This document shows, in pieces, positions 1-64,000 of a DNA stretch of 64,000 bases. The translations under genes and the position numbers were made by a program. The first letter of the stretch is position 1. Every line of letters begins with the position of its first letter. The notes under the pieces are model-generated. The model saw only the letters and a list, made by a program, of their open reading frames with translations. It was not told the origin of the DNA and made no database searches. The stretch comes from Aequorivita antarctica. Its GTDB lineage: Bacteria; Bacteroidota; Bacteroidia; Flavobacteriales; Flavobacteriaceae. Location of the stretch: positions 310,001 to 374,000 of the forward strand of contig NZ_VORT01000003.1 of the NCBI RefSeq assembly GCF_007997155.1, read 5' to 3'.

Positions 1-743
1 AGGCACTTGAACTTTCTAACCAAGACACTACTTTTGAGGAGCAGAAAATTCTACAAGGCATCGTAACCTTCGGAAATACAGACACCAAGCAGGTAATGAA
101 AAACCGAATGGACATATTCGCACTCAACGAAGACCAATCCTTCAAAGAAATTCTGCCAGAGATTATCCAGCGCGGGTATTCGCGAATTCCCGTTTACAAA
201 GACAGTATAGACACCATAACGGGGATTCTTTATGTGAAAGATTTGATACCTTATACAGACCGGAAAATCCTCGATTGGAAAAACCTGAAACGCGAAGCCT
301 ATTTTGTTCCTGAAAACAAAAAACTGGACGATTTGCTGAATGAATTCAAGGAAATGAAAATGCATCTCGCTATTGTAGTTGATGAATATGGCGGAACCAG
401 TGGGTTGATTTCTTTGGAAGATATTATAGAGGAAATTGTGGGCGAAATAAGTGATGAATTTGATGATGAAGATTTGATCTTTTCAAAGTTGGACGACAAT
501 ACGTTTGTTTTTGAAGGGAAAACACCGCTTAAAGACTTTTATAAAGTAATAAAACTCGAAAATCCAGAAATTTTTGAAGATGAAAAGGGCGAAGCAGAAA
601 CACTGGCTGGATTCCTTTTAGAGATTTCAAAAGGCTTTCCGAAGAAAAACGAAATAATATCTTTTCGCAATTATGCGTTTACCATTGAAGCGTTTGAGAG
701 CAAGCGCATCAAACAAATAAAACTTATCATTGAAAATCAATAG
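1..743 (+). CDS. gldE: GldE, gliding-motility CBS/CorC-type membrane protein (5' truncated by window)
   Basis: The reading frame is open from base 3, so only the C-terminal part of the gene is present. An internal ATG at 96 is not the true start. The visible part holds a CBS-domain pair (the second CBS includes VDEYGGTSGLISLEDIIEEI) followed by a CorC/HlyC-type C-terminal domain (about the last 85 residues). This is the cytoplasmic half of HlyC/CorC-family membrane proteins, whose DUF21 membrane part would lie upstream. Its stop overlaps the start of gldD, and that gene pair is the basis for calling it GldE rather than a generic hemolysin-like protein. In gliding flavobacteria GldE is a membrane protein needed for gliding and type IX secretion; how it acts is not established. 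Confidence 0.85.
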   Translation, partial: ALELSNQDTTFEEQKILQGIVTFGNTDTKQVMKNRMDIFALNEDQSFKEILPEIIQRGYSRIPVYKDSIDTITGILYVKDLIPYTDRKILDWKNLKREAYFVPENKKLDDLLNEFKEMKMHLAIVVDEYGGTSGLISLEDIIEEIVGEISDEFDDEDLIFSKLDDNTFVFEGKTPLKDFYKVIKLENPEIFEDEKGEAETLAGFLLEISKGFPKKNEIISFRNYAFTIEAFESKRIKQIKLIIENQ

Positions 744-1293
744 CTTTGTCTTCCTTTTCCTTTCAGGTCTTTTAATCCTCACTTCCTGTGAAGATGATGT
801 TTTAGTAAAACCTTCGGCTATGCTTCGTTTGGATTATCCAAAACCTGAGTACCGCACAATAAAAACAGACTGTCATTATTCGTTTTCAGTGAATGAAAAC
901 ACAACAATCGTCCACAAAAAAGATTGCAACATAAACATAACATACCCAAATATGAAGGCTACTTTGTATTTGACCTATAACGACGTTCGGAGCAACAATC
1001 TGGATTCCTTGTTGCGGGATGCCCAAAATTTGGCTTACGACCACACCAGTAAGGCAAACAGTATTCCCGAGCAACCTTTTGTGAATCCTGACAAAAAAGT
1101 GTACGGAATGTTTTACATGATAAACGGAAACGCCGCTACCCAAGCCGAATTTTATATCACCGACAGCATAAACCACTTCCTGAACGGCGCGCTGTATTTC
1201 GACGCTAAACCGAACTTCGATTCCATCTATCCAGCTGTGGTTTATCTTCGTGAAGACATCCGTAAACTGATGGAGACAATTACCTGGAAATAA
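730..1293 (+). CDS. gldD: GldD, gliding-motility lipoprotein
   Basis: 187 residues. It has a lipoprotein signal: hydrophobic FVFLFLSGLLILTSCE with the lipobox cysteine near residue 20. The mature part matches the GldD pattern (AMLRLDYPKPEY near the N-terminus, YLREDIRKLMETITWK at the end). The only start that keeps the signal peptide is TTG at 730, which overlaps the last 14 bases of gldE. This means translational coupling, and the gene order gldE-gldD supports both names. GldD is an essential gliding/type IX secretion lipoprotein of unknown biochemical role in flavobacteria. Family assignment is from memory of the sequence pattern plus context. Confidence 0.85.
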   Translation: MKINSFVFLFLSGLLILTSCEDDVLVKPSAMLRLDYPKPEYRTIKTDCHYSFSVNENTTIVHKKDCNINITYPNMKATLYLTYNDVRSNNLDSLLRDAQNLAYDHTSKANSIPEQPFVNPDKKVYGMFYMINGNAATQAEFYITDSINHFLNGALYFDAKPNFDSIYPAVVYLREDIRKLMETITWK

Positions 1294-1384
1294 CTGTCCA
1301 CGAGGCTGTTTTTGAAAAAGTTAACAAAGCCTTTGCAATTGGTTCGGCAAGTTTTTGTAACTTTTGACTGTAAAACTAACAGCT

Positions 1385-1840
1385 ATGTTCGAAGTATATT
1401 CCCGTTACGGTATTTGGATTGCAGTAATTTTAATTGCGTATTTTCTTCTATTAAAGTTAATTGGTTTGGATCAATACCCTATTTTGAGTGTGGTAAATGG
1501 ATTGATTTATGGAGCTGGCTTGTATATGGCGATGAAAAAATACAGCAGCAGAAAAAATAAATTTAAATATGAAAAAGGCTTTGAAGTAGGACTGCTTTCT
1601 GGAGGAATAGCAACCATTATCTTCACTGTTTTTATGGCCATCTATATGTATCAAATAGATACTGAATTTGCAACTGCCATAATGGAAAGGTGGGATCTTG
1701 AGTTCGCTTTAGGAACCCTGATGCTCCTTTTGACTATTATGATAATGGGTTTTGCCACCACCTTGGTTTTAACACTCTCTTTTATGCAACTTCTCAAAAA
1801 ATCTTGGAACACCAAGGATGGAAACAGGAACACACTTTAA
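1385..1840 (+). CDS. DUF4199-like four-helix membrane protein
   Basis: 151 residues from ATG 1385 (MFEVYSRYGIWIAV). An earlier in-frame start at 1364 would add seven poorly placed residues. Four hydrophobic segments are visible: about residues 9-25, 30-50, 67-90 and 110-138. The pattern, with a charged loop KKYSSRKNKFKYEKGFEVG between helices 2 and 3, fits the DUF4199 family of small Bacteroidota membrane proteins, whose function is unknown. It is probably a separate transcription unit after gldD, with a 91-bp gap. Confidence 0.6.
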   Translation: MFEVYSRYGIWIAVILIAYFLLLKLIGLDQYPILSVVNGLIYGAGLYMAMKKYSSRKNKFKYEKGFEVGLLSGGIATIIFTVFMAIYMYQIDTEFATAIMERWDLEFALGTLMLLLTIMIMGFATTLVLTLSFMQLLKKSWNTKDGNRNTL

Positions 1841-1934
1841 ATAAAATTCCAAATTTAAAATTTCAAATTCCAAAAAAACAAAACGCATTGAATACGTGAT
1901 TAATTGGCTTTGAAAATATTAACCAAAAAACACT

Positions 1935-1964
1935 TTGTTGTTTCCTTTTTAAAAATTATATTTG
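1935..1964 (+). promoter_or_regulatory. Promoter of rplU-rpmA
   Basis: A perfect Bacteroidota -7 element TATATTTG lies at 1957-1964. TTG triplets at 1935-1937 and 1938-1940 give spacings of 19 and 16 bp. It lies about 60 bp upstream of the rplU start. Confidence 0.6.
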
Positions 1965-2023
1965 CACCCGCTTTTACTGGACGGTAGAAGCATAATGTTT
2001 AACTAATTTATAAACGATTCGCT

Positions 2024-2779
2024 ATGTACGCAATTGTAGAGATAGCAGGGCAGCAAGTAAAAGTTGCAAAAGACCAAAAGGTTTTTGTTAATCGTTTGCC
2101 AGTTGAAGAAGGTAAAAAAGTGTCTTTTGACAATGTACTTCTTATTGGTGACGGAGACAAAATTACCATTGGCGCCCCAGCTATAGACGGAGCTCAAATA
2201 GGAGCTAAAGTCGTAAAACACCTTAAAGGTGACAAGGTTATTGTATTCAAAAAGAAAAGAAGAAAAGGTTTCCGTAAGAAAAACGGTCACCGTCAATATC
2301 TTTCTGAAATCATAATCGAGAGCATTGTAGCTTCAGGAGCTACACCTGCCAAAAAGGACGAAGCTAAAAAAGCTACTCCAAAAAAAGAAACTAAGCCAGC
2401 CGCTGCAAAAAAAGCCGAAGCTAAGCCAGAAACCAAGAAAGCTGCTCCTTCAAAAAAAGAAATTGAAGTAAGTGAAAACTTGGTTACACGCGCAGAGCAC
2501 CGTGCTGAAGATGCTCACATCGAAATCAACATCGATAAAGTGCTTCACAGCATTGGTACAGCTACAAAATCAGATGCTGATGACTTGAAACTCATCAACG
2601 GTATTGGCCCAGCGTATGAAGCGAGACTTAATGAAGTAGGCATTTATACTTGGGAACAAATAAGCAAACTTAAAGCTGCAGACCGCGAAGAGCTTTCAGC
2701 TATTGACGGGATTACCCGCGATAAGATTGAAGCTGAAGAGTGGGTAAAGCAAGCTAAGGAATTGTTGAAAAACAAATAA
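2024..2779 (+). CDS. rplU: Ribosomal protein bL21 with long helix-hairpin-helix extension
   Basis: 251 residues against about 103 for a usual L21. Residues 1 to about 103 are a complete L21 (MYAIVEIAGQQVKVAKDQKV; KKKRRKGFRKKNGHRQYLSE). Next comes a Lys/Ala/Pro/Glu-rich linker (about 105-155) and then a folded C-terminal part. Within it, LKLINGIGPAYEARLNEVGI is a helix-hairpin-helix unit of the type seen in proteins with 'GIGPKTAEKL' repeats; a second, weaker unit (LSAIDGITRDKIEAEEW) follows. Such extensions occur on L21 in Flavobacteriia, but their function is not known to me. rpmA follows after 31 bp, the normal rplU-rpmA operon. Confidence 0.95.
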   Translation: MYAIVEIAGQQVKVAKDQKVFVNRLPVEEGKKVSFDNVLLIGDGDKITIGAPAIDGAQIGAKVVKHLKGDKVIVFKKKRRKGFRKKNGHRQYLSEIIIESIVASGATPAKKDEAKKATPKKETKPAAAKKAEAKPETKKAAPSKKEIEVSENLVTRAEHRAEDAHIEINIDKVLHSIGTATKSDADDLKLINGIGPAYEARLNEVGIYTWEQISKLKAADREELSAIDGITRDKIEAEEWVKQAKELLKNK

Positions 2780-2810
2780 ACCAAAATCATTAATTAAAAA
2801 AGCATAAACC

Positions 2811-3074
2811 ATGGCTCACAAAAAAGGAGTTGGTAGTTCCAAAAACGGTCGCGAATCAGAATCGAAACGTCTTGGCGTTAAGATTTTCGGAGGGCAGGCT
2901 GCCATTGCTGGAAATATCATCATAAGACAAAGAGGAAATACACATCACCCAGGTGAAAACGTGTACGGTGGTAAAGATCATACCCTTCACGCTAGAGTGG
3001 ATGGTACAGTAAAATTCACCAAAAAGAAAGATAACAAGAGTTACGTTTCAATCGTTCCAAACGCTGAGGCATAG
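2811..3074 (+). CDS. rpmA: Ribosomal protein bL27
   Basis: 87 residues, normal length. It starts directly with [20 protein letters not shown], the L27 N-terminus that reaches the peptidyl-transferase centre. There is no N-terminal extension needing protease cleavage of the kind found in Firmicutes. It is the second gene of the rplU-rpmA operon and is followed by a hairpin terminator. Confidence 0.98.
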
Positions 3075-3099
3075 TAACAAACTATCTTGTTCAATATTC

Positions 3100-3128
3100 A
3101 AAAACCTTCACACTGTGAAGGTTTTTTT
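3100..3128 (+). terminator. Rho-independent terminator after rpmA
   Basis: A near-perfect inverted repeat (AAAACCTTCACA / TGTGAAGGTTTT) is followed by a T-run. It sits 26 bp after the rpmA stop and before the convergent gene at 3148. Confidence 0.8.
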
Positions 3129-3147
3129 GTTTTAGTGTACAAGTATT

Positions 3148-3795
3148 TTAAAATTCAGAAAAGGAAATAGGATTATTCAAAAGTAGCCATTTCTTATCCT
3201 CAGGATAGTGGGAGTAAATAAAATCCGAAGGTCTTGTTAGAAACCAAAAATCATCGGGCGTGACGTTGCTGCCGTGACTTATGGCCCAAGTAATATCCAG
3301 AAGCTGCCATTTGCCATTAAGCTTTATAACATTCCATGTATGGTCGGGTTTTTTGTTTTTTTGAGCTTTTCCCGTGTAATCCTTAGTATATCCGTGGACC
3401 ACTTCCGCGGAAATACCTACATCTTCACATAAATTTTTAAAAAGGAAGGCAAACCCACCACAAAGTGCCATTTTCCGCTCCAAAACCTTCTTTATCACAT
3501 TTTCTTCGGAAATGTAAAATTCTTTTTGAAGTTTTACATTCCTTCGCAATTCATTGTCGTACGAAATATTGGCAGCAATCCATTTATAAATTGCCGTGGC
3601 TTTTTCAGTATCCGTTGCTGCGTTTTTCGTAATCTTAAACGCAAGTGTTTTGGTGGAAAAAATAGTCTTGTTTTCCTTCGGAAACGATTTTTTATGAGTT
3701 CTGTTATTGTCAATAACAGCGCCAATCTGCCCAAAGGAATTGAAGCCAAAACCCATAAGTAAAATTGAAAGAAATAAAATTGACCTTTTCAGCAT
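3148..3795 (-). CDS. Secreted transglutaminase-like protein
   Basis: 215 residues with a clear signal peptide (SILFLSILLMGFGFNSFGQ). A transglutaminase-like core follows. The Cys motif is KMALCGGFAFLFKNLC (catalytic Cys in CGG, about residue 112), the His is in KKPDHTWNVIKLNGKW, and the Asp is in LLDITWA. Upstream, TEKATAIYKWIAANISYD is the typical helix before the core. All three catalytic residues are present, so activity is plausible; many bacterial members are peptidases or peptide crosslinkers. It is convergent with rplU-rpmA. The exact substrate cannot be told from the sequence. Confidence 0.75.
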   Translation of the reverse strand: MLKRSILFLSILLMGFGFNSFGQIGAVIDNNRTHKKSFPKENKTIFSTKTLAFKITKNAATDTEKATAIYKWIAANISYDNELRRNVKLQKEFYISEENVIKKVLERKMALCGGFAFLFKNLCEDVGISAEVVHGYTKDYTGKAQKNKKPDHTWNVIKLNGKWQLLDITWAISHGSNVTPDDFWFLTRPSDFIYSHYPEDKKWLLLNNPISFSEF

Positions 3796-3861
3796 ATTGA
3801 ATATAGTATTATACTGAAAACGAAATAATAAGAATTATATTGAAAATACTGTTGTTAAAAA

Positions 3862-4842
3862 TTACTTGAGCAATTCTTTTAAATCTTCTTCTGAAACATT
3901 CAGCAAACCAACTTTAGGTAAACGCGCAGTAAGCTTTCGCCAATTTTCATCCTTTTTATAGATATTCTGGAGCATTTCAGAAGCGTGCGCAATTTGTTTA
4001 TCGTTTGCCAGCGTTATAGCAGTCCAATATTGCATTTCCAAGTTTTCGGGAAACATTTTCATGGCGGCATTGTATTCATCCATCGCGCTTTTCATTTCAT
4101 TCTTTTCAACAAACAAATCGCCTTGATTCATATGTTCATAAGCCCGAAATACTTTTAAAAGCCTATCAATTTCTTTTATAGGATTTTCAGAATCATCCAC
4201 ACGTAAGTCTATAAGCCTGTCATTCCATGGTTCTTTGGTAGCTTCAGGAGAGACAATCATTAATGCTGCAGATTGTTTTCCGCGAATATCACCTCCCGCA
4301 TTTTGTGCGGCTAGCAAAACTGCTACCATCCTTTCGGCCAAAGGCATTTCATTATTTTCTTTCCAAGCTTTTTCCATTGCTGGAACTACTTTATCGTTAA
4401 GCATCATATTTGCCTGTACCGAAAAGTTTTCGCCATTGTTGTGACCTGCATAATCTATACAGCTTTTTCCGGTGTGTGTTGCAACCCTGCCCTGCTTGTC
4501 AAGAATGGCCACCTGCCTAAAATCTCTTCCTTCATCATCACTCAACAAAATATTCAGCGCCTCTTGAGGAGATTTCCCTTGTTTCAATAAATCCAAACCG
4601 CGAATTCCGAAGGATCTGTTGGTAAAAGATTGCGTGGCAACAACTCCAACTCCAGCTTCGCCCCATGAAACACCAGTACCTACACTAAACCAATGACTCT
4701 GCACTGCTACCGCCATTTCTCCAGTTTTTGCATCACGTGCCACTATTGAAAATGTGTGTGCCAAAGGATCGTTAGGTTTAATTGTTTGCGCCATAGATGG
4801 AAGAATCGAAAATAGACCGAAAATTAAAAGAATAGGTTTCAT
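3862..4842 (-). CDS. DUF1028 family Ntn-hydrolase-like secreted protein
   Basis: The preferred start is at 4842 (MKPILLIFGLFSILPSMAQ, a signal peptide); the frame stays open to 4926. Residues about 25-230 match DUF1028: HTFSIVARDAKTGEMAVAVQ, GVGVVATQSFTNRSFG, and a RQVAILDKQGRVATHTG segment. DUF1028 proteins have an Ntn-hydrolase fold and unclear substrates. The C-terminal ~80 residues form helices of TPR type (GDLFVEKNEMKSAMDEYNAA). It stands alone on the minus strand, so nothing in the context gives a pathway. Confidence 0.75.
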   Translation of the reverse strand: MKPILLIFGLFSILPSMAQTIKPNDPLAHTFSIVARDAKTGEMAVAVQSHWFSVGTGVSWGEAGVGVVATQSFTNRSFGIRGLDLLKQGKSPQEALNILLSDDEGRDFRQVAILDKQGRVATHTGKSCIDYAGHNNGENFSVQANMMLNDKVVPAMEKAWKENNEMPLAERMVAVLLAAQNAGGDIRGKQSAALMIVSPEATKEPWNDRLIDLRVDDSENPIKEIDRLLKVFRAYEHMNQGDLFVEKNEMKSAMDEYNAAMKMFPENLEMQYWTAITLANDKQIAHASEMLQNIYKKDENWRKLTARLPKVGLLNVSEEDLKELLK

Positions 4843-4978
4843 TGTATACATTTTAGTACCTAAAGATAAATTTTTATTATAACAATTAGAAGATTTTAAA
4901 CTACTACCAAAGAAAAGCATAGTCATTTTAAAGCATAATATTTATTGATTTTTGAATTTATGGCAAATGGTTTAGTGT

Positions 4979-5007
4979 TTGAATTCCATTATAATATACT
5001 ATTTTAG
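4979..5007 (+). promoter_or_regulatory. Possible promoter of the hybrid histidine kinase gene
   Basis: TTG at 4979-4981, an 18-bp gap, then TATTTTAG at 5000-5007, a 7/8 match to TAnnTTTG. It lies 38 bp before the start codon. Confidence 0.4.
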
Positions 5008-5044
5008 TACTTTATTAAAACCTACTTTGAACACTTTCTGAATT

Positions 5045-7294
5045 TTGAATTATTTACGCTACTTTATACTCTTAATTTCCTTTATAGGATTTGCGCAAAA
5101 TAGCCAAGATACTATTTCGACTCAAGACAAGAAAGAATTTGCTATGCTTAAGGATTCCTTAAAGGCACGGCAAGATCGGACGGATTATATGTTTTTTGAA
5201 GGAAAGTATGACTCCGTAATCTTATCTTCCATAGACAATATAAAGCTAGCCGAAAAGCTTGGCAATAAAGACGCCGCCTTTTATTCTAGGTATATGATAG
5301 GGGCTTCTTTTATATACCTCAAGGATTTTAAGAATGCCCATGTTTATGGAGAAGATTATCTAAATTTTGCAGAGAAATCAAAAGACGACTTTAAGATTGC
5401 CCGTGCCTATAATTTTATGGGAGCACTATACCTCACCGAAAAAAAATACGATTCTGCTCTTCCTTTGTTTAAAAAAGCGCTCCCGCTTTCTTTAAAAAGA
5501 AAGGATACCCTAGAAGCTTCCATGGTGTATTATAACCTCTCTGAATCTTATCTAAACCAAGGCGACAATAAAAATGCCCAGCTTTATTTTCAGAAAGCAA
5601 AACAGGGAATAGATGCTATGGGGTCTAAGGCATTAGTAACCGAAATGAATCTGCTACAGGGTAAGTTGAACCTATCTCTAAACAATCCCAAAGAAGCCAT
5701 TGTAAATTTTAAAGATGCAATTGCTTTTGCTCAAGAAAAAAATTACATAGATGACTATCTAACTGAGGCTCATAAAGAATATAGCAACGCTCTATATGAT
5801 ATTGGCGACTATAAAGAAGCATTTGTAGTTCGAAAAAAATTCGATAGCCTTATCGAAATTCAGTTCGAAAATGAAAAATTGATGGCAATTCAGAACGCAG
5901 CTGCCCAGTTTAGCGTGAATGAATATAAAAAACAAGCCCTTCAAGCAGAACTGGAAAAAAAATTGATTTCAGAAAAGGTTTTATTGAGCAATATCCTTCT
6001 TTATTTTTTTATTGGAACAGCAATCGTGATGGGACTATTTTTGATAATTCTATATATATCACACAAAGGAAGAAAAGAACTAACCCTTACCTTAAAAGAA
6101 AAAAACCAACAGTATTTAAAAGCAAAACAGAAATCGGAAAAACTGGCTTTAGCCAAAAGCAAGTTCTTTTCAACAGTTAGCCACGAATTGCGAACCCCTC
6201 TATATGGTGTTATTGGTTTAAGCTCTGTACTTCTGGAAGACGAATCGCTCAAAAATCATCAAGCAGATTTAAAGAATCTAAAGTTCTCTGCAGATTACCT
6301 TTTGGCACTTATAAACGACGTGCTTCAAATAAGCAAACTCGAGTCTAATACGCTTGAAGAAATGAAATCACCCTTTGATTTAAGAGATTTGGTTCAGTCT
6401 ATCGTTACTTCTTTTCAATATTCTTTGGTGCAGAATAAAAACAAGCTTCACGTAGAGATTTCAGAAAATATTCCACACACCATTGTTGGCGACCGTGTAC
6501 GTCTTTCACAAATTCTCATGAATTTAGTGGGTAATGCCATAAAATTTACCAATAACGGTGATATCTATATTAAGGTTCAAGAAGAATCAATTTCAGAAAA
6601 TGAAGTAACCATACATTTCAGCATTAAAGATAACGGTATTGGCATTCCAAAGGAAAAACAAAAGGCCATTTTCGAAGAATTTCAACAAGTAGATTCCGAT
6701 GATTTTAAAATACAAGGAACTGGTCTTGGGCTCACCATTGTAAAGAAATTGCTCGAAGCTTCAGGCTCTTCCATCAAGCTTAAAAGTGAGCAAGGCGAAG
6801 GATCTACATTTAGTTTTACTTTAAGCTTTCAAATTTTGAAACACTTACTTCAAGACAAAATAATAGACGATAACAGTATTTTAAACGGTAAAAAGATACT
6901 CGTGGTAGACGACAACAGAATCAACCAAATTGTCACAAAGAGAATACTTGAAAACCACGGAATAATTTGTAGTATCGCGGAAAGTGGAGATATTGCCATT
7001 GAACAGTTACGGATAAACGATTTTGACCTTGTATTGATGGACATTAATATGCCGGGCAAAGATGGAATTGAAACTACAAAAGAAATTAGAAAATTTAATA
7101 AAATAGTTCCAATTTTGGCTTTAACGGCGATTGAAGTTGAAGAGATGAAAAACAAAATTGAAGCTTCAGGAATGAACGACATTATTGTTAAGCCCTATGA
7201 TACCGATAAGTTTCTTAAAGTAATTCTTAACAATCTAAATGATACTGACGAAGATATATTTTACCAACACAAAAGTTCTTCCTTAGAAAAATAA
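5045..7294 (+). CDS. TPR-containing hybrid sensor histidine kinase with receiver domain
   Basis: 749 residues from a TTG start, the only start that keeps the signal peptide (YFILLISFIGFAQ). Order of parts: periplasmic TPR repeats (about 60-270); coiled coil; one transmembrane helix (about 317-340); HisKA with SHELRTP and phospho-acceptor His380; HATPase with NLVGNAIKFTNNGDI (N box), DNGIGIPKE and GTGLGLTIVKK; and a C-terminal receiver (about 615-735) with DDN and phospho-acceptor Asp666 in LVLMDINMPGKDG. It is a single-gene phosphorelay with no DNA-binding output and no histidine phosphotransfer domain. The downstream partner must therefore be encoded elsewhere. It is convergent with sdhB. 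Confidence 0.93.
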   Translation: MNYLRYFILLISFIGFAQNSQDTISTQDKKEFAMLKDSLKARQDRTDYMFFEGKYDSVILSSIDNIKLAEKLGNKDAAFYSRYMIGASFIYLKDFKNAHVYGEDYLNFAEKSKDDFKIARAYNFMGALYLTEKKYDSALPLFKKALPLSLKRKDTLEASMVYYNLSESYLNQGDNKNAQLYFQKAKQGIDAMGSKALVTEMNLLQGKLNLSLNNPKEAIVNFKDAIAFAQEKNYIDDYLTEAHKEYSNALYDIGDYKEAFVVRKKFDSLIEIQFENEKLMAIQNAAAQFSVNEYKKQALQAELEKKLISEKVLLSNILLYFFIGTAIVMGLFLIILYISHKGRKELTLTLKEKNQQYLKAKQKSEKLALAKSKFFSTVSHELRTPLYGVIGLSSVLLEDESLKNHQADLKNLKFSADYLLALINDVLQISKLESNTLEEMKSPFDLRDLVQSIVTSFQYSLVQNKNKLHVEISENIPHTIVGDRVRLSQILMNLVGNAIKFTNNGDIYIKVQEESISENEVTIHFSIKDNGIGIPKEKQKAIFEEFQQVDSDDFKIQGTGLGLTIVKKLLEASGSSIKLKSEQGEGSTFSFTLSFQILKHLLQDKIIDDNSILNGKKILVVDDNRINQIVTKRILENHGIICSIAESGDIAIEQLRINDFDLVLMDINMPGKDGIETTKEIRKFNKIVPILALTAIEVEEMKNKIEASGMNDIIVKPYDTDKFLKVILNNLNDTDEDIFYQHKSSSLEK

Positions 7295-7324
7295 AAAATC
7301 CCAAGTAAAGAATACTTAGGATTT
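7295..7324. terminator. Bidirectional terminator between the kinase gene and sdhB
   Basis: Inverted repeat AAAATCCCAAGTA / TACTTAGGATTTT with one G-T pair, A-rich on one side and T-rich on the other. It sits between convergent genes. Confidence 0.65.
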
Positions 7325-7350
7325 TAGTGATGTTTTATTTTATTAATCTT

Positions 7351-8097
7351 TTATCCCTTCAAACTCGCGCTTAAATATTCACGGTTCATTCTGGCAATGT
7401 TTTCTAGGGAAATTCCTTTAGGACATTCAATTTCACAAGCTCCAGTATTTGTACAGTTTCCAAAGCCTTCTTTATCCATCTGCGCTACCATATTAAGCAC
7501 GCGCTCGGTTGCTTCAATTCTTCCCTGTGGAAGCAAAGCAAACTGACTCACTTTAGCTGAAGTAAACAACATAGCACTAGCATTTTTACAGGCCGCCACA
7601 CAGGCTCCACAACCAATGCAGGTAGCTGCATTGAAAGATTCATCTGCATCGTCTTTATTAACGGGAATGGTGTTGGCATCAATAGTATTTCCAGACGTAT
7701 TCACTGAAATAAAGCCACCCGCTTGTTGAATTCTGTCAAAAGCACTTCTGTCTACCACCAAATCCTTAATCACAGGAAATGCTTTTGCACGGAATGGTTC
7801 AATAACAATGGTATCGCCATCGTTAAACATACGCATATGCAATTGGCAGGTTGTAACCAATCTATCAGGTCCGTGAGGCTCACCGTTTATTTGCAACGAA
7901 CAACTTCCGCAAATTCCTTCACGACAGTCGTGATCAAAAACCACTGGCTCTTCGCCTTTATTTATTAAACCTTCATTAAGAACATCGAGCATTTCTAAAA
8001 AAGACATGTCACCTTCTATTCCATCAATAGGATATGTTTTTAGTTCTCCTTTTGTAGTTGCGTTTTTTTGACGCCAGATTTTTAAAGTAAGTTTCAT
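7351..8097 (-). CDS. sdhB: Succinate dehydrogenase/fumarate reductase iron-sulfur subunit
   Basis: 248 residues. The [2Fe-2S] motif is [20 protein letters not shown] with its last cysteine in TTCQLHM. The [4Fe-4S] motif is [13 protein letters not shown], and the [3Fe-4S]/second motif is [15 protein letters not shown]. It passes electrons from the SdhA flavin to the membrane subunit in complex II. It is the last gene of the sdhC-sdhA-sdhB operon, 3 bp after the sdhA stop. Confidence 0.97.
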
Positions 8098-8100
8098 AGT

Positions 8101-10104
8101 CTATTTATATGATCTCGATTTAACTTCAATATTTTCGTACTCCAATTCTTCTTTGTGTAGCACTTCATTTCCTGGATCTCCAGTGTATTCCCATGCAGCG
8201 ACGTACATAAAGTTTTCGTCATCGCGGAGGGCTTCTCCTTCTTCGGTTTGGTATTCTTCTCGGAAGTGGCCACCACAAGACTCATTTCTATGTAGTGCGT
8301 CTTTTGCGAATAATTCACCTAACTCCAAGAAATCTGCAACGCGAGTAGCTTTTTCGAGCTCGGCATTCATTTCGTTCATCTCTCCTGGAACTTTTACGTC
8401 TTTCCAGAATTCTTCACGCAACATTCTAATTTCAGCCATAGCCGACTCTAAATCTTTTGCATTCCTGGCCATTCCACATTTGTTCCACATTATGTGACCC
8501 AATTTTTTATGGAAGTGATCTACGGAATGTGTTCCTTTATTATTTATCAACTTCTCCAAAAGTTCACGAACCTTGTTTTCGGCTTCGTCAAATTCTTTGG
8601 AATCTGTTGGTATTTTTCCTGTTTTAATATCTTTTGAAAGGTAATCGCCAATCGTGTATGGCAACACAAAGTAACCATCTGCCAAACCTTGCATCAAGGC
8701 CGAGGCTCCCAAACGGTTTGCACCGTGGTCGCTAAAGTTAGCTTCCCCAGTAACGTAACAACCGGGAATGGTGGACTGCAAGTTGTAATCTACCCAAACA
8801 CCGCCCATAGTGTAATGCACAGCAGGATAAATCATCATTGGGGTTTCGTACGGGTTTTCGTCAACGATTTTCTCGTACATCTGGAAAAGGTTTCCGTATT
8901 TATTTTCAATAACCTCTTTCCCTAGTTTTATTACTTCTTCTTTGGAAGGATTATGGTTTCCATGCATTGCAGCTTGCTCTTTTCCATAGCGCTCTATCGC
9001 CGTAGCAAAGTCTAGGAAAACAGCTTGCCCAGTTTTATTTACGCCAAAACCAGCGTCACATCTTTCTTTAGCAGCGCGTGAAGCAACATCACGCGGCACC
9101 AAGTTTCCGAAGGAAGGATATCTTCTCTCTAAGTAGTAATCTCTTTCTTCAGCTGAAAGATCGTTCGGTTTTTTCTTTCCTTGACGAATAGCTTCAGCAT
9201 CTGCTATATTCTTCGGAACCCAAATTCTTCCATCGTTTCTCAACGATTCTGACATCAAAGTCAATTTACTCTGATGGTCTCCTGAAACAGGAATGCAAGT
9301 TGGGTGAATCTGCGTATAGCAAGGATTTGCAAAATACGCCCCTCTTTTGTGAATCTTCCAGGAAGCTGTAACGTTACTTCCCATAGCATTTGTTGAAAGG
9401 AAGAAAGCATTTCCGTAACCCCCTGAAGCAATAACCACAGCGTGTGCAGAATGTCTTTCAATTTTTCCTGTAACTAAATCACGGGCAATAATTCCTCTCG
9501 CTTTACCATCCACGATTACTAAATCAAGCATTTCGTGACGGTTATATGGTGTGATTTTTCCACGGTTTATTTGGCGGTTCATTGCAGAATATGCTCCTAA
9601 AAGCAATTGCTGTCCCGTTTGTCCTTTCGCATAAAAAGTACGCGAAACCAATACTCCTCCAAAAGAACGGTTGTCCAAATAACCTCCATATTCACGTGCA
9701 AAAGGCACCCCTTGTGCCACACATTGGTCAATAATATTTGCTGAAACCTCAGCAAGTCGATACACATTTCCTTCGCGGGAACGGTAATCGCCACCTTTTA
9801 CAGTGTCATAAAACAATCGGTAGTTTGAATCGCCATCACCTTGGTAGTTTTTGGCGGCATTGATACCTCCTTGAGCGGCAATGGAGTGTGCGCGGCGAGG
9901 AGAATCTTGATAGCAAAATGTTTTTACGTTATAACCCAATTCGGCAAGGGTTGCAGCGGCACTTCCGCCAGCAAGACCCGTTCCTACCATAATTATGTCA
10001 ATATTACGTTTGTTGGCAGGGTTAACTAGGTTTATATCGTTTTTATGATTTGTCCACTTATCGGCTAAGGGTCCTTTTGGGATTTTGGAATCTAATTTCG
10101 ACAT
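8101..10104 (-). CDS. sdhA: Succinate dehydrogenase/fumarate reductase flavoprotein subunit
   Basis: 667 residues, the long form typical of Bacteroidota (type B) enzymes. The FAD Rossmann motif is [20 protein letters not shown] (about 37-57). [20 protein letters not shown] holds the His used for covalent FAD. The capping domain and active-site region include [28 protein letters not shown] and [16 protein letters not shown]. It oxidises succinate to fumarate, feeding SdhB. It lies 11 bp after sdhC. Confidence 0.97.
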
Positions 10105-10115
10105 TGCTTTTTCTT

Positions 10116-10778
10116 TTAGTGGATTTGATTAAAGTGAAGGTAAAGGGCAATGAAAATAAAGCCTAACGGAATAAATATTGCGTAAAACTTTGTAAACCCT
10201 CTCAAGCCTTTTGAATATTTATTGTTCCAGCCCATACTTTGGAAAGACGAAGAAAAGCCGTGCCAAAGGTGAAGCGCCAACAATACAAAAGCCAAGCAAT
10301 ACAAGCCTGTACGAACTGGACTTTCAAATTTATGGAGCAACTCGGGGTAATAGCGAGTGGCATCCAAAGGGTTGCTTTCAATGTATTTGTGAACTATTTC
10401 CGGAAACCAGAAATCGTAAAAGTGAAGTCCCAAAAATGCCAAAATAACAGCACCGCTAATAATCATATTTCGCGAAGCCCAAGTTGAGTTTTTGTTGCCT
10501 TTAAAAGACTTGTAACTAATTTGTCTTGCATTATTGTTCCTTACTTCAAGTATAATTCCCATAATAAAGTGGAAAACCACACCAAGAATCAAAATTGGTT
10601 GAAGAATGCCCTGCACTAAAATATTGTGACCCATAAAATGGGACCAGCTATTAAAAGTATCGGGATCAATGACCGAAGTGATATTGATGGTAAAATGTTG
10701 TGCCAAAAAGAAGACAAGAAACAAGCCGGAAAGTGCCATAGCTACTTTTCGGGCAATTGAAGAGTTTAATATTGCCAT
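10116..10778 (-). CDS. sdhC: Succinate dehydrogenase cytochrome b558 subunit
   Basis: 220 residues with five hydrophobic helices, as in the single-subunit di-heme membrane anchor of type B complex II. Candidate heme-ligand histidines lie in the helices: [28 protein letters not shown] and [12 protein letters not shown]. It anchors SdhAB and reduces menaquinone. It is the first gene of the operon; a promoter lies about 30 bp upstream. Confidence 0.95.
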
Positions 10779-10805
10779 TATGGTTTTATTTCAAGAATAG
10801 TTGTA

Positions 10806-10836
10806 CAAAAATACGCTTCAAGCAGCTTGTTGCCAA
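10806..10836 (-). promoter_or_regulatory. Promoter of sdhCAB
   Basis: Read on the minus strand, TTG (10834-10836), a 20-bp gap, then a perfect -7 element TATTTTTG (10806-10813). It is about 30 bp upstream of the sdhC start. Confidence 0.6.
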
Positions 10837-10886
10837 ACATTCTTAATTGTTTAAAATCTATTTAGAATCGGTTTAAATACATTAGC

Positions 10887-13727
10887 TTACTTTACCTCCA
10901 ACTCAGAAGTTGCTGTTTTCCCGTTTATGGAAACACTCACTTTATACTTTCCTTTCGGAAGATACTGTTTACCGTTTTCAGCCTTTTTTATTTTTGCCTC
11001 AGCTTTTTCAAAAGTCTTTATTCCTTTTTCCGAAATAGAAAAATCATAATCCATTATGTTTACGCCTTTTGAAGCTTCCATCGTGATTTGTTGCAGTTCT
11101 TTTCCGTCTTCAGTTTTGATAGCTATTGTTGCTTTTCCTATTTGCGGACTGTAAAACTGAATGCTGGTTTTAGGTTCGTAAACCTCTCCCCAAGTACTCC
11201 ATTTACTTCCCCAGCGAGGTGAATAATTTACCGTCTCCATTTCAGCGGCAACCACTTCATTTGTATTATTTGCATTCAGTTTTTGAAGTAAAGCGATATC
11301 AACCACATAAATAGATCTTCCGTGGGTTCCCAAAACCAAATCCTTCGCTTCAGGCTGAATTACCAAATCGTGCACAGCAACATTGGGTAATTCTTTTGAA
11401 AACACTTCCCAACTTTCACCGCGATTGAAGGAAACATATGCTCCATTATCTGTTCCCAAATACAGCAGATTTTCATTCGTAGGATCTTCTTTTATTACGT
11501 TTACTGATGAAGTAGGCAAATTGTTGCTGATGTCTTTCCAAGTGGCGCCATAATTTTCACTTACATAAACATATGGTTTAAAATCATCCCAACGATAGCC
11601 GTTCAAGCTAACATAAACTCGTTCTTTTTTATGTGAAGAAGCAACCACTCGGCTTACCCAAAGATCCTTTGGAAAACTATCTGAAATTTTTGTCCAGCTA
11701 CCGCCTGCATCTTTTGAGACATAAACCAAGCCATCGTCGCTGCCAGTGTAAAGCAAGCCAAACTGAAAAGTAGATTCGCTGATGCTCGATAATGTACCAT
11801 AGGCCACATTACCCTGTTTTCCGCCCTGCGTTAAATCTTCTGAAATTGTAATCCAGTCATCACCCTGGTTCATGCTTCGCATCAATTTATTTCCACCCAA
11901 ATAGAGAATATCCTGGTTGTGCGGACTCAGCAAAATTGGCGTTTGCCAATTAAAACGATATGGGCTATCACCCAATTCGTGTTTCGGTTGAATGTAAACT
12001 GGTTCGGCTCCGTTTCTGTTCAATCTGTAATAATTTCCAAACTGAAACCCGGTGTAAACTATTTTACTATTTCGGTTGTCAATTTGCACATGCATACCGT
12101 CACCACCAAAAAGGAACTCATACGGATATTTGCCCTCTTGCAACCAGCCAGGATTTGCCTCATAATCATGTGGACCCACCCAAACGCCATTGTCCTGAAG
12201 ACCGCCGTAAACATTATAATTTTTTTCATGATCGATATTTACCGAATAGAATTGCCCTACGGCAGGGGCATTGTTTTTTATCCACGTTTTACCATCGTCA
12301 TAACTTATGTTTACGCCCCCGTCGTTGCCATCAATTAAATGGCTTGGCATTTTGGGGTTTATCCACAGTGCGTGGTGGTCTGCATGCACGTTATCGGCAT
12401 CAATGCTTGTAAAAGTCTTTCCTCCGTCAGCAGATTTCAAAATTGGTACGCCATACACATATATTTTATTGGCATCACTAGGATTCACGTGAATTTTTCC
12501 GAAGTAATATCCATAAGAATAATACAAATCATCTAAAAAACCTTCGTGAGTTTTCTTCCAGGTTTTTCCGCCGTCGGTGCTTTTGTAAACCTCAGCACCA
12601 ATAACAGGCGTGTCAAAAAGCGCGCTGTTGGCATCTTCCAAATATTTTGCAATATCTTCAGGTTTTACGGTACCTACGCGCACCATTTGCTTTACATTTT
12701 CTGCACGGTATTTTTCCTGAAAACCATTCATTTTAAGGAATTGATTCAGTTTTTTATCATCTAAATTCAGAAAGGCAGCCACGTCCATTTTCTTGAAATC
12801 GTTTTTGGTGAGGATTTCTGTTTCTTCTTTTTTGGATTCTTCTTTTCTGTGGAATTGGTTGTCAACAATTAAATAAACTGTGTTGTCATCTACAACTGCT
12901 GTACCCATCCTGCCCATTCCTTTACCTATTGGCAAACCACTATTTTCGGTAGAAACTTTGGTCCAACTACTTCCCGCATCGGTGCTTTTATAAACTCCGC
13001 TACCCTCGCCGCTGCCATCAAAATTCCAGGCTTTGCGGTCTTTGTCCCAAGCGGCAGCATACATAGTATTGAAATTTTTCGGATTAGCGGAAATTTCAAT
13101 AATCCCCGTTTCATTATTTATGAAAAGTGTTTTACTCCAAGTTTTGCCTCCATCAGTAGTTTTGAAAACCCCGCGCTCGTCGTTGGTGGAATACAAATGT
13201 CCCACCGCGCCAACAATAACTTCGTTTGGATTGGAAGGATTTATAAGAATACTGCTAATGTGGTGAGTGTCCGTTAGCCCCATGTTTTGCCATGTTTGGC
13301 CTTTGTCATCGCTTTTCAGCAAACCGATTCCCGAGTATGAGGAACGGGAAGCATTCACTTCGCCTGTACCAACCCATATGGTGCCATTTTGCCAATCTAC
13401 CGCCACACAACCTACATTCTGAGTGGGACTGCTGTCCATTGCGGGCGTAAATGAAGTGCCGTTATTGTTAGTATGCCACAGTCCGCCACTGGCGTAGCCC
13501 ACGTAAAATTCCGTGGGATTATTAGGGTTTACGGCAAAATCAACCACTCGGCCGCTCATAATGCTCGGGCCAATGCTTTTAAAAGGTAGATTTTTAACAG
13601 GAGAGGCTTGCGCCAGTTGTGTTTTTTGTTGAATGCCGCTTACCACTGTGGTTGCGGGAGTAGCGGGCTGTTGCGAAAAAGCTACGGCAGTAGCTAGGCA
13701 GAGCGCCGAAAGAAACAATTTGTTCAT
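10887..13727 (-). CDS. Secreted sortilin-type (VPS10-like) BNR propeller protein
   Basis: 946 residues with a signal peptide (FLSALCLATAVAFSQQ). About nine Asp-box/BNR motifs (S-x-D-x-G-x-T-W type) are visible, for example KSDDKGQTWQNM, KTTDGGKTWSKT, KSTDGGKTWKKT and VSKDAGGSWTKI. They span residues about 50-790 and indicate a large propeller of the sortilin/VPS10 or xyloglucanase type. A charged helical insert (about 290-370, EESKKEETEILTKNDFKKMD) interrupts it. The C-terminal ~100 residues look like an Ig-like/fibronectin-like domain. There is no type IX sorting tail. Such proteins are often annotated as glycosyl hydrolases, but no catalytic acid is identifiable here. Confidence 0.8.
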   Translation of the reverse strand: MNKLFLSALCLATAVAFSQQPATPATTVVSGIQQKTQLAQASPVKNLPFKSIGPSIMSGRVVDFAVNPNNPTEFYVGYASGGLWHTNNNGTSFTPAMDSSPTQNVGCVAVDWQNGTIWVGTGEVNASRSSYSGIGLLKSDDKGQTWQNMGLTDTHHISSILINPSNPNEVIVGAVGHLYSTNDERGVFKTTDGGKTWSKTLFINNETGIIEISANPKNFNTMYAAAWDKDRKAWNFDGSGEGSGVYKSTDAGSSWTKVSTENSGLPIGKGMGRMGTAVVDDNTVYLIVDNQFHRKEESKKEETEILTKNDFKKMDVAAFLNLDDKKLNQFLKMNGFQEKYRAENVKQMVRVGTVKPEDIAKYLEDANSALFDTPVIGAEVYKSTDGGKTWKKTHEGFLDDLYYSYGYYFGKIHVNPSDANKIYVYGVPILKSADGGKTFTSIDADNVHADHHALWINPKMPSHLIDGNDGGVNISYDDGKTWIKNNAPAVGQFYSVNIDHEKNYNVYGGLQDNGVWVGPHDYEANPGWLQEGKYPYEFLFGGDGMHVQIDNRNSKIVYTGFQFGNYYRLNRNGAEPVYIQPKHELGDSPYRFNWQTPILLSPHNQDILYLGGNKLMRSMNQGDDWITISEDLTQGGKQGNVAYGTLSSISESTFQFGLLYTGSDDGLVYVSKDAGGSWTKISDSFPKDLWVSRVVASSHKKERVYVSLNGYRWDDFKPYVYVSENYGATWKDISNNLPTSSVNVIKEDPTNENLLYLGTDNGAYVSFNRGESWEVFSKELPNVAVHDLVIQPEAKDLVLGTHGRSIYVVDIALLQKLNANNTNEVVAAEMETVNYSPRWGSKWSTWGEVYEPKTSIQFYSPQIGKATIAIKTEDGKELQQITMEASKGVNIMDYDFSISEKGIKTFEKAEAKIKKAENGKQYLPKGKYKVSVSINGKTATSELEVK

Positions 13728-13851
13728 GTGATTGGTTTTGAAAAGATGAAGGTACTTAAATGAGGCGGGTTTTGCAATTGTTAAGCGATGAGGAATTAGC
13801 GATGAGCGAAAAGGGGAATTGTTTTTTGGTATATTTGGGTTGAATTATATA

Positions 13852-13885
13852 ATGGGAATAAACACTATATAGTGTTTATTCCCAT
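13852..13885. repeat. Perfect 34-bp palindrome
   Basis: The left arm ATGGGAATAAACACTAT is followed at once by its exact reverse complement. It lies between an isolated TATATTTG (13830-13837) and the Trypco2-like gene at 13915. There is no T-run, so it is not a classic terminator. Confidence 0.95.
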
Positions 13886-13914
13886 GTTACCTGTAAGCTG
13901 AAAACACAAATACT

Positions 13915-14298
13915 ATGGATTTAAAAGATTTTATAAAAAATACGATTTCTTCAATTAGTGAGGCTATTGTTGAAAGTCAAAATGAACTGAAAGACAAAGG
14001 AGTTATAGTAAATCCAGAAAAAACTGAAATTGGAAAAACTGGTGAAAAACTGTTGAGAAGTGATGGATGGAGATATGTTCAGAACTTGGATTTCGACATT
14101 TTAGTTGGAGTTGATGACAAGCAAGGAACTGGTGGAAAAGGAGAACTAAAAGTAGCTGGACTTTTTAGCATCGGTGCAGGAATAAATGATGAAAACACTA
14201 CTGTTAACCACAACCGAATTAAATTTACAGTTCCGGTAGCTTTTAGCACCGTTGAAACACCGACAGAATACAAACCGAAAGGACCATCAATACTATAA
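13915..14298 (+). CDS. Trypco2-like small protein (trypsin-co-occurring domain 2)
   Basis: 127 residues. It has an N-terminal amphipathic helix (DLKDFIKNTISSISEAIVES), a short polar middle, and C-terminal beta strands with a glycine-rich segment (GGKGELKVAGLFSIGAG) ending in NRIKFTVPVAFS. This layout recalls the Trypco2 domain, found beside trypsin-like and NACHT proteins in putative bacterial conflict systems. I recognise it only by pattern. No protease or NTPase gene is next to it. It starts the accessory island: a 34-bp palindrome lies upstream, and GTTACCTGT (13886-13894) and its reverse complement (14305-14313) flank the gene. Confidence 0.5.
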   Translation: MDLKDFIKNTISSISEAIVESQNELKDKGVIVNPEKTEIGKTGEKLLRSDGWRYVQNLDFDILVGVDDKQGTGGKGELKVAGLFSIGAGINDENTTVNHNRIKFTVPVAFSTVETPTEYKPKGPSIL

Positions 14299-14304
14299 AA
14301 GCCA

Positions 14305-14445
14305 ACAGGTAACAATGTATAACCGCAATTACGGCGGATTCGACTGCGTCCGAATCCACTCGGAATTGCTAACGCCAGTACTTAACCGAAAAACCTCGTA
14401 AATTTACCCGTAACTGACGGTTATACTGGACCGTTGTAGCTAATC
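14305..14445. repeat. Structured inverted-repeat element A (cassette-junction-like)
   Basis: Outer arms GTATAACCG (14317-14325) and CGGTTATAC (14418-14426) are perfect 9-bp complements, extended by ACAA near the left end and TTGT near 14433-14436. An inner hairpin GGATTCG / CGAATCC lies near 14336-14358. The general layout recalls attC-type recombination sites, but the 7-bp core boxes do not match the standard consensus. Element B near 16785-16912 has the same architecture. Confidence 0.55.
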
Positions 14446-14448
14446 AAT

Positions 14449-15027
14449 ATGAAGAAAATTGAAAAATATAAAGAAGTCTCTTCCCTTTGGATTGAATATA
14501 AAAGTGGATTAAAATATTATATTTTAAAAAAGCTTAAAAATGAAGATCTAGCTGATGAATTATCTCATGAGGTATTAATGAAAATTTACAATTCCTGTTG
14601 CTCGGGGAATGAAATAAAAAATATTAAATCATGGATATATCAAATTGCCCATAATACTGTGATTGATTATTTAAAATCAGAAAATAAATTCACAAATGAA
14701 GTCACTGAAAAATTCGAATCAGATGAAAATAATACTTATGAAGAGGCTGAAAAATTCTTGGAGCCTCTTATAAAATTATTACCTGATAAATATGCTCTCC
14801 CTCTTTTATTGTCAGATATTGAAGGAGTAAGCCAAATTGAAGTTTCCAAAAAAATGAATTTGAGTTTAACGGCCACTAAAAGCAGAATTCAACGTGCAAG
14901 AAAATTATTGAAAGAGAAAATTATTGAATGTAGCAATTTGGAAATAAATGCCAAAGGAAGGCCTATTTCTATTGAAATTAAAGCAGATTGTAAACCGTTG
15001 AAAAAAAACCCAAAAAATAATAATTAA
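14449..15027 (+). CDS. SigZ-like ECF RNA polymerase sigma factor
   Basis: 192 residues. Region 2 is about 10-85 (LADELSHEVLMKIYNSC; IKSWIYQIAHNTVIDYLKSE). Region 4 is about 105-158, with a helix-turn-helix (GVSQIEVSKKMNLSLTATKS). Beyond region 4 a ~35-residue tail carries Cys161 and Cys181; Cys50-Cys51 lie in region 2. The tail (IIECSNLEINAKGRPISIEI) resembles that of SigZ proteins, which I recall as cysteine-containing there. No anti-sigma gene follows. Instead the stop codon runs into the first of two identical 46-bp repeats that precede the next two transcription units. This suggests a self-contained regulon. Codon use is more A-rich than in neighbouring core genes. Confidence 0.85.
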   Translation: MKKIEKYKEVSSLWIEYKSGLKYYILKKLKNEDLADELSHEVLMKIYNSCCSGNEIKNIKSWIYQIAHNTVIDYLKSENKFTNEVTEKFESDENNTYEEAEKFLEPLIKLLPDKYALPLLLSDIEGVSQIEVSKKMNLSLTATKSRIQRARKLLKEKIIECSNLEINAKGRPISIEIKADCKPLKKNPKNNN

Positions 15028-15071
15028 TAAATTTTGCGTCTTTTTGTATCTTAATTAGTCTTGGTTATGAT
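15026..15071 (+). repeat. 46-bp direct repeat, copy 1 (candidate SigZ-type promoter)
   Basis: Identical to 15304-15349 over 46 bases. It begins inside the sigma-factor stop codon and ends 23 bp before the ATG of the 43-codon ORF. It contains GCGTCTTTTTGTATCTTAAT and, further on, TAGTCTTGG. Confidence 0.95.
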
Positions 15072-15094
15072 TATTAATTTAAAAAACACACAAA

Positions 15095-15226
15095 ATGGAA
15101 ACAATAAAATATTCAAGAAGAACAACATGGAATAATAATAGAAACTATAGATCGAATTCAGCAACACGATCATTATGTATAATATCATCTAAAGGCATTT
15201 TTGGCTCGAATCGCAGATATTGTTGA
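15095..15226 (+). CDS. 43-residue peptide ORF in the sigma-factor module
   Basis: ATG at 15095, TGA at 15224-15226. The peptide is rich in Arg, Asn and Ser (N-terminus METIKYSRRTTWNNNRNYRS) and ends SNRRYC, with Cys28 and terminal Cys43. An A-rich stretch precedes the ATG, as is usual for Bacteroidota starts. It lies between 46-bp repeat copy 1 and a hairpin terminator, so it is the only ORF on a predicted ~200-nt transcript. No homologue is known to me. It could be a precursor or metal-binding peptide, or the transcript could be a small regulatory RNA. There is no signal peptide. Confidence 0.4.
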   Translation: METIKYSRRTTWNNNRNYRSNSATRSLCIISSKGIFGSNRRYC

Positions 15227-15254
15227 GACCTTTAATTTCATTAAATAATAATTT

Positions 15255-15285
15255 AAAAAGCTTCCTAATATAGGAGGCTTTTTTA
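15255..15285 (+). terminator. Terminator of the short transcript
   Basis: Stem AAAAGCTTCCT / AGGAGGCTTTT with a 5-nt loop and one G-T pair, followed by T's. It separates the 43-codon ORF from repeat copy 2. Confidence 0.75.
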
Positions 15286-15303
15286 GTTAAAAAATATTTA
15301 ATC

Positions 15304-15349
15304 AATAAATTTTGCGTCTTTTTGTATCTTAATTAGTCTTGGTTATGAT
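15304..15349 (+). repeat. 46-bp direct repeat, copy 2 (candidate SigZ-type promoter)
   Basis: An exact copy of 15026-15071. It ends 23 bp before the flavoprotein ATG at 15373, the same distance that copy 1 has to its ORF. That equal spacing is what a shared promoter would give. Confidence 0.95.
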
Positions 15350-15372
15350 ATTAAATCTAAAACTAAGAAATA

Positions 15373-16692
15373 ATGAATAATCACGATTTACCAGTAGCAA
15401 TAATTGGCGGAGGTCCAGTAGGTTTGTCCGCAGCCGCACATCTTAAAAAAAGCAATCAGCCATTTATTCTTTTTGAAACAGGAAGTCAAATTGGCGCTAA
15501 TATTTTAAAATGGGGACACGTAAGGTTGTTTTCACCTTGGGAATATAATATTGACAAGATAGCAGAAACCTTATTACGAGAAGCACAATTGCCAATTCCA
15601 AACAAAGCAGATGTTCCTTATGGAAAGGAAATTATTGAAGATTATTTAAAGCCACTTGCAAATTTACCAGGCATTAAAGAACATATTAATTTGAATTCGA
15701 AGGTAATCGCCATTGGAAGAAGCGGTTTAGATAAAATGAAAGATGCCAAGAGAGAAGAACTTCCTTTTTCTATTCAAGTTATTGAAAATGGAAAATTTAA
15801 GCTGTATGAAGCTAAAGCAGTAATTGATGCTTCAGGTACTTGGCAAAGTCCAAATCCTGTAGGATCTGGTGGAATATTTGCACTTGGTGAGGTGGATAAT
15901 AGAGCCCAAATATATTATGGTATGCCCGATATCAATGAAGCAGATGAGGATAAATATGCTAATAAAACTACTTTAGTCGTGGGCGGAGGGCATTCGGCTA
16001 TTGGAACTATTTTAGCATTAAATGATCTCATTCATAAATACCCAAAAACAAAAATTCATTGGGTATTGCGAAAAAAGCAAGTTAGTGATGTGTATGGCGG
16101 TCAAGAGGCTGATAAGTTTAAGGCAAGAGGTGCTTTAGGTATTCAAATTGAAAAATTGGTGAATTCAGGAGCTATTGAGATTCATACGCCTGTGTATATT
16201 CATGAAATTGAAAAAAATAAGGACCAATTAGTAATTAAAGGCTTAAAACACAAAGACAACTTTGTTTTGGAGGGTATAGATGAAATAATTAGCAATACAG
16301 GCTCTCGTCCCGATTTTAATTTCTTAAGAGAAATTCGCTTTGACTCAGATTCAGCTCTTGAAAGCGTTCCTAAGCTGGCTAATTTAATTGATCCAAATAT
16401 TCATAGCTGTGGTACTGTACGACCACATGGGGAGGCAGAATTAAGGCAAAAGGAAAAAGGTTTTTATATCGTTGGGATGAAAAGCTATGGACGTGCTCCT
16501 ACCTTTTTAATGACTACAGGTTATGAGCAAATAAGGTCAATAGTCGCTTTCATGAACGGTAATTTTGAAAGTGCAAAACGAGTAGAATTAAATTTACCAG
16601 AAACTGGTGTTTGTAGCTCAGGAATCAATACGGCAATTAAAGAAGCTGAGGTCAAAGTAAAAAGCAGCTGTGCTGCGAGTTGTGGTGTATAA
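15373..16692 (+). CDS. FAD/NAD(P)-binding flavoprotein with Cys-rich C-terminus
   Basis: 439 residues. The N-terminal FAD Rossmann motif is VAIIGGGPVGLSAAAHL (about 8-25), and the second nucleotide-binding motif is LVVGGGHSAIG (about 202-212). Both are as in flavin-containing monooxygenase/thioredoxin-reductase-like enzymes. IISNTGSRPDFNFL is the usual ATG-like motif before the C-terminal domain. The end carries LNLPETGVCSSG (Cys414) and a tail with Cys433 and Cys437 (SSCAASCGV). I recall related flavoproteins with such Cys-rich tails in arsenic and metal loci, but that is memory, not shown here. No ars gene is in the window. It is probably transcribed from 46-bp repeat copy 2. Confidence 0.8.
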   Translation: MNNHDLPVAIIGGGPVGLSAAAHLKKSNQPFILFETGSQIGANILKWGHVRLFSPWEYNIDKIAETLLREAQLPIPNKADVPYGKEIIEDYLKPLANLPGIKEHINLNSKVIAIGRSGLDKMKDAKREELPFSIQVIENGKFKLYEAKAVIDASGTWQSPNPVGSGGIFALGEVDNRAQIYYGMPDINEADEDKYANKTTLVVGGGHSAIGTILALNDLIHKYPKTKIHWVLRKKQVSDVYGGQEADKFKARGALGIQIEKLVNSGAIEIHTPVYIHEIEKNKDQLVIKGLKHKDNFVLEGIDEIISNTGSRPDFNFLREIRFDSDSALESVPKLANLIDPNIHSCGTVRPHGEAELRQKEKGFYIVGMKSYGRAPTFLMTTGYEQIRSIVAFMNGNFESAKRVELNLPETGVCSSGINTAIKEAEVKVKSSCAASCGV

Positions 16693-16784
16693 ATTAATAG
16701 TTATCCTACTATTCTATTTAGTTATCAGCAATTTACTGAATAAAAGACATCAAACGGAGAGGAAGTATTAATGAAGAACTAGCT

Positions 16785-16912
16785 ACAACAATGTATTAAA
16801 GCAATAGCGGTTTGGGTGTTTACCTGAACCGTTTTTGTGCTTAATTCAGTATCTTGTTCTCTGAAAAGTAAGTGCGATTAAATCCGCTACTGCTCTTATA
16901 CTAAACGTTCGT
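16785..16912. repeat. Structured inverted-repeat element B (cassette-junction-like)
   Basis: Arms AGCAATAGCGG (16800-16810) and CCGCTACTGCT (16884-16894) are complementary at 10 of 11 positions. They are extended outward by GTATT / TATAC and AACA / CGTT. An inner hairpin CGGTT / AACCG lies near 16808-16831. The left end (ACAATGTAT) is shared with element A. It lies downstream of the flavoprotein gene, so A and B bracket the sigma-peptide-flavoprotein module. Confidence 0.5.
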
Positions 16913-16964
16913 TACCCTTCAAAATAATCCTAATAGATTTCTGAATGAAAATGCCTAAACATTT

Positions 16965-17354
16965 ATGATAACAACCCTAGCAAAATGGACGGTAATAATA
17001 TTTGGAATATTTATAATTTTTGTGGGTTTTCTAATGCTTTTTGCACCAGAAAGAGCAAGGGCAACCTTACGTAAAGCCGGAAGTACAAATTTTATAAACT
17101 ATACTGAAATTACAATACGATTAATCCCAGCGGTAGCATTGATTCTGTATTCAGATTTTTCCAAGTTCCCTTTAGCGTTTACAATTTTTGGTTGGTTTAT
17201 GGGTATAACCTCTTTGATACTTTATCTTGTTCCGAGAAAAACACATCATGCATTTTCAATGAAAAGCGCCGATATGCTTAAACCCAAGTATGTTCAACTA
17301 ATTTCCCCATTTGCTTTTTTATTTGGCGGATTAATTATTTTTAACGCCATATAA
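16965..17354 (+). CDS. Small four-helix membrane protein, unknown
   Basis: 129 residues with four hydrophobic segments (about 7-26, 50-63, 68-88 and 108-128). The loop after helix 1 is APERARATLRKAGSTNFINY. Not recognised as a named family. It lies just outside inverted-repeat element B, with no clear promoter, and may belong to the accessory island. Its short polar tail and lack of a signal peptide suggest an inner-membrane protein. Confidence 0.6.
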   Translation: MITTLAKWTVIIFGIFIIFVGFLMLFAPERARATLRKAGSTNFINYTEITIRLIPAVALILYSDFSKFPLAFTIFGWFMGITSLILYLVPRKTHHAFSMKSADMLKPKYVQLISPFAFLFGGLIIFNAI

Positions 17355-17358
17355 CTTT

Positions 17359-17590
17359 ATGAGCTATTTAAAGTACATTTCTCAACACCCCAAATTTTAT
17401 AAAAACATATTACTTCTCACAGTAGCCTTTTCATTCGTTAACCTTTTCACACAAGAAAATTGTAACTGCAGAAGAAGATAATTATAACTATGAAGCCAAA
17501 ATGGACGGAATAGATTTAGTTGTTTCTGAGACCATATATATAATCTATTAATGCTGAAAGCACAATTAATATACTTTTAACCCTTCACAG
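17359..17590 (+). pseudogene. Possible remnant of a small exported protein
   Basis: ATG 17359 opens 40 codons with a membrane or signal segment (NILLLTVAFSFVNLFT) ending CNCRRR. In another frame, reading continues as AEEDNYNYEAKMDGIDLVVS before stopping. This looks like one coding region split by a frameshift. There is no homologue to confirm it. It fills the 290-bp gap before the Xaa-Pro peptidase gene. Confidence 0.25.
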
Positions 17591-17643
17591 CAACTTAATA
17601 AGGTTGAAATAATTAATTTTGAGGAAATTCATAAAACAATACG

Positions 17644-18936
17644 ATGAAGTACGATCAGATAGACAACAAACTCTACATTAAAAACCGCAAAAACTTTATG
17701 GCCCAAATGAAGCCGAAAAGTGTAGCGGTTTTCAATAGTAATGACATTTACCCAATTGGGGCGGATAGTACAATGCCTTTTCAACAGGCACGCGATATTT
17801 TTTATCTAACTGGTGCGGATCAAGAGGAAACCATATTGGTTCTTTTCCCAGATGCCCCAAACAAGGATCATCGCGAAATGCTTTTTGTACGCGAAACCAA
17901 TGACCACATTGCCGTTTGGGAAGGTGAAAAACTTACAAAAGAAAAAGGTACTGAGGTCAGTGGTATAAAATCAGTTTACTGGCTGAAGGAATTCGACAAG
18001 ATTTTCTATGAAGTAATGACGCAGGCAGAGCGCATTTACTTCAACACTAACGAGCATTACCGCCAAAGTGTGGAAACCGAAACCCGCGAGGATCGTTTCA
18101 TCAAAACCACAAAAGAAAAATTCCCTGCGCACAGTTGGGAACGCAGCAATCCAATCTTACAGCGCTTGCGTGCCGTAAAAGATAAAATTGAGCTCGATTT
18201 AATTCAAACAGCTTGCAACATTACCGAAAAAGGATTTAGAAGAATCCTGAATTTTGTAAAACCAGGCGTTTGGGAATACGAGATCGAAGCTGAGTTTATG
18301 CACGAATTTTTAAGAAACCGTTCCCGTGGTTTTGCCTATACGCCTATTATAGGTAGTGGCAACAATGCAAACGTGCTACACTATATCGTGAACAATCAGC
18401 AATGCAAAAAAGGCGATTTAATTCTGTTGGATGTGGGTGCTGAATACGCAAATTATGCGAGCGATATGACCCGAACTATTCCTGTGAGCGGAAAATTCAG
18501 CAAACGCCAGCGCGAGGTTTATGATGCAGTAAAGCGCGTGAAAGACGATGCCACAAAAATGCTGGTTCCCGGAAATTACTGGAAGGAATACCACGAAGAA
18601 GTGGGCAAATTGATGACCAAAGAACTTCTCGGCCTAAAACTTTTGGACAAAGCCGATGTAAAAAACGAAGACCCAAACTGGCCTGCCTATAAAAAATATT
18701 TTATGCACGGCACCAGTCACCATATGGGACTTGACACTCACGATTACGGAGTGCTTTGGGAAAAGATGACCGAAAATATGGTCTTTACCGTCGAACCGGG
18801 AATCTATATTCCGCAAGAAGGTTTCGGGATCCGTTTGGAAGACGATGTTGTTATTCAGAAAAAAGGAGAACCTTTCAACTTAATGCGCAACATTCCTATT
18901 GAAGCTGAAGAGATTGAGGAGATTATGAATAAATAG
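17644..18936 (+). CDS. pepP: Xaa-Pro aminopeptidase (M24B)
   Basis: 430 residues. Aminopeptidase P N-terminal domain (about 1-170), then a pita-bread M24 catalytic domain. The metal ligands are all visible: Asp in LILLDVGAEY and Asp in NYASDMTRTIP, His in HGTSHHMGLDTHDYG, Glu in FTVEPGIYIP and Glu in GIRLEDDVVIQ. It removes an N-terminal residue before proline, in the cytoplasm. There is no signal peptide. A terminator follows. Confidence 0.93.
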   Translation: MKYDQIDNKLYIKNRKNFMAQMKPKSVAVFNSNDIYPIGADSTMPFQQARDIFYLTGADQEETILVLFPDAPNKDHREMLFVRETNDHIAVWEGEKLTKEKGTEVSGIKSVYWLKEFDKIFYEVMTQAERIYFNTNEHYRQSVETETREDRFIKTTKEKFPAHSWERSNPILQRLRAVKDKIELDLIQTACNITEKGFRRILNFVKPGVWEYEIEAEFMHEFLRNRSRGFAYTPIIGSGNNANVLHYIVNNQQCKKGDLILLDVGAEYANYASDMTRTIPVSGKFSKRQREVYDAVKRVKDDATKMLVPGNYWKEYHEEVGKLMTKELLGLKLLDKADVKNEDPNWPAYKKYFMHGTSHHMGLDTHDYGVLWEKMTENMVFTVEPGIYIPQEGFGIRLEDDVVIQKKGEPFNLMRNIPIEAEEIEEIMNK

Positions 18937-18956
18937 AAAATTGAATAAAGATTAAA

Positions 18957-18997
18957 GAAAAAAGACTTAAAGAGAATTTCTTTTTAAGTCTTTTTTA
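18957..18997 (+). terminator. Terminator after the Xaa-Pro peptidase gene
   Basis: Stem AAAAGACTTAAA / TTTAAGTCTTTT, followed by T's. Confidence 0.7.
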
Positions 18998-19010
18998 TAA
19001 AACAACATTA

Positions 19011-19325
19011 ATGGAAACTTCATATATCTATGTTGGCATTTTTCTCATCCTACTTGGAATTCTGATAAAGCATTTCAAACTATATTTTCTCATCGCCGGC
19101 TACAACACTATGAGTAAAGCCGAAAAAGAAAAAGTGAAGATTGAAAAAGTGGTTGTTCTGTTAAGAAACGTCTTAATTATTATAGGGCTTTCAATGATTT
19201 TGTTGTGTTTTGCCAATTCATATATGGAAAATCCTCAAGTAGCCAACTATCTGTTTTTTCCAATTGTTATTGGAAGTGTTATTTATCTTCTCGTTAAATC
19301 CAATTCTAAAGCCTATAAAAAATAG
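19011..19325 (+). CDS. DUF3784-like small membrane protein
   Basis: 104 residues. Three hydrophobic helices: about 5-32, 50-68 and 79-94. The motif LIAGYNTMSKAEKEKVKIEK between helices 1 and 2 is characteristic of DUF3784 proteins. Function unknown. It has no tight neighbour upstream and is followed by the hydrolase gene after 22 bp. Confidence 0.6.
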   Translation: METSYIYVGIFLILLGILIKHFKLYFLIAGYNTMSKAEKEKVKIEKVVVLLRNVLIIIGLSMILLCFANSYMENPQVANYLFFPIVIGSVIYLLVKSNSKAYKK

Positions 19326-19347
19326 GCTTAACATACCTTTTCAAAAC

Positions 19348-20118
19348 ATGACTTTTCACTATAAAAATATTCCAATTCAATACGAAATTTCAGGAAACGG
19401 CCCATCACTTGTCTTACTTCATGGTTTTTTGGAAAGTTCTACAATGTGGAATTCTTTGATTCCACAGTTTTCAAAAAACAATACTATAGTTACAATTGAT
19501 TTTCCCGGTCACGGAAAAAGCGGTGTTATTTCAGAAATTCATTCTATGGAATTAATGGCTGAGGTTGTAAATGAATTACTTCAACATTTGCAAATTTCAT
19601 CAGCAACTTTCATAGGTCATTCCATGGGCGGCTACGTGGCTTTGGCTTACGCCGAAATGTTTTCTGAAAAAGTCGAGAAATTGATTCTTCTAAATTCAAC
19701 ACCCATAGCAGATTCTGAAGAACGTAAAGAAAACCGTAATCGTGCGCTGAAGGTTATCGATCAAAATCCTCAGGTTTATATTAGTATGGCTATTGGAAAT
19801 CTGTTCGCCGAAACTTCTCGTAAAAAGTTTGCTGCAGAAATTGAAATGTTAAAAAAGGAAGTTTATTCTTTTCCAGTGGAAGGTATAAAAGCCGCTATAA
19901 AAGGAATGCGTGACCGAAAGGATCGAACTGTAATTTTGAAGGATTTCAACAAAGGGAAATATATGATTTTAGCTGAAGAAGATCCTATTTTACCAATTTC
20001 AGATGCAAAACAATTGGCCGAACAATGTGGCGTTTCTGTAAAAATTATTGAAGGAGGGCATATGAGTATGATAGAAAATTGGGATTCTGTTGTAAAATAT
20101 TTACATTTTATCGGATAA
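19348..20118 (+). CDS. Alpha/beta-fold hydrolase
   Basis: 256 residues from ATG 19348; an upstream in-frame start would overlap the preceding gene and add a nonhomologous stretch. It has the typical order: LVLLHGFLES (oxyanion loop), TIDFPGHGKS, nucleophile Ser in GHSMGGYVALAYA, acid Asp in ILAEEDPILP, and the base His in IEGGHMSMIEN. It resembles the MhpC/BioH-like esterase group. The substrate cannot be inferred. Confidence 0.85.
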   Translation: MTFHYKNIPIQYEISGNGPSLVLLHGFLESSTMWNSLIPQFSKNNTIVTIDFPGHGKSGVISEIHSMELMAEVVNELLQHLQISSATFIGHSMGGYVALAYAEMFSEKVEKLILLNSTPIADSEERKENRNRALKVIDQNPQVYISMAIGNLFAETSRKKFAAEIEMLKKEVYSFPVEGIKAAIKGMRDRKDRTVILKDFNKGKYMILAEEDPILPISDAKQLAEQCGVSVKIIEGGHMSMIENWDSVVKYLHFIG

Positions 20119-20181
20119 AACTTGCACTTTATCCGAAAAAACGTTAATATTGAAGAATCAACCCCAATTAATTTGACAGAA

Positions 20182-20427
20182 ATGGATAAAGTTACGCCCC
20201 AAAGCAGACCTCCAATCTTGAGTCTAATATGCACTGCATTTGGCCACGATTACATTATTACACGCAAAATTACCGACCACATTAGTGAATACAAATGTGC
20301 TTGTTGCGGCAAAGAGGTTTCAAACAGTTATTCTGGTAAATTTGAGCTACTTACCTTCAAACAACGCGAAGTGAACGAGTGTTTATCTTCTTTTTTCAGA
20401 AAAAAGAATAGAATTACCGTCCATTAG
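20182..20427 (+). CDS. Small Cys-pair protein (DUF1660-like)
   Basis: 82 residues from ATG 20182; an upstream TTG at 20122 is less likely. It has SLICTAFGHDYIITRK and then YKCACCGKEV, giving a His plus Cys cluster able to bind zinc. The form recalls the short phage-associated DUF1660 family. There is no prophage around it. Confidence 0.45.
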   Translation: MDKVTPQSRPPILSLICTAFGHDYIITRKITDHISEYKCACCGKEVSNSYSGKFELLTFKQREVNECLSSFFRKKNRITVH

Positions 20428-20501
20428 AAAGCTGCGATTTTCTTAAAGAATATTCTTCCTTAAAATTAGGGAACAAGTCTTTTAGTGCCTTTTCCTAAAA
20501 T

Positions 20502-21557
20502 CTATCCATTATCTTTTAACGCATTCCAGCCTCTTGCAACCAAAGGTATTTTTGTTCCTGCACGGCTTATTAAATGAATTCCTTCTTTTTCATCAGTTAT
20601 ATGACCAATGATTGTTAGATTTGGATTCGCCTTAATTTTTGGATAATCCTCGGTCTTAATAGAAAAGAGCAGTTCATAATCTTCCCCACCACTTAAAGCT
20701 ATTGTAGTGCTATTCAAATTGAATTCTTCACAAGTTGAAATAACCTGAGGGTCAAGCGGAATTTTATCTTCAAATAAATTGCACCCTGCCTTCGAGCTTT
20801 TACAAATATGTAAAATTTCAGAAGAAAGACCGTCACTAATATCAATCATCGAAGTAGGTTTCACATCTAATTCCTTCAGCAAACCTGAAATATCCTTGCG
20901 AGCTTCGGGTTTCAATTGTCTTTCCACCAAATAGGAATAAGGCTCCAAATCTGGTTGTGAATTTGGGTTTACCTTATAAACTTCCTTTTCGCGCTCCAAA
21001 ACCTGCAGCCCCATATATGCTGCGCCAAGGTCGCCCGTTACAACTAACAGATCGTTTTCTTTGGCACCACTTCTGTATATTGCTTCGCCTTTATTTACCA
21101 TTCCAAGAGCGGTAATGCTTATCAACAAACCCGTTGTTGAAGAAGTGGTATCGCCACCCACTACATCTACATTATAGGTTTTTGCAGCTGCTATAATACC
21201 TGCGTAAAGTTCTTCTAAAGCTTCTACTGGAAATCTATTTGAAACTGCAATACTTACCGTAATCTGGGTAGGTTCTGCGTTCATTGCGTATATATCAGAA
21301 AGATTGACAACTACAGCTTTGTAACCCAAATGTTTTAAAGGAACGTAACTCAAATCGAAATGCACACCTTCCAAAAGAAAATCAGTAGAAACAACAATTT
21401 CCTTTTTAGAATCACAGGAAATCACTGCGGCATCGTCGCCAACGCCCTTCACAGTTGACTTTTGTTTTATTTTGAAGTTTTTGGTGAGATGGTCAATGAG
21501 TCCAAACTCGCCTAAACTCCCAATACTTGTACTGGAATCGTCTTTATTTTCGAACAT
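20502..21557 (-). CDS. thiL: Thiamine-monophosphate kinase
   Basis: 351 residues, normal length. GEFGLIDHLTKNF at the N-terminus, VKGVGDDAAVI (ATP/Mg-binding Asp pair), STDFLLEGVHFD, VVVNLSDIYAMNAEPTQITV, VVGGDTTSS and MIDISDGLSSEILHI are all ThiL signatures. It phosphorylates thiamine monophosphate to thiamine diphosphate in the cytosol. No other thiamine gene is adjacent. Confidence 0.95.
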   Translation of the reverse strand: MFENKDDSSTSIGSLGEFGLIDHLTKNFKIKQKSTVKGVGDDAAVISCDSKKEIVVSTDFLLEGVHFDLSYVPLKHLGYKAVVVNLSDIYAMNAEPTQITVSIAVSNRFPVEALEELYAGIIAAAKTYNVDVVGGDTTSSTTGLLISITALGMVNKGEAIYRSGAKENDLLVVTGDLGAAYMGLQVLEREKEVYKVNPNSQPDLEPYSYLVERQLKPEARKDISGLLKELDVKPTSMIDISDGLSSEILHICKSSKAGCNLFEDKIPLDPQVISTCEEFNLNSTTIALSGGEDYELLFSIKTEDYPKIKANPNLTIIGHITDEKEGIHLISRAGTKIPLVARGWNALKDNG

Positions 21558-21704
21558 TTGTATTATTTATCATTATTCTTTGGCAAAAATACATCTTCAA
21601 AATCAATAAGCGAAGTCTCCAGTTAATATTAGTTGTTATCGGGAAAAACATTAATAATCGTTTAACTCGTTAACATTATACTAATATTTAATCTTTTACG
21701 TTTG

Positions 21705-21733
21705 TTGAAACAGTTATAATATTGTTATTTTAG
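21705..21733 (+). promoter_or_regulatory. Promoter of the secreted-protein cluster
   Basis: TTG at 21705-21707, an 18-bp gap, then TATTTTAG (7/8 match to the -7 consensus) at 21726-21733. It lies 27 bp before the ATG. Confidence 0.45.
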
Positions 21734-21759
21734 CCTGCTTATTAACTTAATACATAAAT

Positions 21760-23172
21760 ATGAAAATATCATTACAAGTTTTAATTTTATTATTCAGTAC
21801 ATTTTCAATAGCCCAAACTCCATGTGAAAATGGCATGGCAGGACAGTATCCCTGTAATGGCCTTGATCTTTTATCCCGTATTAGCCTAAGCGCTATGAAT
21901 GCCAGTGCGGGAAATGATTCTTGGGGATGGACTGACCCACAGGACGGAAAGGAATACGCAATTATGGGCTTGAACAATGGAGCTGCATTTGTTGATATTT
22001 CGGACCCCATAAACCCAATATATCTTGGCAAATTACCAACACATTCAGATTCAAGTATTTGGAGGGATATAAAAGTATATAATAATTACGCATTTATAGT
22101 TAGTGAAGCCAGCGGACATGGTATGCAGGTTTTTGACCTTACTCGTTTGCGTTCCGTTAGCAACGCTCCTGAAGTTTTTACTGAAGATGCACACTATAAC
22201 GGTTTTGGGCGCTGCCACAATATTGTTATCAATGAAGAAACTGGTTACGCCTACGCTGTGGGAACCAGTACTTTTGGAGGCGGCCCACATTTTGTGAACA
22301 TTCAGAATCCATTGAGCCCTGTGGCTGCAGGTGGTTTTAGTGGTGATAACTATAGCCACGATGCACAAGTAGTGATTTACGATGGCCCTGATGCAGATTA
22401 TGCAGGCCGTGAGATTCTCTTTGGAAGTAATGAAGACAGAGTTTCGATTGTGGATGTTACCGATAAAAATAACCCAATTGGTATTTCCAACGGATTCTAC
22501 GGAAGCGTAGATTACACCCACCAAGGCTGGCTTACCGATGATAAACATTACTTTATTATTGGTGATGAATTAGACGAATCCACATTTGGCTTTAATACCA
22601 GAACTATCATTTTTGATGTAAGTGATCTCGATAATCCCGTAGTACATTTTGAATACGAATCAGATGATGTTCAAGCAATAGATCACAACGGTTATGTATT
22701 GGGAAATGAATTTTACCTCTCTAGTTACCGTGCGGGTTTACGAATTATGGACATTAGTGATATTGAAAACCAAAATATGGTCGAAACCAAATTTTTTGAC
22801 ACTTACCCAGGCAGCAACTCGGCTAATTTTGACGGGGCTTGGAGCGTCTATCCGTTTTTTGCAAGTGGGAATATTGTGATCAGTGACATTGACAGAGGTC
22901 TTTTTATTGTTAGGGATTCATCTTTGGGTGTAAATGACAATTCCATTTCAACCTTTGCAATTGCTCCCAACCCTGCAAAAGACCTAGTTACAATCTCTTC
23001 AAAAACAGAACCTTTTGCTCAAATTGAAATATTTAACGTACTTGGACAAAAAGTGATAAATCTAAATTTTGCAAATAGTCTTTCAGAAAATATCGACATT
23101 TCAAAACTTCAATCAGGAATGTATGTGGTGAAAATTAATTCAACCACAACAAAAAGATTATTAATCAATTAA
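21760..23172 (+). CDS. Choice-of-anchor B family protein with type A sorting domain
   Basis: 470 residues. Signal peptide (VLILLFSTFSIAQ), then repeated LVIVD-type propeller blades (AAFVDISDPINPIYLG; HFVNIQNPLSPVAAG; VSIVDVTDKNNPIGIS; IIFDVSDLDNPVVHFEY; GLRIMDISDIENQNMV). The C-terminal ~75 residues are a type IX secretion type A sorting domain (FAIAPNPAKDLVTIS to MYVVKIN..TTKRLLIN). It is exported across the outer membrane and cell-surface attached or released. It is the first gene of a cluster with a lipoprotein propeller and an MbnP/MbnH-like pair. Confidence 0.88.
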   Translation: MKISLQVLILLFSTFSIAQTPCENGMAGQYPCNGLDLLSRISLSAMNASAGNDSWGWTDPQDGKEYAIMGLNNGAAFVDISDPINPIYLGKLPTHSDSSIWRDIKVYNNYAFIVSEASGHGMQVFDLTRLRSVSNAPEVFTEDAHYNGFGRCHNIVINEETGYAYAVGTSTFGGGPHFVNIQNPLSPVAAGGFSGDNYSHDAQVVIYDGPDADYAGREILFGSNEDRVSIVDVTDKNNPIGISNGFYGSVDYTHQGWLTDDKHYFIIGDELDESTFGFNTRTIIFDVSDLDNPVVHFEYESDDVQAIDHNGYVLGNEFYLSSYRAGLRIMDISDIENQNMVETKFFDTYPGSNSANFDGAWSVYPFFASGNIVISDIDRGLFIVRDSSLGVNDNSISTFAIAPNPAKDLVTISSKTEPFAQIEIFNVLGQKVINLNFANSLSENIDISKLQSGMYVVKINSTTTKRLLIN

Positions 23173-23192
23173 AACAATCTACTTATCCCCTT

Positions 23193-24575
23193 ATGTTATT
23201 TTTTAAAAAACCTAAATTAAAAGCGCTCCCACTTCTGCTTTCACTTTCGTTCATTATTTTTTCCTGTGGAAAAGATGACAATCCTACTCCAGAAGAGGAA
23301 GAGGAAATTCTCGGAACTATAGAACTTGTAAAGACCTATGGAGGAAGCGGAATAGATGAGGCAATTTCAGTAGTGGAAGCCGCAGATGGAAACTATGTGG
23401 TTTTTGGAACCACCAGAAGCACTGATGGCGATCTTACAGGCAGAAGTGGGAGCGACAGTGATTATTGGTTGCTTAAGACCTCCAAAACCGGTGAAATAAT
23501 CTGGAGCAGAACCTATGGAGGAAGTGATGATGAAAATGCAGCCCGTATTACAAAAACCAATGATGGCGGCTATTTATTAAGCGGATATACTTCCAGCGAT
23601 GATGGGGATGTATCTGGCAACGAAGGGTTTCAGGATTATTGGATTTTAAAAGTAGATGCTTCCGGAAACAAACAATGGGACAAAAACTTTGGTTTTGCAG
23701 GTAGTGATCAGGCGTACAAAGCATTTCAAACCTCTGATGGCGGATATTTCATTACAGGATTTTTTGACGTTTCTGCCAGTGGTGGAGCAGGGAATGATAT
23801 TCAAAGCGGATCCGGAAATGATCTTCAAAAAGGAGTTCTTCATGGTGTTGGTGAGTATTGGGGCATTAAGTTGGACGCTAATGGAACCAAACAGTGGAGA
23901 CGCTATTTTGGTGGCACCAATAACGACCGAAGTTATGATGCACTTGAAACAGCAGATGGCGGGTTTTTAATGACCGGCACCTCAGAAAGTGTAGATTTTG
24001 ATAAAATAGATCCCAAAGGAAGTTATGATTACTGGGCCGTAAGACTTACTTCGTCTGGAGATTTGGTTTGGACTAAATCTTTTGGAGGAGCAGAGATAGA
24101 CAACTCCTACGCTTCAATAAAAGCCAATGACGGAAATTACATTATGGTTGGTGACTCACGAAGCAGCGATCAAGATGTTACAGCTCCACGCGGAAACGCA
24201 GATGCTTGGATGGTGAAATTTGACGACAACGGAAACAAAATTTGGCAAAAATCGTTCGGAGGGTCACAGTTTGACACTGCACACAGCATTGTTCAGCGCA
24301 ACAACGGAGATTACATCCTTTCTGGCCACAGCCGAAGTAATGATGGAGATTTGCAGGCCAACAACGGTTTTAACGATGCTTGGATATTCGTCGTTGACCA
24401 AAGCGGAATTTTAAAGTTTCAGAAAAACGTTGGTGGATCTGGACTGGATTTCGCTTCTGAAGCAATAGAAACCTCTGACAACAAAATAGTAGCTGTAGGC
24501 AACACTGAAAGTAATGATCAAGATATTCCCTTGAATAAGGGGTCTAAAGATTTTTTAATTATTAAACTAAAATAA
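23193..24575 (+). CDS. Surface lipoprotein with seven WD/PQQ-like repeats
   Basis: 460 residues. Lipobox in LSLSFIIFSCGKDD, then an acidic linker (PTPEEEEEILG). Seven ~55-65-residue repeats begin with a YGGSG-type motif: TYGGSGIDEA, TYGGSDDENA, NFGFAGSDQA, YFGGTNNDRS, SFGGAEIDNS, SFGGSQFDTA and NVGGSGLDFA. Each runs on to D-x-W-x-x-K. Seven repeats suggest one seven-bladed propeller. It probably sits on the outer membrane. It lies 20 bp after the preceding gene and 29 bp before the MbnP-like gene. Confidence 0.75.
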   Translation: MLFFKKPKLKALPLLLSLSFIIFSCGKDDNPTPEEEEEILGTIELVKTYGGSGIDEAISVVEAADGNYVVFGTTRSTDGDLTGRSGSDSDYWLLKTSKTGEIIWSRTYGGSDDENAARITKTNDGGYLLSGYTSSDDGDVSGNEGFQDYWILKVDASGNKQWDKNFGFAGSDQAYKAFQTSDGGYFITGFFDVSASGGAGNDIQSGSGNDLQKGVLHGVGEYWGIKLDANGTKQWRRYFGGTNNDRSYDALETADGGFLMTGTSESVDFDKIDPKGSYDYWAVRLTSSGDLVWTKSFGGAEIDNSYASIKANDGNYIMVGDSRSSDQDVTAPRGNADAWMVKFDDNGNKIWQKSFGGSQFDTAHSIVQRNNGDYILSGHSRSNDGDLQANNGFNDAWIFVVDQSGILKFQKNVGGSGLDFASEAIETSDNKIVAVGNTESNDQDIPLNKGSKDFLIIKLK

Positions 24576-24604
24576 ACTTATTTATTTAACCCCCTATTTA
24601 ACCT

Positions 24605-25441
24605 ATGAAAAAAGTAGCTCTTTTTTTTATTATGGCATTTTTTGCTGTTGCATGTGGCAACGATGATGATTCACAACCAGAAATTTTTGGATGTACGGAT
24701 TCTTCTTCATTAAACTATAATTCAGCCGCCAATACTGACGATGGCTCTTGTATCTACAACAAAAATGTTACATTTAGTTTTATCCAAGACTGGGATGGAC
24801 AATCTGTTACCAGCGCAGATTTTAACGTTACTTCTTTTACAAATGCCTTTGGAAATACTTTGCAAATTTCAAAACTTCGATATCTAATCTCCAAAATAGT
24901 ACTCCATAAAGCGGATGGCTCTACAGTTGATTTTGAAGAATATAAATTAATAGATTTAACAGACCCAACTTCTCTCACCCTTACGCCAGCGATAATGGCA
25001 ACTACAGGCGATTACACAGGCATTTCATTTGTATATGGTTTTAATGAATTAGACAATAGGAGCGGTGCCTATCCCGATCTAAACGACGCTAATTGGAACT
25101 GGCCAGCAATGCTTGGTGGCGGCTATCATTTTATGCAAATGGAAGGTAAATATGAAGATGGCACTGGTGGCGAACTACCTTATGCATACCACAACGGTAC
25201 TGCCCGAGTAAGTCCAGATGTATTCGAACAAAATTTTATTTCTTTTAATTTCAGTCAAAATTTCACCATTTCAGCAGATGCTACCATAGAGATAAAAATG
25301 AATATTGCCGAATGGTACAAAAATCCATATATTTGGGACTTAAATGTCTTTAATACTGATTTAATGATGAATTATGAGGCTCAAAAACATATGAATGAAA
25401 ATGGTGCTAGCGTTTTTAGTATTGGCGCCATCACTCAATAG
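24605..25441 (+). CDS. MbnP-like copper-protein family lipoprotein
   Basis: 278 residues. Lipobox in FFAVACGNDD. A short Cys-containing calcium-binding-like repeat (GCTDSSSLNYNSAANTDDGS) comes next. The main domain starts VTFSFIQDWDGQSV and includes LQISKLRYLISKIVL, FVYGFNELDNRSG, NWNWPAMLGGGYHFMQMEGK and a final helix-strand part. This matches the MbnP/'metallo-mystery pair' family. In methanotrophs MbnP binds copper after a tryptophan is converted to kynurenine by its partner MbnH. The di-heme MbnH-like gene follows after 10 bp. The Trp-rich segment WNW is a candidate modification site (inference). Confidence 0.8.
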   Translation: MKKVALFFIMAFFAVACGNDDDSQPEIFGCTDSSSLNYNSAANTDDGSCIYNKNVTFSFIQDWDGQSVTSADFNVTSFTNAFGNTLQISKLRYLISKIVLHKADGSTVDFEEYKLIDLTDPTSLTLTPAIMATTGDYTGISFVYGFNELDNRSGAYPDLNDANWNWPAMLGGGYHFMQMEGKYEDGTGGELPYAYHNGTARVSPDVFEQNFISFNFSQNFTISADATIEIKMNIAEWYKNPYIWDLNVFNTDLMMNYEAQKHMNENGASVFSIGAITQ

Positions 25442-25451
25442 CATATAAAAA

Positions 25452-26555
25452 ATGAAGGAACGGTCAAAGAAAATATTTAGAATATTTATTGGGGTTATGG
25501 CAATCAGCCTTCTGGTTGCTTGCTCTTCAAATGACCCAGACCCAATTGATCCCGGTGAGGACTATATACCCACACCAAAACCGTTGACCGTTCCTCCAAT
25601 TTTTGAACAATTTTTACCCCAACCATTCATTCCTGCTGATAATCCACAAACTGTGGAAGGAATAGCGTTGGGAAGAAAATTATTTTACGACCCAATCCTT
25701 TCTGGCGATGGGACACAAGCTTGTGCTTCCTGCCATAAGCCGAGCAATTCCTTTACAGATGAAAATCAATTCAGCATAGGTATTGACGGTTTTGAAGGCA
25801 CTCGCAATTCTATGCCGCTCTACAATATGGCTTGGAATACAAACAGCAAATTTTTCTGGGACGGCCGCGCTATAAGTATTGAAGACCAAGCACTTGGCCC
25901 CGTAGAAAACCCCATAGAAATGCACAATACATGGGAGAATGCCGTGGCAAGCTTGCAGAGCAGCAGTGCATATCCCGAACTTTTCAACAAAGCTTTTGGA
26001 ACTAGCAATATCACCAAAGAATTGACCACAAAAGCAATCGCACAGTTTGAGCGCACCCTTATTTCCGCCAATTCACCTTTTGATCGGTATTTATTGGGTG
26101 AAAATTCATTGACACCTCAAGAAATAAATGGTTTTGCTATTTTTATGGATGAAGCTCGCGGAGACTGCTTTCATTGCCATGGAAATGAATTTAGCCCTTT
26201 GTGGACAGATAATATTTTTCACAACAACGGACTGGACCCTATTATTACAGACAAAGGCTTGGGAAATGTAACAGGAGATCCAAATGATGACGGCAAGTTT
26301 AAATCACCTTCTTTAAGAAATCTAGCTTACACCGCGCCATACATGCACGATGGCCGCTTTGCAACTTTAGATGACGTAATAAACCATTATAGTGAAGGTC
26401 TTGTTTATTCCAGAACCATAGACCCCTTAATGAAAGCTGTTTCAAGAGGTGGTGTGCATTTGACTGAACCTGACAAAGCAGACCTAAAAGCCTTCTTACT
26501 TTCACTTTCAGATCCTTCATTTATAAACAATCCAGATTTTCAAGACCCCAATTAA
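25452..26555 (+). CDS. Di-heme cytochrome c peroxidase/MauG-family lipoprotein (MbnH-like)
   Basis: 367 residues. Lipobox in SLLVACSSND. Two heme c sites: CASCHKPSNSF (near residue 92) and CFHCHGNEFS (near residue 240). Other family motifs are LGRKLFYDPILSGDGTQ, FFWDGRAISIEDQ, MHDGRFATLDDVINHYSEG and the C-terminal DLKAFLLSLSDPSF. It is a BCCP/MauG fold, located outside the cytoplasmic membrane. Next to an MbnP-like gene it is best read as the oxidising partner MbnH, not as a simple peroxidase. It is the last gene of the cluster. Confidence 0.85.
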   Translation: MKERSKKIFRIFIGVMAISLLVACSSNDPDPIDPGEDYIPTPKPLTVPPIFEQFLPQPFIPADNPQTVEGIALGRKLFYDPILSGDGTQACASCHKPSNSFTDENQFSIGIDGFEGTRNSMPLYNMAWNTNSKFFWDGRAISIEDQALGPVENPIEMHNTWENAVASLQSSSAYPELFNKAFGTSNITKELTTKAIAQFERTLISANSPFDRYLLGENSLTPQEINGFAIFMDEARGDCFHCHGNEFSPLWTDNIFHNNGLDPIITDKGLGNVTGDPNDDGKFKSPSLRNLAYTAPYMHDGRFATLDDVINHYSEGLVYSRTIDPLMKAVSRGGVHLTEPDKADLKAFLLSLSDPSFINNPDFQDPN

Positions 26556-26676
26556 GCTTTTTTTCTTTTCAAACACTTCAATTTCCAAATAAAACCACTC
26601 TGTTAATTATTGTTTAAAACTATAGTTCAATAGTTTTAAAATCCCACTTAGGTATGGTTAAAAATACTATTTGATG

Positions 26677-26684
26677 TATATTTG
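26677..26684 (+). promoter_or_regulatory. -7 element of the suf operon
   Basis: A perfect TATATTTG, 27 bp before the sufA ATG. No clear TTG at the usual -33 distance. Confidence 0.45.
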
Positions 26685-26710
26685 CCATCTAATTTAGAAT
26701 TAATCTACAT

Positions 26711-27040
26711 ATGATTAAAGTAAGTGAAAGTGCAAAAACCAAGATAGCGCAACTGATGGCCGAGGAAGGTTTTAACATTGCGGTAGATTATGTTCGCGTG
26801 GGCGTAAAAAGCGGTGGATGTTCCGGTTTAAGCTACGAGCTGAAATTTGATCACAGTCTGGGTGAAAACGATAAACTTTTTGAAGAAGAGCATGTGAAAA
26901 TTGCTGTGGACAAAAAAAGCTTTTTGTACCTAGTGGGAACAACTTTAGAGTTCAGTGGTGGACTTAACGGAAAAGGGTTTGTTTTCAACAATCCCAACGC
27001 AAATCGCACTTGTGGTTGCGGAGAATCTTTTTCACTTTAA
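26711..27040 (+). CDS. sufA: A-type iron-sulfur carrier protein
   Basis: 109 residues. HesB/IscA fold with the three conserved cysteines: KSGGCSGLSYELKF, and the C-terminal pair TCGCGESFSL. It receives Fe-S clusters from the SufBCD scaffold and passes them on. It is the first gene of the suf operon, 8 bp before sufB. Confidence 0.93.
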   Translation: MIKVSESAKTKIAQLMAEEGFNIAVDYVRVGVKSGGCSGLSYELKFDHSLGENDKLFEEEHVKIAVDKKSFLYLVGTTLEFSGGLNGKGFVFNNPNANRTCGCGESFSL

Positions 27041-27047
27041 AACATAA

Positions 27048-28502
27048 ATGAGGATGAGCAAGTATACTGAAGATGATTTAAAAAAAGAACTTGAAACCAA
27101 AGAATACGAATATGGTTTCTACACCGATATAGAATCTGACACTTTTCCCGTTGGACTGAACGAAGATATAGTCCGTGCTATTTCCAAAAAGAAAGAAGAG
27201 CCTGAATGGATGACCGAATGGCGCTTGGAGGCTTTCCGTTATTGGTTAGAAATGGCGGAACCGGATTGGGCAAATGTGCATTATGAAAAGCCTGATTTTC
27301 AAAACATTTCTTATTATTCAGCTCCAAATAAAAAACCAAAATATGACAGTATTGATGAAGTAGATCCAGAACTTTTGGATACCTTCAAAAGACTTGGAAT
27401 TTCTTTAGACGAACAGAAGAAACTAGCTGGTGTCGCTGTAGATATTGTAATGGATTCTGTTTCTGTAGCAACTACTTTTAAAAAAACCTTAGCGGAAAAA
27501 GGAATTATTTTTTGTTCCATTTCCGAAGCCATAAGGGAGCATCCTGAATTGGTCAAAAAATATATAGGCACCGTGGTACCGAAACGTGACAATTATTATG
27601 CAGCTTTGAACAGCGCCGTTTTTAGTGATGGTTCGTTTTGCTACATTCCAAAAGGTGTTCGTTGCCCAATGGAGCTTTCAACTTATTTCCGTATTAACCA
27701 GGGAGGGACTGGGCAATTTGAAAGAACATTATTGATTGCAGACGAAGGAAGCTATGTAAGTTATCTGGAAGGCTGCACTGCTCCAAGTCGCGACGAAAAT
27801 CAACTGCATGCTGCAGTAGTTGAACTGATAGCAATGGACAATGCTGAAATTAAATATTCAACAGTACAAAACTGGTATCCAGGTGACAAAAATGGAAAAG
27901 GCGGCGTTTACAATTTTGTGACCAAAAGAGGAATTTGTGAAAATGGAGCAAAAATTTCATGGACTCAAGTAGAAACTGGAAGTGCCGTTACATGGAAATA
28001 CCCAAGTTGTGTGCTGAAAGGCGACAACTCTATTGGCGAGTTCTACTCCATAGCTGTTACTAACAATTTTCAGCAGGCCGATACGGGAACTAAAATGATT
28101 CATATTGGGAAGAACACCCGAAGTACAATCATATCAAAAGGTATTTCAGCTGGTAATTCACAAAACAGCTATCGCGGATTGGTGAAAATTATGCCAAATG
28201 CAGACAATGCCCGGAACTTTTCGCAGTGTGATTCCTTATTAATGGGGAACAGTTGTGGCGCCCACACTTTCCCATATATTGAGGTAAAAAACAAAACCGC
28301 GCAAATAGAACACGAAGCTACTACCAGCAAGATTGGGGAGGACCAAATTTTTTATTGCAACCAACGCGGTATTGAAACTGAAAAAGCAATCGCTTTGATA
28401 GTGAACGGTTTCAGTAAAGAAGTGTTAAATAAGCTGCCCATGGAGTTTGCCGTGGAAGCACAGAAATTATTAGAAATAAGCCTTGAAGGCTCTGTAGGTT
28501 AA
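27048..28502 (+). CDS. sufB: Fe-S assembly scaffold SufB
   Basis: 484 residues, normal length. Family signatures include [53 protein letters not shown] and [17 protein letters not shown]. SufB builds the cluster in the SufBC2D complex using sulfur delivered by SufS-SufE. A second start (ATG 27054) lies two codons downstream. Confidence 0.97.
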
Positions 28503-28574
28503 AAGAATCAACCCTTTCTTGGTTTGAAACCCCAGAAAGGTCCTAAATATTCATTCTAAATCAAACTATTAATT

Positions 28575-28982
28575 ATGAAAAAAACCATTTTGTTGCTAAT
28601 GCTTTCAGTAGCAATTTTTTCTTGTAAAAATTCAGAAGAGAAAAACACGGAAACCGAGGAAACAACTGTTGAAAATGTACAAAAAATACAAGCTTACAAA
28701 GGAGATTTTATAAGTTCCGACGGAGCGCTGGTACTAATGGGCCCCAATTATATTTATGGAGTTAAGCGAGACTTGCTTTCCGAAGGACTCTCAAAACAGG
28801 TAGCGGCAATTAAAAAAAACGATTTTGATATGGTTGGCGTCATTGTTAAAGGAATAGTTTCCAAGAATACTGACAAAGAAAGCGAATGGGAAGAGATAAT
28901 AACAATCACAGAAATTATGAGGATTGCCGATAAACCTTCCGAAATAGATATTAAATTAAACGAAACAGAAAAGAAGAATTAA
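28575..28982 (+). CDS. Small lipoprotein of unknown function inside the suf operon
   Basis: 135 residues. Lipobox in LLLMLSVAIFSCKNSEEK, then a short acidic linker and a domain YKGDFISSDGALVLMGPNYI. The start of that domain distantly resembles NlpE-type outer-membrane lipoproteins. Its stop TAA directly abuts the sufC ATG, so it is co-transcribed with suf genes. A link between a periplasmic lipoprotein and Fe-S assembly is not obvious. Confidence 0.75.
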   Translation: MKKTILLLMLSVAIFSCKNSEEKNTETEETTVENVQKIQAYKGDFISSDGALVLMGPNYIYGVKRDLLSEGLSKQVAAIKKNDFDMVGVIVKGIVSKNTDKESEWEEIITITEIMRIADKPSEIDIKLNETEKKN

Positions 28983-29732
28983 ATGTTAAAAATTAAAGAT
29001 TTATACGCCGGACTAGAAGGAAAAGATATACTGCAAGGCATCAATCTTGAAGTAAAAGCGGGCGAAGTCCACGCAATAATGGGACCCAACGGTTCCGGTA
29101 AAAGTACATTGGCTTCGGTTGTCGCTGGCAAAGATGAATATGAAGTAACTCGTGGTTACATCACTTTTGAAAACGAGGACATTTCTGACTTGGATCCCGA
29201 AGAAAGAGCTCACAAAGGCATCTTTCTTTCATTCCAATATCCTGTAGAAATTCCAGGTGTTTCGGTGACCAACTTCATCAAAACCGCAATTAATGAAACT
29301 AGAAAAGCAAAAGGACAAGCAGATATGCCAGCTGCAGAAATGCTTAAAATGATAAGGGAGAAGGCCGATATGCTGGAGATTGATCGCAAGTTTCTTTCAC
29401 GCTCTTTAAACGAAGGTTTTTCTGGTGGCGAAAAGAAACGTAACGAAATTTTCCAAATGGCAATGCTAGAACCTAAATTAGCAATCCTTGACGAAACCGA
29501 TTCTGGATTGGATATTGATGCTTTAAAAATAGTTGCAAACGGAGTAAACAAATTGAAAAGTGAAGACAACGCAGTTCTATTAATTACACACTATCAGCGT
29601 CTTTTAGACTATATAGTTCCAGATTTTGTACACGTATTGATGAACGGAAAAATAGTAAAGTCCGGCAGCAAGGAACTTGCATACGAGCTTGAAGAAAAAG
29701 GATACGATTGGATTAAAGAAGAATTGGTTTAA
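28983..29732 (+). CDS. sufC: SufC, ATPase of the SufBCD complex
   Basis: 249 residues. Walker A GPNGSGKST, Q-loop SFQYPVEIPGV, ABC signature region LNEGFSGGEKKRNEI, Walker B LAILDETDSGLDIDAL and the H-loop LLITHYQRLLDY are all intact. It is a soluble ABC-type ATPase that drives the SufB-SufD conformational change. Confidence 0.97.
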   Translation: MLKIKDLYAGLEGKDILQGINLEVKAGEVHAIMGPNGSGKSTLASVVAGKDEYEVTRGYITFENEDISDLDPEERAHKGIFLSFQYPVEIPGVSVTNFIKTAINETRKAKGQADMPAAEMLKMIREKADMLEIDRKFLSRSLNEGFSGGEKKRNEIFQMAMLEPKLAILDETDSGLDIDALKIVANGVNKLKSEDNAVLLITHYQRLLDYIVPDFVHVLMNGKIVKSGSKELAYELEEKGYDWIKEELV

Positions 29733-29750
29733 ATATTTGTTTCTGGTTTT

Positions 29751-29765
29751 TTGTTTCAAGTTTCT
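29751..29765. repeat. Inverted repeat, left copy, flanking the four-helix-bundle gene
   Basis: TTGTTTCAAGTTTCT. Its exact reverse complement is at 30195-30209. The left side also carries a second, related TTTGTTTCTGG (29737-29747). Confidence 0.85.
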
Positions 29766-29788
29766 GGTTGGTTAAAAATTAAAAATTT

Positions 29789-30178
29789 ATGGCAACAATT
29801 GAACGGTTTGAGGATTTAGATATTTGTAAAGAAGCAAGACTTCTTTACAAAGAAATAATTCTGCTTTCAAGAAATACTGAACTAAAAGCCGATTACAAAC
29901 TAAAAGATCAAATAAAAGGTTCATCGGGTTCAGTAATGGACAATATAGCAGAAGGATTTGAACAGGATGGAAACAAGGAATTCAGACAATTTTTATCAAT
30001 CGCAAAAGGTTCAGCTGGAGAATCCCGCTCTCAATTATACAGAGTTTTCGATTCAGATTATATTTCCGAAGAAGAACTATCCTCTTTGGCAGACACATAT
30101 TTGAGCCTGAGTAAGAGAATAGCAAACTTTATCATCTATTTAAATAAAAATGAATTTAAAGGAAACAAGTTCAAATAA
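29789..30178 (+). CDS. Four-helix-bundle protein (S23 / 23S rRNA intervening-sequence family)
   Basis: 129 residues. FEDLDICKEARLLYKEIILL, then DYKLKDQIKGSSGSVMDNIA with EGFEQDGNKEF, then FLSIAKGSAGESRSQLYRVF are the signature helices of the S23 family, first seen in rRNA intervening sequences. In Bacteroidota these genes are often found alone between housekeeping genes. Here it sits between sufC and sufD, same strand, and 15-bp inverted repeats flank it (29751-29765 and 30195-30209). This looks like an inserted mobile-type unit. Function unknown. Confidence 0.88.
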   Translation: MATIERFEDLDICKEARLLYKEIILLSRNTELKADYKLKDQIKGSSGSVMDNIAEGFEQDGNKEFRQFLSIAKGSAGESRSQLYRVFDSDYISEEELSSLADTYLSLSKRIANFIIYLNKNEFKGNKFK

Positions 30179-30194
30179 CTTGTAACCTGAAACA

Positions 30195-30209
30195 AGAAAC
30201 TTGAAACAA
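30195..30209. repeat. Inverted repeat, right copy, flanking the four-helix-bundle gene
   Basis: AGAAACTTGAAACAA, an exact reverse complement of 29751-29765. It lies 9 bp before the sufD ATG, so it is in the sufD ribosome-binding region. Confidence 0.85.
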
Positions 30210-30217
30210 GAATTTTC

Positions 30218-31531
30218 ATGAGTTTTAAAGACAAATTATTATCATCATACATAGCTCTCGAAGATTATTTGGAGTTTGATTCGCCCTTACATGAGTTGCG
30301 AAACAACGCCATTAAAATTTTTGAGGAAAAAGGATTTCCAACAAAAAAGGAAGAAGCCTGGAAATATACATCGCTTAATTCATTACTGAAACCCGATTAC
30401 TGTGTCTTTTCAAACAAGGAACGAAATGTAGAATTGAAAAATGTACGCAAGTACTTCCTTCACGAAATAGATACCTATAAACTTGTTTTTGTGGATGGTG
30501 TTTACAACTCTTTTCTTTCGGAAACCACGCACGATTCGTTGGATGTCTGCTTGATGTCTGCCGCTTTGAACAAAAGCAAATACAAACCCATTATTGAAAC
30601 CTATTTCAATAAAATAGCAAAAAGCGATAGTTTAACTGCGCTAAATACAGCTTTCACGAAAGAAGGTGCATACATTCACATTCCGGCGCACAAAGAAGTT
30701 GAAAAACCTATTGAAATAATCAATTTTTCAACTGGAAATGAGGCTTCGATGTTCCTTCAACCCAGAAACTTAATTGTTGTTGGCGAAAACGCACATGTTC
30801 AAATCATAGAGCGTCACCAAAGCCTTTCCAGCAATGAAGTTTTGACCAATTCGGTTACCGAAATTTTTGCAGAGAAACGCGCTTATGTAGACTACTACAA
30901 AATTCAAACCGATGAAGCAACCGCTTCATTGATTGACAATACCTATATTTCGCAACAACGCGATACGGTTTGTCGCGTACACACCTTCGCCTTTGGCGGA
31001 AATTTGGTTCGAAACAACCTCAACTTTTATCAAAAAGGTGAAAACTGCGATTCTACCCTGAAAGGAATTACCATCCTTAAAGGCAAACAGCATGTTGACC
31101 ACAACACTTTAGTACACCACATTGCACCAAACTGCGAGAGCCATCAAGATTACAAAGGGCTTTTTGCAGAATCGTCCACAGGCGTTTTCAATGGAAAGAT
31201 AGTTGTTGAAAAAGATGCCCAAAAAACTGATGCTTTTCAGCAGAACAATAATATTCTTATTGACGATAAAGCCACAATCAACGCCAAGCCACAGTTGGAA
31301 ATTTTTGCAGACGATGTAAAATGCTCCCACGGTTGTACCATCGGCCAGTTTGACGAAGACGCTTTATTCTACCTCCGTAGCCGTGGAATTGGGCTTAAAG
31401 AAGCACGCGCTTTGTTGATGTACGCCTTCGCAAACACCGTCTTGGAAAGTGTAAAAATTCCCGAATTGAAGATGCGGATCAACAAGCTTATTGCCAATAA
31501 AATTGGGGTTAGCTTGGGGTTTGATCTTTAA
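30218..31531 (+). CDS. sufD: Fe-S assembly protein SufD
   Basis: 437 residues. KKEEAWKYTSL near the N-terminus, then the SufB/SufD beta-helix core (LVVHHIAPNCESHQDYKG-like segment; GKIVVEKDAQKTDAFQQNNN; DDVKCSHGCTIGQFDEDALF; YLRSRGIGLKEARALL). It forms the SufBC2D complex with SufB. Its stop overlaps no gene; sufS starts 10 bp later. Confidence 0.95.
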   Translation: MSFKDKLLSSYIALEDYLEFDSPLHELRNNAIKIFEEKGFPTKKEEAWKYTSLNSLLKPDYCVFSNKERNVELKNVRKYFLHEIDTYKLVFVDGVYNSFLSETTHDSLDVCLMSAALNKSKYKPIIETYFNKIAKSDSLTALNTAFTKEGAYIHIPAHKEVEKPIEIINFSTGNEASMFLQPRNLIVVGENAHVQIIERHQSLSSNEVLTNSVTEIFAEKRAYVDYYKIQTDEATASLIDNTYISQQRDTVCRVHTFAFGGNLVRNNLNFYQKGENCDSTLKGITILKGKQHVDHNTLVHHIAPNCESHQDYKGLFAESSTGVFNGKIVVEKDAQKTDAFQQNNNILIDDKATINAKPQLEIFADDVKCSHGCTIGQFDEDALFYLRSRGIGLKEARALLMYAFANTVLESVKIPELKMRINKLIANKIGVSLGFDL

Positions 31532-31541
31532 AATCACTCTT

Positions 31542-32759
31542 ATGTCGTTTGATGTTCAAAAAATACGAAATGATTTCCCAATCCTTTCCCGAGAGGTAAA
31601 TGGCTATCCACTGGTATATTTGGACAATGCCGCAACTTCGCAAAAACCGAAGCAGGTTATTGATTGCATTGTGGATTATTACAGTAATTACAACGCAAAC
31701 ATTCACCGCGGCGTACATACGCTTTCGCAGGAAGCAACGGATGCTTATGAAGCTTCTCGTAAAAAAATTCAAACACATTTTAACGCGAAGGAAGCCTACG
31801 AAATGATTTTCACCGCAGGTACAACCCACGGAATAAATCTTGTTGCAAACGGTTTTTCTGAAATTCTAAAAAAGGACGACGAAATAATTGTTTCAGCAAT
31901 GGAACACCATAGTAATATTGTGCCGTGGCAAATGCTTTGTGAAAAAACGGGAGCTATTTTGAGGGTGATTCCGATGAATGAAGAAGGCGTTTTGATTATG
32001 GAGGAATATGAAAAATTGCTTTCCAAAAAGACGAAACTTGTTTTTGTAAACCATATTTCAAACGCATTGGGAACCATTAATCCGATTGACGAGATTATTG
32101 CAAAAGCACATGAAGTTGGAGCAGCAGTCCTGGTTGACGGGGCACAATCCTGTTCCCATATAAAACCGGATCTTCAAAAACTAGATGTAGATTTCTTCGT
32201 CACCTCAGCCCACAAAATGTGCGGGCCAACTGGTGTTGGGATTCTTTATATGAAAGAGGAATGGGGCAACAAACTTCCGCCCTACCAAGGCGGCGGCGAG
32301 ATGATTGCGGAAGTGACTTTCGAAAAAACCACTTATGCGGGACTTCCACATAAATTTGAAGCGGGAACGCCCAATATTTGTGGCGGAATTGCCTTTGGCG
32401 CAGCCATAGACTATCTTAACGATATTGGTTTTGAAGCCATTGAAAAGCACGAAAACGAACTTTTAAAATATGCCACCGAAAAACTGTTGGAAATAGAAGG
32501 TATGAAAATTTACGGGACGGGACCTGATAAAACCTCAGTGGTTTCTTTCAATATTGAAGGAATTCATCCCTATGATATTGGAACAATTGTTGACAAACTT
32601 GGAATTGCTGTGCGTACAGGCCACCACTGCGCCCAACCCATTATGGATTTTTATAAAATTCCCGGAACTGTTCGCGCTTCTTTCGCCTTTTACAATACTT
32701 TGGAAGAAGTAGATGCTTTGGTAAATGCCGTAAAAAAAGCTAAAATGATGTTAAGTTAA
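31542..32759 (+). CDS. sufS: Cysteine desulfurase SufS
   Basis: 405 residues from ATG 31542 (MSFDVQKIRNDFPILSREVN). PLP-binding Lys in FFVTSAHKMCGPTG, catalytic Cys in VRTGHHCAQPIM, and N-terminal LVYLDNAATSQKP. It abstracts sulfur from L-cysteine and hands it to SufE. An in-frame start at 31491 would lie inside sufD and is rejected. Confidence 0.97.
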   Translation: MSFDVQKIRNDFPILSREVNGYPLVYLDNAATSQKPKQVIDCIVDYYSNYNANIHRGVHTLSQEATDAYEASRKKIQTHFNAKEAYEMIFTAGTTHGINLVANGFSEILKKDDEIIVSAMEHHSNIVPWQMLCEKTGAILRVIPMNEEGVLIMEEYEKLLSKKTKLVFVNHISNALGTINPIDEIIAKAHEVGAAVLVDGAQSCSHIKPDLQKLDVDFFVTSAHKMCGPTGVGILYMKEEWGNKLPPYQGGGEMIAEVTFEKTTYAGLPHKFEAGTPNICGGIAFGAAIDYLNDIGFEAIEKHENELLKYATEKLLEIEGMKIYGTGPDKTSVVSFNIEGIHPYDIGTIVDKLGIAVRTGHHCAQPIMDFYKIPGTVRASFAFYNTLEEVDALVNAVKKAKMMLS

Positions 32760-32815
32760 CCAATCAATCTAAGTTAAAACTTGAACTTTGATTGTTCATC
32801 TTTAAAACATAAATT

Positions 32816-33256
32816 ATGAAAACACTTGCCACATTATCATTATTAATATTTGCAGTAATCTTTACAGGGTGCGACGAAACCAAAAAAGTAATTGACGTTG
32901 CCGGAAACGTGCAACTAACAGGGAGTTATACTGTTTCCGCAATAAATGGAAAGAAATTAGTAAACACCACAAACCCAACTTTTACACTGTCTGCTTTGGA
33001 CAACTCCTTCCGTGGAACAACGGGCTGTAATTCAGTATTTGGAAATTACACTCTTGATCTTTACAGCATCAGTTTTGGCGATTTAGCAGTTAGCGAAAAG
33101 ATGTGTATGGACAAAAACATTATGAAATCTGAACGAGATTTTTTAGATGCATTAAAAAACACTGGTTCGTATGCTTTGAATAATGGCGTTCTAACGTTTT
33201 ATTCAAAAACTGACAGAAGTGTGCTGATCAGTGCAACCAAAGACACGAATAATTAA
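32816..33256 (+). CDS. META-domain lipoprotein (HslJ-like)
   Basis: 146 residues. Lipobox in SLLIFAVIFTGCDETK, then a META domain: GSYTVSAINGKKL, FRGTTGCNSVFGNYTLD and FGDLAVSEKMCMDKN. It resembles the HslJ/META heat-shock-like outer-membrane lipoproteins. It sits between sufS and sufE on the same strand, 9 bp before sufE, so probably co-transcribed. Confidence 0.82.
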   Translation: MKTLATLSLLIFAVIFTGCDETKKVIDVAGNVQLTGSYTVSAINGKKLVNTTNPTFTLSALDNSFRGTTGCNSVFGNYTLDLYSISFGDLAVSEKMCMDKNIMKSERDFLDALKNTGSYALNNGVLTFYSKTDRSVLISATKDTNN

Positions 33257-33265
33257 AAAGAGTAT

Positions 33266-33691
33266 ATGACGATTGAAGCAATACAGGAAGAGTTAATTGA
33301 AGAGTTTTCTATGTTCGACGACTGGATGCAGCGCTACGAATATATGATAGAACTCGGTAAATCGCTTCCGTTGATTGACGAAACCCTGAAAAATGAAGAT
33401 AAACTCATCAAAGGCTGTCAAAGCAAAGTATGGCTAAATTCTGAAATGAAAGACGGTAAAATTATTTTCACCGCCGATAGCGATGCCATCATCACCAAAG
33501 GAATTATTGCCGTTTTGGTACGGGTTTTTTCAGATCAAAAACCACAGGCAATACTAGATGCGAATACTGATTTTATTGACGAAATAGGCTTGAAAGAACA
33601 TCTTTCACCTACTAGGGCAAACGGTTTGGTTTCAATGATTAAACAAATGAAAATGTATGCGTTGGCATACCAAACACAAGTTAAGAATTAA
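33266..33691 (+). CDS. sufE: Sulfur acceptor SufE
   Basis: 141 residues. Acceptor Cys in LIKGCQSKVWL; the rest (FDDWMQRYEYMIELGKSLP; HLSPTRANGLVSMIKQMK) is typical SufE. It takes persulfide from SufS to SufB. Confidence 0.95.
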   Translation: MTIEAIQEELIEEFSMFDDWMQRYEYMIELGKSLPLIDETLKNEDKLIKGCQSKVWLNSEMKDGKIIFTADSDAIITKGIIAVLVRVFSDQKPQAILDANTDFIDEIGLKEHLSPTRANGLVSMIKQMKMYALAYQTQVKN

Positions 33692-33695
33692 ACAA

Positions 33696-34019
33696 ATGGA
33701 AGCAGAAATAGACATGGCCGAATTGGGCGAAAAAATTATCGAGGTTATAAAAACCATTTACGATCCAGAAATACCCGTGGATATTTATGAACTCGGACTT
33801 ATTTACGACGTCTTTATCAACGAAGACCGTGAAGTTAAGATATTGATGACGCTTACTACGCCAAACTGCCCAGTTGCAGAAAGTTTGCCAATGGAAGTGG
33901 AAGACAAGATAAAATCTATGAAAATGGTAAAAGACGCCGAAGTAGAAATAACCTTCGACCCTCCGTGGAGCCAAGAGTTAATGAGCGAAGAGGCGAAGCT
34001 TGAACTTGGAATGCTTTAA
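33696..34019 (+). CDS. SufT-like MIP18 (DUF59) Fe-S maturation protein
   Basis: 107 residues from ATG 33696. IYDPEIPVDIYELGLIYDV and LTTPNCPVAESLPMEVE with the conserved Cys are MIP18/DUF59 signatures, and FDPPWSQELMSEEAK is the C-terminal motif. It helps move Fe-S clusters to target proteins. The start sits 4 bp after sufE, in the same operon. Confidence 0.92.
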   Translation: MEAEIDMAELGEKIIEVIKTIYDPEIPVDIYELGLIYDVFINEDREVKILMTLTTPNCPVAESLPMEVEDKIKSMKMVKDAEVEITFDPPWSQELMSEEAKLELGML

Positions 34020-34087
34020 TTCATATTGAATATACAGTAATTAGTTGCCTCATAAATTCATAGCTCAGTAATACAATAAATTTCAGC

Positions 34088-34594
34088 GTGTCCCAAGAAA
34101 TAATAAATCGCGTAGCGAACAGCAAACTTGTAACCTTCGACCTTGAGGAAATCTATCCAAAGGGAGAACGGGTTTCTTTTGATATTTCGAAATGGCTTTT
34201 GGAAGGTATAGTGCTTCGCGAAAGTGAGTTTCGTAATAAAGCTACGGAGCACGATTGGAGTCAATATCAGGATAAATTTGTGGCGCTTTTCTGCAGCACA
34301 GATGCAATTATTCCAGGTTGGGCAAATTTACTTTTATCGCTCCATTTAGCACCTTATGCCAAAAAAATTACTGTGGGTAGTTTGGATGAACTAGAAAGCA
34401 TTCTTTTTGCTGAATTACTTCAAACTATTGACTTCTCAGAATATATAGACAAGTCCGTAATCATCAAAGGCTGCTCCCACAAACCCATTCCGCAGAATGC
34501 TTATGTGCTTTTGGCGCAAAATCTTCAGCCTGTTGCCAAAAGTATTATGTACGGCGAGGCTTGCTCTTCTGTGCCTCTTTTTAAAAGAAAATAA
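34088..34594 (+). CDS. DUF2480 family protein
   Basis: 168 residues from a GTG start (MSQEIINRVANSKLVTFDLE). Family signatures: WLLEGIVLRESEFR, HDWSQYQDKFVALFCSTDAI and IIKGCSHKPIP. In Bacteroidota this family commonly ends the suf operon; its function is unknown. It lies 68 bp after the sufT-like gene. Confidence 0.85.
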   Translation: MSQEIINRVANSKLVTFDLEEIYPKGERVSFDISKWLLEGIVLRESEFRNKATEHDWSQYQDKFVALFCSTDAIIPGWANLLLSLHLAPYAKKITVGSLDELESILFAELLQTIDFSEYIDKSVIIKGCSHKPIPQNAYVLLAQNLQPVAKSIMYGEACSSVPLFKRK

Positions 34595-34652
34595 GGACTC
34601 TTAAAGTGCGTTCTAAGAATTATTGAAAAAATGTTGTTTTATAAGTATGTTT

Positions 34653-34683
34653 TTGCGAAATATTCAAAGAGTAAGTATTTTTG
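34653..34683 (+). promoter_or_regulatory. Promoter of the DUF3078 gene
   Basis: TTG at 34653-34655, a 20-bp gap, then a perfect TATTTTTG at 34676-34683. It is 22 bp before the ATG at 34706. Confidence 0.65.
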
Positions 34684-34705
34684 CACAAACAAAATCTATT
34701 ATAAA

Positions 34706-35632
34706 ATGAAAAAATTTTTACTTCTTGCAGTTCTATTTGCTGCACCTATGGCTATAATTGCCCAAGAAGAAACTCCGAAAGATTCTATTCCTAATGGTTG
34801 GACTCGTGCCGGAAATATTTCGTTATTATTCAACCAAGCAGCCTTCAATGCAGAATGGACTGGTGGTGGAACTTCAAATTATTCAGGAAACCTTTCACTA
34901 ACTTATGATTTTAATTATAAGCACGATAAAATTTCTTGGAACAACCGTTTGACTGGAGAATATGGCTTAACCAGAAACAAGGATGATAAATACTCCCGTA
35001 AGACCAACGACCGTTTGGAATTAAACTCCATTTTGGGTCAACAGATAAAAGAAAGCAATTGGTATTATTCCCTGTTTTTTAACTTCAAAACCCAGTTCGC
35101 AAAGGGCTATGAGTTCAATAAGGATCTTAATCCAGAAGACGAAGGGTATCGTACCGAAACTACACATATCTTGTCACCAGCCTATATTCAGTTTGGCCCT
35201 GGTATGCTTTGGAAAAAAAGCGACAATCTGTATGTAAATATTTCTCCTGCTACCGCTAAACTTATATTAGTGGACAAAGATTTTACCGCAGTGGATGAGA
35301 CTGTTCCTGGTGCCTTGGATGCTTATAACGAAAACAAATATTTTGGGGTTGACGCCAATGAAAGCACTCGTTTTGAATTTGGTGCTTCAGTTTCTGCTTA
35401 TGCCAAGTTTAATATTATGGCGAATATTTCCGCAGAAAACATTTTGAACCTTTATTCAAATTACCTTGAAGATCCACAAAATGTTGATATTGATTATACT
35501 TTCAACCTTGTGATGAAAGTGAATAAATACATTACTTCAAACGTAACTTTCCAAGCAATTTATGATGACAATGCCATACAAGGTTTCCAGATTCGTGAAG
35601 CTTTGGGTGTTGGTGTAACTTATGGATTCTAA
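34706..35632 (+). CDS. DUF3078 outer-membrane-type protein
   Basis: 308 residues from ATG 34706; the upstream in-frame start contains the promoter and is rejected. Signal peptide (LLLAVLFAAPMAIIAQ), then GWTRAGNISLLFNQAAFNAE, alternating beta-strand segments (TGEYGLTRNKDDKYSRKTND) and a final aromatic-Gly-Phe (VGVTYGF) end typical of outer-membrane barrels. Function unknown. Confidence 0.85.
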   Translation: MKKFLLLAVLFAAPMAIIAQEETPKDSIPNGWTRAGNISLLFNQAAFNAEWTGGGTSNYSGNLSLTYDFNYKHDKISWNNRLTGEYGLTRNKDDKYSRKTNDRLELNSILGQQIKESNWYYSLFFNFKTQFAKGYEFNKDLNPEDEGYRTETTHILSPAYIQFGPGMLWKKSDNLYVNISPATAKLILVDKDFTAVDETVPGALDAYNENKYFGVDANESTRFEFGASVSAYAKFNIMANISAENILNLYSNYLEDPQNVDIDYTFNLVMKVNKYITSNVTFQAIYDDNAIQGFQIREALGVGVTYGF

Positions 35633-35652
35633 GAGAAATTTTAATTAAAATG

Positions 35653-35686
35653 AAAAGCCGATTCAGATATCTGAATCGGCTTTTTT
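35653..35686. terminator. Strong bidirectional terminator
   Basis: A perfect palindrome with arm AAAAGCCGATTCAGAT, flanked by A's and T's, between convergent genes. Confidence 0.9.
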
Positions 35687-35710
35687 AATTGTTGAAATCT
35701 TCGGAAGAAT

Positions 35711-36922
35711 TTAATCCTCTTCGGTATATTCATCGTACAAAAAGCTATTGTAAGGAAAACGGGTGGTATGGATTTCCTTCACTTTTTCATAAACAAGTTT
35801 TCGGAACTCGTTGAAATTTTCTTTGTTTAAGGCCGAAATGAAAATGGCTTCGCCGTTCAGTTTTGCCATCCACGTTTGTTTCCATTCTTCCAAAGTGTAA
35901 TGGGCCTTGGTCTTTTCGGTCATTAAATCGTCCTCCTCAATCTCTTCGGGATGGTAAGCATCTATCTTGTTGAAAACCATAACTGTTGGTTTATCTGCAC
36001 TACCTATTTCTTCAAGAATTTTATTCACAGAATCTATATGATGTTCAAAAGAAGGATGGCTAATATCTACCACATGCAATAACAAATCTGCCTCTCGCAC
36101 TTCATCCAAGGTGCTTTTAAAAGATTCCACAAGTTGTGTGGGCAATTTCCGGATAAAACCAACCGTATCTGTTAACAAGAATGGAAGATTCCCAATAACT
36201 ACTTTTCGAACGGTTGTATCCAATGTCGCAAAGAGTTTATCTTCTGCAAAAACATCGCTTTTACTGATTACGTTCATCAAAGTAGACTTTCCAACGTTTG
36301 TATAACCAACCAAAGCCACACGAACCAATGCGCCACGATTACCGCGCTGCACCTCCATTTGGCGGTCAATTTTTTTCAATTTATCCTTCAGTAAGGCAAT
36401 ACGGTCGCGAACAATACGTCTGTCCGTTTCAATTTCGGTTTCCCCTGGGCCGCGCATACCGATACCACCACGCTGACGTTCCAAGTGAGTCCACATTCCA
36501 GCAAGGCGGGGCAGCAAATATTGGTATTGAGCAAGTTCAACTTGTGTGCGGGCATAACTGGTTTGTGCTCTTTGCGCGAAAATATCTAAAATCAAATTGG
36601 TGCGGTCAAGTACTTTACAATCCAATTCTTTTTGGATGTTTTTTTGTTGGCCTGGTGAAAGTTCATCATCAAATATTACCACTCCCACCTTGTGTTCTTC
36701 CACAAAGTTTTTTACATCCTCCAGCTTTCCTGTACCAATAAAAGTCTTGGGGTTGGGCACGTCCAATTTTTGGGTAAAACGTTTTAGCACTTGGCCACCG
36801 GCGGTATAAGCCAAAAACTCAAGTTCATCAAGGTATTCTTCAGATTTATCTTCGTCCTGAAATTTTGTAATCAGCCCTATCAATACTGTTTTTTCGTAAG
36901 AAATGTCCGTTTGCTCTATCAT
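35711..36922 (-). CDS. hflX: GTPase HflX
   Basis: 403 residues from the ATG at 36922. HflX N-terminal domain (VIFDDELSPGQQKNIQKEL), coiled segment with RGGIGMRGPGETEIETDRR, then the G domain: G1 VGYTNVGKST, G3 DTVGFIRKLPTQL and G4 FNKIDAY. It binds ribosomes and rescues stalled or stress-damaged ones. A TACATTTG -7-like element lies at 36939-36946 on the minus strand. Confidence 0.95.
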   Translation of the reverse strand: MIEQTDISYEKTVLIGLITKFQDEDKSEEYLDELEFLAYTAGGQVLKRFTQKLDVPNPKTFIGTGKLEDVKNFVEEHKVGVVIFDDELSPGQQKNIQKELDCKVLDRTNLILDIFAQRAQTSYARTQVELAQYQYLLPRLAGMWTHLERQRGGIGMRGPGETEIETDRRIVRDRIALLKDKLKKIDRQMEVQRGNRGALVRVALVGYTNVGKSTLMNVISKSDVFAEDKLFATLDTTVRKVVIGNLPFLLTDTVGFIRKLPTQLVESFKSTLDEVREADLLLHVVDISHPSFEHHIDSVNKILEEIGSADKPTVMVFNKIDAYHPEEIEEDDLMTEKTKAHYTLEEWKQTWMAKLNGEAIFISALNKENFNEFRKLVYEKVKEIHTTRFPYNSFLYDEYTEED

Positions 36923-37002
36923 AAAATTATTTATAGCGCAAATGTACAAAACACTTAGCAAGAGTTTTTTCTACTTTAGAAGCAATTAACAACATTTCAG
37001 TC

Positions 37003-37194
37003 TTAAACATAAAAAACCTTTATACCGTAGCGTTTTACAATCTGGAAAATCACTTTAATACCGAAAATGACCAAAAAAAGCTGGATGACGATTTTACGCT
37101 TGGCAAAGAAATGGCTTGTAACGAAAAACGATACAGTAGGAAAATTGAAATAACTATTTTGGGAGATTTGAGTGAGCATTTTACAGTATATTAA
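37003..37194 (+). pseudogene. Relic of an endonuclease/exonuclease/phosphatase-family gene
   Basis: Open without a start codon and closed by TAA at 37192-37194. The translation begins LNIKNLYTVAFYNLENHFNT, close to the start of the intact family member at 48429 (KINTIAFYNLENLFD). DDDFTLGKE matches DDDRTPEGK there. The end GDLSEHFTVY recalls SDHFPVY at the C-terminus of the intact gene. Everything between is deleted. It is read as a decayed gene with a large internal deletion. Confidence 0.6.
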
Positions 37195-37311
37195 ATGTTT
37201 TAAACAAAAATTTAATCAAGACTTTATAAAAATTCTTAAAATATTTATATATTACAATGTTAAATAAAAGTTAACAAACAATAAAGCACTCTAACCACCA
37301 ACAAAAACTTT

Positions 37312-37437
37312 ATGAATAAAAAATTACCTCTCTATTTACAAAGTTGCCACCATTATTTTAAAGACAGCTTTAAATCACTTTTACTCTTCATTTCATTTTT
37401 AATTTTCTTTGTTGCATCTCCTCCAGCTTTTGGATAG
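37312..37437 (+). pseudogene. Signal-peptide remnant of a surface protein gene
   Basis: ATG 37312 gives 41 codons: a polar start (MNKKLPLYLQSCHHYFKDS), then a hydrophobic segment LLLFISFLIFFVASPP ending AFG and a TAG. It looks like the signal peptide of a large type IX secretion substrate cut short. The rest of the 570-bp gap between hflX and 37493 holds the relic at 37003-37194; the remainder (37195-37311) shows nothing else. Confidence 0.35.
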
Positions 37438-37451
37438 GAAGATGAATAATC

Positions 37452-37500
37452 AGAGCATTCCATATTTCGCTTTAACAAAATATTTTATACCCATGAAAAA
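37452..37500 (+). repeat. Duplicated 5' leader, copy 1
   Basis: GAGCATTCCAT then TTA-CAAAATATTTTATACCC just before ATGAAAAAA. The same arrangement (GGGCATTCCAT, CAAATATTTTATACCG, ATGAAAAAA) occurs at 41085-41133 before the PorP/SprF gene. Confidence 0.7.
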
Positions 37501-37822
37501 AAAACTTTTACTCCTCACATTTCTTTTTAGTTCCTTAATATATAGTCAAGAAATAACATCAATAAATTACGATTCATCAATAACATTTATGCCACTTGAA
37601 GTAAGTTCAAGTGCTGTTTTAATGATGGATTTTATTGATTATAAAGAGATTAAATATGCTGTTACAAAAAACAATGAAATAGTTTTTACAAAAGAAATAA
37701 CCAAAAATGAAGGTTCGCAAGCGCTAAAAATGGACTTGTCCTCTTTGGATAAAGGAACCTACGACATTCATATATATATTAATGGTACTGAAGTTAAAAA
37801 GTACACTTTTAAAAAAGTGTGA
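37493..37822 (+). CDS. Small secreted protein with Ig-like (DUF3244-type) fold
   Basis: 109 residues from ATG 37493. Signal peptide (LLLLTFLFSSLIYSQ). The rest is beta-rich: IKYAVTKNNEIVFTKEITKN and LSSLDKGTYDIHIYINGTEV are the strand pattern of DUF3244/Por-secretion-like Ig domains, with the 'LDKGTYDIHI' motif common near such ends. It lies 34 bp before the large adhesin gene. Confidence 0.6.
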   Translation: MKKKLLLLTFLFSSLIYSQEITSINYDSSITFMPLEVSSSAVLMMDFIDYKEIKYAVTKNNEIVFTKEITKNEGSQALKMDLSSLDKGTYDIHIYINGTEVKKYTFKKV

Positions 37823-37856
37823 TAAAATTTCCTCCTTTTAAATAAAATAACCTTCA

Positions 37857-40800
37857 ATGAAAAAATTAATACTCTTATTTGGTCTTTTTATATTTTCTAA
37901 TGCGGCTATACAAGCCCAGGTTTGTGATATATTAATTCCAATATGTACCAGTCAGGATGGTCAAGACAATAATGCAATAGACCCCTCTCCAATAACTATA
38001 GATACTGGCTGTCAAATATTGCAAGGAACACGTACCGCTTGGTATCTACTTGCGATTATACAGCCCACAAATTTTACTTTTCAAATTGAACCCACTGGCG
38101 ATATAGATTATGATTTTGCGGTTTGGGTAAATGCAGACTGTAATAATCTTGGAGTAGCAGATAGAGCTAGCTATGACGCACCTTCTGCTGGTGAATACGA
38201 TACAGGTTTAAACCTTACATCAACAGACTTTTGTGAAACAGCAGTTGGTGATGGTCAAGTACAATTTTTAAGTCTGGTTCCGGGTGATGAAGTTATCATT
38301 GTTGTTGATAGGTTTTCATCCACACCAGATATATTTGATTTAACGTTTGGAGACCCAGATGCCTTTGACTGTTCTATTGTTTTTGACTGTACCGTAGAAA
38401 TCAATGAAGGCGACCAACTACTTTGTGATGTGCCAGAATTTCAACTAACTACAACCATTTCAGGACCTGTGGAAAGCTATGAATGGTATAAAGACGGGGT
38501 GTTAATCCCAGGACAAAATACCGACATGCTTCTAGTAACGCAGACTGGAAATTATGAAGTAATTGCAGATGGAACAGATTGTGACGTGCCAGTGAGTGAT
38601 GATGTAAATATCACACTTCTTTTTGGAGGTGGTTGTACCGTAGAACCTATCTGTGAAGGTATCGATTTTGAAGAAAATTTTGGCACAGGCACAGGAAGAG
38701 TTTCCACCCCTTACACAAATTATATATTCAATGGCGTTACGCAAGTGGAAGATGGCGAATACACCATTTCCAACACCTCAGTTGGTTTAAACACTGGATG
38801 GTTTACAGATATGGAAGACCATACCGATGGTGATGTTGATGGAAGAATGCTTTTCGTAAACGCTTCCTTTGCTCCCGATGAGTTTTACAGAAGAACCATT
38901 ACCTTGAACCAAAACATTGAATATACATTCAATGCGTGGATTACAACTGTTTATGATACAGACACTGGTATATGTGGTGGAACTGGCGAACCTTCAAACG
39001 TAATCTTTAGGATTGAAGATCCTTCTGGAAACCTTATTGCAGAAACAAACACAGGCAATATTCCCAATGGACCCGATCCTAACTGGCAAGAATTTGCAAT
39101 TATCTTCAATACTGGAACAAATACAGACGTACAACTTGTATTAATTAATAATGCCCCTGGAGGCTGTGGAAACGATTTGGCTATTGATGATATTACGTTA
39201 AGTCTTCAAAACCAACAGCCCGAGATTGTAACTCCACCAGACCTCAGCGCTTGCGATGCTAACGGCGACGGAATGGAAGAGTTCAATCTAGAAGACCAAA
39301 TAGCAACTATTTTGAATGGTCAAGACCCTGCACTTTTAAATACTACCTTCCATCTAAGCCAGTTTGATGCCGAAGCTAGCCAAAATGCAATAGTGAATCC
39401 AGCTGCGTATACAAATACAACAAACCCAGAAACAATATATGTGCGTGTAGAAAAAGTTGCGGAACCAACTTGTTTCAGCACCGTTTCTTTTCAACTTGTA
39501 TTGAGTGACCCAGAAGATCTTTCAGGAAACCTTCCAACCGAAGTGATCCTTTGTTTGGGAGACACCTTCCCAGTTCTTGATGCAACCCCATCAAACCCAG
39601 CTATCGATTTAAGTTTGGTTACGTATAAATGGACCGATGGAGGTGGAACCGTAGTTTCAACAGATGCCACCTTTACCCCAACAGCAGCAGGAACATACAG
39701 TGTTACGGTAACCTACCCACCTTGTAGTGAGCAAACTTTTTCAGTAGCTATTATAGTGAATGATCCTCCAACTTTGGACTTGGGCCCAGACCAAATTATT
39801 TGCGATGGCTCTTCCTTTGAAATAGTTCCTCAAATTACCGGAGCTTCTCCAGCAATCACTTATCTATGGAGCACAGGCGAAACCACACCAACCATAACGG
39901 TTTCTGAAAACGGAACCTATACTTTGGAAATAACGGATGGTCCTTGTACTGTAACAGATAGTATCGACATCATAATTTCAGATCCCGTTATTGTAGATTT
40001 GGGTGCTGATTTCACAAGTTGTTTTGATACAAACACCGTCCTTACCGCCCAAGTAGATGGCGATCCACAGAGCGCAACTTACGAGTGGTTTCTCAATGGA
40101 ACTTTATTGTCTGGTGAAACCAATCAAACACTCCTTATTACTCAGCCAGGAACTTATTCTGTAACTGTAACTGTTGACTCTTGTACAGGAACAGATAGTG
40201 TGGTAGTCGGCCTAGGTGATATAGAAGTAGCCCTTGGCGATGATTTTCAAATCTGTTTTGACACCCAAGTGGTTTTGGAAGCTACGCTTACTAACCAAAA
40301 TCCAAATGCGAATTACCAATGGGATCTTGATGGAACAATTATAGCAGGTGAAACCAATTCCACCTTAATAATTACCCAAGAGGGAACCTATACCGTAACA
40401 GCGTTTATTGGAAGTTGTTCTGCAACAGATACCATAACAGTTTCATTACGCGATGATCTTGAAGTAACTGTTGATGAGGATTTTACAACTTGCCCTAACG
40501 AACCCCAAACGTTGACTGCAACAACAGTTGAAGAGGGTGCAACCTATCAATGGTATCTAAATGGAACTTTATTGACTGGAGAAACAGATAGTACATTGAA
40601 CTTTATGGTAACACCAGGAACAATGGGTGTCCAAACTTACACCGTTTTGATTTCAGTGGGCGGGTGCTCTGCTACCGATTCAGTAGATGTTAGTCTATAC
40701 GCGGTTGGAAACTGTGTAATTTCCGAAGGACTTTCACCAAACGGCGATGGTTATAACGATAACCTTGATCTTACCTTTCTCAGCGATAGAAGTGGAAGCT

Positions 40801-41000
40801 TAAAACTTCAAGTTTTCAACAGACTGGGAACTTTGGTTTTTGAGCAGAACAATTACATCAACCAATGGTACGGCCAAGATAAAAACGGTAACGAACTACC
40901 AACGGGAACGTATTTCTATGCAATTGACATTGCAGGTAATGATGCTGTTTATGGCTCACAGGCCACGGGTTGGATTTATCTTAACCAGAAAGCAAACTAA
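37857..41000 (+). CDS. Large surface protein with type B (gliding-associated) sorting domain
   Basis: 1047 residues. Signal peptide (LILLFGLFIFSNAAIQAQ). Several Ig/PKD-like repeats follow, with recurrent motifs: YEWYKDGVLIPGQNTDMLLV, YEWFLNGTLLSGETNQTLLI, YQWDLDGTIIAGETNSTLII and YQWYLNGTLLTGETDSTLNF. The middle (about 270-460) has a carbohydrate-binding-like beta-sandwich. The C-terminus CVISEGLSPNGDGYNDNLDL through YGSQATGWIYLNQ is the type B (CHU_C) sorting domain. It is secreted by the type IX system. PorP/SprF and OmpA partners follow directly, a standard trio. Confidence 0.9.
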   Translation: MKKLILLFGLFIFSNAAIQAQVCDILIPICTSQDGQDNNAIDPSPITIDTGCQILQGTRTAWYLLAIIQPTNFTFQIEPTGDIDYDFAVWVNADCNNLGVADRASYDAPSAGEYDTGLNLTSTDFCETAVGDGQVQFLSLVPGDEVIIVVDRFSSTPDIFDLTFGDPDAFDCSIVFDCTVEINEGDQLLCDVPEFQLTTTISGPVESYEWYKDGVLIPGQNTDMLLVTQTGNYEVIADGTDCDVPVSDDVNITLLFGGGCTVEPICEGIDFEENFGTGTGRVSTPYTNYIFNGVTQVEDGEYTISNTSVGLNTGWFTDMEDHTDGDVDGRMLFVNASFAPDEFYRRTITLNQNIEYTFNAWITTVYDTDTGICGGTGEPSNVIFRIEDPSGNLIAETNTGNIPNGPDPNWQEFAIIFNTGTNTDVQLVLINNAPGGCGNDLAIDDITLSLQNQQPEIVTPPDLSACDANGDGMEEFNLEDQIATILNGQDPALLNTTFHLSQFDAEASQNAIVNPAAYTNTTNPETIYVRVEKVAEPTCFSTVSFQLVLSDPEDLSGNLPTEVILCLGDTFPVLDATPSNPAIDLSLVTYKWTDGGGTVVSTDATFTPTAAGTYSVTVTYPPCSEQTFSVAIIVNDPPTLDLGPDQIICDGSSFEIVPQITGASPAITYLWSTGETTPTITVSENGTYTLEITDGPCTVTDSIDIIISDPVIVDLGADFTSCFDTNTVLTAQVDGDPQSATYEWFLNGTLLSGETNQTLLITQPGTYSVTVTVDSCTGTDSVVVGLGDIEVALGDDFQICFDTQVVLEATLTNQNPNANYQWDLDGTIIAGETNSTLIITQEGTYTVTAFIGSCSATDTITVSLRDDLEVTVDEDFTTCPNEPQTLTATTVEEGATYQWYLNGTLLTGETDSTLNFMVTPGTMGVQTYTVLISVGGCSATDSVDVSLYAVGNCVISEGLSPNGDGYNDNLDLTFLSDRSGSLKLQVFNRLGTLVFEQNNYINQWYGQDKNGNELPTGTYFYAIDIAGNDAVYGSQATGWIYLNQKAN

Positions 41001-41084
41001 AAACCATTAAATACTTTTTAACTACCAAATAGATAAAAATGAAATGCTCATTATCACCTATCAAAACAAAGAAAAATGAATCAT

Positions 41085-41133
41085 TTGGGCATTCCATCTA
41101 CCACATTATCAAATATTTTATACCGATGAAAAA
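41085..41133 (+). repeat. Duplicated 5' leader, copy 2
   Basis: Matches 37452-37500 over most positions; see copy 1. It lies directly before the PorP/SprF ATG at 41126. Confidence 0.7.
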
Positions 41134-42043
41134 ACATATATATATCCTAATTGTATTGATGGCAGGATTGCTCTTTCAGGAAGCAAAGGCGCAACAAGAC
41201 CCTCAATATACCCAGTACATGTACAATATGAATGTGGTGAACCCAGCCTATGCGGGTTCTAAGGAAAGCCTGTCATTAACCGCACTTTACAGAAACCAGT
41301 GGTCCGGTTTGGAAGGCAACCCAGTAACTTTTACGTTCTCGGCACATTCGCCTATAAGTGAAAAAATTGGGCTTGGCCTTTCAGCAATAAAAGACGAATT
41401 GGGCCCCGTAAAGGAAACCAATGTGTATGCAGACTTTTCCTATACACTTCAATTGGGAAGTACCTTAAAGCTGGCTTTAGGGCTAAAAGCTGGTGCAACC
41501 TTTCACGAGGTGGGACTTTCCTCTTTGGAATTACAAGATCCCAATGACCCTATCTTTTCCGAAGATATAAACAACACCTACCCAAACATTGGCGCGGGTG
41601 CTTTTCTTTATGGCGATAAGTTCTATTTAGGTCTTTCTGTTCCCAATATGCTGAAATCTGTGCATTTAGATGAAAACGGAATCAAGTACGGTTCTGAAAC
41701 CAATCACTATTTTGCCACAGCAGGTTACATTTTCCAACTTTCTGAAAACATTAAGTTGAAACCTTCCGTAATGGTGAAATCTGCTTTTGACGCACCCATT
41801 TCTTATGATGGAAACTTGAACGCACTATTTTATGACAAGTTCGAACTTGGAGCATCCTACAGATTGGATGATTCCTTCAGTGGTTTAGTTGGGTTTCAAA
41901 TTACCCCAAACATCCGTGTGGGCTATGCTTATGACCACGTTACCTCAGACATTAAAACAATAGGTCCAGCTTCGCACGAAGTAGTATTGACTTTTGATCT
42001 GTTCTTTAAACCACGAGTTTTACGTTCACCAAGATTCTTCTAA
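41126..42043 (+). CDS. PorP/SprF-family type IX secretion outer-membrane protein
   Basis: 305 residues from ATG 41126. Signal peptide, then QQDPQYTQYMYNMNVVNPAY, the PorP/SprF signature, YRNQWSGLEGNPVTFTFSAH, and a beta-barrel with YDHVTSDIKTIGPASHEVVL near the end. Each such protein is thought to help secrete or anchor a particular type B substrate, here the upstream 1047-residue protein. It lies 125 bp after that gene. Confidence 0.93.
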   Translation: MKKHIYILIVLMAGLLFQEAKAQQDPQYTQYMYNMNVVNPAYAGSKESLSLTALYRNQWSGLEGNPVTFTFSAHSPISEKIGLGLSAIKDELGPVKETNVYADFSYTLQLGSTLKLALGLKAGATFHEVGLSSLELQDPNDPIFSEDINNTYPNIGAGAFLYGDKFYLGLSVPNMLKSVHLDENGIKYGSETNHYFATAGYIFQLSENIKLKPSVMVKSAFDAPISYDGNLNALFYDKFELGASYRLDDSFSGLVGFQITPNIRVGYAYDHVTSDIKTIGPASHEVVLTFDLFFKPRVLRSPRFF

Positions 42044-42066
42044 TAACCAAACAAATTTCATTTAAG

Positions 42067-43959
42067 ATGAACAAGATATATACAATCCTTTTACTCATAG
42101 CTGTAAGCACCACAATGGTTACCGCCCAAAATAGTAAAACAAAAAAGGCCGACCAATATTACGACCGACTTCAATATACCGACGCCGCAGAAGCCTATCA
42201 AAAATTGTTGAAAAAAGGCGAAGGTAGCACTTACGTTTTTGAACGTTTAGGCAACAGCTATTACTTTATAAACGATACCAAAAAAGCCGAAACATTTTAT
42301 AAAAGAGTTGTAAAAAAGAAGGACGTCAACCCAGAAACGGTATACAACTATGCGCAATCTTTAAAAGCGAACGGCAAGTTTGGCGATTATAATACCTATA
42401 TGAAGCAATTTGCTGAAATGAAACCAAGCGACTCCCGTTCGATAGAATTCATGAAGAACCCAGACTATCTTCCTGAAATTATCGACGAGAATTCACAAAA
42501 ATACACTGCCACCAACCTTGAAGCATTGAATTCAAAATACTCAGATTTCGGCGGAGTGGTTGTGGGAAAAGATTTCTATTTCGCGTCTGCCAGAAATACT
42601 ACAGGCAAAAAATACGGCTGGAATGAAGAGCCTTTTTTGGATATTTACAAAGCTTCTATAGTTGGTGGTGTTGAAAAAAATGAAGTTCTTCTAAAAGGCG
42701 ATGTAAATACTAAATATCATGAAAGCTCTGTGACCATTACTGCAGATGGAAAACGCATGTATTTTGACCGAAACGATTACTACAACGGAAAATATAAAAA
42801 GAACGAAGAAGGCATCAACCAAATCAACATCTATTACGCAGAAAACGTAGATGGCGAATGGAAAGACGTGCACTCAGTTCCTTTTAATACCAGTGAATAT
42901 TCAACTAGTCATCCTGCTTTAAGCCCAGATGGAAATACATTATATTTTACCAGCGACCGTCTCGGTGGGAAGGGCATGGCAGATATCTATAAGGTTGCTA
43001 TTTCTAAAGACGGTTCTTTTGGCACCCCAGAAAATTTGGGAAGCAACATCAACACCGAAGGAAAAGAAGGCTTCCCCTTTGTAGATTCAAACGGAACACT
43101 TTATTTCTGTAGCGACGCGCATTTGGGAATGGGGGGTTTGGATATTTTCGCTGCGGAAGCAAAAGGAAATAATTTTGGTGAAGCCAAAAATCTTGGTATA
43201 GGTGCGAATAGTAGCGAAGACGATTTTGCATACTCATACGACCCCGCAACGCAGGAAGGTTTTGTTTCTTCCAACAGAAAAGGCGGAAAGGGAAGCGATG
43301 ATATATATAAAATCAAAAAGATAGAATCCTGCGAGGTTACCATAAATGCGCTTGTAATTAATGAATACACTAAGGAGCCTATTCCTTCAGCACGTTTGGA
43401 ACTTTATGATGGCATGGAAAACAAATTAAACACTGAAACTACAGGAGTAGACGGAAAAGGCACCCTAATGACTGCTTGCAACCAAAATCATGTAGTTCAA
43501 GCATTTATGAATGGTTTTGAAAGCAATGCTGTAAAGGTAAGCGCTTCCAAAAATGAGGTGAAAAGCATAACCATTGAATTAAGACCAATTGAATCGATTA
43601 TTGTAGATGACAAAGTGATTTTAAACCCTATTCTTTTTGACCTTGACAAATCAAATATCAAGCCCCAAGCGGCTTTTGAGCTTGATAAGCTGGTAGCACT
43701 GATGCAAAAATATCCTTCCATGGAAATTAATGCTGAAAGCCATACCGACAATAGAGGTTCAGATACTTATAATATGGAACTTTCCGAAAGAAGAGCCCAA
43801 TCAACCGTGCAATATATTATTTCGAAAGGAATTGACAAAAGCAGAATAAGCGGAAAAGGTTTTGGCGAGTCCAAACCTGCAATAGACTGTGGTGACAAAT
43901 GTACCGACGAACAATATCACAAAAACAGACGTTCCGAATTTATTATTGTGAAGAAATAA
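42067..43959 (+). CDS. OmpA-family protein with TPR and PD40 repeats
   Basis: 630 residues. Signal peptide; TPR helices (about 25-125); PD40/WD40-like propeller repeats (about 155-410, e.g. SHPALSPDGNTLYFTSDRLG and GFPFVDSNGTLYFCSDAHLG); a carboxypeptidase-like domain (about 425-510); and an OmpA peptidoglycan-binding domain (about 520-630: NAESHTDNRGSDTYNMELSE). It is the usual third member of adhesin-PorP-OmpA sets, likely linking the complex to the cell wall. It lies 23 bp after the PorP/SprF gene. Confidence 0.92.
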   Translation: MNKIYTILLLIAVSTTMVTAQNSKTKKADQYYDRLQYTDAAEAYQKLLKKGEGSTYVFERLGNSYYFINDTKKAETFYKRVVKKKDVNPETVYNYAQSLKANGKFGDYNTYMKQFAEMKPSDSRSIEFMKNPDYLPEIIDENSQKYTATNLEALNSKYSDFGGVVVGKDFYFASARNTTGKKYGWNEEPFLDIYKASIVGGVEKNEVLLKGDVNTKYHESSVTITADGKRMYFDRNDYYNGKYKKNEEGINQINIYYAENVDGEWKDVHSVPFNTSEYSTSHPALSPDGNTLYFTSDRLGGKGMADIYKVAISKDGSFGTPENLGSNINTEGKEGFPFVDSNGTLYFCSDAHLGMGGLDIFAAEAKGNNFGEAKNLGIGANSSEDDFAYSYDPATQEGFVSSNRKGGKGSDDIYKIKKIESCEVTINALVINEYTKEPIPSARLELYDGMENKLNTETTGVDGKGTLMTACNQNHVVQAFMNGFESNAVKVSASKNEVKSITIELRPIESIIVDDKVILNPILFDLDKSNIKPQAAFELDKLVALMQKYPSMEINAESHTDNRGSDTYNMELSERRAQSTVQYIISKGIDKSRISGKGFGESKPAIDCGDKCTDEQYHKNRRSEFIIVKK

Positions 43960-43991
43960 GGGGCTAACCTCTAACTGGCAACCAACCAGAG

Positions 43992-44037
43992 AAAAACCCT
44001 TACAGTTTCAATTTTGAAATTTTGTGAGGGTTTTTTA
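43992..44037. terminator. Bidirectional terminator
   Basis: Stem AAAAACCCTTACA / TGTGAGGGTTTTT with one G-T pair, between convergent genes. Confidence 0.75.
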
Positions 44038-44044
44038 ATTTTGA

Positions 44045-44533
44045 TTATAATTTCATTTTATAATAAGCCGCAGGAAGACCAATATATTCGCCATCATAAT
44101 CCCAGAGGAAACCTTGCTTTTCTAGAATTCTTTGGGAAGCCATATTTTCAGGATCTATAATTGCTATCAAATTTTTAATTTCATCTACTTGTTTTGCTAG
44201 GTTTACCAATGTTTGCGCAATTTCAGAACCGTAACCCTTTCCCCAATGTTCTGGCATAGTAAGGTAACCAATTTCCGCTTCATTTTTTTTGGTCATTACA
44301 AGCTTTGAATACCCTACAAACCCACCACCAAATTTGAGCGTTACTTTGAAGTTGCCTATTTTAGGGGTTTCTTGATTAATTTTCAGCATTTTTTCTAAAC
44401 GTTCACGGGCATCATGCTCTAAATCTGGGCGCCCAGTTACCATCTTCATTACATCGGCATTACTTACCAATTGAAAATAATCATCAAAATCTGCTTCAGT
44501 ATAATGGTTGAAAATTAATCTTTCAGAATTCAT
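44045..44533 (-). CDS. GNAT N-acetyltransferase (RimJ-like)
   Basis: 162 residues from ATG 44533; a GTG at 44542 is the only other start. RLIFNHYTEADFDDYFQLVS, GYLTMPEHWGKGYGSEIAQT (acetyl-CoA loop) and NMASQRILEKQGF are RimJ/RimL-type GNAT motifs. The substrate is unknown. Confidence 0.88.
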   Translation of the reverse strand: MNSERLIFNHYTEADFDDYFQLVSNADVMKMVTGRPDLEHDARERLEKMLKINQETPKIGNFKVTLKFGGGFVGYSKLVMTKKNEAEIGYLTMPEHWGKGYGSEIAQTLVNLAKQVDEIKNLIAIIDPENMASQRILEKQGFLWDYDGEYIGLPAAYYKMKL

Positions 44534-44639
44534 AGCGAACACCAGTGTTTATAAAAAGAATCATTCAAAGAAACAAAATAAAAAAGTCGCCGCCAAAAGA
44601 ATCAATTCTTTCAAAATCATCTAAAATTTCCGATATTAT

Positions 44640-45479
44640 TCAATTGCAACGCTCACCTTCCATAGCTACGTCATTTATGTCGCGAATAAACAATTGTACA
44701 TCGCTGTTGAAAATGCTTAACACAGCGGTCAAAGTACCGTTGCCTTCCGGAAGTCGAAAATTTTTGAAATCTGCATAGCCACTGGTTCTTAGTATAACGA
44801 TTTGTCCATCACAATTTTCAACATCTCTGTTAACTCCGTAGGTATTGGTTAGGTTTCCATAGTGTTCCACCCCTGCAATTCCATCTGGAAACTGCACGTC
44901 TTCAAATTGTACCAAAGTATTCAGTCTTTCAGAATTAGAAGTTTCGGCAATAGAAATAACTGTAGGAACCATTTCAGCGATTTCTGTGGAGCGAAGTATG
45001 CGACTTTCAAATTCTATTACATCAATTCTACCCACCTCATCCCCATCCTGAACACCTATTGTCGGCAGCCCAGCATATTCGCCAATGTAAAGACCGTTTA
45101 CGCGGAAGTAAATCTTACGGCCTGGTTCAAACTTGGTGTAAAGATCCGTGGAATTGGTAGAGATTGAAACCCCTGTCGTTGGGTTTTCAGGCGCATCTTG
45201 AATTACTAATGTTTTGTAGAAGTTTCCAGTTTCATCGCTTGAAACTACGTAAGCTTCTATATAAAGATCTCTTGCGGAACCGTCGCCGGCTTCAATTATT
45301 TTTGGTTCATAACCACGATAAATATCTTTTATAGTCTGAATATCTATATTAGCGGCAACATTTGGTTCTTGGCTGTTTATTTCAGGCGCGTTATAATCAT
45401 CATCCTGAACACAGGATGTAACAATCATTCCTAAAAAGAATAGGAAAAGTAGCAGTTTGCTATTTTTTAAATTTTTCAT
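44640..45479 (-). CDS. DUF5689 lipoprotein
   Basis: 279 residues. Lipobox in FFLGMIVTSCVQDDDYN. The mature part is a DUF5689 domain: ARDLYIEAYVVSSDETGNFY, TLVIQDAPENPTTGVSI, KIYFRVNGLYIGEYAGLPTI and LQFVDVQF-like VQFEDVQFPDGIAG. DUF5689 is an OB-fold-like surface domain. The gene lies 28 bp after the TonB receptor on the minus strand and is probably co-transcribed with it. Confidence 0.85.
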   Translation of the reverse strand: MKNLKNSKLLLFLFFLGMIVTSCVQDDDYNAPEINSQEPNVAANIDIQTIKDIYRGYEPKIIEAGDGSARDLYIEAYVVSSDETGNFYKTLVIQDAPENPTTGVSISTNSTDLYTKFEPGRKIYFRVNGLYIGEYAGLPTIGVQDGDEVGRIDVIEFESRILRSTEIAEMVPTVISIAETSNSERLNTLVQFEDVQFPDGIAGVEHYGNLTNTYGVNRDVENCDGQIVILRTSGYADFKNFRLPEGNGTLTAVLSIFNSDVQLFIRDINDVAMEGERCN

Positions 45480-45507
45480 CGTTTCTTAAATTAAATTTCT
45501 CAATCCG

Positions 45508-48297
45508 TTAAAATCGAACGTACAGATTTAAATAATATGTAGTTCCGTAACCATACCAATACTTTGATCCAAAAACTGGGGTTTCGTTTTTAGCATCTTC
45601 GGAAAGGGTTCGGTAGTTGGCGTTTCTTCCTTGCTCATAACCGCCAGTTTTGTATTTTTTGTCTAAAACGTTGTTGATGGTCGCAAAGAAACCAAAGTAG
45701 TAATCTTTAATTTTCCATGATTTTCCGCCCACAACGTTTACCAACATATAGTCGTCAAACTTTTCTTGTTTCAACAATTCCCTTGCCTTAGCTGGATCGT
45801 AATCATTGAAAGGAACGCCGTCTGTATCCAAATAAAAATTTCTGGTTCTTGAGAGTGATGAAACATCAACATAGGCATTGTTAAAATAGTTGGCAGTAGC
45901 TCCAAACCACCAGAAATCTGGATCGCGGTATTCAAACCCTACTTGATACGCCTGTTGTGGACCGCCTGCAACTTTATAATTCTCTATATATGCAGGACCG
46001 TAATCTACCGAAGATATTCTTTGTAGGGTTTCAGCATTAAGCGCGCCTCCAAAATCTGAAGTAATATATAAGTTTGGGTTGTTGTCATAGGTGTTCTGCC
46101 CATAGGCTGCGGCCCCTTTTAACTTAATGGTTGGCGTTACCTGGGCTTCAATACCTAATTCAGCTCCTATATTCTTTCTGTTTATCCCCGTAAGAATTTC
46201 TTGGATAAAACTGTTTTCCACTACCCTATCAACACCTTGAACGGAAATACCGTCAGCATAATAGAAAGAAATTTCCGAAGCTTCTTGCTTCAAGGTATAA
46301 TACCCAGTTAAACGCGCTTTAACGATTGGCGAACGGAAAATGTAACTTGCGTCTATGCTGATGTTTTTCTCTTCGGTCAAACCATTAACCGTTTCATTGT
46401 TTTGACGTGAATTGGAAAAAGAGTTGCGCAAGGTTGGCGCATCTGTGAAGTAAGCCGTGTTCACTTCAAAAGCGTGTCTTCCAAATATTTTATAGATACC
46501 ACCTACTTTGGCGCCATAGGTAGTAAAGTCAAGTTCTTTACTTTTTCCGTAGGAATTATCTGCGAAATTACCATTCCTATACAGGCCATTTCTTTGATAA
46601 TTTGTCTTCCCTATTTTTCCTGCAACATAAAAATCAACTTTTGAGTATGAAAACTGTGCTTGAGCAAAACCACTGTAATCAGTAGCATCCAATTCATAGT
46701 TATATTTAAAGATTTCTTCTTCGCCAATCACACGGTTTGGGTTGTTCAAATCGTTTTGGGCAGCATCGCCAAGTTCGAAAGTATCGATGTCTAAATAACC
46801 ATTTCCTCCCAACAAATCAATCATATTTGCAAAGTTGTTAGAGTTCAGATTTCGGTAGTTCAAAGAAGCAGTAATTTCAATATTTTCGGTTACTTGAGAA
46901 GTCAAAATAGTATTGGCAGAAAGTTGCTTGTCGTCGTTTCTATCTTCGTATAAATAATAACGCGAAGTCCCTCCATAGAAAACGTTGGTTTCATAAATAT
47001 CCTGCCAATCAATTTGACCATTATTCACAAACTCTGAGTATGCTTGATAGGCACCATCGTAATTTGGTCCATTTGGATCTGCCAAAAAGTAGCTCGGCAT
47101 TTTTTGATAATAGCTTGGATCTGGGTTTGGAGCATTATCGTAACCCAGGCGACTATTCCCTATTTTTCCATATTGGTAGGCAACATTAGTATTAAGCTGT
47201 GTTTTTTCTGAAATGTCCCAATAGTGGTTCAACATTATAATTGGTTCTTTAACTTCTTTAATCCGCGAGTTGCGGATTTCACCGTCTTGTTTTCCCCAAT
47301 ATGAATTATATCTGGTTCCTTTAAGGTCATAAACCTCTTGGGTAGATGCTGCAGTTTTCCCTCTGCGATTGGGCGTATAGAAAGCTGTAAGGTTCAAGCT
47401 ATGGGTATTGTTCAATTTCTTTTCTACGGAAGCAAAGAAAGAGTTGGCATCATAAAGACTTCCATCGTTATAACCTTCTTCTCCAAAACGTCTGGCAAGC
47501 AATACGGAATAAGCCCAACCGCTTGGAAGCAGGCCACTACTGTATGATCCCATTACGCGACCGCGGTAACTTCGGTTACTGCTAGCGTAGGAAATCCTTC
47601 CACCTTTGCGATATTGTGATGCTCGCATAATAATATTGGTAGTTCCAGCAAGGTGGCCAAAGTTGTATTCGTTTGCCGAAATTCCCATAGAGAACATTTG
47701 ATTGCGCTGTATGTCGTTCAGCCCACCCCAGTCAGACCATTGCGGTCTTCCGTCGTAGAGTTTGTTCATCTCTAAACCGTTGATAAGAACTTTTCCGTCT
47801 TCAGAATCGTAACCTCTTGGGCGAAAAAAAGTAGCACTGAAATCATAAGAAGCTGCGTTCAGAAACACATCTTTTGAAGCTTGAAGCAAGCCAGATACGT
47901 TGAAAGATGCTCCTTCGTCTTCGTCCAGTTGTTCGTCAGAAAGACTGATAACACCAATCTGTTCTTCAATCTCTTGCAAGTCAACGGATAAAAGAATTGA
48001 CTTTAAGTTAACTGGAGCATCACTTTGGATAGTAACCGGAATTTTCAGACTGGTATAGCCCTCTTTTGAAATCTCCAAAACTTGTTCCCCCTGAGGAAGG
48101 GTTTCCTGCGAAAAAGAAAAAAATCCTTCGGCATCAGTAGTAGTGCTAAAAATACTATTCTGAAGGCTAACTGTAACATCTGGAATGGGTTCGCTGGAGT
48201 TGGTATCAAGTATTCGTCCTTGTACAATGGCCTCTTGGGCAAATGAAGACAGCCCAGCCAAAAAAACCACATACCCTATAAAAATGAAGCGTCTCAT
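45508..48297 (-). CDS. TonB-dependent receptor with carboxypeptidase-like N-domain
   Basis: 929 residues. Signal peptide (IGYVVFLAGLSSFAQ), a CarboxypepD_reg domain (about 23-100, VQGRILDTNSSEPIPDVTVS), a plug domain (FNVSGLLQASKDVFLNAASY; FFRPRGYDSEDGKVLINGL) and a beta-barrel ending in aromatic YYLNLYVRF. The substrate is unknown. With the downstream DUF5689 lipoprotein and the divergent secreted endonuclease/phosphatase-family gene it forms a common flavobacterial locus, which might handle nucleic acid or phosphate (inference). Confidence 0.92.
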   Translation of the reverse strand: MRRFIFIGYVVFLAGLSSFAQEAIVQGRILDTNSSEPIPDVTVSLQNSIFSTTTDAEGFFSFSQETLPQGEQVLEISKEGYTSLKIPVTIQSDAPVNLKSILLSVDLQEIEEQIGVISLSDEQLDEDEGASFNVSGLLQASKDVFLNAASYDFSATFFRPRGYDSEDGKVLINGLEMNKLYDGRPQWSDWGGLNDIQRNQMFSMGISANEYNFGHLAGTTNIIMRASQYRKGGRISYASSNRSYRGRVMGSYSSGLLPSGWAYSVLLARRFGEEGYNDGSLYDANSFFASVEKKLNNTHSLNLTAFYTPNRRGKTAASTQEVYDLKGTRYNSYWGKQDGEIRNSRIKEVKEPIIMLNHYWDISEKTQLNTNVAYQYGKIGNSRLGYDNAPNPDPSYYQKMPSYFLADPNGPNYDGAYQAYSEFVNNGQIDWQDIYETNVFYGGTSRYYLYEDRNDDKQLSANTILTSQVTENIEITASLNYRNLNSNNFANMIDLLGGNGYLDIDTFELGDAAQNDLNNPNRVIGEEEIFKYNYELDATDYSGFAQAQFSYSKVDFYVAGKIGKTNYQRNGLYRNGNFADNSYGKSKELDFTTYGAKVGGIYKIFGRHAFEVNTAYFTDAPTLRNSFSNSRQNNETVNGLTEEKNISIDASYIFRSPIVKARLTGYYTLKQEASEISFYYADGISVQGVDRVVENSFIQEILTGINRKNIGAELGIEAQVTPTIKLKGAAAYGQNTYDNNPNLYITSDFGGALNAETLQRISSVDYGPAYIENYKVAGGPQQAYQVGFEYRDPDFWWFGATANYFNNAYVDVSSLSRTRNFYLDTDGVPFNDYDPAKARELLKQEKFDDYMLVNVVGGKSWKIKDYYFGFFATINNVLDKKYKTGGYEQGRNANYRTLSEDAKNETPVFGSKYWYGYGTTYYLNLYVRF

Positions 48298-48413
48298 CTT
48301 TAAATATGAATTTTATCGGGGAGAATGTAATAGGGGAGAATTTTACTAATAAGGTATAAATTTAATAAAAATATTATTATATATTAAATATATTTGTTAA
48401 GTTTTTATGATTA

Positions 48414-49487
48414 ATGATTATAAAGAAGATGGAAAAACTCTTTCAATACCCACTTTTTCTATGTTTATTTTATGTTGCTTTTTCATTTTCCCAAACCGAA
48501 AAAGAATATAAAATAAATACGATTGCCTTTTACAATCTTGAAAATCTTTTTGACTACGAAGACGATCCACTTATTTTTGATGATGACCGCACTCCAGAAG
48601 GTAAAGATCATTGGACCAAGGAAATTTACGAAGCTAAACTGGTGAATATGGCAAAGGTGATTTCAGAGATTGGAGAAGACATTACAAGCACTTCCCCCGC
48701 TTTGATAGGCGTAAGCGAAATAGAAAACCGTCGCGTACTGGAAGATCTTTTAAACCAAAAACCTTTGGTGAACAAGGATTATGGCATTGTACACTTTGAT
48801 AGCCCAGACCGTCGCGGTATCGACGTAGCATTACTTTACCAAAAGAGACTCTTCACACCCACAAATTATAAAGCTTATGAGTTAATAATTTATGACGACC
48901 AAGATCGCAGTAAGCGGGTCTATACACGTGACCAATTATTGGTGAGCGGTATGCTGGACGGCGAAAAGATTAATATAATTGTAAACCATTGGCCCTCCCG
49001 AAGCGGTGGTGAAGAAAGAAGCCGGCCAAAAAGAATAAAAGCCGCAGAGCTGAACAAACATATAATGGATTCATTGTTTAGTGAAGATCCGTACGCAAAA
49101 ATTATAACCATGGGCGATTTGAATGACGATCCCGTAAGCCCGAGCATAAAGGACGTGCTGAAAAGCAAGAGCGAAAGACAAGACATGAAAGTGAAAGAAC
49201 TGTACAACCCAATGGAGAATATGTATAAAAAGGGGTTGGGTACACTCGCCTACCGTGACGCATGGAACCTTTTTGACCAAATAATAATTTCAACGGAGTT
49301 GACCAAAAAAGATTATTCTTCCTATCGTTTTTATAAAGCTGGGATTTTTAATAAAAATTATTTGACCACCCCACATGGTCAATACAAAGGCTACCCGTTC
49401 CGTAGTTTTGTAAATGGTTATACAGGTGGGTATAGCGATCACTTTCCTGTCTATATTTATTTGATAAAGGAAAAGATTTCTAACTAG
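48414..49487 (+). CDS. Secreted endonuclease/exonuclease/phosphatase-family protein
   Basis: 357 residues; ATG 48429 is an equally good start. Signal peptide (YPLFLCLFYVAFSFSQ). EEP catalytic motifs: IAFYNLENLFD (Asn/Glu metal site), ALIGVSEIENRRVLEDL, GIDVALLYQ, IIVNHWPSRSGG, MGDLNDDPVSPS and YSDHFPVYIY (final Asp-His). All are intact, so hydrolysis of a phosphodiester is likely. Transcribed divergently from the TonB receptor. Confidence 0.9.
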   Translation: MIIKKMEKLFQYPLFLCLFYVAFSFSQTEKEYKINTIAFYNLENLFDYEDDPLIFDDDRTPEGKDHWTKEIYEAKLVNMAKVISEIGEDITSTSPALIGVSEIENRRVLEDLLNQKPLVNKDYGIVHFDSPDRRGIDVALLYQKRLFTPTNYKAYELIIYDDQDRSKRVYTRDQLLVSGMLDGEKINIIVNHWPSRSGGEERSRPKRIKAAELNKHIMDSLFSEDPYAKIITMGDLNDDPVSPSIKDVLKSKSERQDMKVKELYNPMENMYKKGLGTLAYRDAWNLFDQIIISTELTKKDYSSYRFYKAGIFNKNYLTTPHGQYKGYPFRSFVNGYTGGYSDHFPVYIYLIKEKISN

Positions 49488-49573
49488 GGATTATTAAAGA
49501 ATTAAAAAAGATACAGCTGCGCTACTAATTGCAAGTCTACCCAATAAAAAAATTTTATTAACGTTAAAGATTC

Positions 49574-49975
49574 GTGTTAAAAGCGCTAAAAATTTTCTTC
49601 CTCTCCTTTTATACCTTGGGAACATTTTGTTTGCCGATGGGAAATTTCTCAGTGTTGCCCAATCTTTCCGAAATGTATAGTCACTGCAAAACACAGGAAG
49701 ATAAAGATATGACACCATTCGACTTTGTAACGGACCATCTTTTAAATCTCGATGGAATGTTTGACAAACACGATAATGGCGACGAGCAGAAACCGCATAC
49801 CCCACTGCAAACACAGAATCATTCACAAATAACTTTATTCCAATTTATAAGTCCGTTTACTTTTAAAACGGCTACTTTTAAAAGTATTGAGCCGAAAGAA
49901 ATCATTTATTCTTCTGAAAATCTTTCTGTTTCAAATTATGTCTCAAAAGTCTTCCACCCTCCTATAACTGCTTGA
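49574..49975 (+). CDS. Small membrane or exported protein with His/Asp-rich middle, unknown
   Basis: 133 residues from a GTG start. Hydrophobic N-terminus (IFFLSFYTLGTFCLP), then a middle with GMFDKHDNGDEQKPHTPLQT and NHSQITLFQF. Not recognised. Similar-looking short proteins precede metal-efflux genes in Bacteroidota, but none is here. It is the first gene of a co-directional group (49574-52068). Confidence 0.5.
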   Translation: MLKALKIFFLSFYTLGTFCLPMGNFSVLPNLSEMYSHCKTQEDKDMTPFDFVTDHLLNLDGMFDKHDNGDEQKPHTPLQTQNHSQITLFQFISPFTFKTATFKSIEPKEIIYSSENLSVSNYVSKVFHPPITA

Positions 49976-50042
49976 TTTATATTTTTATAACTTCGTTTTA
50001 ATTTCAAGCGGAGCATTCAGTATTAATTTAAATAAGCAAAAA

Positions 50043-50483
50043 ATGAAAAATATATTTTTAGTTGCCTTGGCCATTTTATGCGCCAGCGCAACAGGTTGTG
50101 CACAAAAAAAAGTGTCAAATGCAGTAGATTCCGCTTTCAAAACAAAATTTTCTAACGCCACTAATGTTTCTTGGGATAAAGAAAATGATCACGAATATGA
50201 AGCCGAATTTAAAATAAACGGTGTAAATTATTCTGCAAACTTTTCCGATACCGGAAAATGGCTGGAAACCGAGCAAGTGATTACTTACGAGGAATTACCA
50301 CAATCGGTAAAGCAAAGCTTTATGGCTTCCCACAAAGACGCCAAAGTAAAAGGAGTTGCAAAAATAGATACCTCTGAAGGCGAAACCCGCTATGAAATAG
50401 AAGTAAAACAGCTTTTAAGTTCAGAAGAACTGTTTTATGACGCAAACGGAAAAGAGCTTCAGGATGACGATTCAGAGGATTGA
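50043..50483 (+). CDS. PepSY-like periplasmic protein
   Basis: 146 residues. Signal peptide with a possible lipobox (LAILCASATGCAQKK). Two PepSY-like repeats: AFKTKFSNATNVSWDKENDH and SFMASHKDAKVKGVAKIDTS, each of the 'F-x-x-x-F-P-x-A-x-x-V-x-W' type, with the second ending LFYDANGKEL. The fold is BLIP-like; function unknown, often linked to envelope or metal stress. Confidence 0.82.
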   Translation: MKNIFLVALAILCASATGCAQKKVSNAVDSAFKTKFSNATNVSWDKENDHEYEAEFKINGVNYSANFSDTGKWLETEQVITYEELPQSVKQSFMASHKDAKVKGVAKIDTSEGETRYEIEVKQLLSSEELFYDANGKELQDDDSED

Positions 50484-50491
50484 AATAACCC

Positions 50492-50526
50492 AAAAGGCAG
50501 CGCATTTTGATGTGCTGCCTTTTTTA
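50492..50526 (+). terminator. Terminator after the PepSY-like gene
   Basis: Stem AAAGGCAGCGCA / TGTGCTGCCTTT with a TTTTGA loop (one G-T pair), followed by T's. Confidence 0.8.
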
Positions 50527-50541
50527 AAAACTTTTAAAACT

Positions 50542-51306
50542 ATGAAAACCAAACTTATAATCCTTTTGCTTTTTCTTTCAATCAATAACATGTTTTCACA
50601 GGAAATTACAAAAACGGATAGTATTGTTCCTATAAAAAAGGACTATCTAAAATTTGATTACAAGGCGTTAATTATTCCTTCCGCATTTATGGCTTATGGA
50701 ATTATTGGCATTGAGAGCGATGGTTTAAAAGGTTTTAACGCCAATATTCGGGAAGAAGTAACGGAAGATATTGACGATAAATTCACCATTGACGATTTTT
50801 CGCAATACGCTCCCGCCATAGCAGTTTACGGACTCAATCTTTTTGGAGTTGAAGGCAAAAACAATTTTAAAGACCGGAGTATTATTTTGGGCACATCCTA
50901 CCTGCTTATGGGAACTTGGGTTACCGTAATGAAGAAAACAACCCGAATTGAACGACCCGATAAAAGTGGTTTTAATTCTTTTCCATCTGGACATACTGCC
51001 ACTGCTTTTGCAAGTGCAGAATTTTTGTGGCAAGAGTATAAAGATGTTTCCTTTTGGTATGGAATCTCAGGATATGTTGTTGCAACTGGAACAGGTTTTT
51101 TCAGAATATACAACGACAAACATTGGCTTACGGATGTGGCGATGGGTGCTGGAATTGGAATCCTAACCACGAAAATTGCGTATTGGGTCTTTCCGCTTAT
51201 GGAAAATCACATCTTTAATAGGAAGGAAAATCGAACCACAGCGATGGTCGCACCGTTTTATAACGGCAAGCAACTTGGGGCAGGGATTCTTTTTAAAATC
51301 AATTAA
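50542..51306 (+). CDS. PAP2-family membrane phosphatase
   Basis: 254 residues from ATG 50542. The three PAP2 motifs are present: KKTTRIERPDKSG, SFPSGHTATAFASAEF (His in the PSGH box) and GFFRIYNDKHWLTDVAMGAG. Signal peptide and several hydrophobic helices. It could act on undecaprenyl diphosphate or on lipid phosphates such as phosphatidylglycerol phosphate; the sequence does not decide. It lies 9 bp before the next gene. Confidence 0.9.
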   Translation: MKTKLIILLLFLSINNMFSQEITKTDSIVPIKKDYLKFDYKALIIPSAFMAYGIIGIESDGLKGFNANIREEVTEDIDDKFTIDDFSQYAPAIAVYGLNLFGVEGKNNFKDRSIILGTSYLLMGTWVTVMKKTTRIERPDKSGFNSFPSGHTATAFASAEFLWQEYKDVSFWYGISGYVVATGTGFFRIYNDKHWLTDVAMGAGIGILTTKIAYWVFPLMENHIFNRKENRTTAMVAPFYNGKQLGAGILFKIN

Positions 51307-51315
51307 AACAAAAAC

Positions 51316-52068
51316 ATGAAAGACTTAAATAAAGTAGCAGAAATAACCTTAATCTTTTGGTTGATGAAGATTATAGCGACAACCCTCGGCGAAACCTTGG
51401 GCGATTTTTTATCAATGACTCTCAACTTAGGATACGCCATCGGTATTGGCATAACTGCCGTTTTCTTTTTTACCGTTCTTTTGATTCAGTTATTTTCAAA
51501 AAAATACATTCCCGTTTTCTTTTGGCTGGTTATTATAGCGACTACGACTTTGGGAACAGAGATTTCAGATTTTATGGACCGAAGTTTACAATTGGGCTAT
51601 ACTCTTGGCAGTACAATTCTTTTTGCCTGTTTGTTGTTTACGCTATTCCTTTGGCACAAAAAATTCAAAAGCCTAAGTGTGTTTCCGATTTTCGACAAGA
51701 ATAAGGAAATTTTCTATTGGATAGCAATTTTATTTTCGAACAGCTTGGGAACCGCATTTGGAGATTACCTCAGTGATGTTGTAGGCTTGAGCTATTTGAA
51801 TGGTGCTTTGGTTACAGCAAGTATCATTTTAATTGTAGTCTTACTTCATTATTTCACCAAAATAAACCAAATCGTCCTCTTTTGGGTTGCGTTTGTATTT
51901 ACCCGTCCTTTCGGAGCTACCTTTGGCGATTTTTTGACCAAACCCATTTCAAAAGGAGGACTGGATCTAGGCACGCTGAATGCATCAATAGTCTCAGTAA
52001 TCTTAATTGGTATTTTGATAGTTGTTTCACACAAACGGCTACAAACAGCAAACGAACAAGCTCAATAA
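51316..52068 (+). CDS. COG4705-like integral membrane protein with four internal repeats
   Basis: 250 residues. Four repeats of about 60 residues, each with a [TAE]-x-x-[GS]-D-[FY] motif in a membrane helix: TTLGETLGDFLSMTLNLGYA, TTLGTEISDFMDRSLQLGYT, NSLGTAFGDYLSDVVGLSYL and RPFGATFGDFLTKPISKGGL. Each is followed by a hydrophobic helix. This matches COG4705 membrane proteins. Acidic residues repeated inside membrane helices suggest an ion-transport role (inference). It overlaps nothing and is tightly coupled to the PAP2 gene. Confidence 0.75.
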   Translation: MKDLNKVAEITLIFWLMKIIATTLGETLGDFLSMTLNLGYAIGIGITAVFFFTVLLIQLFSKKYIPVFFWLVIIATTTLGTEISDFMDRSLQLGYTLGSTILFACLLFTLFLWHKKFKSLSVFPIFDKNKEIFYWIAILFSNSLGTAFGDYLSDVVGLSYLNGALVTASIILIVVLLHYFTKINQIVLFWVAFVFTRPFGATFGDFLTKPISKGGLDLGTLNASIVSVILIGILIVVSHKRLQTANEQAQ

Positions 52069-52072
52069 TATT

Positions 52073-52106
52073 AAAAAAGGCGCCTTAAAATTTGGGCGCC
52101 TTTTTT
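52073..52106. terminator. Bidirectional terminator
   Basis: AAAAAAGGCGCC / GGCGCCTTTTTT with a 10-nt loop, between convergent genes. Confidence 0.88.
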
Positions 52107-52121
52107 AAAACATATTCATTT

Positions 52122-52562
52122 TTAGAACCATTGACCCCAAGGAATTCGGCTGAGCATTAAAACCAATGCAATGGTATAGAATATTGCAAGAGTCTTAAAT
52201 TTCCCATTAGAAAGGAGTTTCTTTTTGTGTTTTGAATAACCGATTGTTATAAAGACTACCGTTAAAATCATTACGAAAGGATGTTCTACTGCATAAAGCC
52301 TAAATTGAGAATTCTTCATTACTTCTCCCATCCCTAATTTGGTAATATTTTGTAATCCCATAGGCGAAACAAAATAGAGAACAAGTCCTATGAGAAGCTG
52401 AATGTGCGTTACAATAAGTGCGAATAGTGAAATTCTAAAATCCTTAGCGCTGTATTCTCTTTTTGAGAAAAACCCCGCAAGCGCATTTATTGTCGCGAGC
52501 AAAACAACCAAAAGAACTAAATACGCCCAATAAGAGTGAATGAATTGTACAGAAGTAACCAT
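52122..52562 (-). CDS. Small four-helix membrane protein, cytochrome b-like
   Basis: 146 residues, four hydrophobic helices (about 10-30, 46-64, 92-108 and 122-140). Histidines lie in three of them: FIHSYWAYLVL, LIVTHIQLLIGLVLYF and AVEHPFVMILTVVF. That pattern and the end LSRIPWGQWF fit the flavobacterial proteins often annotated 'cytochrome B'. Heme binding is not proven. A -7-like element TATCTTTG lies at 52586-52593 (minus). Confidence 0.65.
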   Translation of the reverse strand: MVTSVQFIHSYWAYLVLLVVLLATINALAGFFSKREYSAKDFRISLFALIVTHIQLLIGLVLYFVSPMGLQNITKLGMGEVMKNSQFRLYAVEHPFVMILTVVFITIGYSKHKKKLLSNGKFKTLAIFYTIALVLMLSRIPWGQWF

Positions 52563-52607
52563 AGTGTCTATTTTTTAAAGTGTTCCAAAGATAAGATATA
52601 TAAACAA

Positions 52608-52638
52608 AAAAAATGCCCCAAAAGTTTGGGGCATTTTA
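52608..52638 (-). terminator. Terminator of the second TonB receptor gene
   Basis: AAATGCCCCAAA / TTTGGGGCATTT, a near-perfect palindrome with T's following on the minus strand. Confidence 0.85.
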
Positions 52639-52657
52639 TAAACTATAAAATCAATTT

Positions 52658-55291
52658 TTAGAAATCGTAACGAACACTCGCGTTCCAAGTTCTTCCGTTA
52701 CCGTAGAAGTAACCATAAGAATCTTTTTGGCTCAAGTACATTTCGTTTGTAGCATTATAACAATTCCCTCTAATTGTGAAGTCATTGCCTCCAAAATCAA
52801 ATTTGTAAGTAATTCCAGCATCTAAAACACTGTATGCAGGCAAACGTTCTGCTTGGTATACAACACCTGCAATTGAAGCATCAACTACATCCTCTGCATC
52901 AACAAAACCATAAAGATCTGTATAGATGTTGTAGTCTGCATCAACGCTCAAACCTCCAAAAATGTTATATTTAAAACCAAATCCAAAAGAAGTCTGTGGC
53001 GCATTGCCTACTTTGGTGCCGTTAAGGTTAACCGTTCCCTCTTCTAACAACAAATTGGTGTCATTTTCTCTTGTTTGAAAAGGTGTTTCACCCTCGTATT
53101 TCCAATTGCCGATACTTCCAAAAGCTCTAAGCATAAATGCACTTGAGTATCTGTATTTACCTTCAAATTCAAATCCTTTGTGAACTTGGGTAATGTCTGT
53201 AAATCTTTGGTATCGGTCTTTTTGCTCAATTGGGTTTGTAGCCGCTGGGTCTCCCTCAATAAAACTTCCAGAAAGGAATCTGTTACCCCAACTAGTGTAA
53301 TACCCATTTAAGTCTAAACTAAATGCACCAGCACGAAGTCTGTAGCCTACTTCAAGACCCAAGATTTCCTCATTGTCAATCTCGTTTTCACCTTCCAGAA
53401 TATAGTTTGAGTTTCTAATATCAGTGAATATGTTGTCTAAGAAAGGTTGTCTCGAGTAGTACCCAGCATTTGCGAAAATGGTATTATTCTCAATAAAAGT
53501 ATAACCCATACCTCCTTTAACGTTGTAGCCTAATTTGTTTACTTTGTCAGATTTCCCAAGACCGTTCACACCTTCAACTTCTGTTCCTTGTGCACGACCT
53601 TCTCTTTGGTAGCTCTGTGTAGAAACTGCTCCTTGTACAAAAGCAGAGAAATTGTCTGTCTTATACTCAGCTTGTCCAAACCCACCAATGTAGTTGATGA
53701 ACTCTGAATAATCGTAGTTGAAACGTTGCCCTTCATCTGCAGAGTTGAACAATGCTGCCCATGGGTTGGCTTCAAAAGTTTCACTAATTACATAATCACT
53801 ATCTCTTTGATCCCCGTAGCCATAATTATCTGCATATCCTTGAAGACCTAAAAGATTGTTCATTTGGTACCAGTGGCTACCTTTGTATAAACGTGCATCA
53901 ACACCTAGGTTAAAAGTGAAATTATCACTTACAGCACTTTCAAGGTTTGTTAGGAAACCATACCAGTTGTGGTTGTTTACAGACATTCTTCTAACAAGAG
54001 ATCCGCTTCCATAACTTCCTATTCCGTTTTCGGCACCTGCAATATTATTATCTATAATAGTGTTGAAGTTTATATCGCCATCACTTTCGCGTATAAGATT
54101 TCTTGAACTACCTGCAGGTCCTGTTCCACCACCACGACCAAAAGAAGCGTAAGCCACAGAAGACAAGTTAGTTTTATCACTTATTGTCCAATCCCAGTTA
54201 AGGTTTATAATTGGCTTATGATAGTAATTTCTTCTTGTAGTATATCTTTCACCATCCAAAAATCCAGAGTTATTATTATAACGTTTTCCGTATTGTGTAT
54301 AATCTTCCAAAGATTTTGAAAAGTTTTGATCGTGCCATTGTGGCGCTCCTGTCAACAAAAAGTTTAAAGAGTGCTTATCGTTTGGTACATAACCTATACC
54401 AATAAAATAGTTCTGACCTTGTCCTGCAGTTCCATCAGAATACTTTCTGTGGGCTTGCCAGTGGTCAATCAAAAACGAGTATGCCCATTTTCCTTTAAGA
54501 CCAGAGTCATAGCTCATAGTTCCTTTGAAATAGCTATCGTTACCAGTCATAAAACGTGCAAAACCGCCTTCTTTTCTGCCAGCAGCGCGAGAAATGATGT
54601 TAACGGTACCCCCAACTGACGAGATTGCCAATTTTGAAGAACCTAAACCACGTTGCACTTGAACAGCATTGGCAACATCAGACATACCAGACCAGTTAGA
54701 CCAATACATTTTTCCGTCTTCCATCCCGTTGATTGGTTGTCCGTTCAAAAGGAAAGCAGTGTTTGTTTGGTCAAAACCACGCAAAAACATTTGCGAATCA
54801 CCAAAACCTCCAGCTTGGTTTGAAACATAGACACTCGGAGTGCTTTTTATAGCCTCTGGAAATTCTACGTTACCTATTGCCTTAGCCTGAATTTCAGCTG
54901 AAGTAATAGTTGAAACAGCAATTGGAGTTTGACGATCTTTTGCCAAATCTATAATTCCTTTCCCTACAATAACAACTTCTTCAAGAGCATCAGAATCCAC
55001 TGTAATTTTAACTGTGCCCAGGTTTGCAGCTCCATTTGCATTTTTAAATGGTACTTTTTCAATAGTATACCCTATGTATGAAATGGTAAGTGTACCCGTT
55101 TTTGCAGAAGTTTCTAAAGTGAAGTTTCCGTCAAAATCGGTAATAGCACCATTAGTTGTGCCAGTCTCAACCACGTTGGCTCCTACCAAAGGGTCGTTTG
55201 ATTCAGAATCGATTACTGTTCCAGTAACCGTTGTTTGTGAAAAAGCGGCAAAACCGCCTAGTAAAAAAACAAGAAGTAAAAATTTTCTCAT
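52658..55291 (-). CDS. TonB-dependent receptor with carboxypeptidase-like N-domain
   Basis: 877 residues from ATG 55291; the upstream in-frame start overlaps the promoter. Signal peptide (LLLVFLLGGFAAFSQ), CarboxypepD_reg domain (VTGTVIDSESNDPLVGANVV), plug domain (VFLRGFDQTNT-like MFLRGFDQTNTAFLLNGQPI) and a barrel ending GRTWNASVRYDF, the canonical C-terminal Phe. FGFKYNIFGGLSVDADYNIY and the plug resemble receptors related to iron-chelate or vitamin uptake, but the substrate is not determinable. No SusD gene is adjacent. Confidence 0.92.
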   Translation of the reverse strand: MRKFLLLVFLLGGFAAFSQTTVTGTVIDSESNDPLVGANVVETGTTNGAITDFDGNFTLETSAKTGTLTISYIGYTIEKVPFKNANGAANLGTVKITVDSDALEEVVIVGKGIIDLAKDRQTPIAVSTITSAEIQAKAIGNVEFPEAIKSTPSVYVSNQAGGFGDSQMFLRGFDQTNTAFLLNGQPINGMEDGKMYWSNWSGMSDVANAVQVQRGLGSSKLAISSVGGTVNIISRAAGRKEGGFARFMTGNDSYFKGTMSYDSGLKGKWAYSFLIDHWQAHRKYSDGTAGQGQNYFIGIGYVPNDKHSLNFLLTGAPQWHDQNFSKSLEDYTQYGKRYNNNSGFLDGERYTTRRNYYHKPIINLNWDWTISDKTNLSSVAYASFGRGGGTGPAGSSRNLIRESDGDINFNTIIDNNIAGAENGIGSYGSGSLVRRMSVNNHNWYGFLTNLESAVSDNFTFNLGVDARLYKGSHWYQMNNLLGLQGYADNYGYGDQRDSDYVISETFEANPWAALFNSADEGQRFNYDYSEFINYIGGFGQAEYKTDNFSAFVQGAVSTQSYQREGRAQGTEVEGVNGLGKSDKVNKLGYNVKGGMGYTFIENNTIFANAGYYSRQPFLDNIFTDIRNSNYILEGENEIDNEEILGLEVGYRLRAGAFSLDLNGYYTSWGNRFLSGSFIEGDPAATNPIEQKDRYQRFTDITQVHKGFEFEGKYRYSSAFMLRAFGSIGNWKYEGETPFQTRENDTNLLLEEGTVNLNGTKVGNAPQTSFGFGFKYNIFGGLSVDADYNIYTDLYGFVDAEDVVDASIAGVVYQAERLPAYSVLDAGITYKFDFGGNDFTIRGNCYNATNEMYLSQKDSYGYFYGNGRTWNASVRYDF

Positions 55292-55321
55292 GAATTTCAA
55301 TTTTAGGTTTAAAATTTTCGG

Positions 55322-55353
55322 CAAAAATACAATCTTAAATAGGTTGTAACCAA
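55322..55353 (-). promoter_or_regulatory. Promoter of the second TonB receptor gene
   Basis: On the minus strand, TTG at 55351-55353, a 21-bp gap, then TATTTTTG (55322-55329). It lies 31 bp before the ATG. Confidence 0.6.
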
Positions 55354-55479
55354 CTAAAGTCATTAATAAAACGTTAAGAAAAATTTGGTTGAATAAAGTT
55401 AGAATTTAAAACCTAAAAGCCTGACAAATTGAGACTTAGTTAACAACAAGATTATTAACATGTTATATTATTGAAAAAT

Positions 55480-56703
55480 TTAAAAAGAAATGCAGTCTAG
55501 TTGTTCCTTCATTGGATGCATATTTGCAAAGTATTGTTCGTGCAATTCTTTAGGAAGTGGTTGGGAAAAAGGCGTGTCTTCTTTAAAAGGATCTACTTCT
55601 TTTCCATTTTTCCAGAAGCGATAGCAGACGTGTGGACCGCTAGTGTTTCCAGTCATTCCTATCCAGCCAATTACATCACCCTGACTTACATGTTGACCCG
55701 CTTTAACGTTTCTAGCTTTCATGTGAAGGTATTGGGTTTCATAGGTGCCGTTGTGTTGTATTTTAACGTAATTTCCATTACCACCCCGACGTTCAGATTT
55801 TGTTACAACTCCATCAGCTGTAGCCAATATAGGTGTTCCCACAGGCGCTGCAAAGTCTGTCCCTCGGTGTGGGCGAAGTTTGAAACCGTAGTATTTTATG
55901 CGTCTGTTTAGGTTATATCGAGAAGAAATTCGACTGAATTGTACAGGAGCTTTTAAGAAGGCGCGCTTTAAATTGTTGGCCTGCTCGTCGTAATAGCCAG
56001 AAATTTTCACCAAAGAATCTGAAGAAAATTTAAATGCGTAAAGTGGTTTGCCGCGATGTTCAAAATATGCCGCTTTTATTTCCTTAAGTCCCCCAGGAAT
56101 GGTATCGTCAATAAATTTTTCGGTATAAATTACTTTAAATCGATCGCCAGGTTGTAGCTTAAAAAAGTTGATAGTCCACGCATAAATATTTGCTAATTGA
56201 TCAGTCATGTAAGGACTCAAATTCTGCTCCTCCATAGTAGCAGATAGCGAACTGGTAATAACCCCCGATGCCTCTCTGTCTTCATACCGAACTGGCTTTT
56301 GACTATTAAAAATAGAAAGAGTATCTCTAAAATCTACAACGGCGTAGTCTACAATATTGGTTTCATAAATGAAAACTTGGGTCTTGTTCAGCGAATCTTT
56401 GGAATTAAGCAGTACATAAGGTTTTCCCACCACTATTTTCCGAACATCAAAGCTGTCACGGAATTTAGTAGCTACCTCCATGATTTTTTCCTGAGAAACG
56501 CCATTAGCGAAAAGAATGTCGCCAAAAGTATCGCCTTTTCGAATGGTGTCCCGAATAACATTGAAATCATTTAAAACATAGCCATACTGCTCAATTATAA
56601 GTTCTTCAACCACGTTAGTGGTATCGGCCAAATTTTCTTTTTTATTTTCACAAGCGGTTGTAAGCAGGATAAGCGATAATGCGACTAAAATTAAATTCTT
56701 CAA
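55480..56703 (-). CDS. M23-family peptidoglycan endopeptidase lipoprotein
   Basis: 407 residues. Lipobox in LSLILLTTACENKK. LysM-like/OapA-like N-terminal part (about 50-110, DTIRKGDTFGDILFANGVSQ), a middle domain, and M23 with zinc ligands: FKLRPHRGTDFAAPVGTPIL (His and Asp) and TQYLHMKARN (His), plus HVCYRFWKNGKEVDP. All metal ligands are present, so it is likely an active cross-link hydrolase. A DUF3108 protein gene lies downstream-adjacent on the same strand, with 26 bp between them. Confidence 0.9.
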   Translation of the reverse strand: MKNLILVALSLILLTTACENKKENLADTTNVVEELIIEQYGYVLNDFNVIRDTIRKGDTFGDILFANGVSQEKIMEVATKFRDSFDVRKIVVGKPYVLLNSKDSLNKTQVFIYETNIVDYAVVDFRDTLSIFNSQKPVRYEDREASGVITSSLSATMEEQNLSPYMTDQLANIYAWTINFFKLQPGDRFKVIYTEKFIDDTIPGGLKEIKAAYFEHRGKPLYAFKFSSDSLVKISGYYDEQANNLKRAFLKAPVQFSRISSRYNLNRRIKYYGFKLRPHRGTDFAAPVGTPILATADGVVTKSERRGGNGNYVKIQHNGTYETQYLHMKARNVKAGQHVSQGDVIGWIGMTGNTSGPHVCYRFWKNGKEVDPFKEDTPFSQPLPKELHEQYFANMHPMKEQLDCISF

Positions 56704-56729
56704 TGTTGGGGAGTTTTCAGTATTATATT

Positions 56730-57506
56730 TTATTGATTTGCCAATATTTTAAAGGAATGTTGCAATCCCTTAAATTCGGTCAAAGTCGCTTTTAAAGAAC
56801 CTACGGCCAAATCGGCCTTTATCAATAACGGTAATTTGTTTTTATCGTCACTTATCCAGACTGTTAGACTTTCCTTTTCCTTAAAAACACGACCTGATTG
56901 AACGTAAGGTCTAAAAATCAAGGTGCGAACGCGGCCAAAATTAGTATCTAAAACTTCTTTACCAAGGAATTTTAACCTGAATTTGTAATTTTCTTTATCA
57001 AAGAACATATTCATCTCCACTACATCGCCTTCTTTTATGTTTTCGGTATCCAATTTGTTTCGAAGGTAATAAAATGCAGAAATCATATCCTGCGTTTCTT
57101 TAGGAAACGAAAACACCGTTGTTTCATTGTGCTTTTTGTCGTTTACTGTGGCTTTATTGTTGGAATGGTTAAAATCAATTTGGATATCCTTGGTATAACC
57201 ACCTTCATCAATTTTCCGGATAAAGCGATAGGGAATATCCTTTTCCTTGTCTATATAAGATTGATAATCGTCATTAACGTTAAAAAACCATTTTGAAACA
57301 CCCACGGTTTCACCAAACCCGCGAACATGAAAAACATCTTTTCCGTTTATAGTGGCATCCTTTACTTGAAGCGTTGCATAGCCCGCAGTAACAAAACCGT
57401 AATGGACCCTGAATTTGAAAAATTCACCATCACCGTAAGCCCTTTCCTGTGCAGAAAGGAAAAATATATTGCCAAAAAAGAATAAAAGCGTGAGCAGCTT
57501 TTTCAT
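56730..57506 (-). CDS. DUF3108 periplasmic protein
   Basis: 258 residues, signal peptide (LLFFFGNIFFLSAQ). GDGEFFKFRVHYGFVTAGYA, VRGFGETVGVSKWFFNVNDD and VWISDDKNKLPLLIKADLAV are DUF3108 features. Function unknown; proteins of this family are beta-rich. It is transcribed before the M23 peptidase gene, with 26 bp between. Confidence 0.8.
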   Translation of the reverse strand: MKKLLTLLFFFGNIFFLSAQERAYGDGEFFKFRVHYGFVTAGYATLQVKDATINGKDVFHVRGFGETVGVSKWFFNVNDDYQSYIDKEKDIPYRFIRKIDEGGYTKDIQIDFNHSNNKATVNDKKHNETTVFSFPKETQDMISAFYYLRNKLDTENIKEGDVVEMNMFFDKENYKFRLKFLGKEVLDTNFGRVRTLIFRPYVQSGRVFKEKESLTVWISDDKNKLPLLIKADLAVGSLKATLTEFKGLQHSFKILANQ

Positions 57507-57555
57507 AGATTGAGACTTAGGGAATTTGTGGTTTTAAAAGTACAACTACCATTCC

Positions 57556-57592
57556 AAAAAAATAAACCCCACCTTCTTAAGACGATGGGGTC
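57556..57592 (-). terminator. Terminator of the hmgA-hppD operon
   Basis: On the minus strand, GACCCCATCGTC ... GGTGGGGTTTATTTTTTT. The GACCCCA / TGGGGT stem is followed by a T-run. Confidence 0.65.
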
Positions 57593-57609
57593 TACATAAT
57601 GTTACATGA

Positions 57610-58770
57610 TTATAAGGTTCCTCTTTGCTCCTGCTCGCGCTCTATGGATTCAAAAAGTGCTTTAAAGTTTCCAGCTCCAAAACCTTTTGCACCCATACGT
57701 TGGATGATTTCAAAAAAAAGTGTTGGGCGGTCTTCCAAAGGTTTCGTAAATATTTGAAGCAAGTAGCCATCTTCATCAGCATCAATCATTATTGAAAGTT
57801 TTTTTAGCTCGTTGATGTCTTCCTTCATCATTTTCATGTGATCGCCCAATCGGCGTGGTATGTCTTCATAATACGCTTGTGGTGGTGGTGGTAAAAACTC
57901 TATTCCGCGTTCTTTCAACTGACTTACTGTTTTTATAATATCGTCCGTAGCAACTGCTAAATGTTGCACTCCAGAGTCTTCATAAAAATCCAAATATTCT
58001 TCAATCTGCGATTTTTTTATTCCTTTGGCGGGTTCATTAATTGGAAATTTGATTCGACCATTGCCGTTGCTCATCACCTTGCTCATTAACGCTGAATATT
58101 CAGTGTGAATTTGCTTGTCATCAAATGAAAGGAAATTTACGAAGCCCATTACGTCTTCATACCATTTTACCCATTTGTTCATTTGACCCCAGCCTACGTT
58201 TCCAACCATATGATCTATATATTTAAGACCCGTGGGAGTTGGGTTGTAATCACTTTTCCATTCACGGAAACCTGGTAGAAATGTTCCTTTGTAGTTTTTG
58301 CGTTCTACAAACATATGAACGGTTTCACCGTAAGTATAGACTCCGCTTCGCACTACTTCGCCATGCTCGTCTTTTTCCACGGTGGGCTCCATATAAGGTT
58401 TTGCACCGCGTTTGGTAGTTTCCTCAAAAGCACTTGTGGCATCATCAACCCAAAGGGCGATTACTTTTACGCCATCGCCGTGTTTTACAATATGGTCGTT
58501 TATTGGCGATTTGCTGTTTAAAGGCGTAGTAAGCACAAGTCTAATTTTATCCTGCTTTAAAACATAACTTACAGAATCCCGTGAACCGGTTTCTAAACCT
58601 TTATATGCGTGGGACTGAAACCCAAAAGCTGTTTTATAAAAATGGGCGGATTGTTTTGCGTTGCCAACATAGAATTCTACATAATCTGTTCCCAGTAATG
58701 GCAGAAAGTCTTCTGCACCCTCAAATATTTTTTCCAGTCCATAATCGACTGATTTTACTTCTTTGCTCAT
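57610..58770 (-). CDS. hppD: 4-hydroxyphenylpyruvate dioxygenase
   Basis: 386 residues. Two VOC-type halves; iron ligands are His in KYIDHMVGNVGWG, His in SGVQHLAVATDDII and Glu in PTLFFEIIQRMGAKGFGAGN. C-terminal GFGAGNFKALFESIEREQ is the family's end motif. It converts 4-hydroxyphenylpyruvate to homogentisate. It lies 20 bp after hmgA, same strand, forming a tyrosine-degradation operon. Confidence 0.96.
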   Translation of the reverse strand: MSKEVKSVDYGLEKIFEGAEDFLPLLGTDYVEFYVGNAKQSAHFYKTAFGFQSHAYKGLETGSRDSVSYVLKQDKIRLVLTTPLNSKSPINDHIVKHGDGVKVIALWVDDATSAFEETTKRGAKPYMEPTVEKDEHGEVVRSGVYTYGETVHMFVERKNYKGTFLPGFREWKSDYNPTPTGLKYIDHMVGNVGWGQMNKWVKWYEDVMGFVNFLSFDDKQIHTEYSALMSKVMSNGNGRIKFPINEPAKGIKKSQIEEYLDFYEDSGVQHLAVATDDIIKTVSQLKERGIEFLPPPPQAYYEDIPRRLGDHMKMMKEDINELKKLSIMIDADEDGYLLQIFTKPLEDRPTLFFEIIQRMGAKGFGAGNFKALFESIEREQEQRGTL

Positions 58771-58790
58771 AATATTAAGTATTCAAATTT

Positions 58791-59951
58791 TTAATGTTCT
58801 AACCAACTTTGATAATATGTCCCGTCAGAAAGTTTCAATCCATCCTCTGTAACTTGCAAGGGTTTAAATGTATCTACCATAACGGCCAGTTCTTCCGTTT
58901 CTGTTTTGCCAATACTTCGCTCTGCTGCCCCAGGGTGTGGTCCGTGAGGAATTCCAGCTGGATGAAGTGTAATTTGGCCTGCTTCAATATCGTTTCGACT
59001 CATAAAATCACCATCCACATAATACAACACCTCATCACTGTCAATATTGCTATGATTGTAAGGCGCTGGAATACTGTCGGGGTGATAATCATAAAGTCTC
59101 GGCACAAAACTACACACTACAAATGCATCTGTTTCAAAAGTTTGATGCACTGGTGGCGGTTGGTGAATTCGGCCTGTAATAGGTTCAAAATCGTGGATGG
59201 AAAAAGCGTATGGAAAATTATAACCGTCATACCCCACTACATCAAAAGGATGCGTGGCGTAAACCATTTCAAAAATATCATCATGCTTTTTCACTTTTAC
59301 CAAAAACTCCCCTTTTTCATCATGGGTTTCAAGTTCTTGGGGTTTGCGAATATCGCGTTCACAATAAGGTGAGTGTTCCAACAACTGCCCAAACCAATTT
59401 CTATATCTTTTTGGTGTATAAATTGGTCTTCGCGATTCAACAATAAAAAGTCGATTGTCTTCCGTATCAAAATCTATTTGATAAATAATTCCGCGGGGAA
59501 CCAACAAATAATCGCCGTATTTAAAATCGATATTTCCTAAAAAAGTTCGCAATTTTCCGCTGCCTTTGTGAATGAATATCAGTTCATCGGCATCGGTATT
59601 TTTATAAAAATAATCTTTTAGAGATTCTTGGGGAGCAGCAAGAATGATACTGCAATCGCTATTTGTAAGTACTGTTTTTCGGCTGTTGAGATAATCTTTT
59701 TCAGGTTTTACATCAAATCCCTTCAACCGCAAAGATTCCATATTATTTGCACGCGCAATCTTTGGCGCAACGCTGTACTGTTTTTTTATTTCTTTTACCT
59801 GAGTAGGTCTGTATTCGTGATATATATTACTATACATTCCATCAAAACCTATTGTGCCAAAAAGTTGTTCTGAATAAAGGCTTCCGTCCGGTTTTCGGAA
59901 TTGGGTATGGCGTTTGGGCGGTATTTTGCCCAATTTATGATAGAAAGGCAT
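58791..59951 (-). CDS. hmgA: Homogentisate 1,2-dioxygenase
   Basis: 386 residues, shorter than the ~430 of proteobacterial enzymes; this is the short form. Cupin-type motifs: ADELIFIHKGSGKLRTFLGN, IPHGPHPGAAERSIGKTETE and GYDGYNFPYAFSIHDFEPIT, with the iron-binding His/Glu cluster in ITLHPAGIPHGPHPG. It opens the homogentisate ring in tyrosine degradation. First gene of the hmgA-hppD operon. Confidence 0.95.
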   Translation of the reverse strand: MPFYHKLGKIPPKRHTQFRKPDGSLYSEQLFGTIGFDGMYSNIYHEYRPTQVKEIKKQYSVAPKIARANNMESLRLKGFDVKPEKDYLNSRKTVLTNSDCSIILAAPQESLKDYFYKNTDADELIFIHKGSGKLRTFLGNIDFKYGDYLLVPRGIIYQIDFDTEDNRLFIVESRRPIYTPKRYRNWFGQLLEHSPYCERDIRKPQELETHDEKGEFLVKVKKHDDIFEMVYATHPFDVVGYDGYNFPYAFSIHDFEPITGRIHQPPPVHQTFETDAFVVCSFVPRLYDYHPDSIPAPYNHSNIDSDEVLYYVDGDFMSRNDIEAGQITLHPAGIPHGPHPGAAERSIGKTETEELAVMVDTFKPLQVTEDGLKLSDGTYYQSWLEH

Positions 59952-60012
59952 AATTTGAAAATTTTGTATACAAATATCGGAAAAATATTGAAGCTAAACG
60001 TTTAAGTTTATG

Positions 60013-62247
60013 CTAAAACCGATACCCCAACGCCACATACCATTCGCTTTGGTCTCTTTCGGGAGAATAGGAATATTTAATCTCCATCGGACCCAAAACG
60101 GTTTCTAAACCATAGCCTGCAGAAAAACCCGAATAATCCACACCGTCAATCCATTGTCCGTTTTCGAAAAGATCGTTGCCCACGTTTGCTATGTTTGCAG
60201 AAATATTAATATGGTTTTTTCTGAATACTTCATAATCAAAGGTCAAGGTAGTTTTGAGATAGGTATTTCCACGAACCGAAATAGCTTCATAACCCATAAA
60301 TGGAATAATGTTATTCATCTCCTTAAAACCATATCCTCCAAGTGCAAAGTCGAGTGTAGTGGTTTCAGGACCACCCCATTTAAACCCTCCTTCAGCAGTC
60401 ATGTGGGCAGAAAAATTTCTAAAAACCGTATGCGCATAACCCATTTTTGCCTTTGCCAGTGAAAATGGCTCAAAATCTTTATTACGCCCGTGAGCCAAAA
60501 GATACCAGTGGAAATCGCCAGAAAAATAAATGCCGCTTTTTGGGAAAAAACTATTGTCATACGTATCGTATTTCAAAAAGCCAAAAGCACTGTAATAATT
60601 GGTGCTTTCAAAAATGGTTCGCGGAAGGTTGTTTTCATCCGTGCCGATAGTTTCTGAAAGATAGCGAAGGTATTTATGTTCTCCTCCCAAACCAATAATA
60701 AAACTCCGCCGAAAGAGTGTTTCAAAATAAAGTTGATTGGTGAAATCGCTATACTTTATTGATAGTTTGTTAACAGGAAGCGAAAGCTCCGCATTCAAGT
60801 CTGCCCCCACAAAATCCAATGGTATATCGGTTTCAAAAAAGTGATATTTTGAATTGAAGCCCACGCTCCAATAAAAACCTTTGTCTATATAATATTCAAA
60901 ATTATAGCGAAGGTTGTCCCCAGCAATCAAATCTAAAGATGCAATATCATTATTAGTAAAAAGCCTCTTTTTTGTAATATTTACTAAAGCTGCTGTTCGG
61001 AAAAGATCATCGTAATGTGCCGCAAAACGAAGCATCATAGAGGAGTTGCTTTCCCTCAGTTGCAAGTGTAATGTGTTCTCGTTATTTTTATCTTCAATAA
61101 GTGTGTAATTGATATCCTGAAAATTTCCAGTGGCTGAAAGATTGTTTATGCCTTCACTAAACTCTTTATAAGTAATCTTATCTGGAGTTCGCAGTTTGAG
61201 TTTTCCCAAAACATAACTTCGGGTATATTTTTCATTCCCTTCAATCTCTACTTCTTTTATAAAAATTGTATCCCGCGCTTCAAATTTGACTTTTGCTTTT
61301 TCAACTTGTTTTTGTTGTGAAGCAAGTTTAGAAAGCTCTTCCCTAAAAGAATCTGCTGCAACCACCCCAGATTCTACAATATTCTTTCCTTCATCAAAAG
61401 AGACCACAGAAAAATCCTCAATTTTTGGATGAATATAGATGTCAGTCTTTTTTCGTTTTTCTACCATGTCTTTAATGGTTCGGTAATTATTTATTTGTAC
61501 CAAAACATCAAAAGCGGATTTCAAATTTTTGCGGCTTTTAAGGCTATCTTGCACATCAACCCCAATGATAATATCCATTCCTTTAGCGCGTACTTCATTT
61601 ACAGGATAATTGTTCACAACGCCTCCATCAATCAAAACCTTATCATCAATTATAACGGGACTAAAAAGTGACGGCAGCGCACCGCTGGCAGTAACCGCGC
61701 GGGGAAGATTTCCGTAGTCTAATATTACTTCTTTTCCATTTTCCACATTGGTAGCCACACAGAAAAAAGGAATCGGAAGCTTACTAAAATCTGAAATTGT
61801 ACTAACGTGACTAGTCAATTTTGAAAGCAAGTTGTAAACATTCTGCCCTTTTGAAAGCCCAGATGGAAATCCAACTTTAAATTTATCAAAAGGCAAAACC
61901 AGCGCATATTTTTCAGCCTCCTGTTTTTCGTAAAAAGTTTTTGCACTGCGTGGAATATTGTCCTGAATTAGTGTGCTAAAATCCGTTTGTTTAAAAATAC
62001 TGTCAAGTTGATTTGCGGAATATCCAGAAGCATACAACGCCCCAATAATTGCACCCATACTTGTACCTCCAATATAATCTATACGAACACCCGATTCCTC
62101 TATCACTTTTAAAGCACCAATATGTGCTAGGCCTTTGGCTCCACCTCCACTCAATACAAGCCCTACTTTTATATCCTGATCGTTTTTATCCTGTGAAAAA
62201 GAAAGGCTTGAAATTGTTAGGAAGACTATGAGGAGTATTTGTTTCAT
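60013..62247 (-). CDS. Patatin-like phospholipase fused to an Omp85/BamA-type barrel
   Basis: 744 residues. Signal peptide (LLIVFLTISSLSFSQ). Patatin domain (about 28-230): GLVLSGGGAKGLAHIGAL (oxyanion loop), GGTSMGAIIGALYAS (catalytic Ser) and LIDGGVVNNYPVNEV (catalytic Asp). Next a POTRA-like part (about 325-385) and a C-terminal 16-strand barrel-type region (YSPERDQSEWYVALGYRF at the end). This is the layout of PlpD-type two-partner proteins with a phospholipase passenger. All catalytic residues are present. Confidence 0.93.
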   Translation of the reverse strand: MKQILLIVFLTISSLSFSQDKNDQDIKVGLVLSGGGAKGLAHIGALKVIEESGVRIDYIGGTSMGAIIGALYASGYSANQLDSIFKQTDFSTLIQDNIPRSAKTFYEKQEAEKYALVLPFDKFKVGFPSGLSKGQNVYNLLSKLTSHVSTISDFSKLPIPFFCVATNVENGKEVILDYGNLPRAVTASGALPSLFSPVIIDDKVLIDGGVVNNYPVNEVRAKGMDIIIGVDVQDSLKSRKNLKSAFDVLVQINNYRTIKDMVEKRKKTDIYIHPKIEDFSVVSFDEGKNIVESGVVAADSFREELSKLASQQKQVEKAKVKFEARDTIFIKEVEIEGNEKYTRSYVLGKLKLRTPDKITYKEFSEGINNLSATGNFQDINYTLIEDKNNENTLHLQLRESNSSMMLRFAAHYDDLFRTAALVNITKKRLFTNNDIASLDLIAGDNLRYNFEYYIDKGFYWSVGFNSKYHFFETDIPLDFVGADLNAELSLPVNKLSIKYSDFTNQLYFETLFRRSFIIGLGGEHKYLRYLSETIGTDENNLPRTIFESTNYYSAFGFLKYDTYDNSFFPKSGIYFSGDFHWYLLAHGRNKDFEPFSLAKAKMGYAHTVFRNFSAHMTAEGGFKWGGPETTTLDFALGGYGFKEMNNIIPFMGYEAISVRGNTYLKTTLTFDYEVFRKNHINISANIANVGNDLFENGQWIDGVDYSGFSAGYGLETVLGPMEIKYSYSPERDQSEWYVALGYRF

Positions 62248-62277
62248 TAAGGGGTTTATTGGATTGTTAGATTTTTG

Positions 62278-62310
62278 GATTATTAGATTATTAGATTATT
62301 AGATTATTAG
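62278..62310. repeat. Short tandem repeat (GATTATTA, four copies)
   Basis: Four consecutive copies of the 8-bp unit GATTATTA, in the gap between uvrC and the patatin gene. It may be a slippage-prone stretch near the patatin promoter. Confidence 0.85.
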
Positions 62311-62329
62311 AAAACTTACTAATTACTCA

Positions 62330-64000
62330 CTACTCATTACTAAAATACTCAACTAATTTCTTTGCTCTACTTGCGCCAATCACTTTTGAAAGATCCTCAA
62401 AACTTGCCGAAGCAATCCGTTTTGTGCTTTTAAAATGCTTCAATAATTCAACGACAGTTTTTTCGCCAATTCCGGGAATGGTTTCCAACTCTGTATTTAA
62501 AGCCTGTTTGCTTCTTTTGCTTCTATGAAAGGTAATGCCAAAACGGTGTGCTTCATTCCTTAATTGCTGGATAATTTTTAAAGTTTCACTTTTCTTGTCC
62601 AAATAAAGTGGAATGGGATCGTTGGGGTAAAAAAGTTCCTCCAACCGTTTCGCAATTCCTATAATAGCGATTTTTCCGCGCAACTCCAACTTATCCAAAC
62701 TTTTCAATGCCGAAGAAAGCTGACCCTTTCCTCCATCTATGATGATGAGTTGCGGCAATGGTTGCTCCTCTTCTACCAATCTTTTGTAACGACGGTAAAC
62801 AACTTCTTCCATCGAAGCAAAGTCGTCTGGGCCTTCCACAGTTTTAATGTTGAACTTACGATAGTCCTTTTTACTCGGCTTGCCATCTTTAAATACTACA
62901 CAAGCCGCCACTGGATTTGTGCCTTGAATGTTACTATTGTCAAAGCATTCAATATGTCGCGGTTCCTCACTCAACCTTAAATCTTTTTTCATCTGCGCCA
63001 TGATCCGTTTTTCGTGTCGGTCCGGATCTACTATTTTGGCTTGTTTGAAACGCTCCATGCGGAAGTATTTAGCGTTCCTTTCTGAAAGGTCCAGAATTGC
63101 TTTTTTGTCGCCTAGCTTTGGCACATGTACTTTTATATCCTCGCCCAATTCCACCTCAAAAGGAATATAAATTTCATTGGAAAGCGAATTGAAACGTTGC
63201 CGTAATTCAATGATTGCAAGCTGAAGTAATTCCTCATCACTTTCATCCAATTTCTTTTTTATTTCCAAGGTGTGCGAACGAATAATTGCTCCATGGGAAA
63301 GCTGAAGAAAATTTACATAACCATAACTTTCATCCGAAACAATGGAGAAAACATCCACATTGTTAATCTTCGGGTTTACAACGGTAGATTTGCTTTGATA
63401 ATTTTCTAAAACATCAATCTTTTCCTTGATGCGTTGGGCTTCTTCAAATTTTAAATCGATCGCCAGCTCTTTCATCTGTTTTTTGAACTTTTTAAGTGAT
63501 TCCTTAAAATTTCCCTTCACAATGTTTCGGATAGCCTCAATGTTTTCCATATAATCCTTTTCAGAAAACAAGTTTTCGCAGGGACCCAAACAGTTTCCTA
63601 AATGATATTCCAGACAGACTTTGAATTTTTCAGCCGCTATATTCTTTGTCGAAAGATCATAAACACAATTGCGCAACGGATATAGCCCTTTTATTAAATC
63701 CAACAGAACATGCACGGTTTTCATACTGGTATAGGGACCATAATATTCCGACCCATCCCGTATTATCTGCCGAGTAGCAAAAACCCTCGGAAACCGCTCG
63801 TTTTTAATACAGATCCACGGATACGTTTTGTCGTCTTTCAGCATCACATTATAGCGTGGCTGATAGTTTTTTATCAAATTGTTTTCCAACAAAAGCGCAT
63901 CGGTCTCTGTCTTTACTACGATGTGCTTTATGGTTTCAATTTTTTTTACAAGAATTCTGGTTTTGCCGTTTTCCTGCGTTTTATTGAAATAAGACGAAAC
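62330..64000 (-). CDS. uvrC: UvrC excinuclease subunit (5' truncated by window)
   Basis: The frame is open to the window end on the minus strand; a TTG at 63892 is internal. Present: GIY-YIG remainder (LIKNYQPRYNVMLKDDKTYP), a Cys-rich motif (CLEYHLGNCLGPCENL), a UVR domain (about FEEAQRIKEKIDVLENYQSK), the RNase H-like 3'-incision domain with IECFDNSNIQGTNPVAACVV and IIDGGKGQLSSAL, and the C-terminal tandem HhH (LETIPGIGEKTVVELLKHFK). It makes both incisions in nucleotide excision repair. Confidence 0.96.
   Translation of the reverse strand, partial: VSSYFNKTQENGKTRILVKKIETIKHIVVKTETDALLLENNLIKNYQPRYNVMLKDDKTYPWICIKNERFPRVFATRQIIRDGSEYYGPYTSMKTVHVLLDLIKGLYPLRNCVYDLSTKNIAAEKFKVCLEYHLGNCLGPCENLFSEKDYMENIEAIRNIVKGNFKESLKKFKKQMKELAIDLKFEEAQRIKEKIDVLENYQSKSTVVNPKINNVDVFSIVSDESYGYVNFLQLSHGAIIRSHTLEIKKKLDESDEELLQLAIIELRQRFNSLSNEIYIPFEVELGEDIKVHVPKLGDKKAILDLSERNAKYFRMERFKQAKIVDPDRHEKRIMAQMKKDLRLSEEPRHIECFDNSNIQGTNPVAACVVFKDGKPSKKDYRKFNIKTVEGPDDFASMEEVVYRRYKRLVEEEQPLPQLIIIDGGKGQLSSALKSLDKLELRGKIAIIGIAKRLEELFYPNDPIPLYLDKKSETLKIIQQLRNEAHRFGITFHRSKRSKQALNTELETIPGIGEKTVVELLKHFKSTKRIASASFEDLSKVIGASRAKKLVEYFSNE

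Follow-up and report, generated by a model that had tools for sequence, protein, structure and literature searches.

A putative self-regulating gene cassette of Aequorivita antarctica with a SigZ-like sigma factor, two probable promoters and an arsenic-associated flavoprotein

Introduction

CorE of Myxococcus xanthus is a metal-dependent ECF sigma factor that responds to copper through a C-terminal cysteine-rich domain. Its tail has six cysteines, four of them invariant among the 21 sigma factors listed, which come from four phyla (as given in the part of PMC3107203 consulted). The sigma factor described here resembles CorE, as presented there, in its short cysteine-bearing tail after region 4, in the lack of a linked anti-sigma factor and in its putative metal(loid)-handling targets. 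It differs in that it travels in a gene cassette with promoters predicted to be its own, and in that the linked effectors vary between loci. Its tail has two cysteines in place of the four invariant ones, and the four phyla are all other than its own.

The sigma factor scores best on models of SigZ (called ECF238 in PMC9239204), yet below the cut-offs of both. The literature searched, which included part of PMC9239204, named neither a target of SigZ nor its promoter or signal. Integron cassettes with their own promoters are already known (portions of PMC8876359 and PMC8618304), and the integrase IntI is distinguished by an additional, IntI-specific domain (PMC9668308, in part). Like integron cassettes, the unit described here is bounded by attC-like sites, circularly consistent and found in different places; unlike them, it also carries the sigma factor for its putative promoters, and the recombinase linked to its array is not IntI by profile. 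Its flavoprotein belongs to a family found near ars genes, as do ArsO and ArsV, the flavin monooxygenases of ars operons (in the sources consulted), but it is far below the cut-off of the ArsO model NF040505 (44.4 against 425 bits).

We analysed a window (i.e. the whole stretch of DNA studied) of 64,000 nucleotides from Aequorivita antarctica. From its sequence we consider it likely that one cassette of an integron-like array is a complete regulatory unit, comprising a sigma factor, two probable promoters, a peptide and an arsenic-associated flavoprotein.

Results

The order of elements in the original prediction was borne out, all on the plus strand: a SigZ-like ECF sigma factor gene, a 46-bp repeat, a 43-codon ORF with a terminator, the repeat again, and a flavoprotein gene (Table 1). 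The claimed absence of an anti-sigma factor gene also held, as none was seen by eye among the neighbouring ORFs; the flanking ORFs at 13915-14298 and 16965-17354 gave no Pfam match and nothing close to an NCBIfam cut-off. The module is not unique to this genome, since the sigma factor and flavoprotein are common to four other genomes (L110, on the same contig as L013, was counted once with it). The expected recurrence of the gene order was thus upheld for the sigma factor and the flavoprotein but not for the short ORF, which is absent from all four. A general tie between short ORF and flavoprotein was therefore rejected (0/4 other sigma-flavoprotein loci).

Table 1. Features of the sigma factor cassette and its surroundings (positions in the window)
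Feature	Positions	Strand	Basis or detail
Upstream gene cassette, 127-aa ORF 13915-14298	13886-14432	+	cassette start vs own R'' match, 9 nt
attC-like site ending the upstream cassette, marking the start of the sigma cassette	14308-14435	+	R1 85.9 bits, E 3.8e-16
Sigma gene cassette, about 2.47 kb, between two GTT recombination points	14433-16906	+	R'/R'' match 10 nt
SigZ-like ECF sigma factor ORF, 192 aa, tail Cys161 and Cys181	14449-15027	+	Pfam Sigma70_r2 and r4_2 above cut-off; alignment
Repeat copy A, predicted sigma-dependent promoter of the peptide gene	15026-15071	+	CGTC 15037-15040, AGTC 15057-15060
43-aa RRxC-family peptide gene, 2 Cys	15095-15226	+	homologues in G125, G238, G025, G780
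Intrinsic terminator of the peptide unit	15255-15283	+	fold of 15250-15290
Repeat copy B, predicted sigma-dependent promoter of the flavoprotein gene	15304-15349	+	CGTC 15315-15318, AGTC 15335-15338
Pyr_redox_3 flavoprotein, 439 aa, Cys346, Cys414, Cys433, Cys437	15373-16692	+	domain match; relatives in ars contexts
attC-like site closing the sigma cassette	16784-16909	+	R1 95.3 bits, E 4e-18

The sigma factor has only regions 2 and 4, as in the ECF group (group IV), and both are recognisable (PF04542, 33.0 bits with a cut-off of 24; PF08281, 38.5 bits with a cut-off of 25.7). Its best-scoring curated models are the SigZ models TIGR02959 (139.1 bits, cut-off 168.65) and NF007215 (150.4 bits, cut-off 212), and the match takes in most of the tail. 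As it stays below both cut-offs, we name it SigZ-like only. Alignment and modelling confirmed that region 4 ends before Cys161 and Cys181. In the structure model (pLDDT 57.8) these two cysteines sit at the open end of a predicted beta hairpin, with low confidence.

We observed at least two tail cysteines in 18/18 loci with metalloid-type effectors or an RRxC peptide, and in 0/15 loci with PhzF. This strengthened the proposal that the tail senses the signal directly. It was weakened by two observations: the PhzF-locus sigma factors are a single clade, with at most one tail cysteine and yet with the promoter motif, and 28 other SigZ-like sigma factors have four or five tail cysteines but no such motif. 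Tail cysteines alone are thus no predictor of the system.

The two repeat copies are identical at 46/46 positions. A search of the entire genome (3.84 Mb, 66 contigs) with a 64-nt repeat query gave two full copies only (E 3e-27 and 2.4e-19), the next match being at E 0.21; this ruled out a dispersed genomic repeat and spoke against chance. The pattern GCGTCTTTTTN{10,14}AGTCTT likewise matched the genome exactly twice, at the two copies, with no match in the reversed control. Each copy contains one instance of a two-block motif, CGTC-N16-[C/A]GTC. This motif was found downstream of the sigma gene in 30/36 related loci (missing in six under the pattern used) as against 0/28 other SigZ-like loci, with a background of 0.006 per region, the motif having been derived from the same loci on which it was counted and several of these being copies of one cassette. 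A matching element lies upstream of the flavoprotein gene in L012, L013 and L014. The repeat copies are probably sigma-dependent promoters, and these counts support what had been predicted of them. Since 15 loci of the motif group carry PhzF, the pairing of sigma factor and promoter is not specific to arsenic.

A covariance model, R1, revealed two attC-like sites flanking the module that the earlier analysis had missed. R1 was trained on nine sites, all outside the window; 97.2% of its cells are paired, compensatory changes occur in 10/16 pairs, and 0/500 shuffles reached its value for either percentage paired or covariation. The conserved stem with covarying pairs stands at the 3' end of the cassette, as in attC, and the next-best match in the window was at E 0.81. 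A separate count of arms covered 13 distinct sites, a selected set in which only those with at least 13 pairs were retained and one of the window's two sites is missing; given this selection, the count carries no weight here. Cassette ends matched their own partner over at least 7 nt in 13/18 cassettes, compared with 14/306 non-own pairs. In the window, the start of the sigma cassette is complementary to its own R'' over 10 nt (9 nt in the upstream cassette), consistent with the circle expected of an integron gene cassette.

The same cassette is present in another genus. In Arenibacter echinorum it has 98.8% identity, identical ends and other neighbours; in S0862 it is matched in two pieces (92% and 85% identity) with the same end points, again among other neighbours. 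Homology to L012 spans 14429-15084 and 15289-16909 and no further, and a unit with equal boundaries is present in both L012 and L013. These boundaries mark the module as a mobile cassette enclosed by attC-like sites; by its setting, it belongs to a small cassette run or integron-like array of Flavobacteriaceae. Neither of the two same-genus genomes compared shows the site plainly empty: the flanking genes of G254 are separated by about 6.9 kb that holds unrelated genes, and G027 was matched, within the stretch compared, at the downstream flank alone. A profile search of the window's own genome gave nothing for IntI above the cut-off of TIGR02249. The recombinase linked to the array, at G000:C6:54040-55167, aligns to this model at 3-181 and 239-315 only and is without the IntI-type middle segment. 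By this profile the array does not qualify as a whole integron, which would include an IntI with its additional domain.

Class I disulfide reductases such as MerA have a CxxxxC motif in the FAD domain. The flavoprotein has no such motif there, its first cysteine being C346. Its best curated model, the bacillithiol disulfide reductase YpdA (TIGR04018), scored 46 bits with a cut-off of 339.9, and its structure model had a pLDDT of 37.3. On the four Bacillota plasmids examined, its relatives lie near arsenic genes: an ArsR gene adjoins the relative in three and is 5 kb off in one; arsBCDA-type genes are present in two and ArsN1 in one. No sigma gene was seen beside the flavoprotein in ten more distant loci (46-58% identity).

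By sequence comparison, the module is one member of a family that pairs sigma factors with effectors. The effectors include an arsenite methyltransferase, ArsI/CadI-type enzymes and the flavoprotein of this module, with PhzF in 15 loci. ArsM occurs in 6/18 metalloid-type loci and is above the curated cut-off in L111, L112, L130 and L141. The ArsI/CadI match in L123 (108.7 bits) is below the cut-off of 116, and the SaoE match in L142 (136.3 bits) is below that of 325; this SaoE-like permease has a further match, likewise below cut-off, to the SO_0444 Cu/Zn family (95.9 bits). The name of the ArsI/CadI family refers to heavy metal resistance.

Homologues of the peptide in G125, G238, G025 and G780 ruled out a chance ORF or assembly artefact. 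An internal cysteine, an FG and an RR[Y/F]C end are conserved in all five genomes, with a pooled pS of 0.54 against a pN of 0.28, and the family has no Pfam or NCBIfam match. A DNA search with the peptide unit gave matches in 251/397 genomes (own included) at E 0.01; among the matches listed, all were short save those in the window and G125, and only G125 was accepted. G125 has the order sigma-promoter-peptide-promoter-effector, with a sigma factor 70% identical to that of the window. In G025 the peptide follows the motif with no second motif copy. The peptide ORF recurs with ArsM or alone. The hairpin after the peptide ORF folds at -16.4 kcal/mol (z -4.6, 0/200 shuffles as good); it was absent from the list of a simple terminator scan. 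The corresponding terminator in G125 is weak (z -1.8, 12/200 shuffles as good).

Discussion

Sequence and analogy make it likely that this ECF sigma factor senses stress by arsenicals or other thiophilic agents, probably via its cysteine tail, and drives the promoters of its own cassette. The sigma gene, whose start codon is 13 bp from the attC site, would receive low-level transcription from outside the cassette. Arsenite, methylarsenite or a similar thiophilic agent would bind or modify Cys161 and Cys181, and the sigma factor would then turn on both promoters. The flavoprotein would oxidise or otherwise detoxify the arsenical, while the peptide would bind it or tune the response. Induced expression would then be independent of the place in the array.

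The same cassette and promoters could also work with a sigma factor that is not the sensor, under the control of an unlinked anti-sigma factor or through transcription of its own gene. Many ECF sigma factors are paired with an anti-sigma factor (PMC3107203, in part), and the PhzF-type sigma factors retain the promoter with at most one tail cysteine. The motif is also found just upstream of the sigma gene in four relatives (L128, L130, L141 and L149), which suggests autoregulation. However, a cassette present in two genera would need to meet its anti-sigma factor in each host, and inspection by eye of the ORFs listed for the window and the related loci showed nothing like an anti-sigma gene beside the sigma gene; we consider this explanation somewhat unlikely. 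The signal, in turn, could be copper, cadmium, zinc, antimony or electrophilic or oxidative thiol stress, with the flavoprotein as a general thiol-linked reductase or oxidase. CorE responds to copper (PMC3107203, in part), and the Cu/Zn match of the SaoE-like permease, the heavy-metal name of ArsI/CadI and YpdA as the best flavoprotein model (far below its cut-off) point the same way. The frequency of ArsM in metalloid-type loci and the ArsR-family or ars genes beside flavoprotein relatives argue against it, and we find it rather doubtful.

The repeat could have arisen as a side effect when a recent duplication or recombination brought in the peptide unit, with only copy B in use. The window copies agree at all 46 positions while their counterparts in G125 have diverged, and L012, L013 and L014 each have a single copy and lack the peptide. 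Since the same five-part order occurs in G125 at 70% sigma identity, and the G025 peptide follows the motif without a second copy, we regard this as improbable. It is more improbable still that the 43-codon ORF, with a promoter and terminator of its own, acts as a leader or small RNA and not as a working peptide: the unit is compact (promoter, ORF and terminator in about 280 bp), but the conservation in five genomes is at the protein level, both in the shared residues and in the excess of pS over pN.

The preferred reading, of a sigma factor sensing thiophilic stress and driving its own cassette, could extend to a class of self-regulating mobile cassettes, which we propose tentatively. In such a class the sigma factor would sense arsenicals directly, via a minimal two-cysteine hairpin tail, and the cassette would apparently hold all the promoters that it recognises in the host. 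The effectors (flavoprotein, ArsM, ArsI) would be interchangeable, the RR[Y/F]C peptides would serve as an arsenical-binding or feedback part, and a non-IntI recombinase of Bacteroidota would move the arrays.

The locus suggests that a sigma factor of Bacteroidota may sense metalloids directly. It also brings to light an RR[Y/F]C peptide family, outside Pfam and NCBIfam, that is partly linked to arsenic methylation genes. For SigZ-like sigma factors, a promoter motif and a class of signal can now be put to the test; the literature searched, as far as it was available, had offered neither a promoter nor a signal. Promoterless cassettes depend for their expression on the promoter of the array and on their position in it. 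A cassette with its own sigma factor and matching promoters would bypass this dependence, and would be a genetic part able to work in each new host.

The module and its mobile cassette

We observed that the SigZ-like sigma module is an ECF sigma regulatory unit within a mobile gene cassette, real and wider than could be seen from the window. The anatomy described in the original prediction was borne out, as the sigma gene, a 46-bp element (a predicted sigma-dependent promoter with two boxes), a 43-codon ORF with its terminator, the same element again and a flavoprotein gene were all located. The hairpin behind the ORF was strong on folding (-16.4 kcal/mol, z -4.6) and was absent from the output of a simple terminator scan. 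A whole-genome search found no further full copy of the element in the 3.84-Mb genome.

Coordinates of the module features and attC-like sites (window positions, except for L063)
Feature	Position	Strand	Remark
attC-like site, upstream	14308-14435		covariance model, 85.9 bits, 64-kb window
SigZ-like ECF sigma gene	14449-15027	+	
46-bp element, first copy	15026-15071	+	
43-codon ORF	15095-15226	+	
46-bp element, second copy	15304-15349	+	same 46 bp
Flavoprotein gene	15373-16692	+	
attC-like site, downstream	16784-16909		covariance model, 95.3 bits, 64-kb window
attC-like sites in L063	6634-6760 and 7137-7315		positions within L063

Immediately outside the module are two integron-type (attC-like) sites of the form R''-AACAATGTATAA...TTATAC-N-AACGTT-R', and runs of units bearing such sites also occur on the small contigs C17, C18, C21 and C23 of the same genome and at the end of C6. 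An alignment of nine sites (window sites excluded) gave a stem with 97.2% of cells paired and both-sided changes in 10 of 16 pairs. The percentage paired and the covariation score were each reached by 0 of 500 shuffles, the pairs changed on both sides by 1/500, and further pair types by 105/500. When run over the 64-kb window, the covariance model built from the same nine sites found two strong matches, the third being at E 0.81.

A cassette should start with a stretch complementary to the R'' arm at its end. Such complementarity of at least 7 nt was seen in 13 of the 18 cassettes tested versus 14 of 306 mismatched pairs, the 18 being partly non-independent (the window and L013, from Flavobacteriaceae S0862, share one cassette, and some site types recur); the two window cassettes matched over 10 nt and 9 nt. 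Among the five non-matching cassettes, the L056 and L013 stretches each contain an internal site according to the model (L056: E 0.014), i.e. one site was skipped, the end chosen in L060 was not confirmed, and one cassette of L012 (Arenibacter echinorum) stops at 6 nt. The Arenibacter copy fails the match and has point changes at both its ends. Arenibacter echinorum and S0862 both contain the same cassette, at 98.8% identity over each of the two aligned pieces in the former and at 92% and 85% in the latter. In both, homology runs from 14429 or 14432 to 16909, stopping at the recombination points, and the genes outside differ. Pontimicrobium aquaticum (L014) has the sigma-flavoprotein part (82% and 90% identity), and the model found no attC-like site at that locus. 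As judged from these sequence comparisons, the sigma module is a mobile gene cassette.

A perfect 34-nt palindrome, seen by eye at 13852-13885, adjoins the start of the upstream cassette and may act as a terminator or belong to the insertion site. The 127-aa ORF of that cassette (13915-14298) had no family match near a cut-off; a relative (36% identity) lies at 1590-1973 (-) of locus L015, close to the sigma-flavoprotein pair there and on the opposite strand.

A 376-aa tyrosine recombinase is encoded at 5041-6171 of L063 (own genome, C6:49000-56437), directly ahead of cassettes with attC-like sites. It aligns to the IntI profile except at positions 182-238. Sites at E 0.01 or better were present in 14 of 30 loci of this recombinase and its homologues (own included) versus 1 of 29 other SigZ loci, locus and search sizes differing between the two sets. 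The recombinase may be a Bacteroidota integron integrase overlooked by IntI-based searches.

A family of sigma factors with a shared predicted promoter

We surveyed 397 genomes of Flavobacteriaceae with seven sigma queries, scoring up to 8 candidates per genome, and obtained at least 118 matches at E 1e-30 or better, the first two being the window and the L014 genome. Loci were fetched for ranks 3 to 62; with the window, L012, L013, L014 and L015 added and L110 (same contig as L013) removed, 64 loci were divided by sigma tail type into 36, and 28 with CKVC-type tails. The pattern C[GA]TCTTTT-N11..14-[CA]GT[CG] was present in 30/36 versus 0/28 in the interval from -40 to +110 relative to the sigma stop. 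Since the pattern was derived from the loci on which it was counted, and one cassette accounts for several of them, it is this contrast between groups that is the fair test. Elsewhere in the same loci the pattern is rare (35 in 895,010 bases on both strands, or 0.006 per 150-bp region); 11 of these 35 are sense-strand occurrences in the 36 loci, several preceding module genes (flavoprotein, ArsM, PhzF, sigma). Six of the 36 lack the pattern behind the sigma gene: L015, L112 and L142, where variants of it can be seen, and L121, L143 and L162. The boxes are spaced by 16 nt in 27 of the 30 and by 15 nt in three. A CGTC-like -10 box is usual in ECF promoters.

The RRxC peptide

The original prediction tied the module to a conserved gene order. 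The sigma-flavoprotein order did recur in L012, L013 and L014, with a single element copy between the genes; the short ORF is missing there, the extra unit of ~278 bp being confined to the window among these four, and its peptide recurs elsewhere with ArsM (arsenite methyltransferase) or alone. In the genome G125 the order is sigma, element, a 46-aa peptide homologue, a hairpin (weak on folding, z -1.8), element and arsenite methyltransferase, and this homologous unit ruled out that the 43-codon ORF is junk. G238 has sigma, peptide and ArsM, while G025 and G780 have sigma and peptide, with no arsenic gene seen directly behind the peptide in the ORF listings. All five peptides contain an internal Cys and terminate in FG..RR[YF]C, with pS 0.54 and pN 0.28 (pooled over pairs, last 24 codons). 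The peptide was present in 5 of the 10 window-type sigma loci inspected (the window, L012, L013, L014, L111, L112, L113, L114, L121 and L176), and in 2 of 22 genomes of the G025 genus (G025 and G780), where three additional weak matches were not accepted.

Effectors and the link to arsenic

To count effectors in the 36 loci, we took the 1.3 kb that follow the sigma gene. We found the window-type flavoprotein in five, arsenite methyltransferase in six (4/4 tested above the NF008823 cut-off), ArsI/CadI-type enzymes in three (the single one scored reached 108.7, with the cut-off at 116), a SaoE-like permease together with a thioredoxin-like protein in two (the one scored fell below the cut-off), a DUF2703 protein in one (23.5 against 23.6), the peptide alone in one and PhzF in 15; no listed class fits L114, L121 and L149. 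The PhzF effectors count against a purely arsenic role of the sigma modules. Directly behind the sigma and promoter motif, L149 encodes a 45-aa peptide with 11 Cys (2119-2256), metallothionein-like by eye and with no Pfam match.

In the PhzF clade (L115-L120, L122, L124-L127, L131, L133-L135), a SigZ-like sigma and the same kind of promoter precede a PhzF-family gene. One such module shares its Arenibacter array with the sigma-flavoprotein cassette (L012 30-560 and 623-1504), and in L116 and L131 the sigma is immediately preceded by an attC-like site. In L141, such a site follows ArsM.

The sigma tree, in which 14 of 39 inner branches are unresolved, suggests that effectors have been exchanged between sigmas, because the window-type clade (97/93) mixes flavoprotein loci with loci that have ArsM plus peptide or only the peptide, and the L015 sigma, likewise ahead of a flavoprotein, clusters with the ArsM sigmas (100/98). 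The window-type clade also holds one ArsI sigma, on a long branch and of unsure position.

Relatives of the flavoprotein (47-58% identity) occur in five genomes of a phylum sample (395 genomes) and one more of a family sample (299 genomes). No sigma gene was seen by eye beside these six; two (L011, L077) stand behind an ArsR-family gene (Pfam), and some stand ahead of an MFS-type gene (by eye). Plasmid records gave 126 matches at E 1e-30 or better. In the four contexts inspected among the twelve matches listed, an ArsR-family gene was adjacent in three and ~5 kb off in one, an MFS gene was next in two (one also with ArsN1), and arsBCDA-type genes were nearby in two. In an alignment of 13 sequences, C346 of the flavoprotein was fully conserved, and C414 and C433 were almost so.

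The sigma tail

At least two Cys follow region 4 in 18/18 loci with a metalloid-type effector or RRxC peptide versus 0/15 PhzF loci, where each sigma has one (L131, with an altered tail, none); as the PhzF sigmas form a single clade, these are not 15 independent events. The CKVC-type group has four or five tail Cys in 28/28, and the Cys tail by itself is therefore a wider SigZ-type feature. In a low-confidence structure model (mean pLDDT 57.8; region 4 blocks 76-90, tail about 60-65), C161 and C181 are placed at the open end of a predicted beta hairpin in the tail (162-166 and 172-177). A precedent is CorE, which senses metal directly through a Cys tail without an anti-sigma factor and has four invariant tail Cys (PMC3107203), whereas the window sigma has two. 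The window sigma falls outside the CorE type; its working mode may be alike.

Proposed working of the cassette

As just 13 bp separate the attC site from its start codon, transcription of the sigma gene probably starts outside the cassette, and the cassette's own promoters would be internal, behind the sigma. An arsenical or other thiophilic agent would activate the sigma via its tail. The resulting flavoprotein would detoxify the agent, and the peptide would either bind that agent or tune the switch. In the open-licence PubMed Central literature covered (PMC11719878, PMC9144182, PMC9668308, PMC8618304, PMC8876359, PMC9239204, PMC3107203 and PMC10141391 among it), we found no link of SigZ to arsenic, no promoter or signal for SigZ, and no gene cassette that carries a sigma factor together with its promoters. 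The stress served by the cassette is most likely of the arsenic type.
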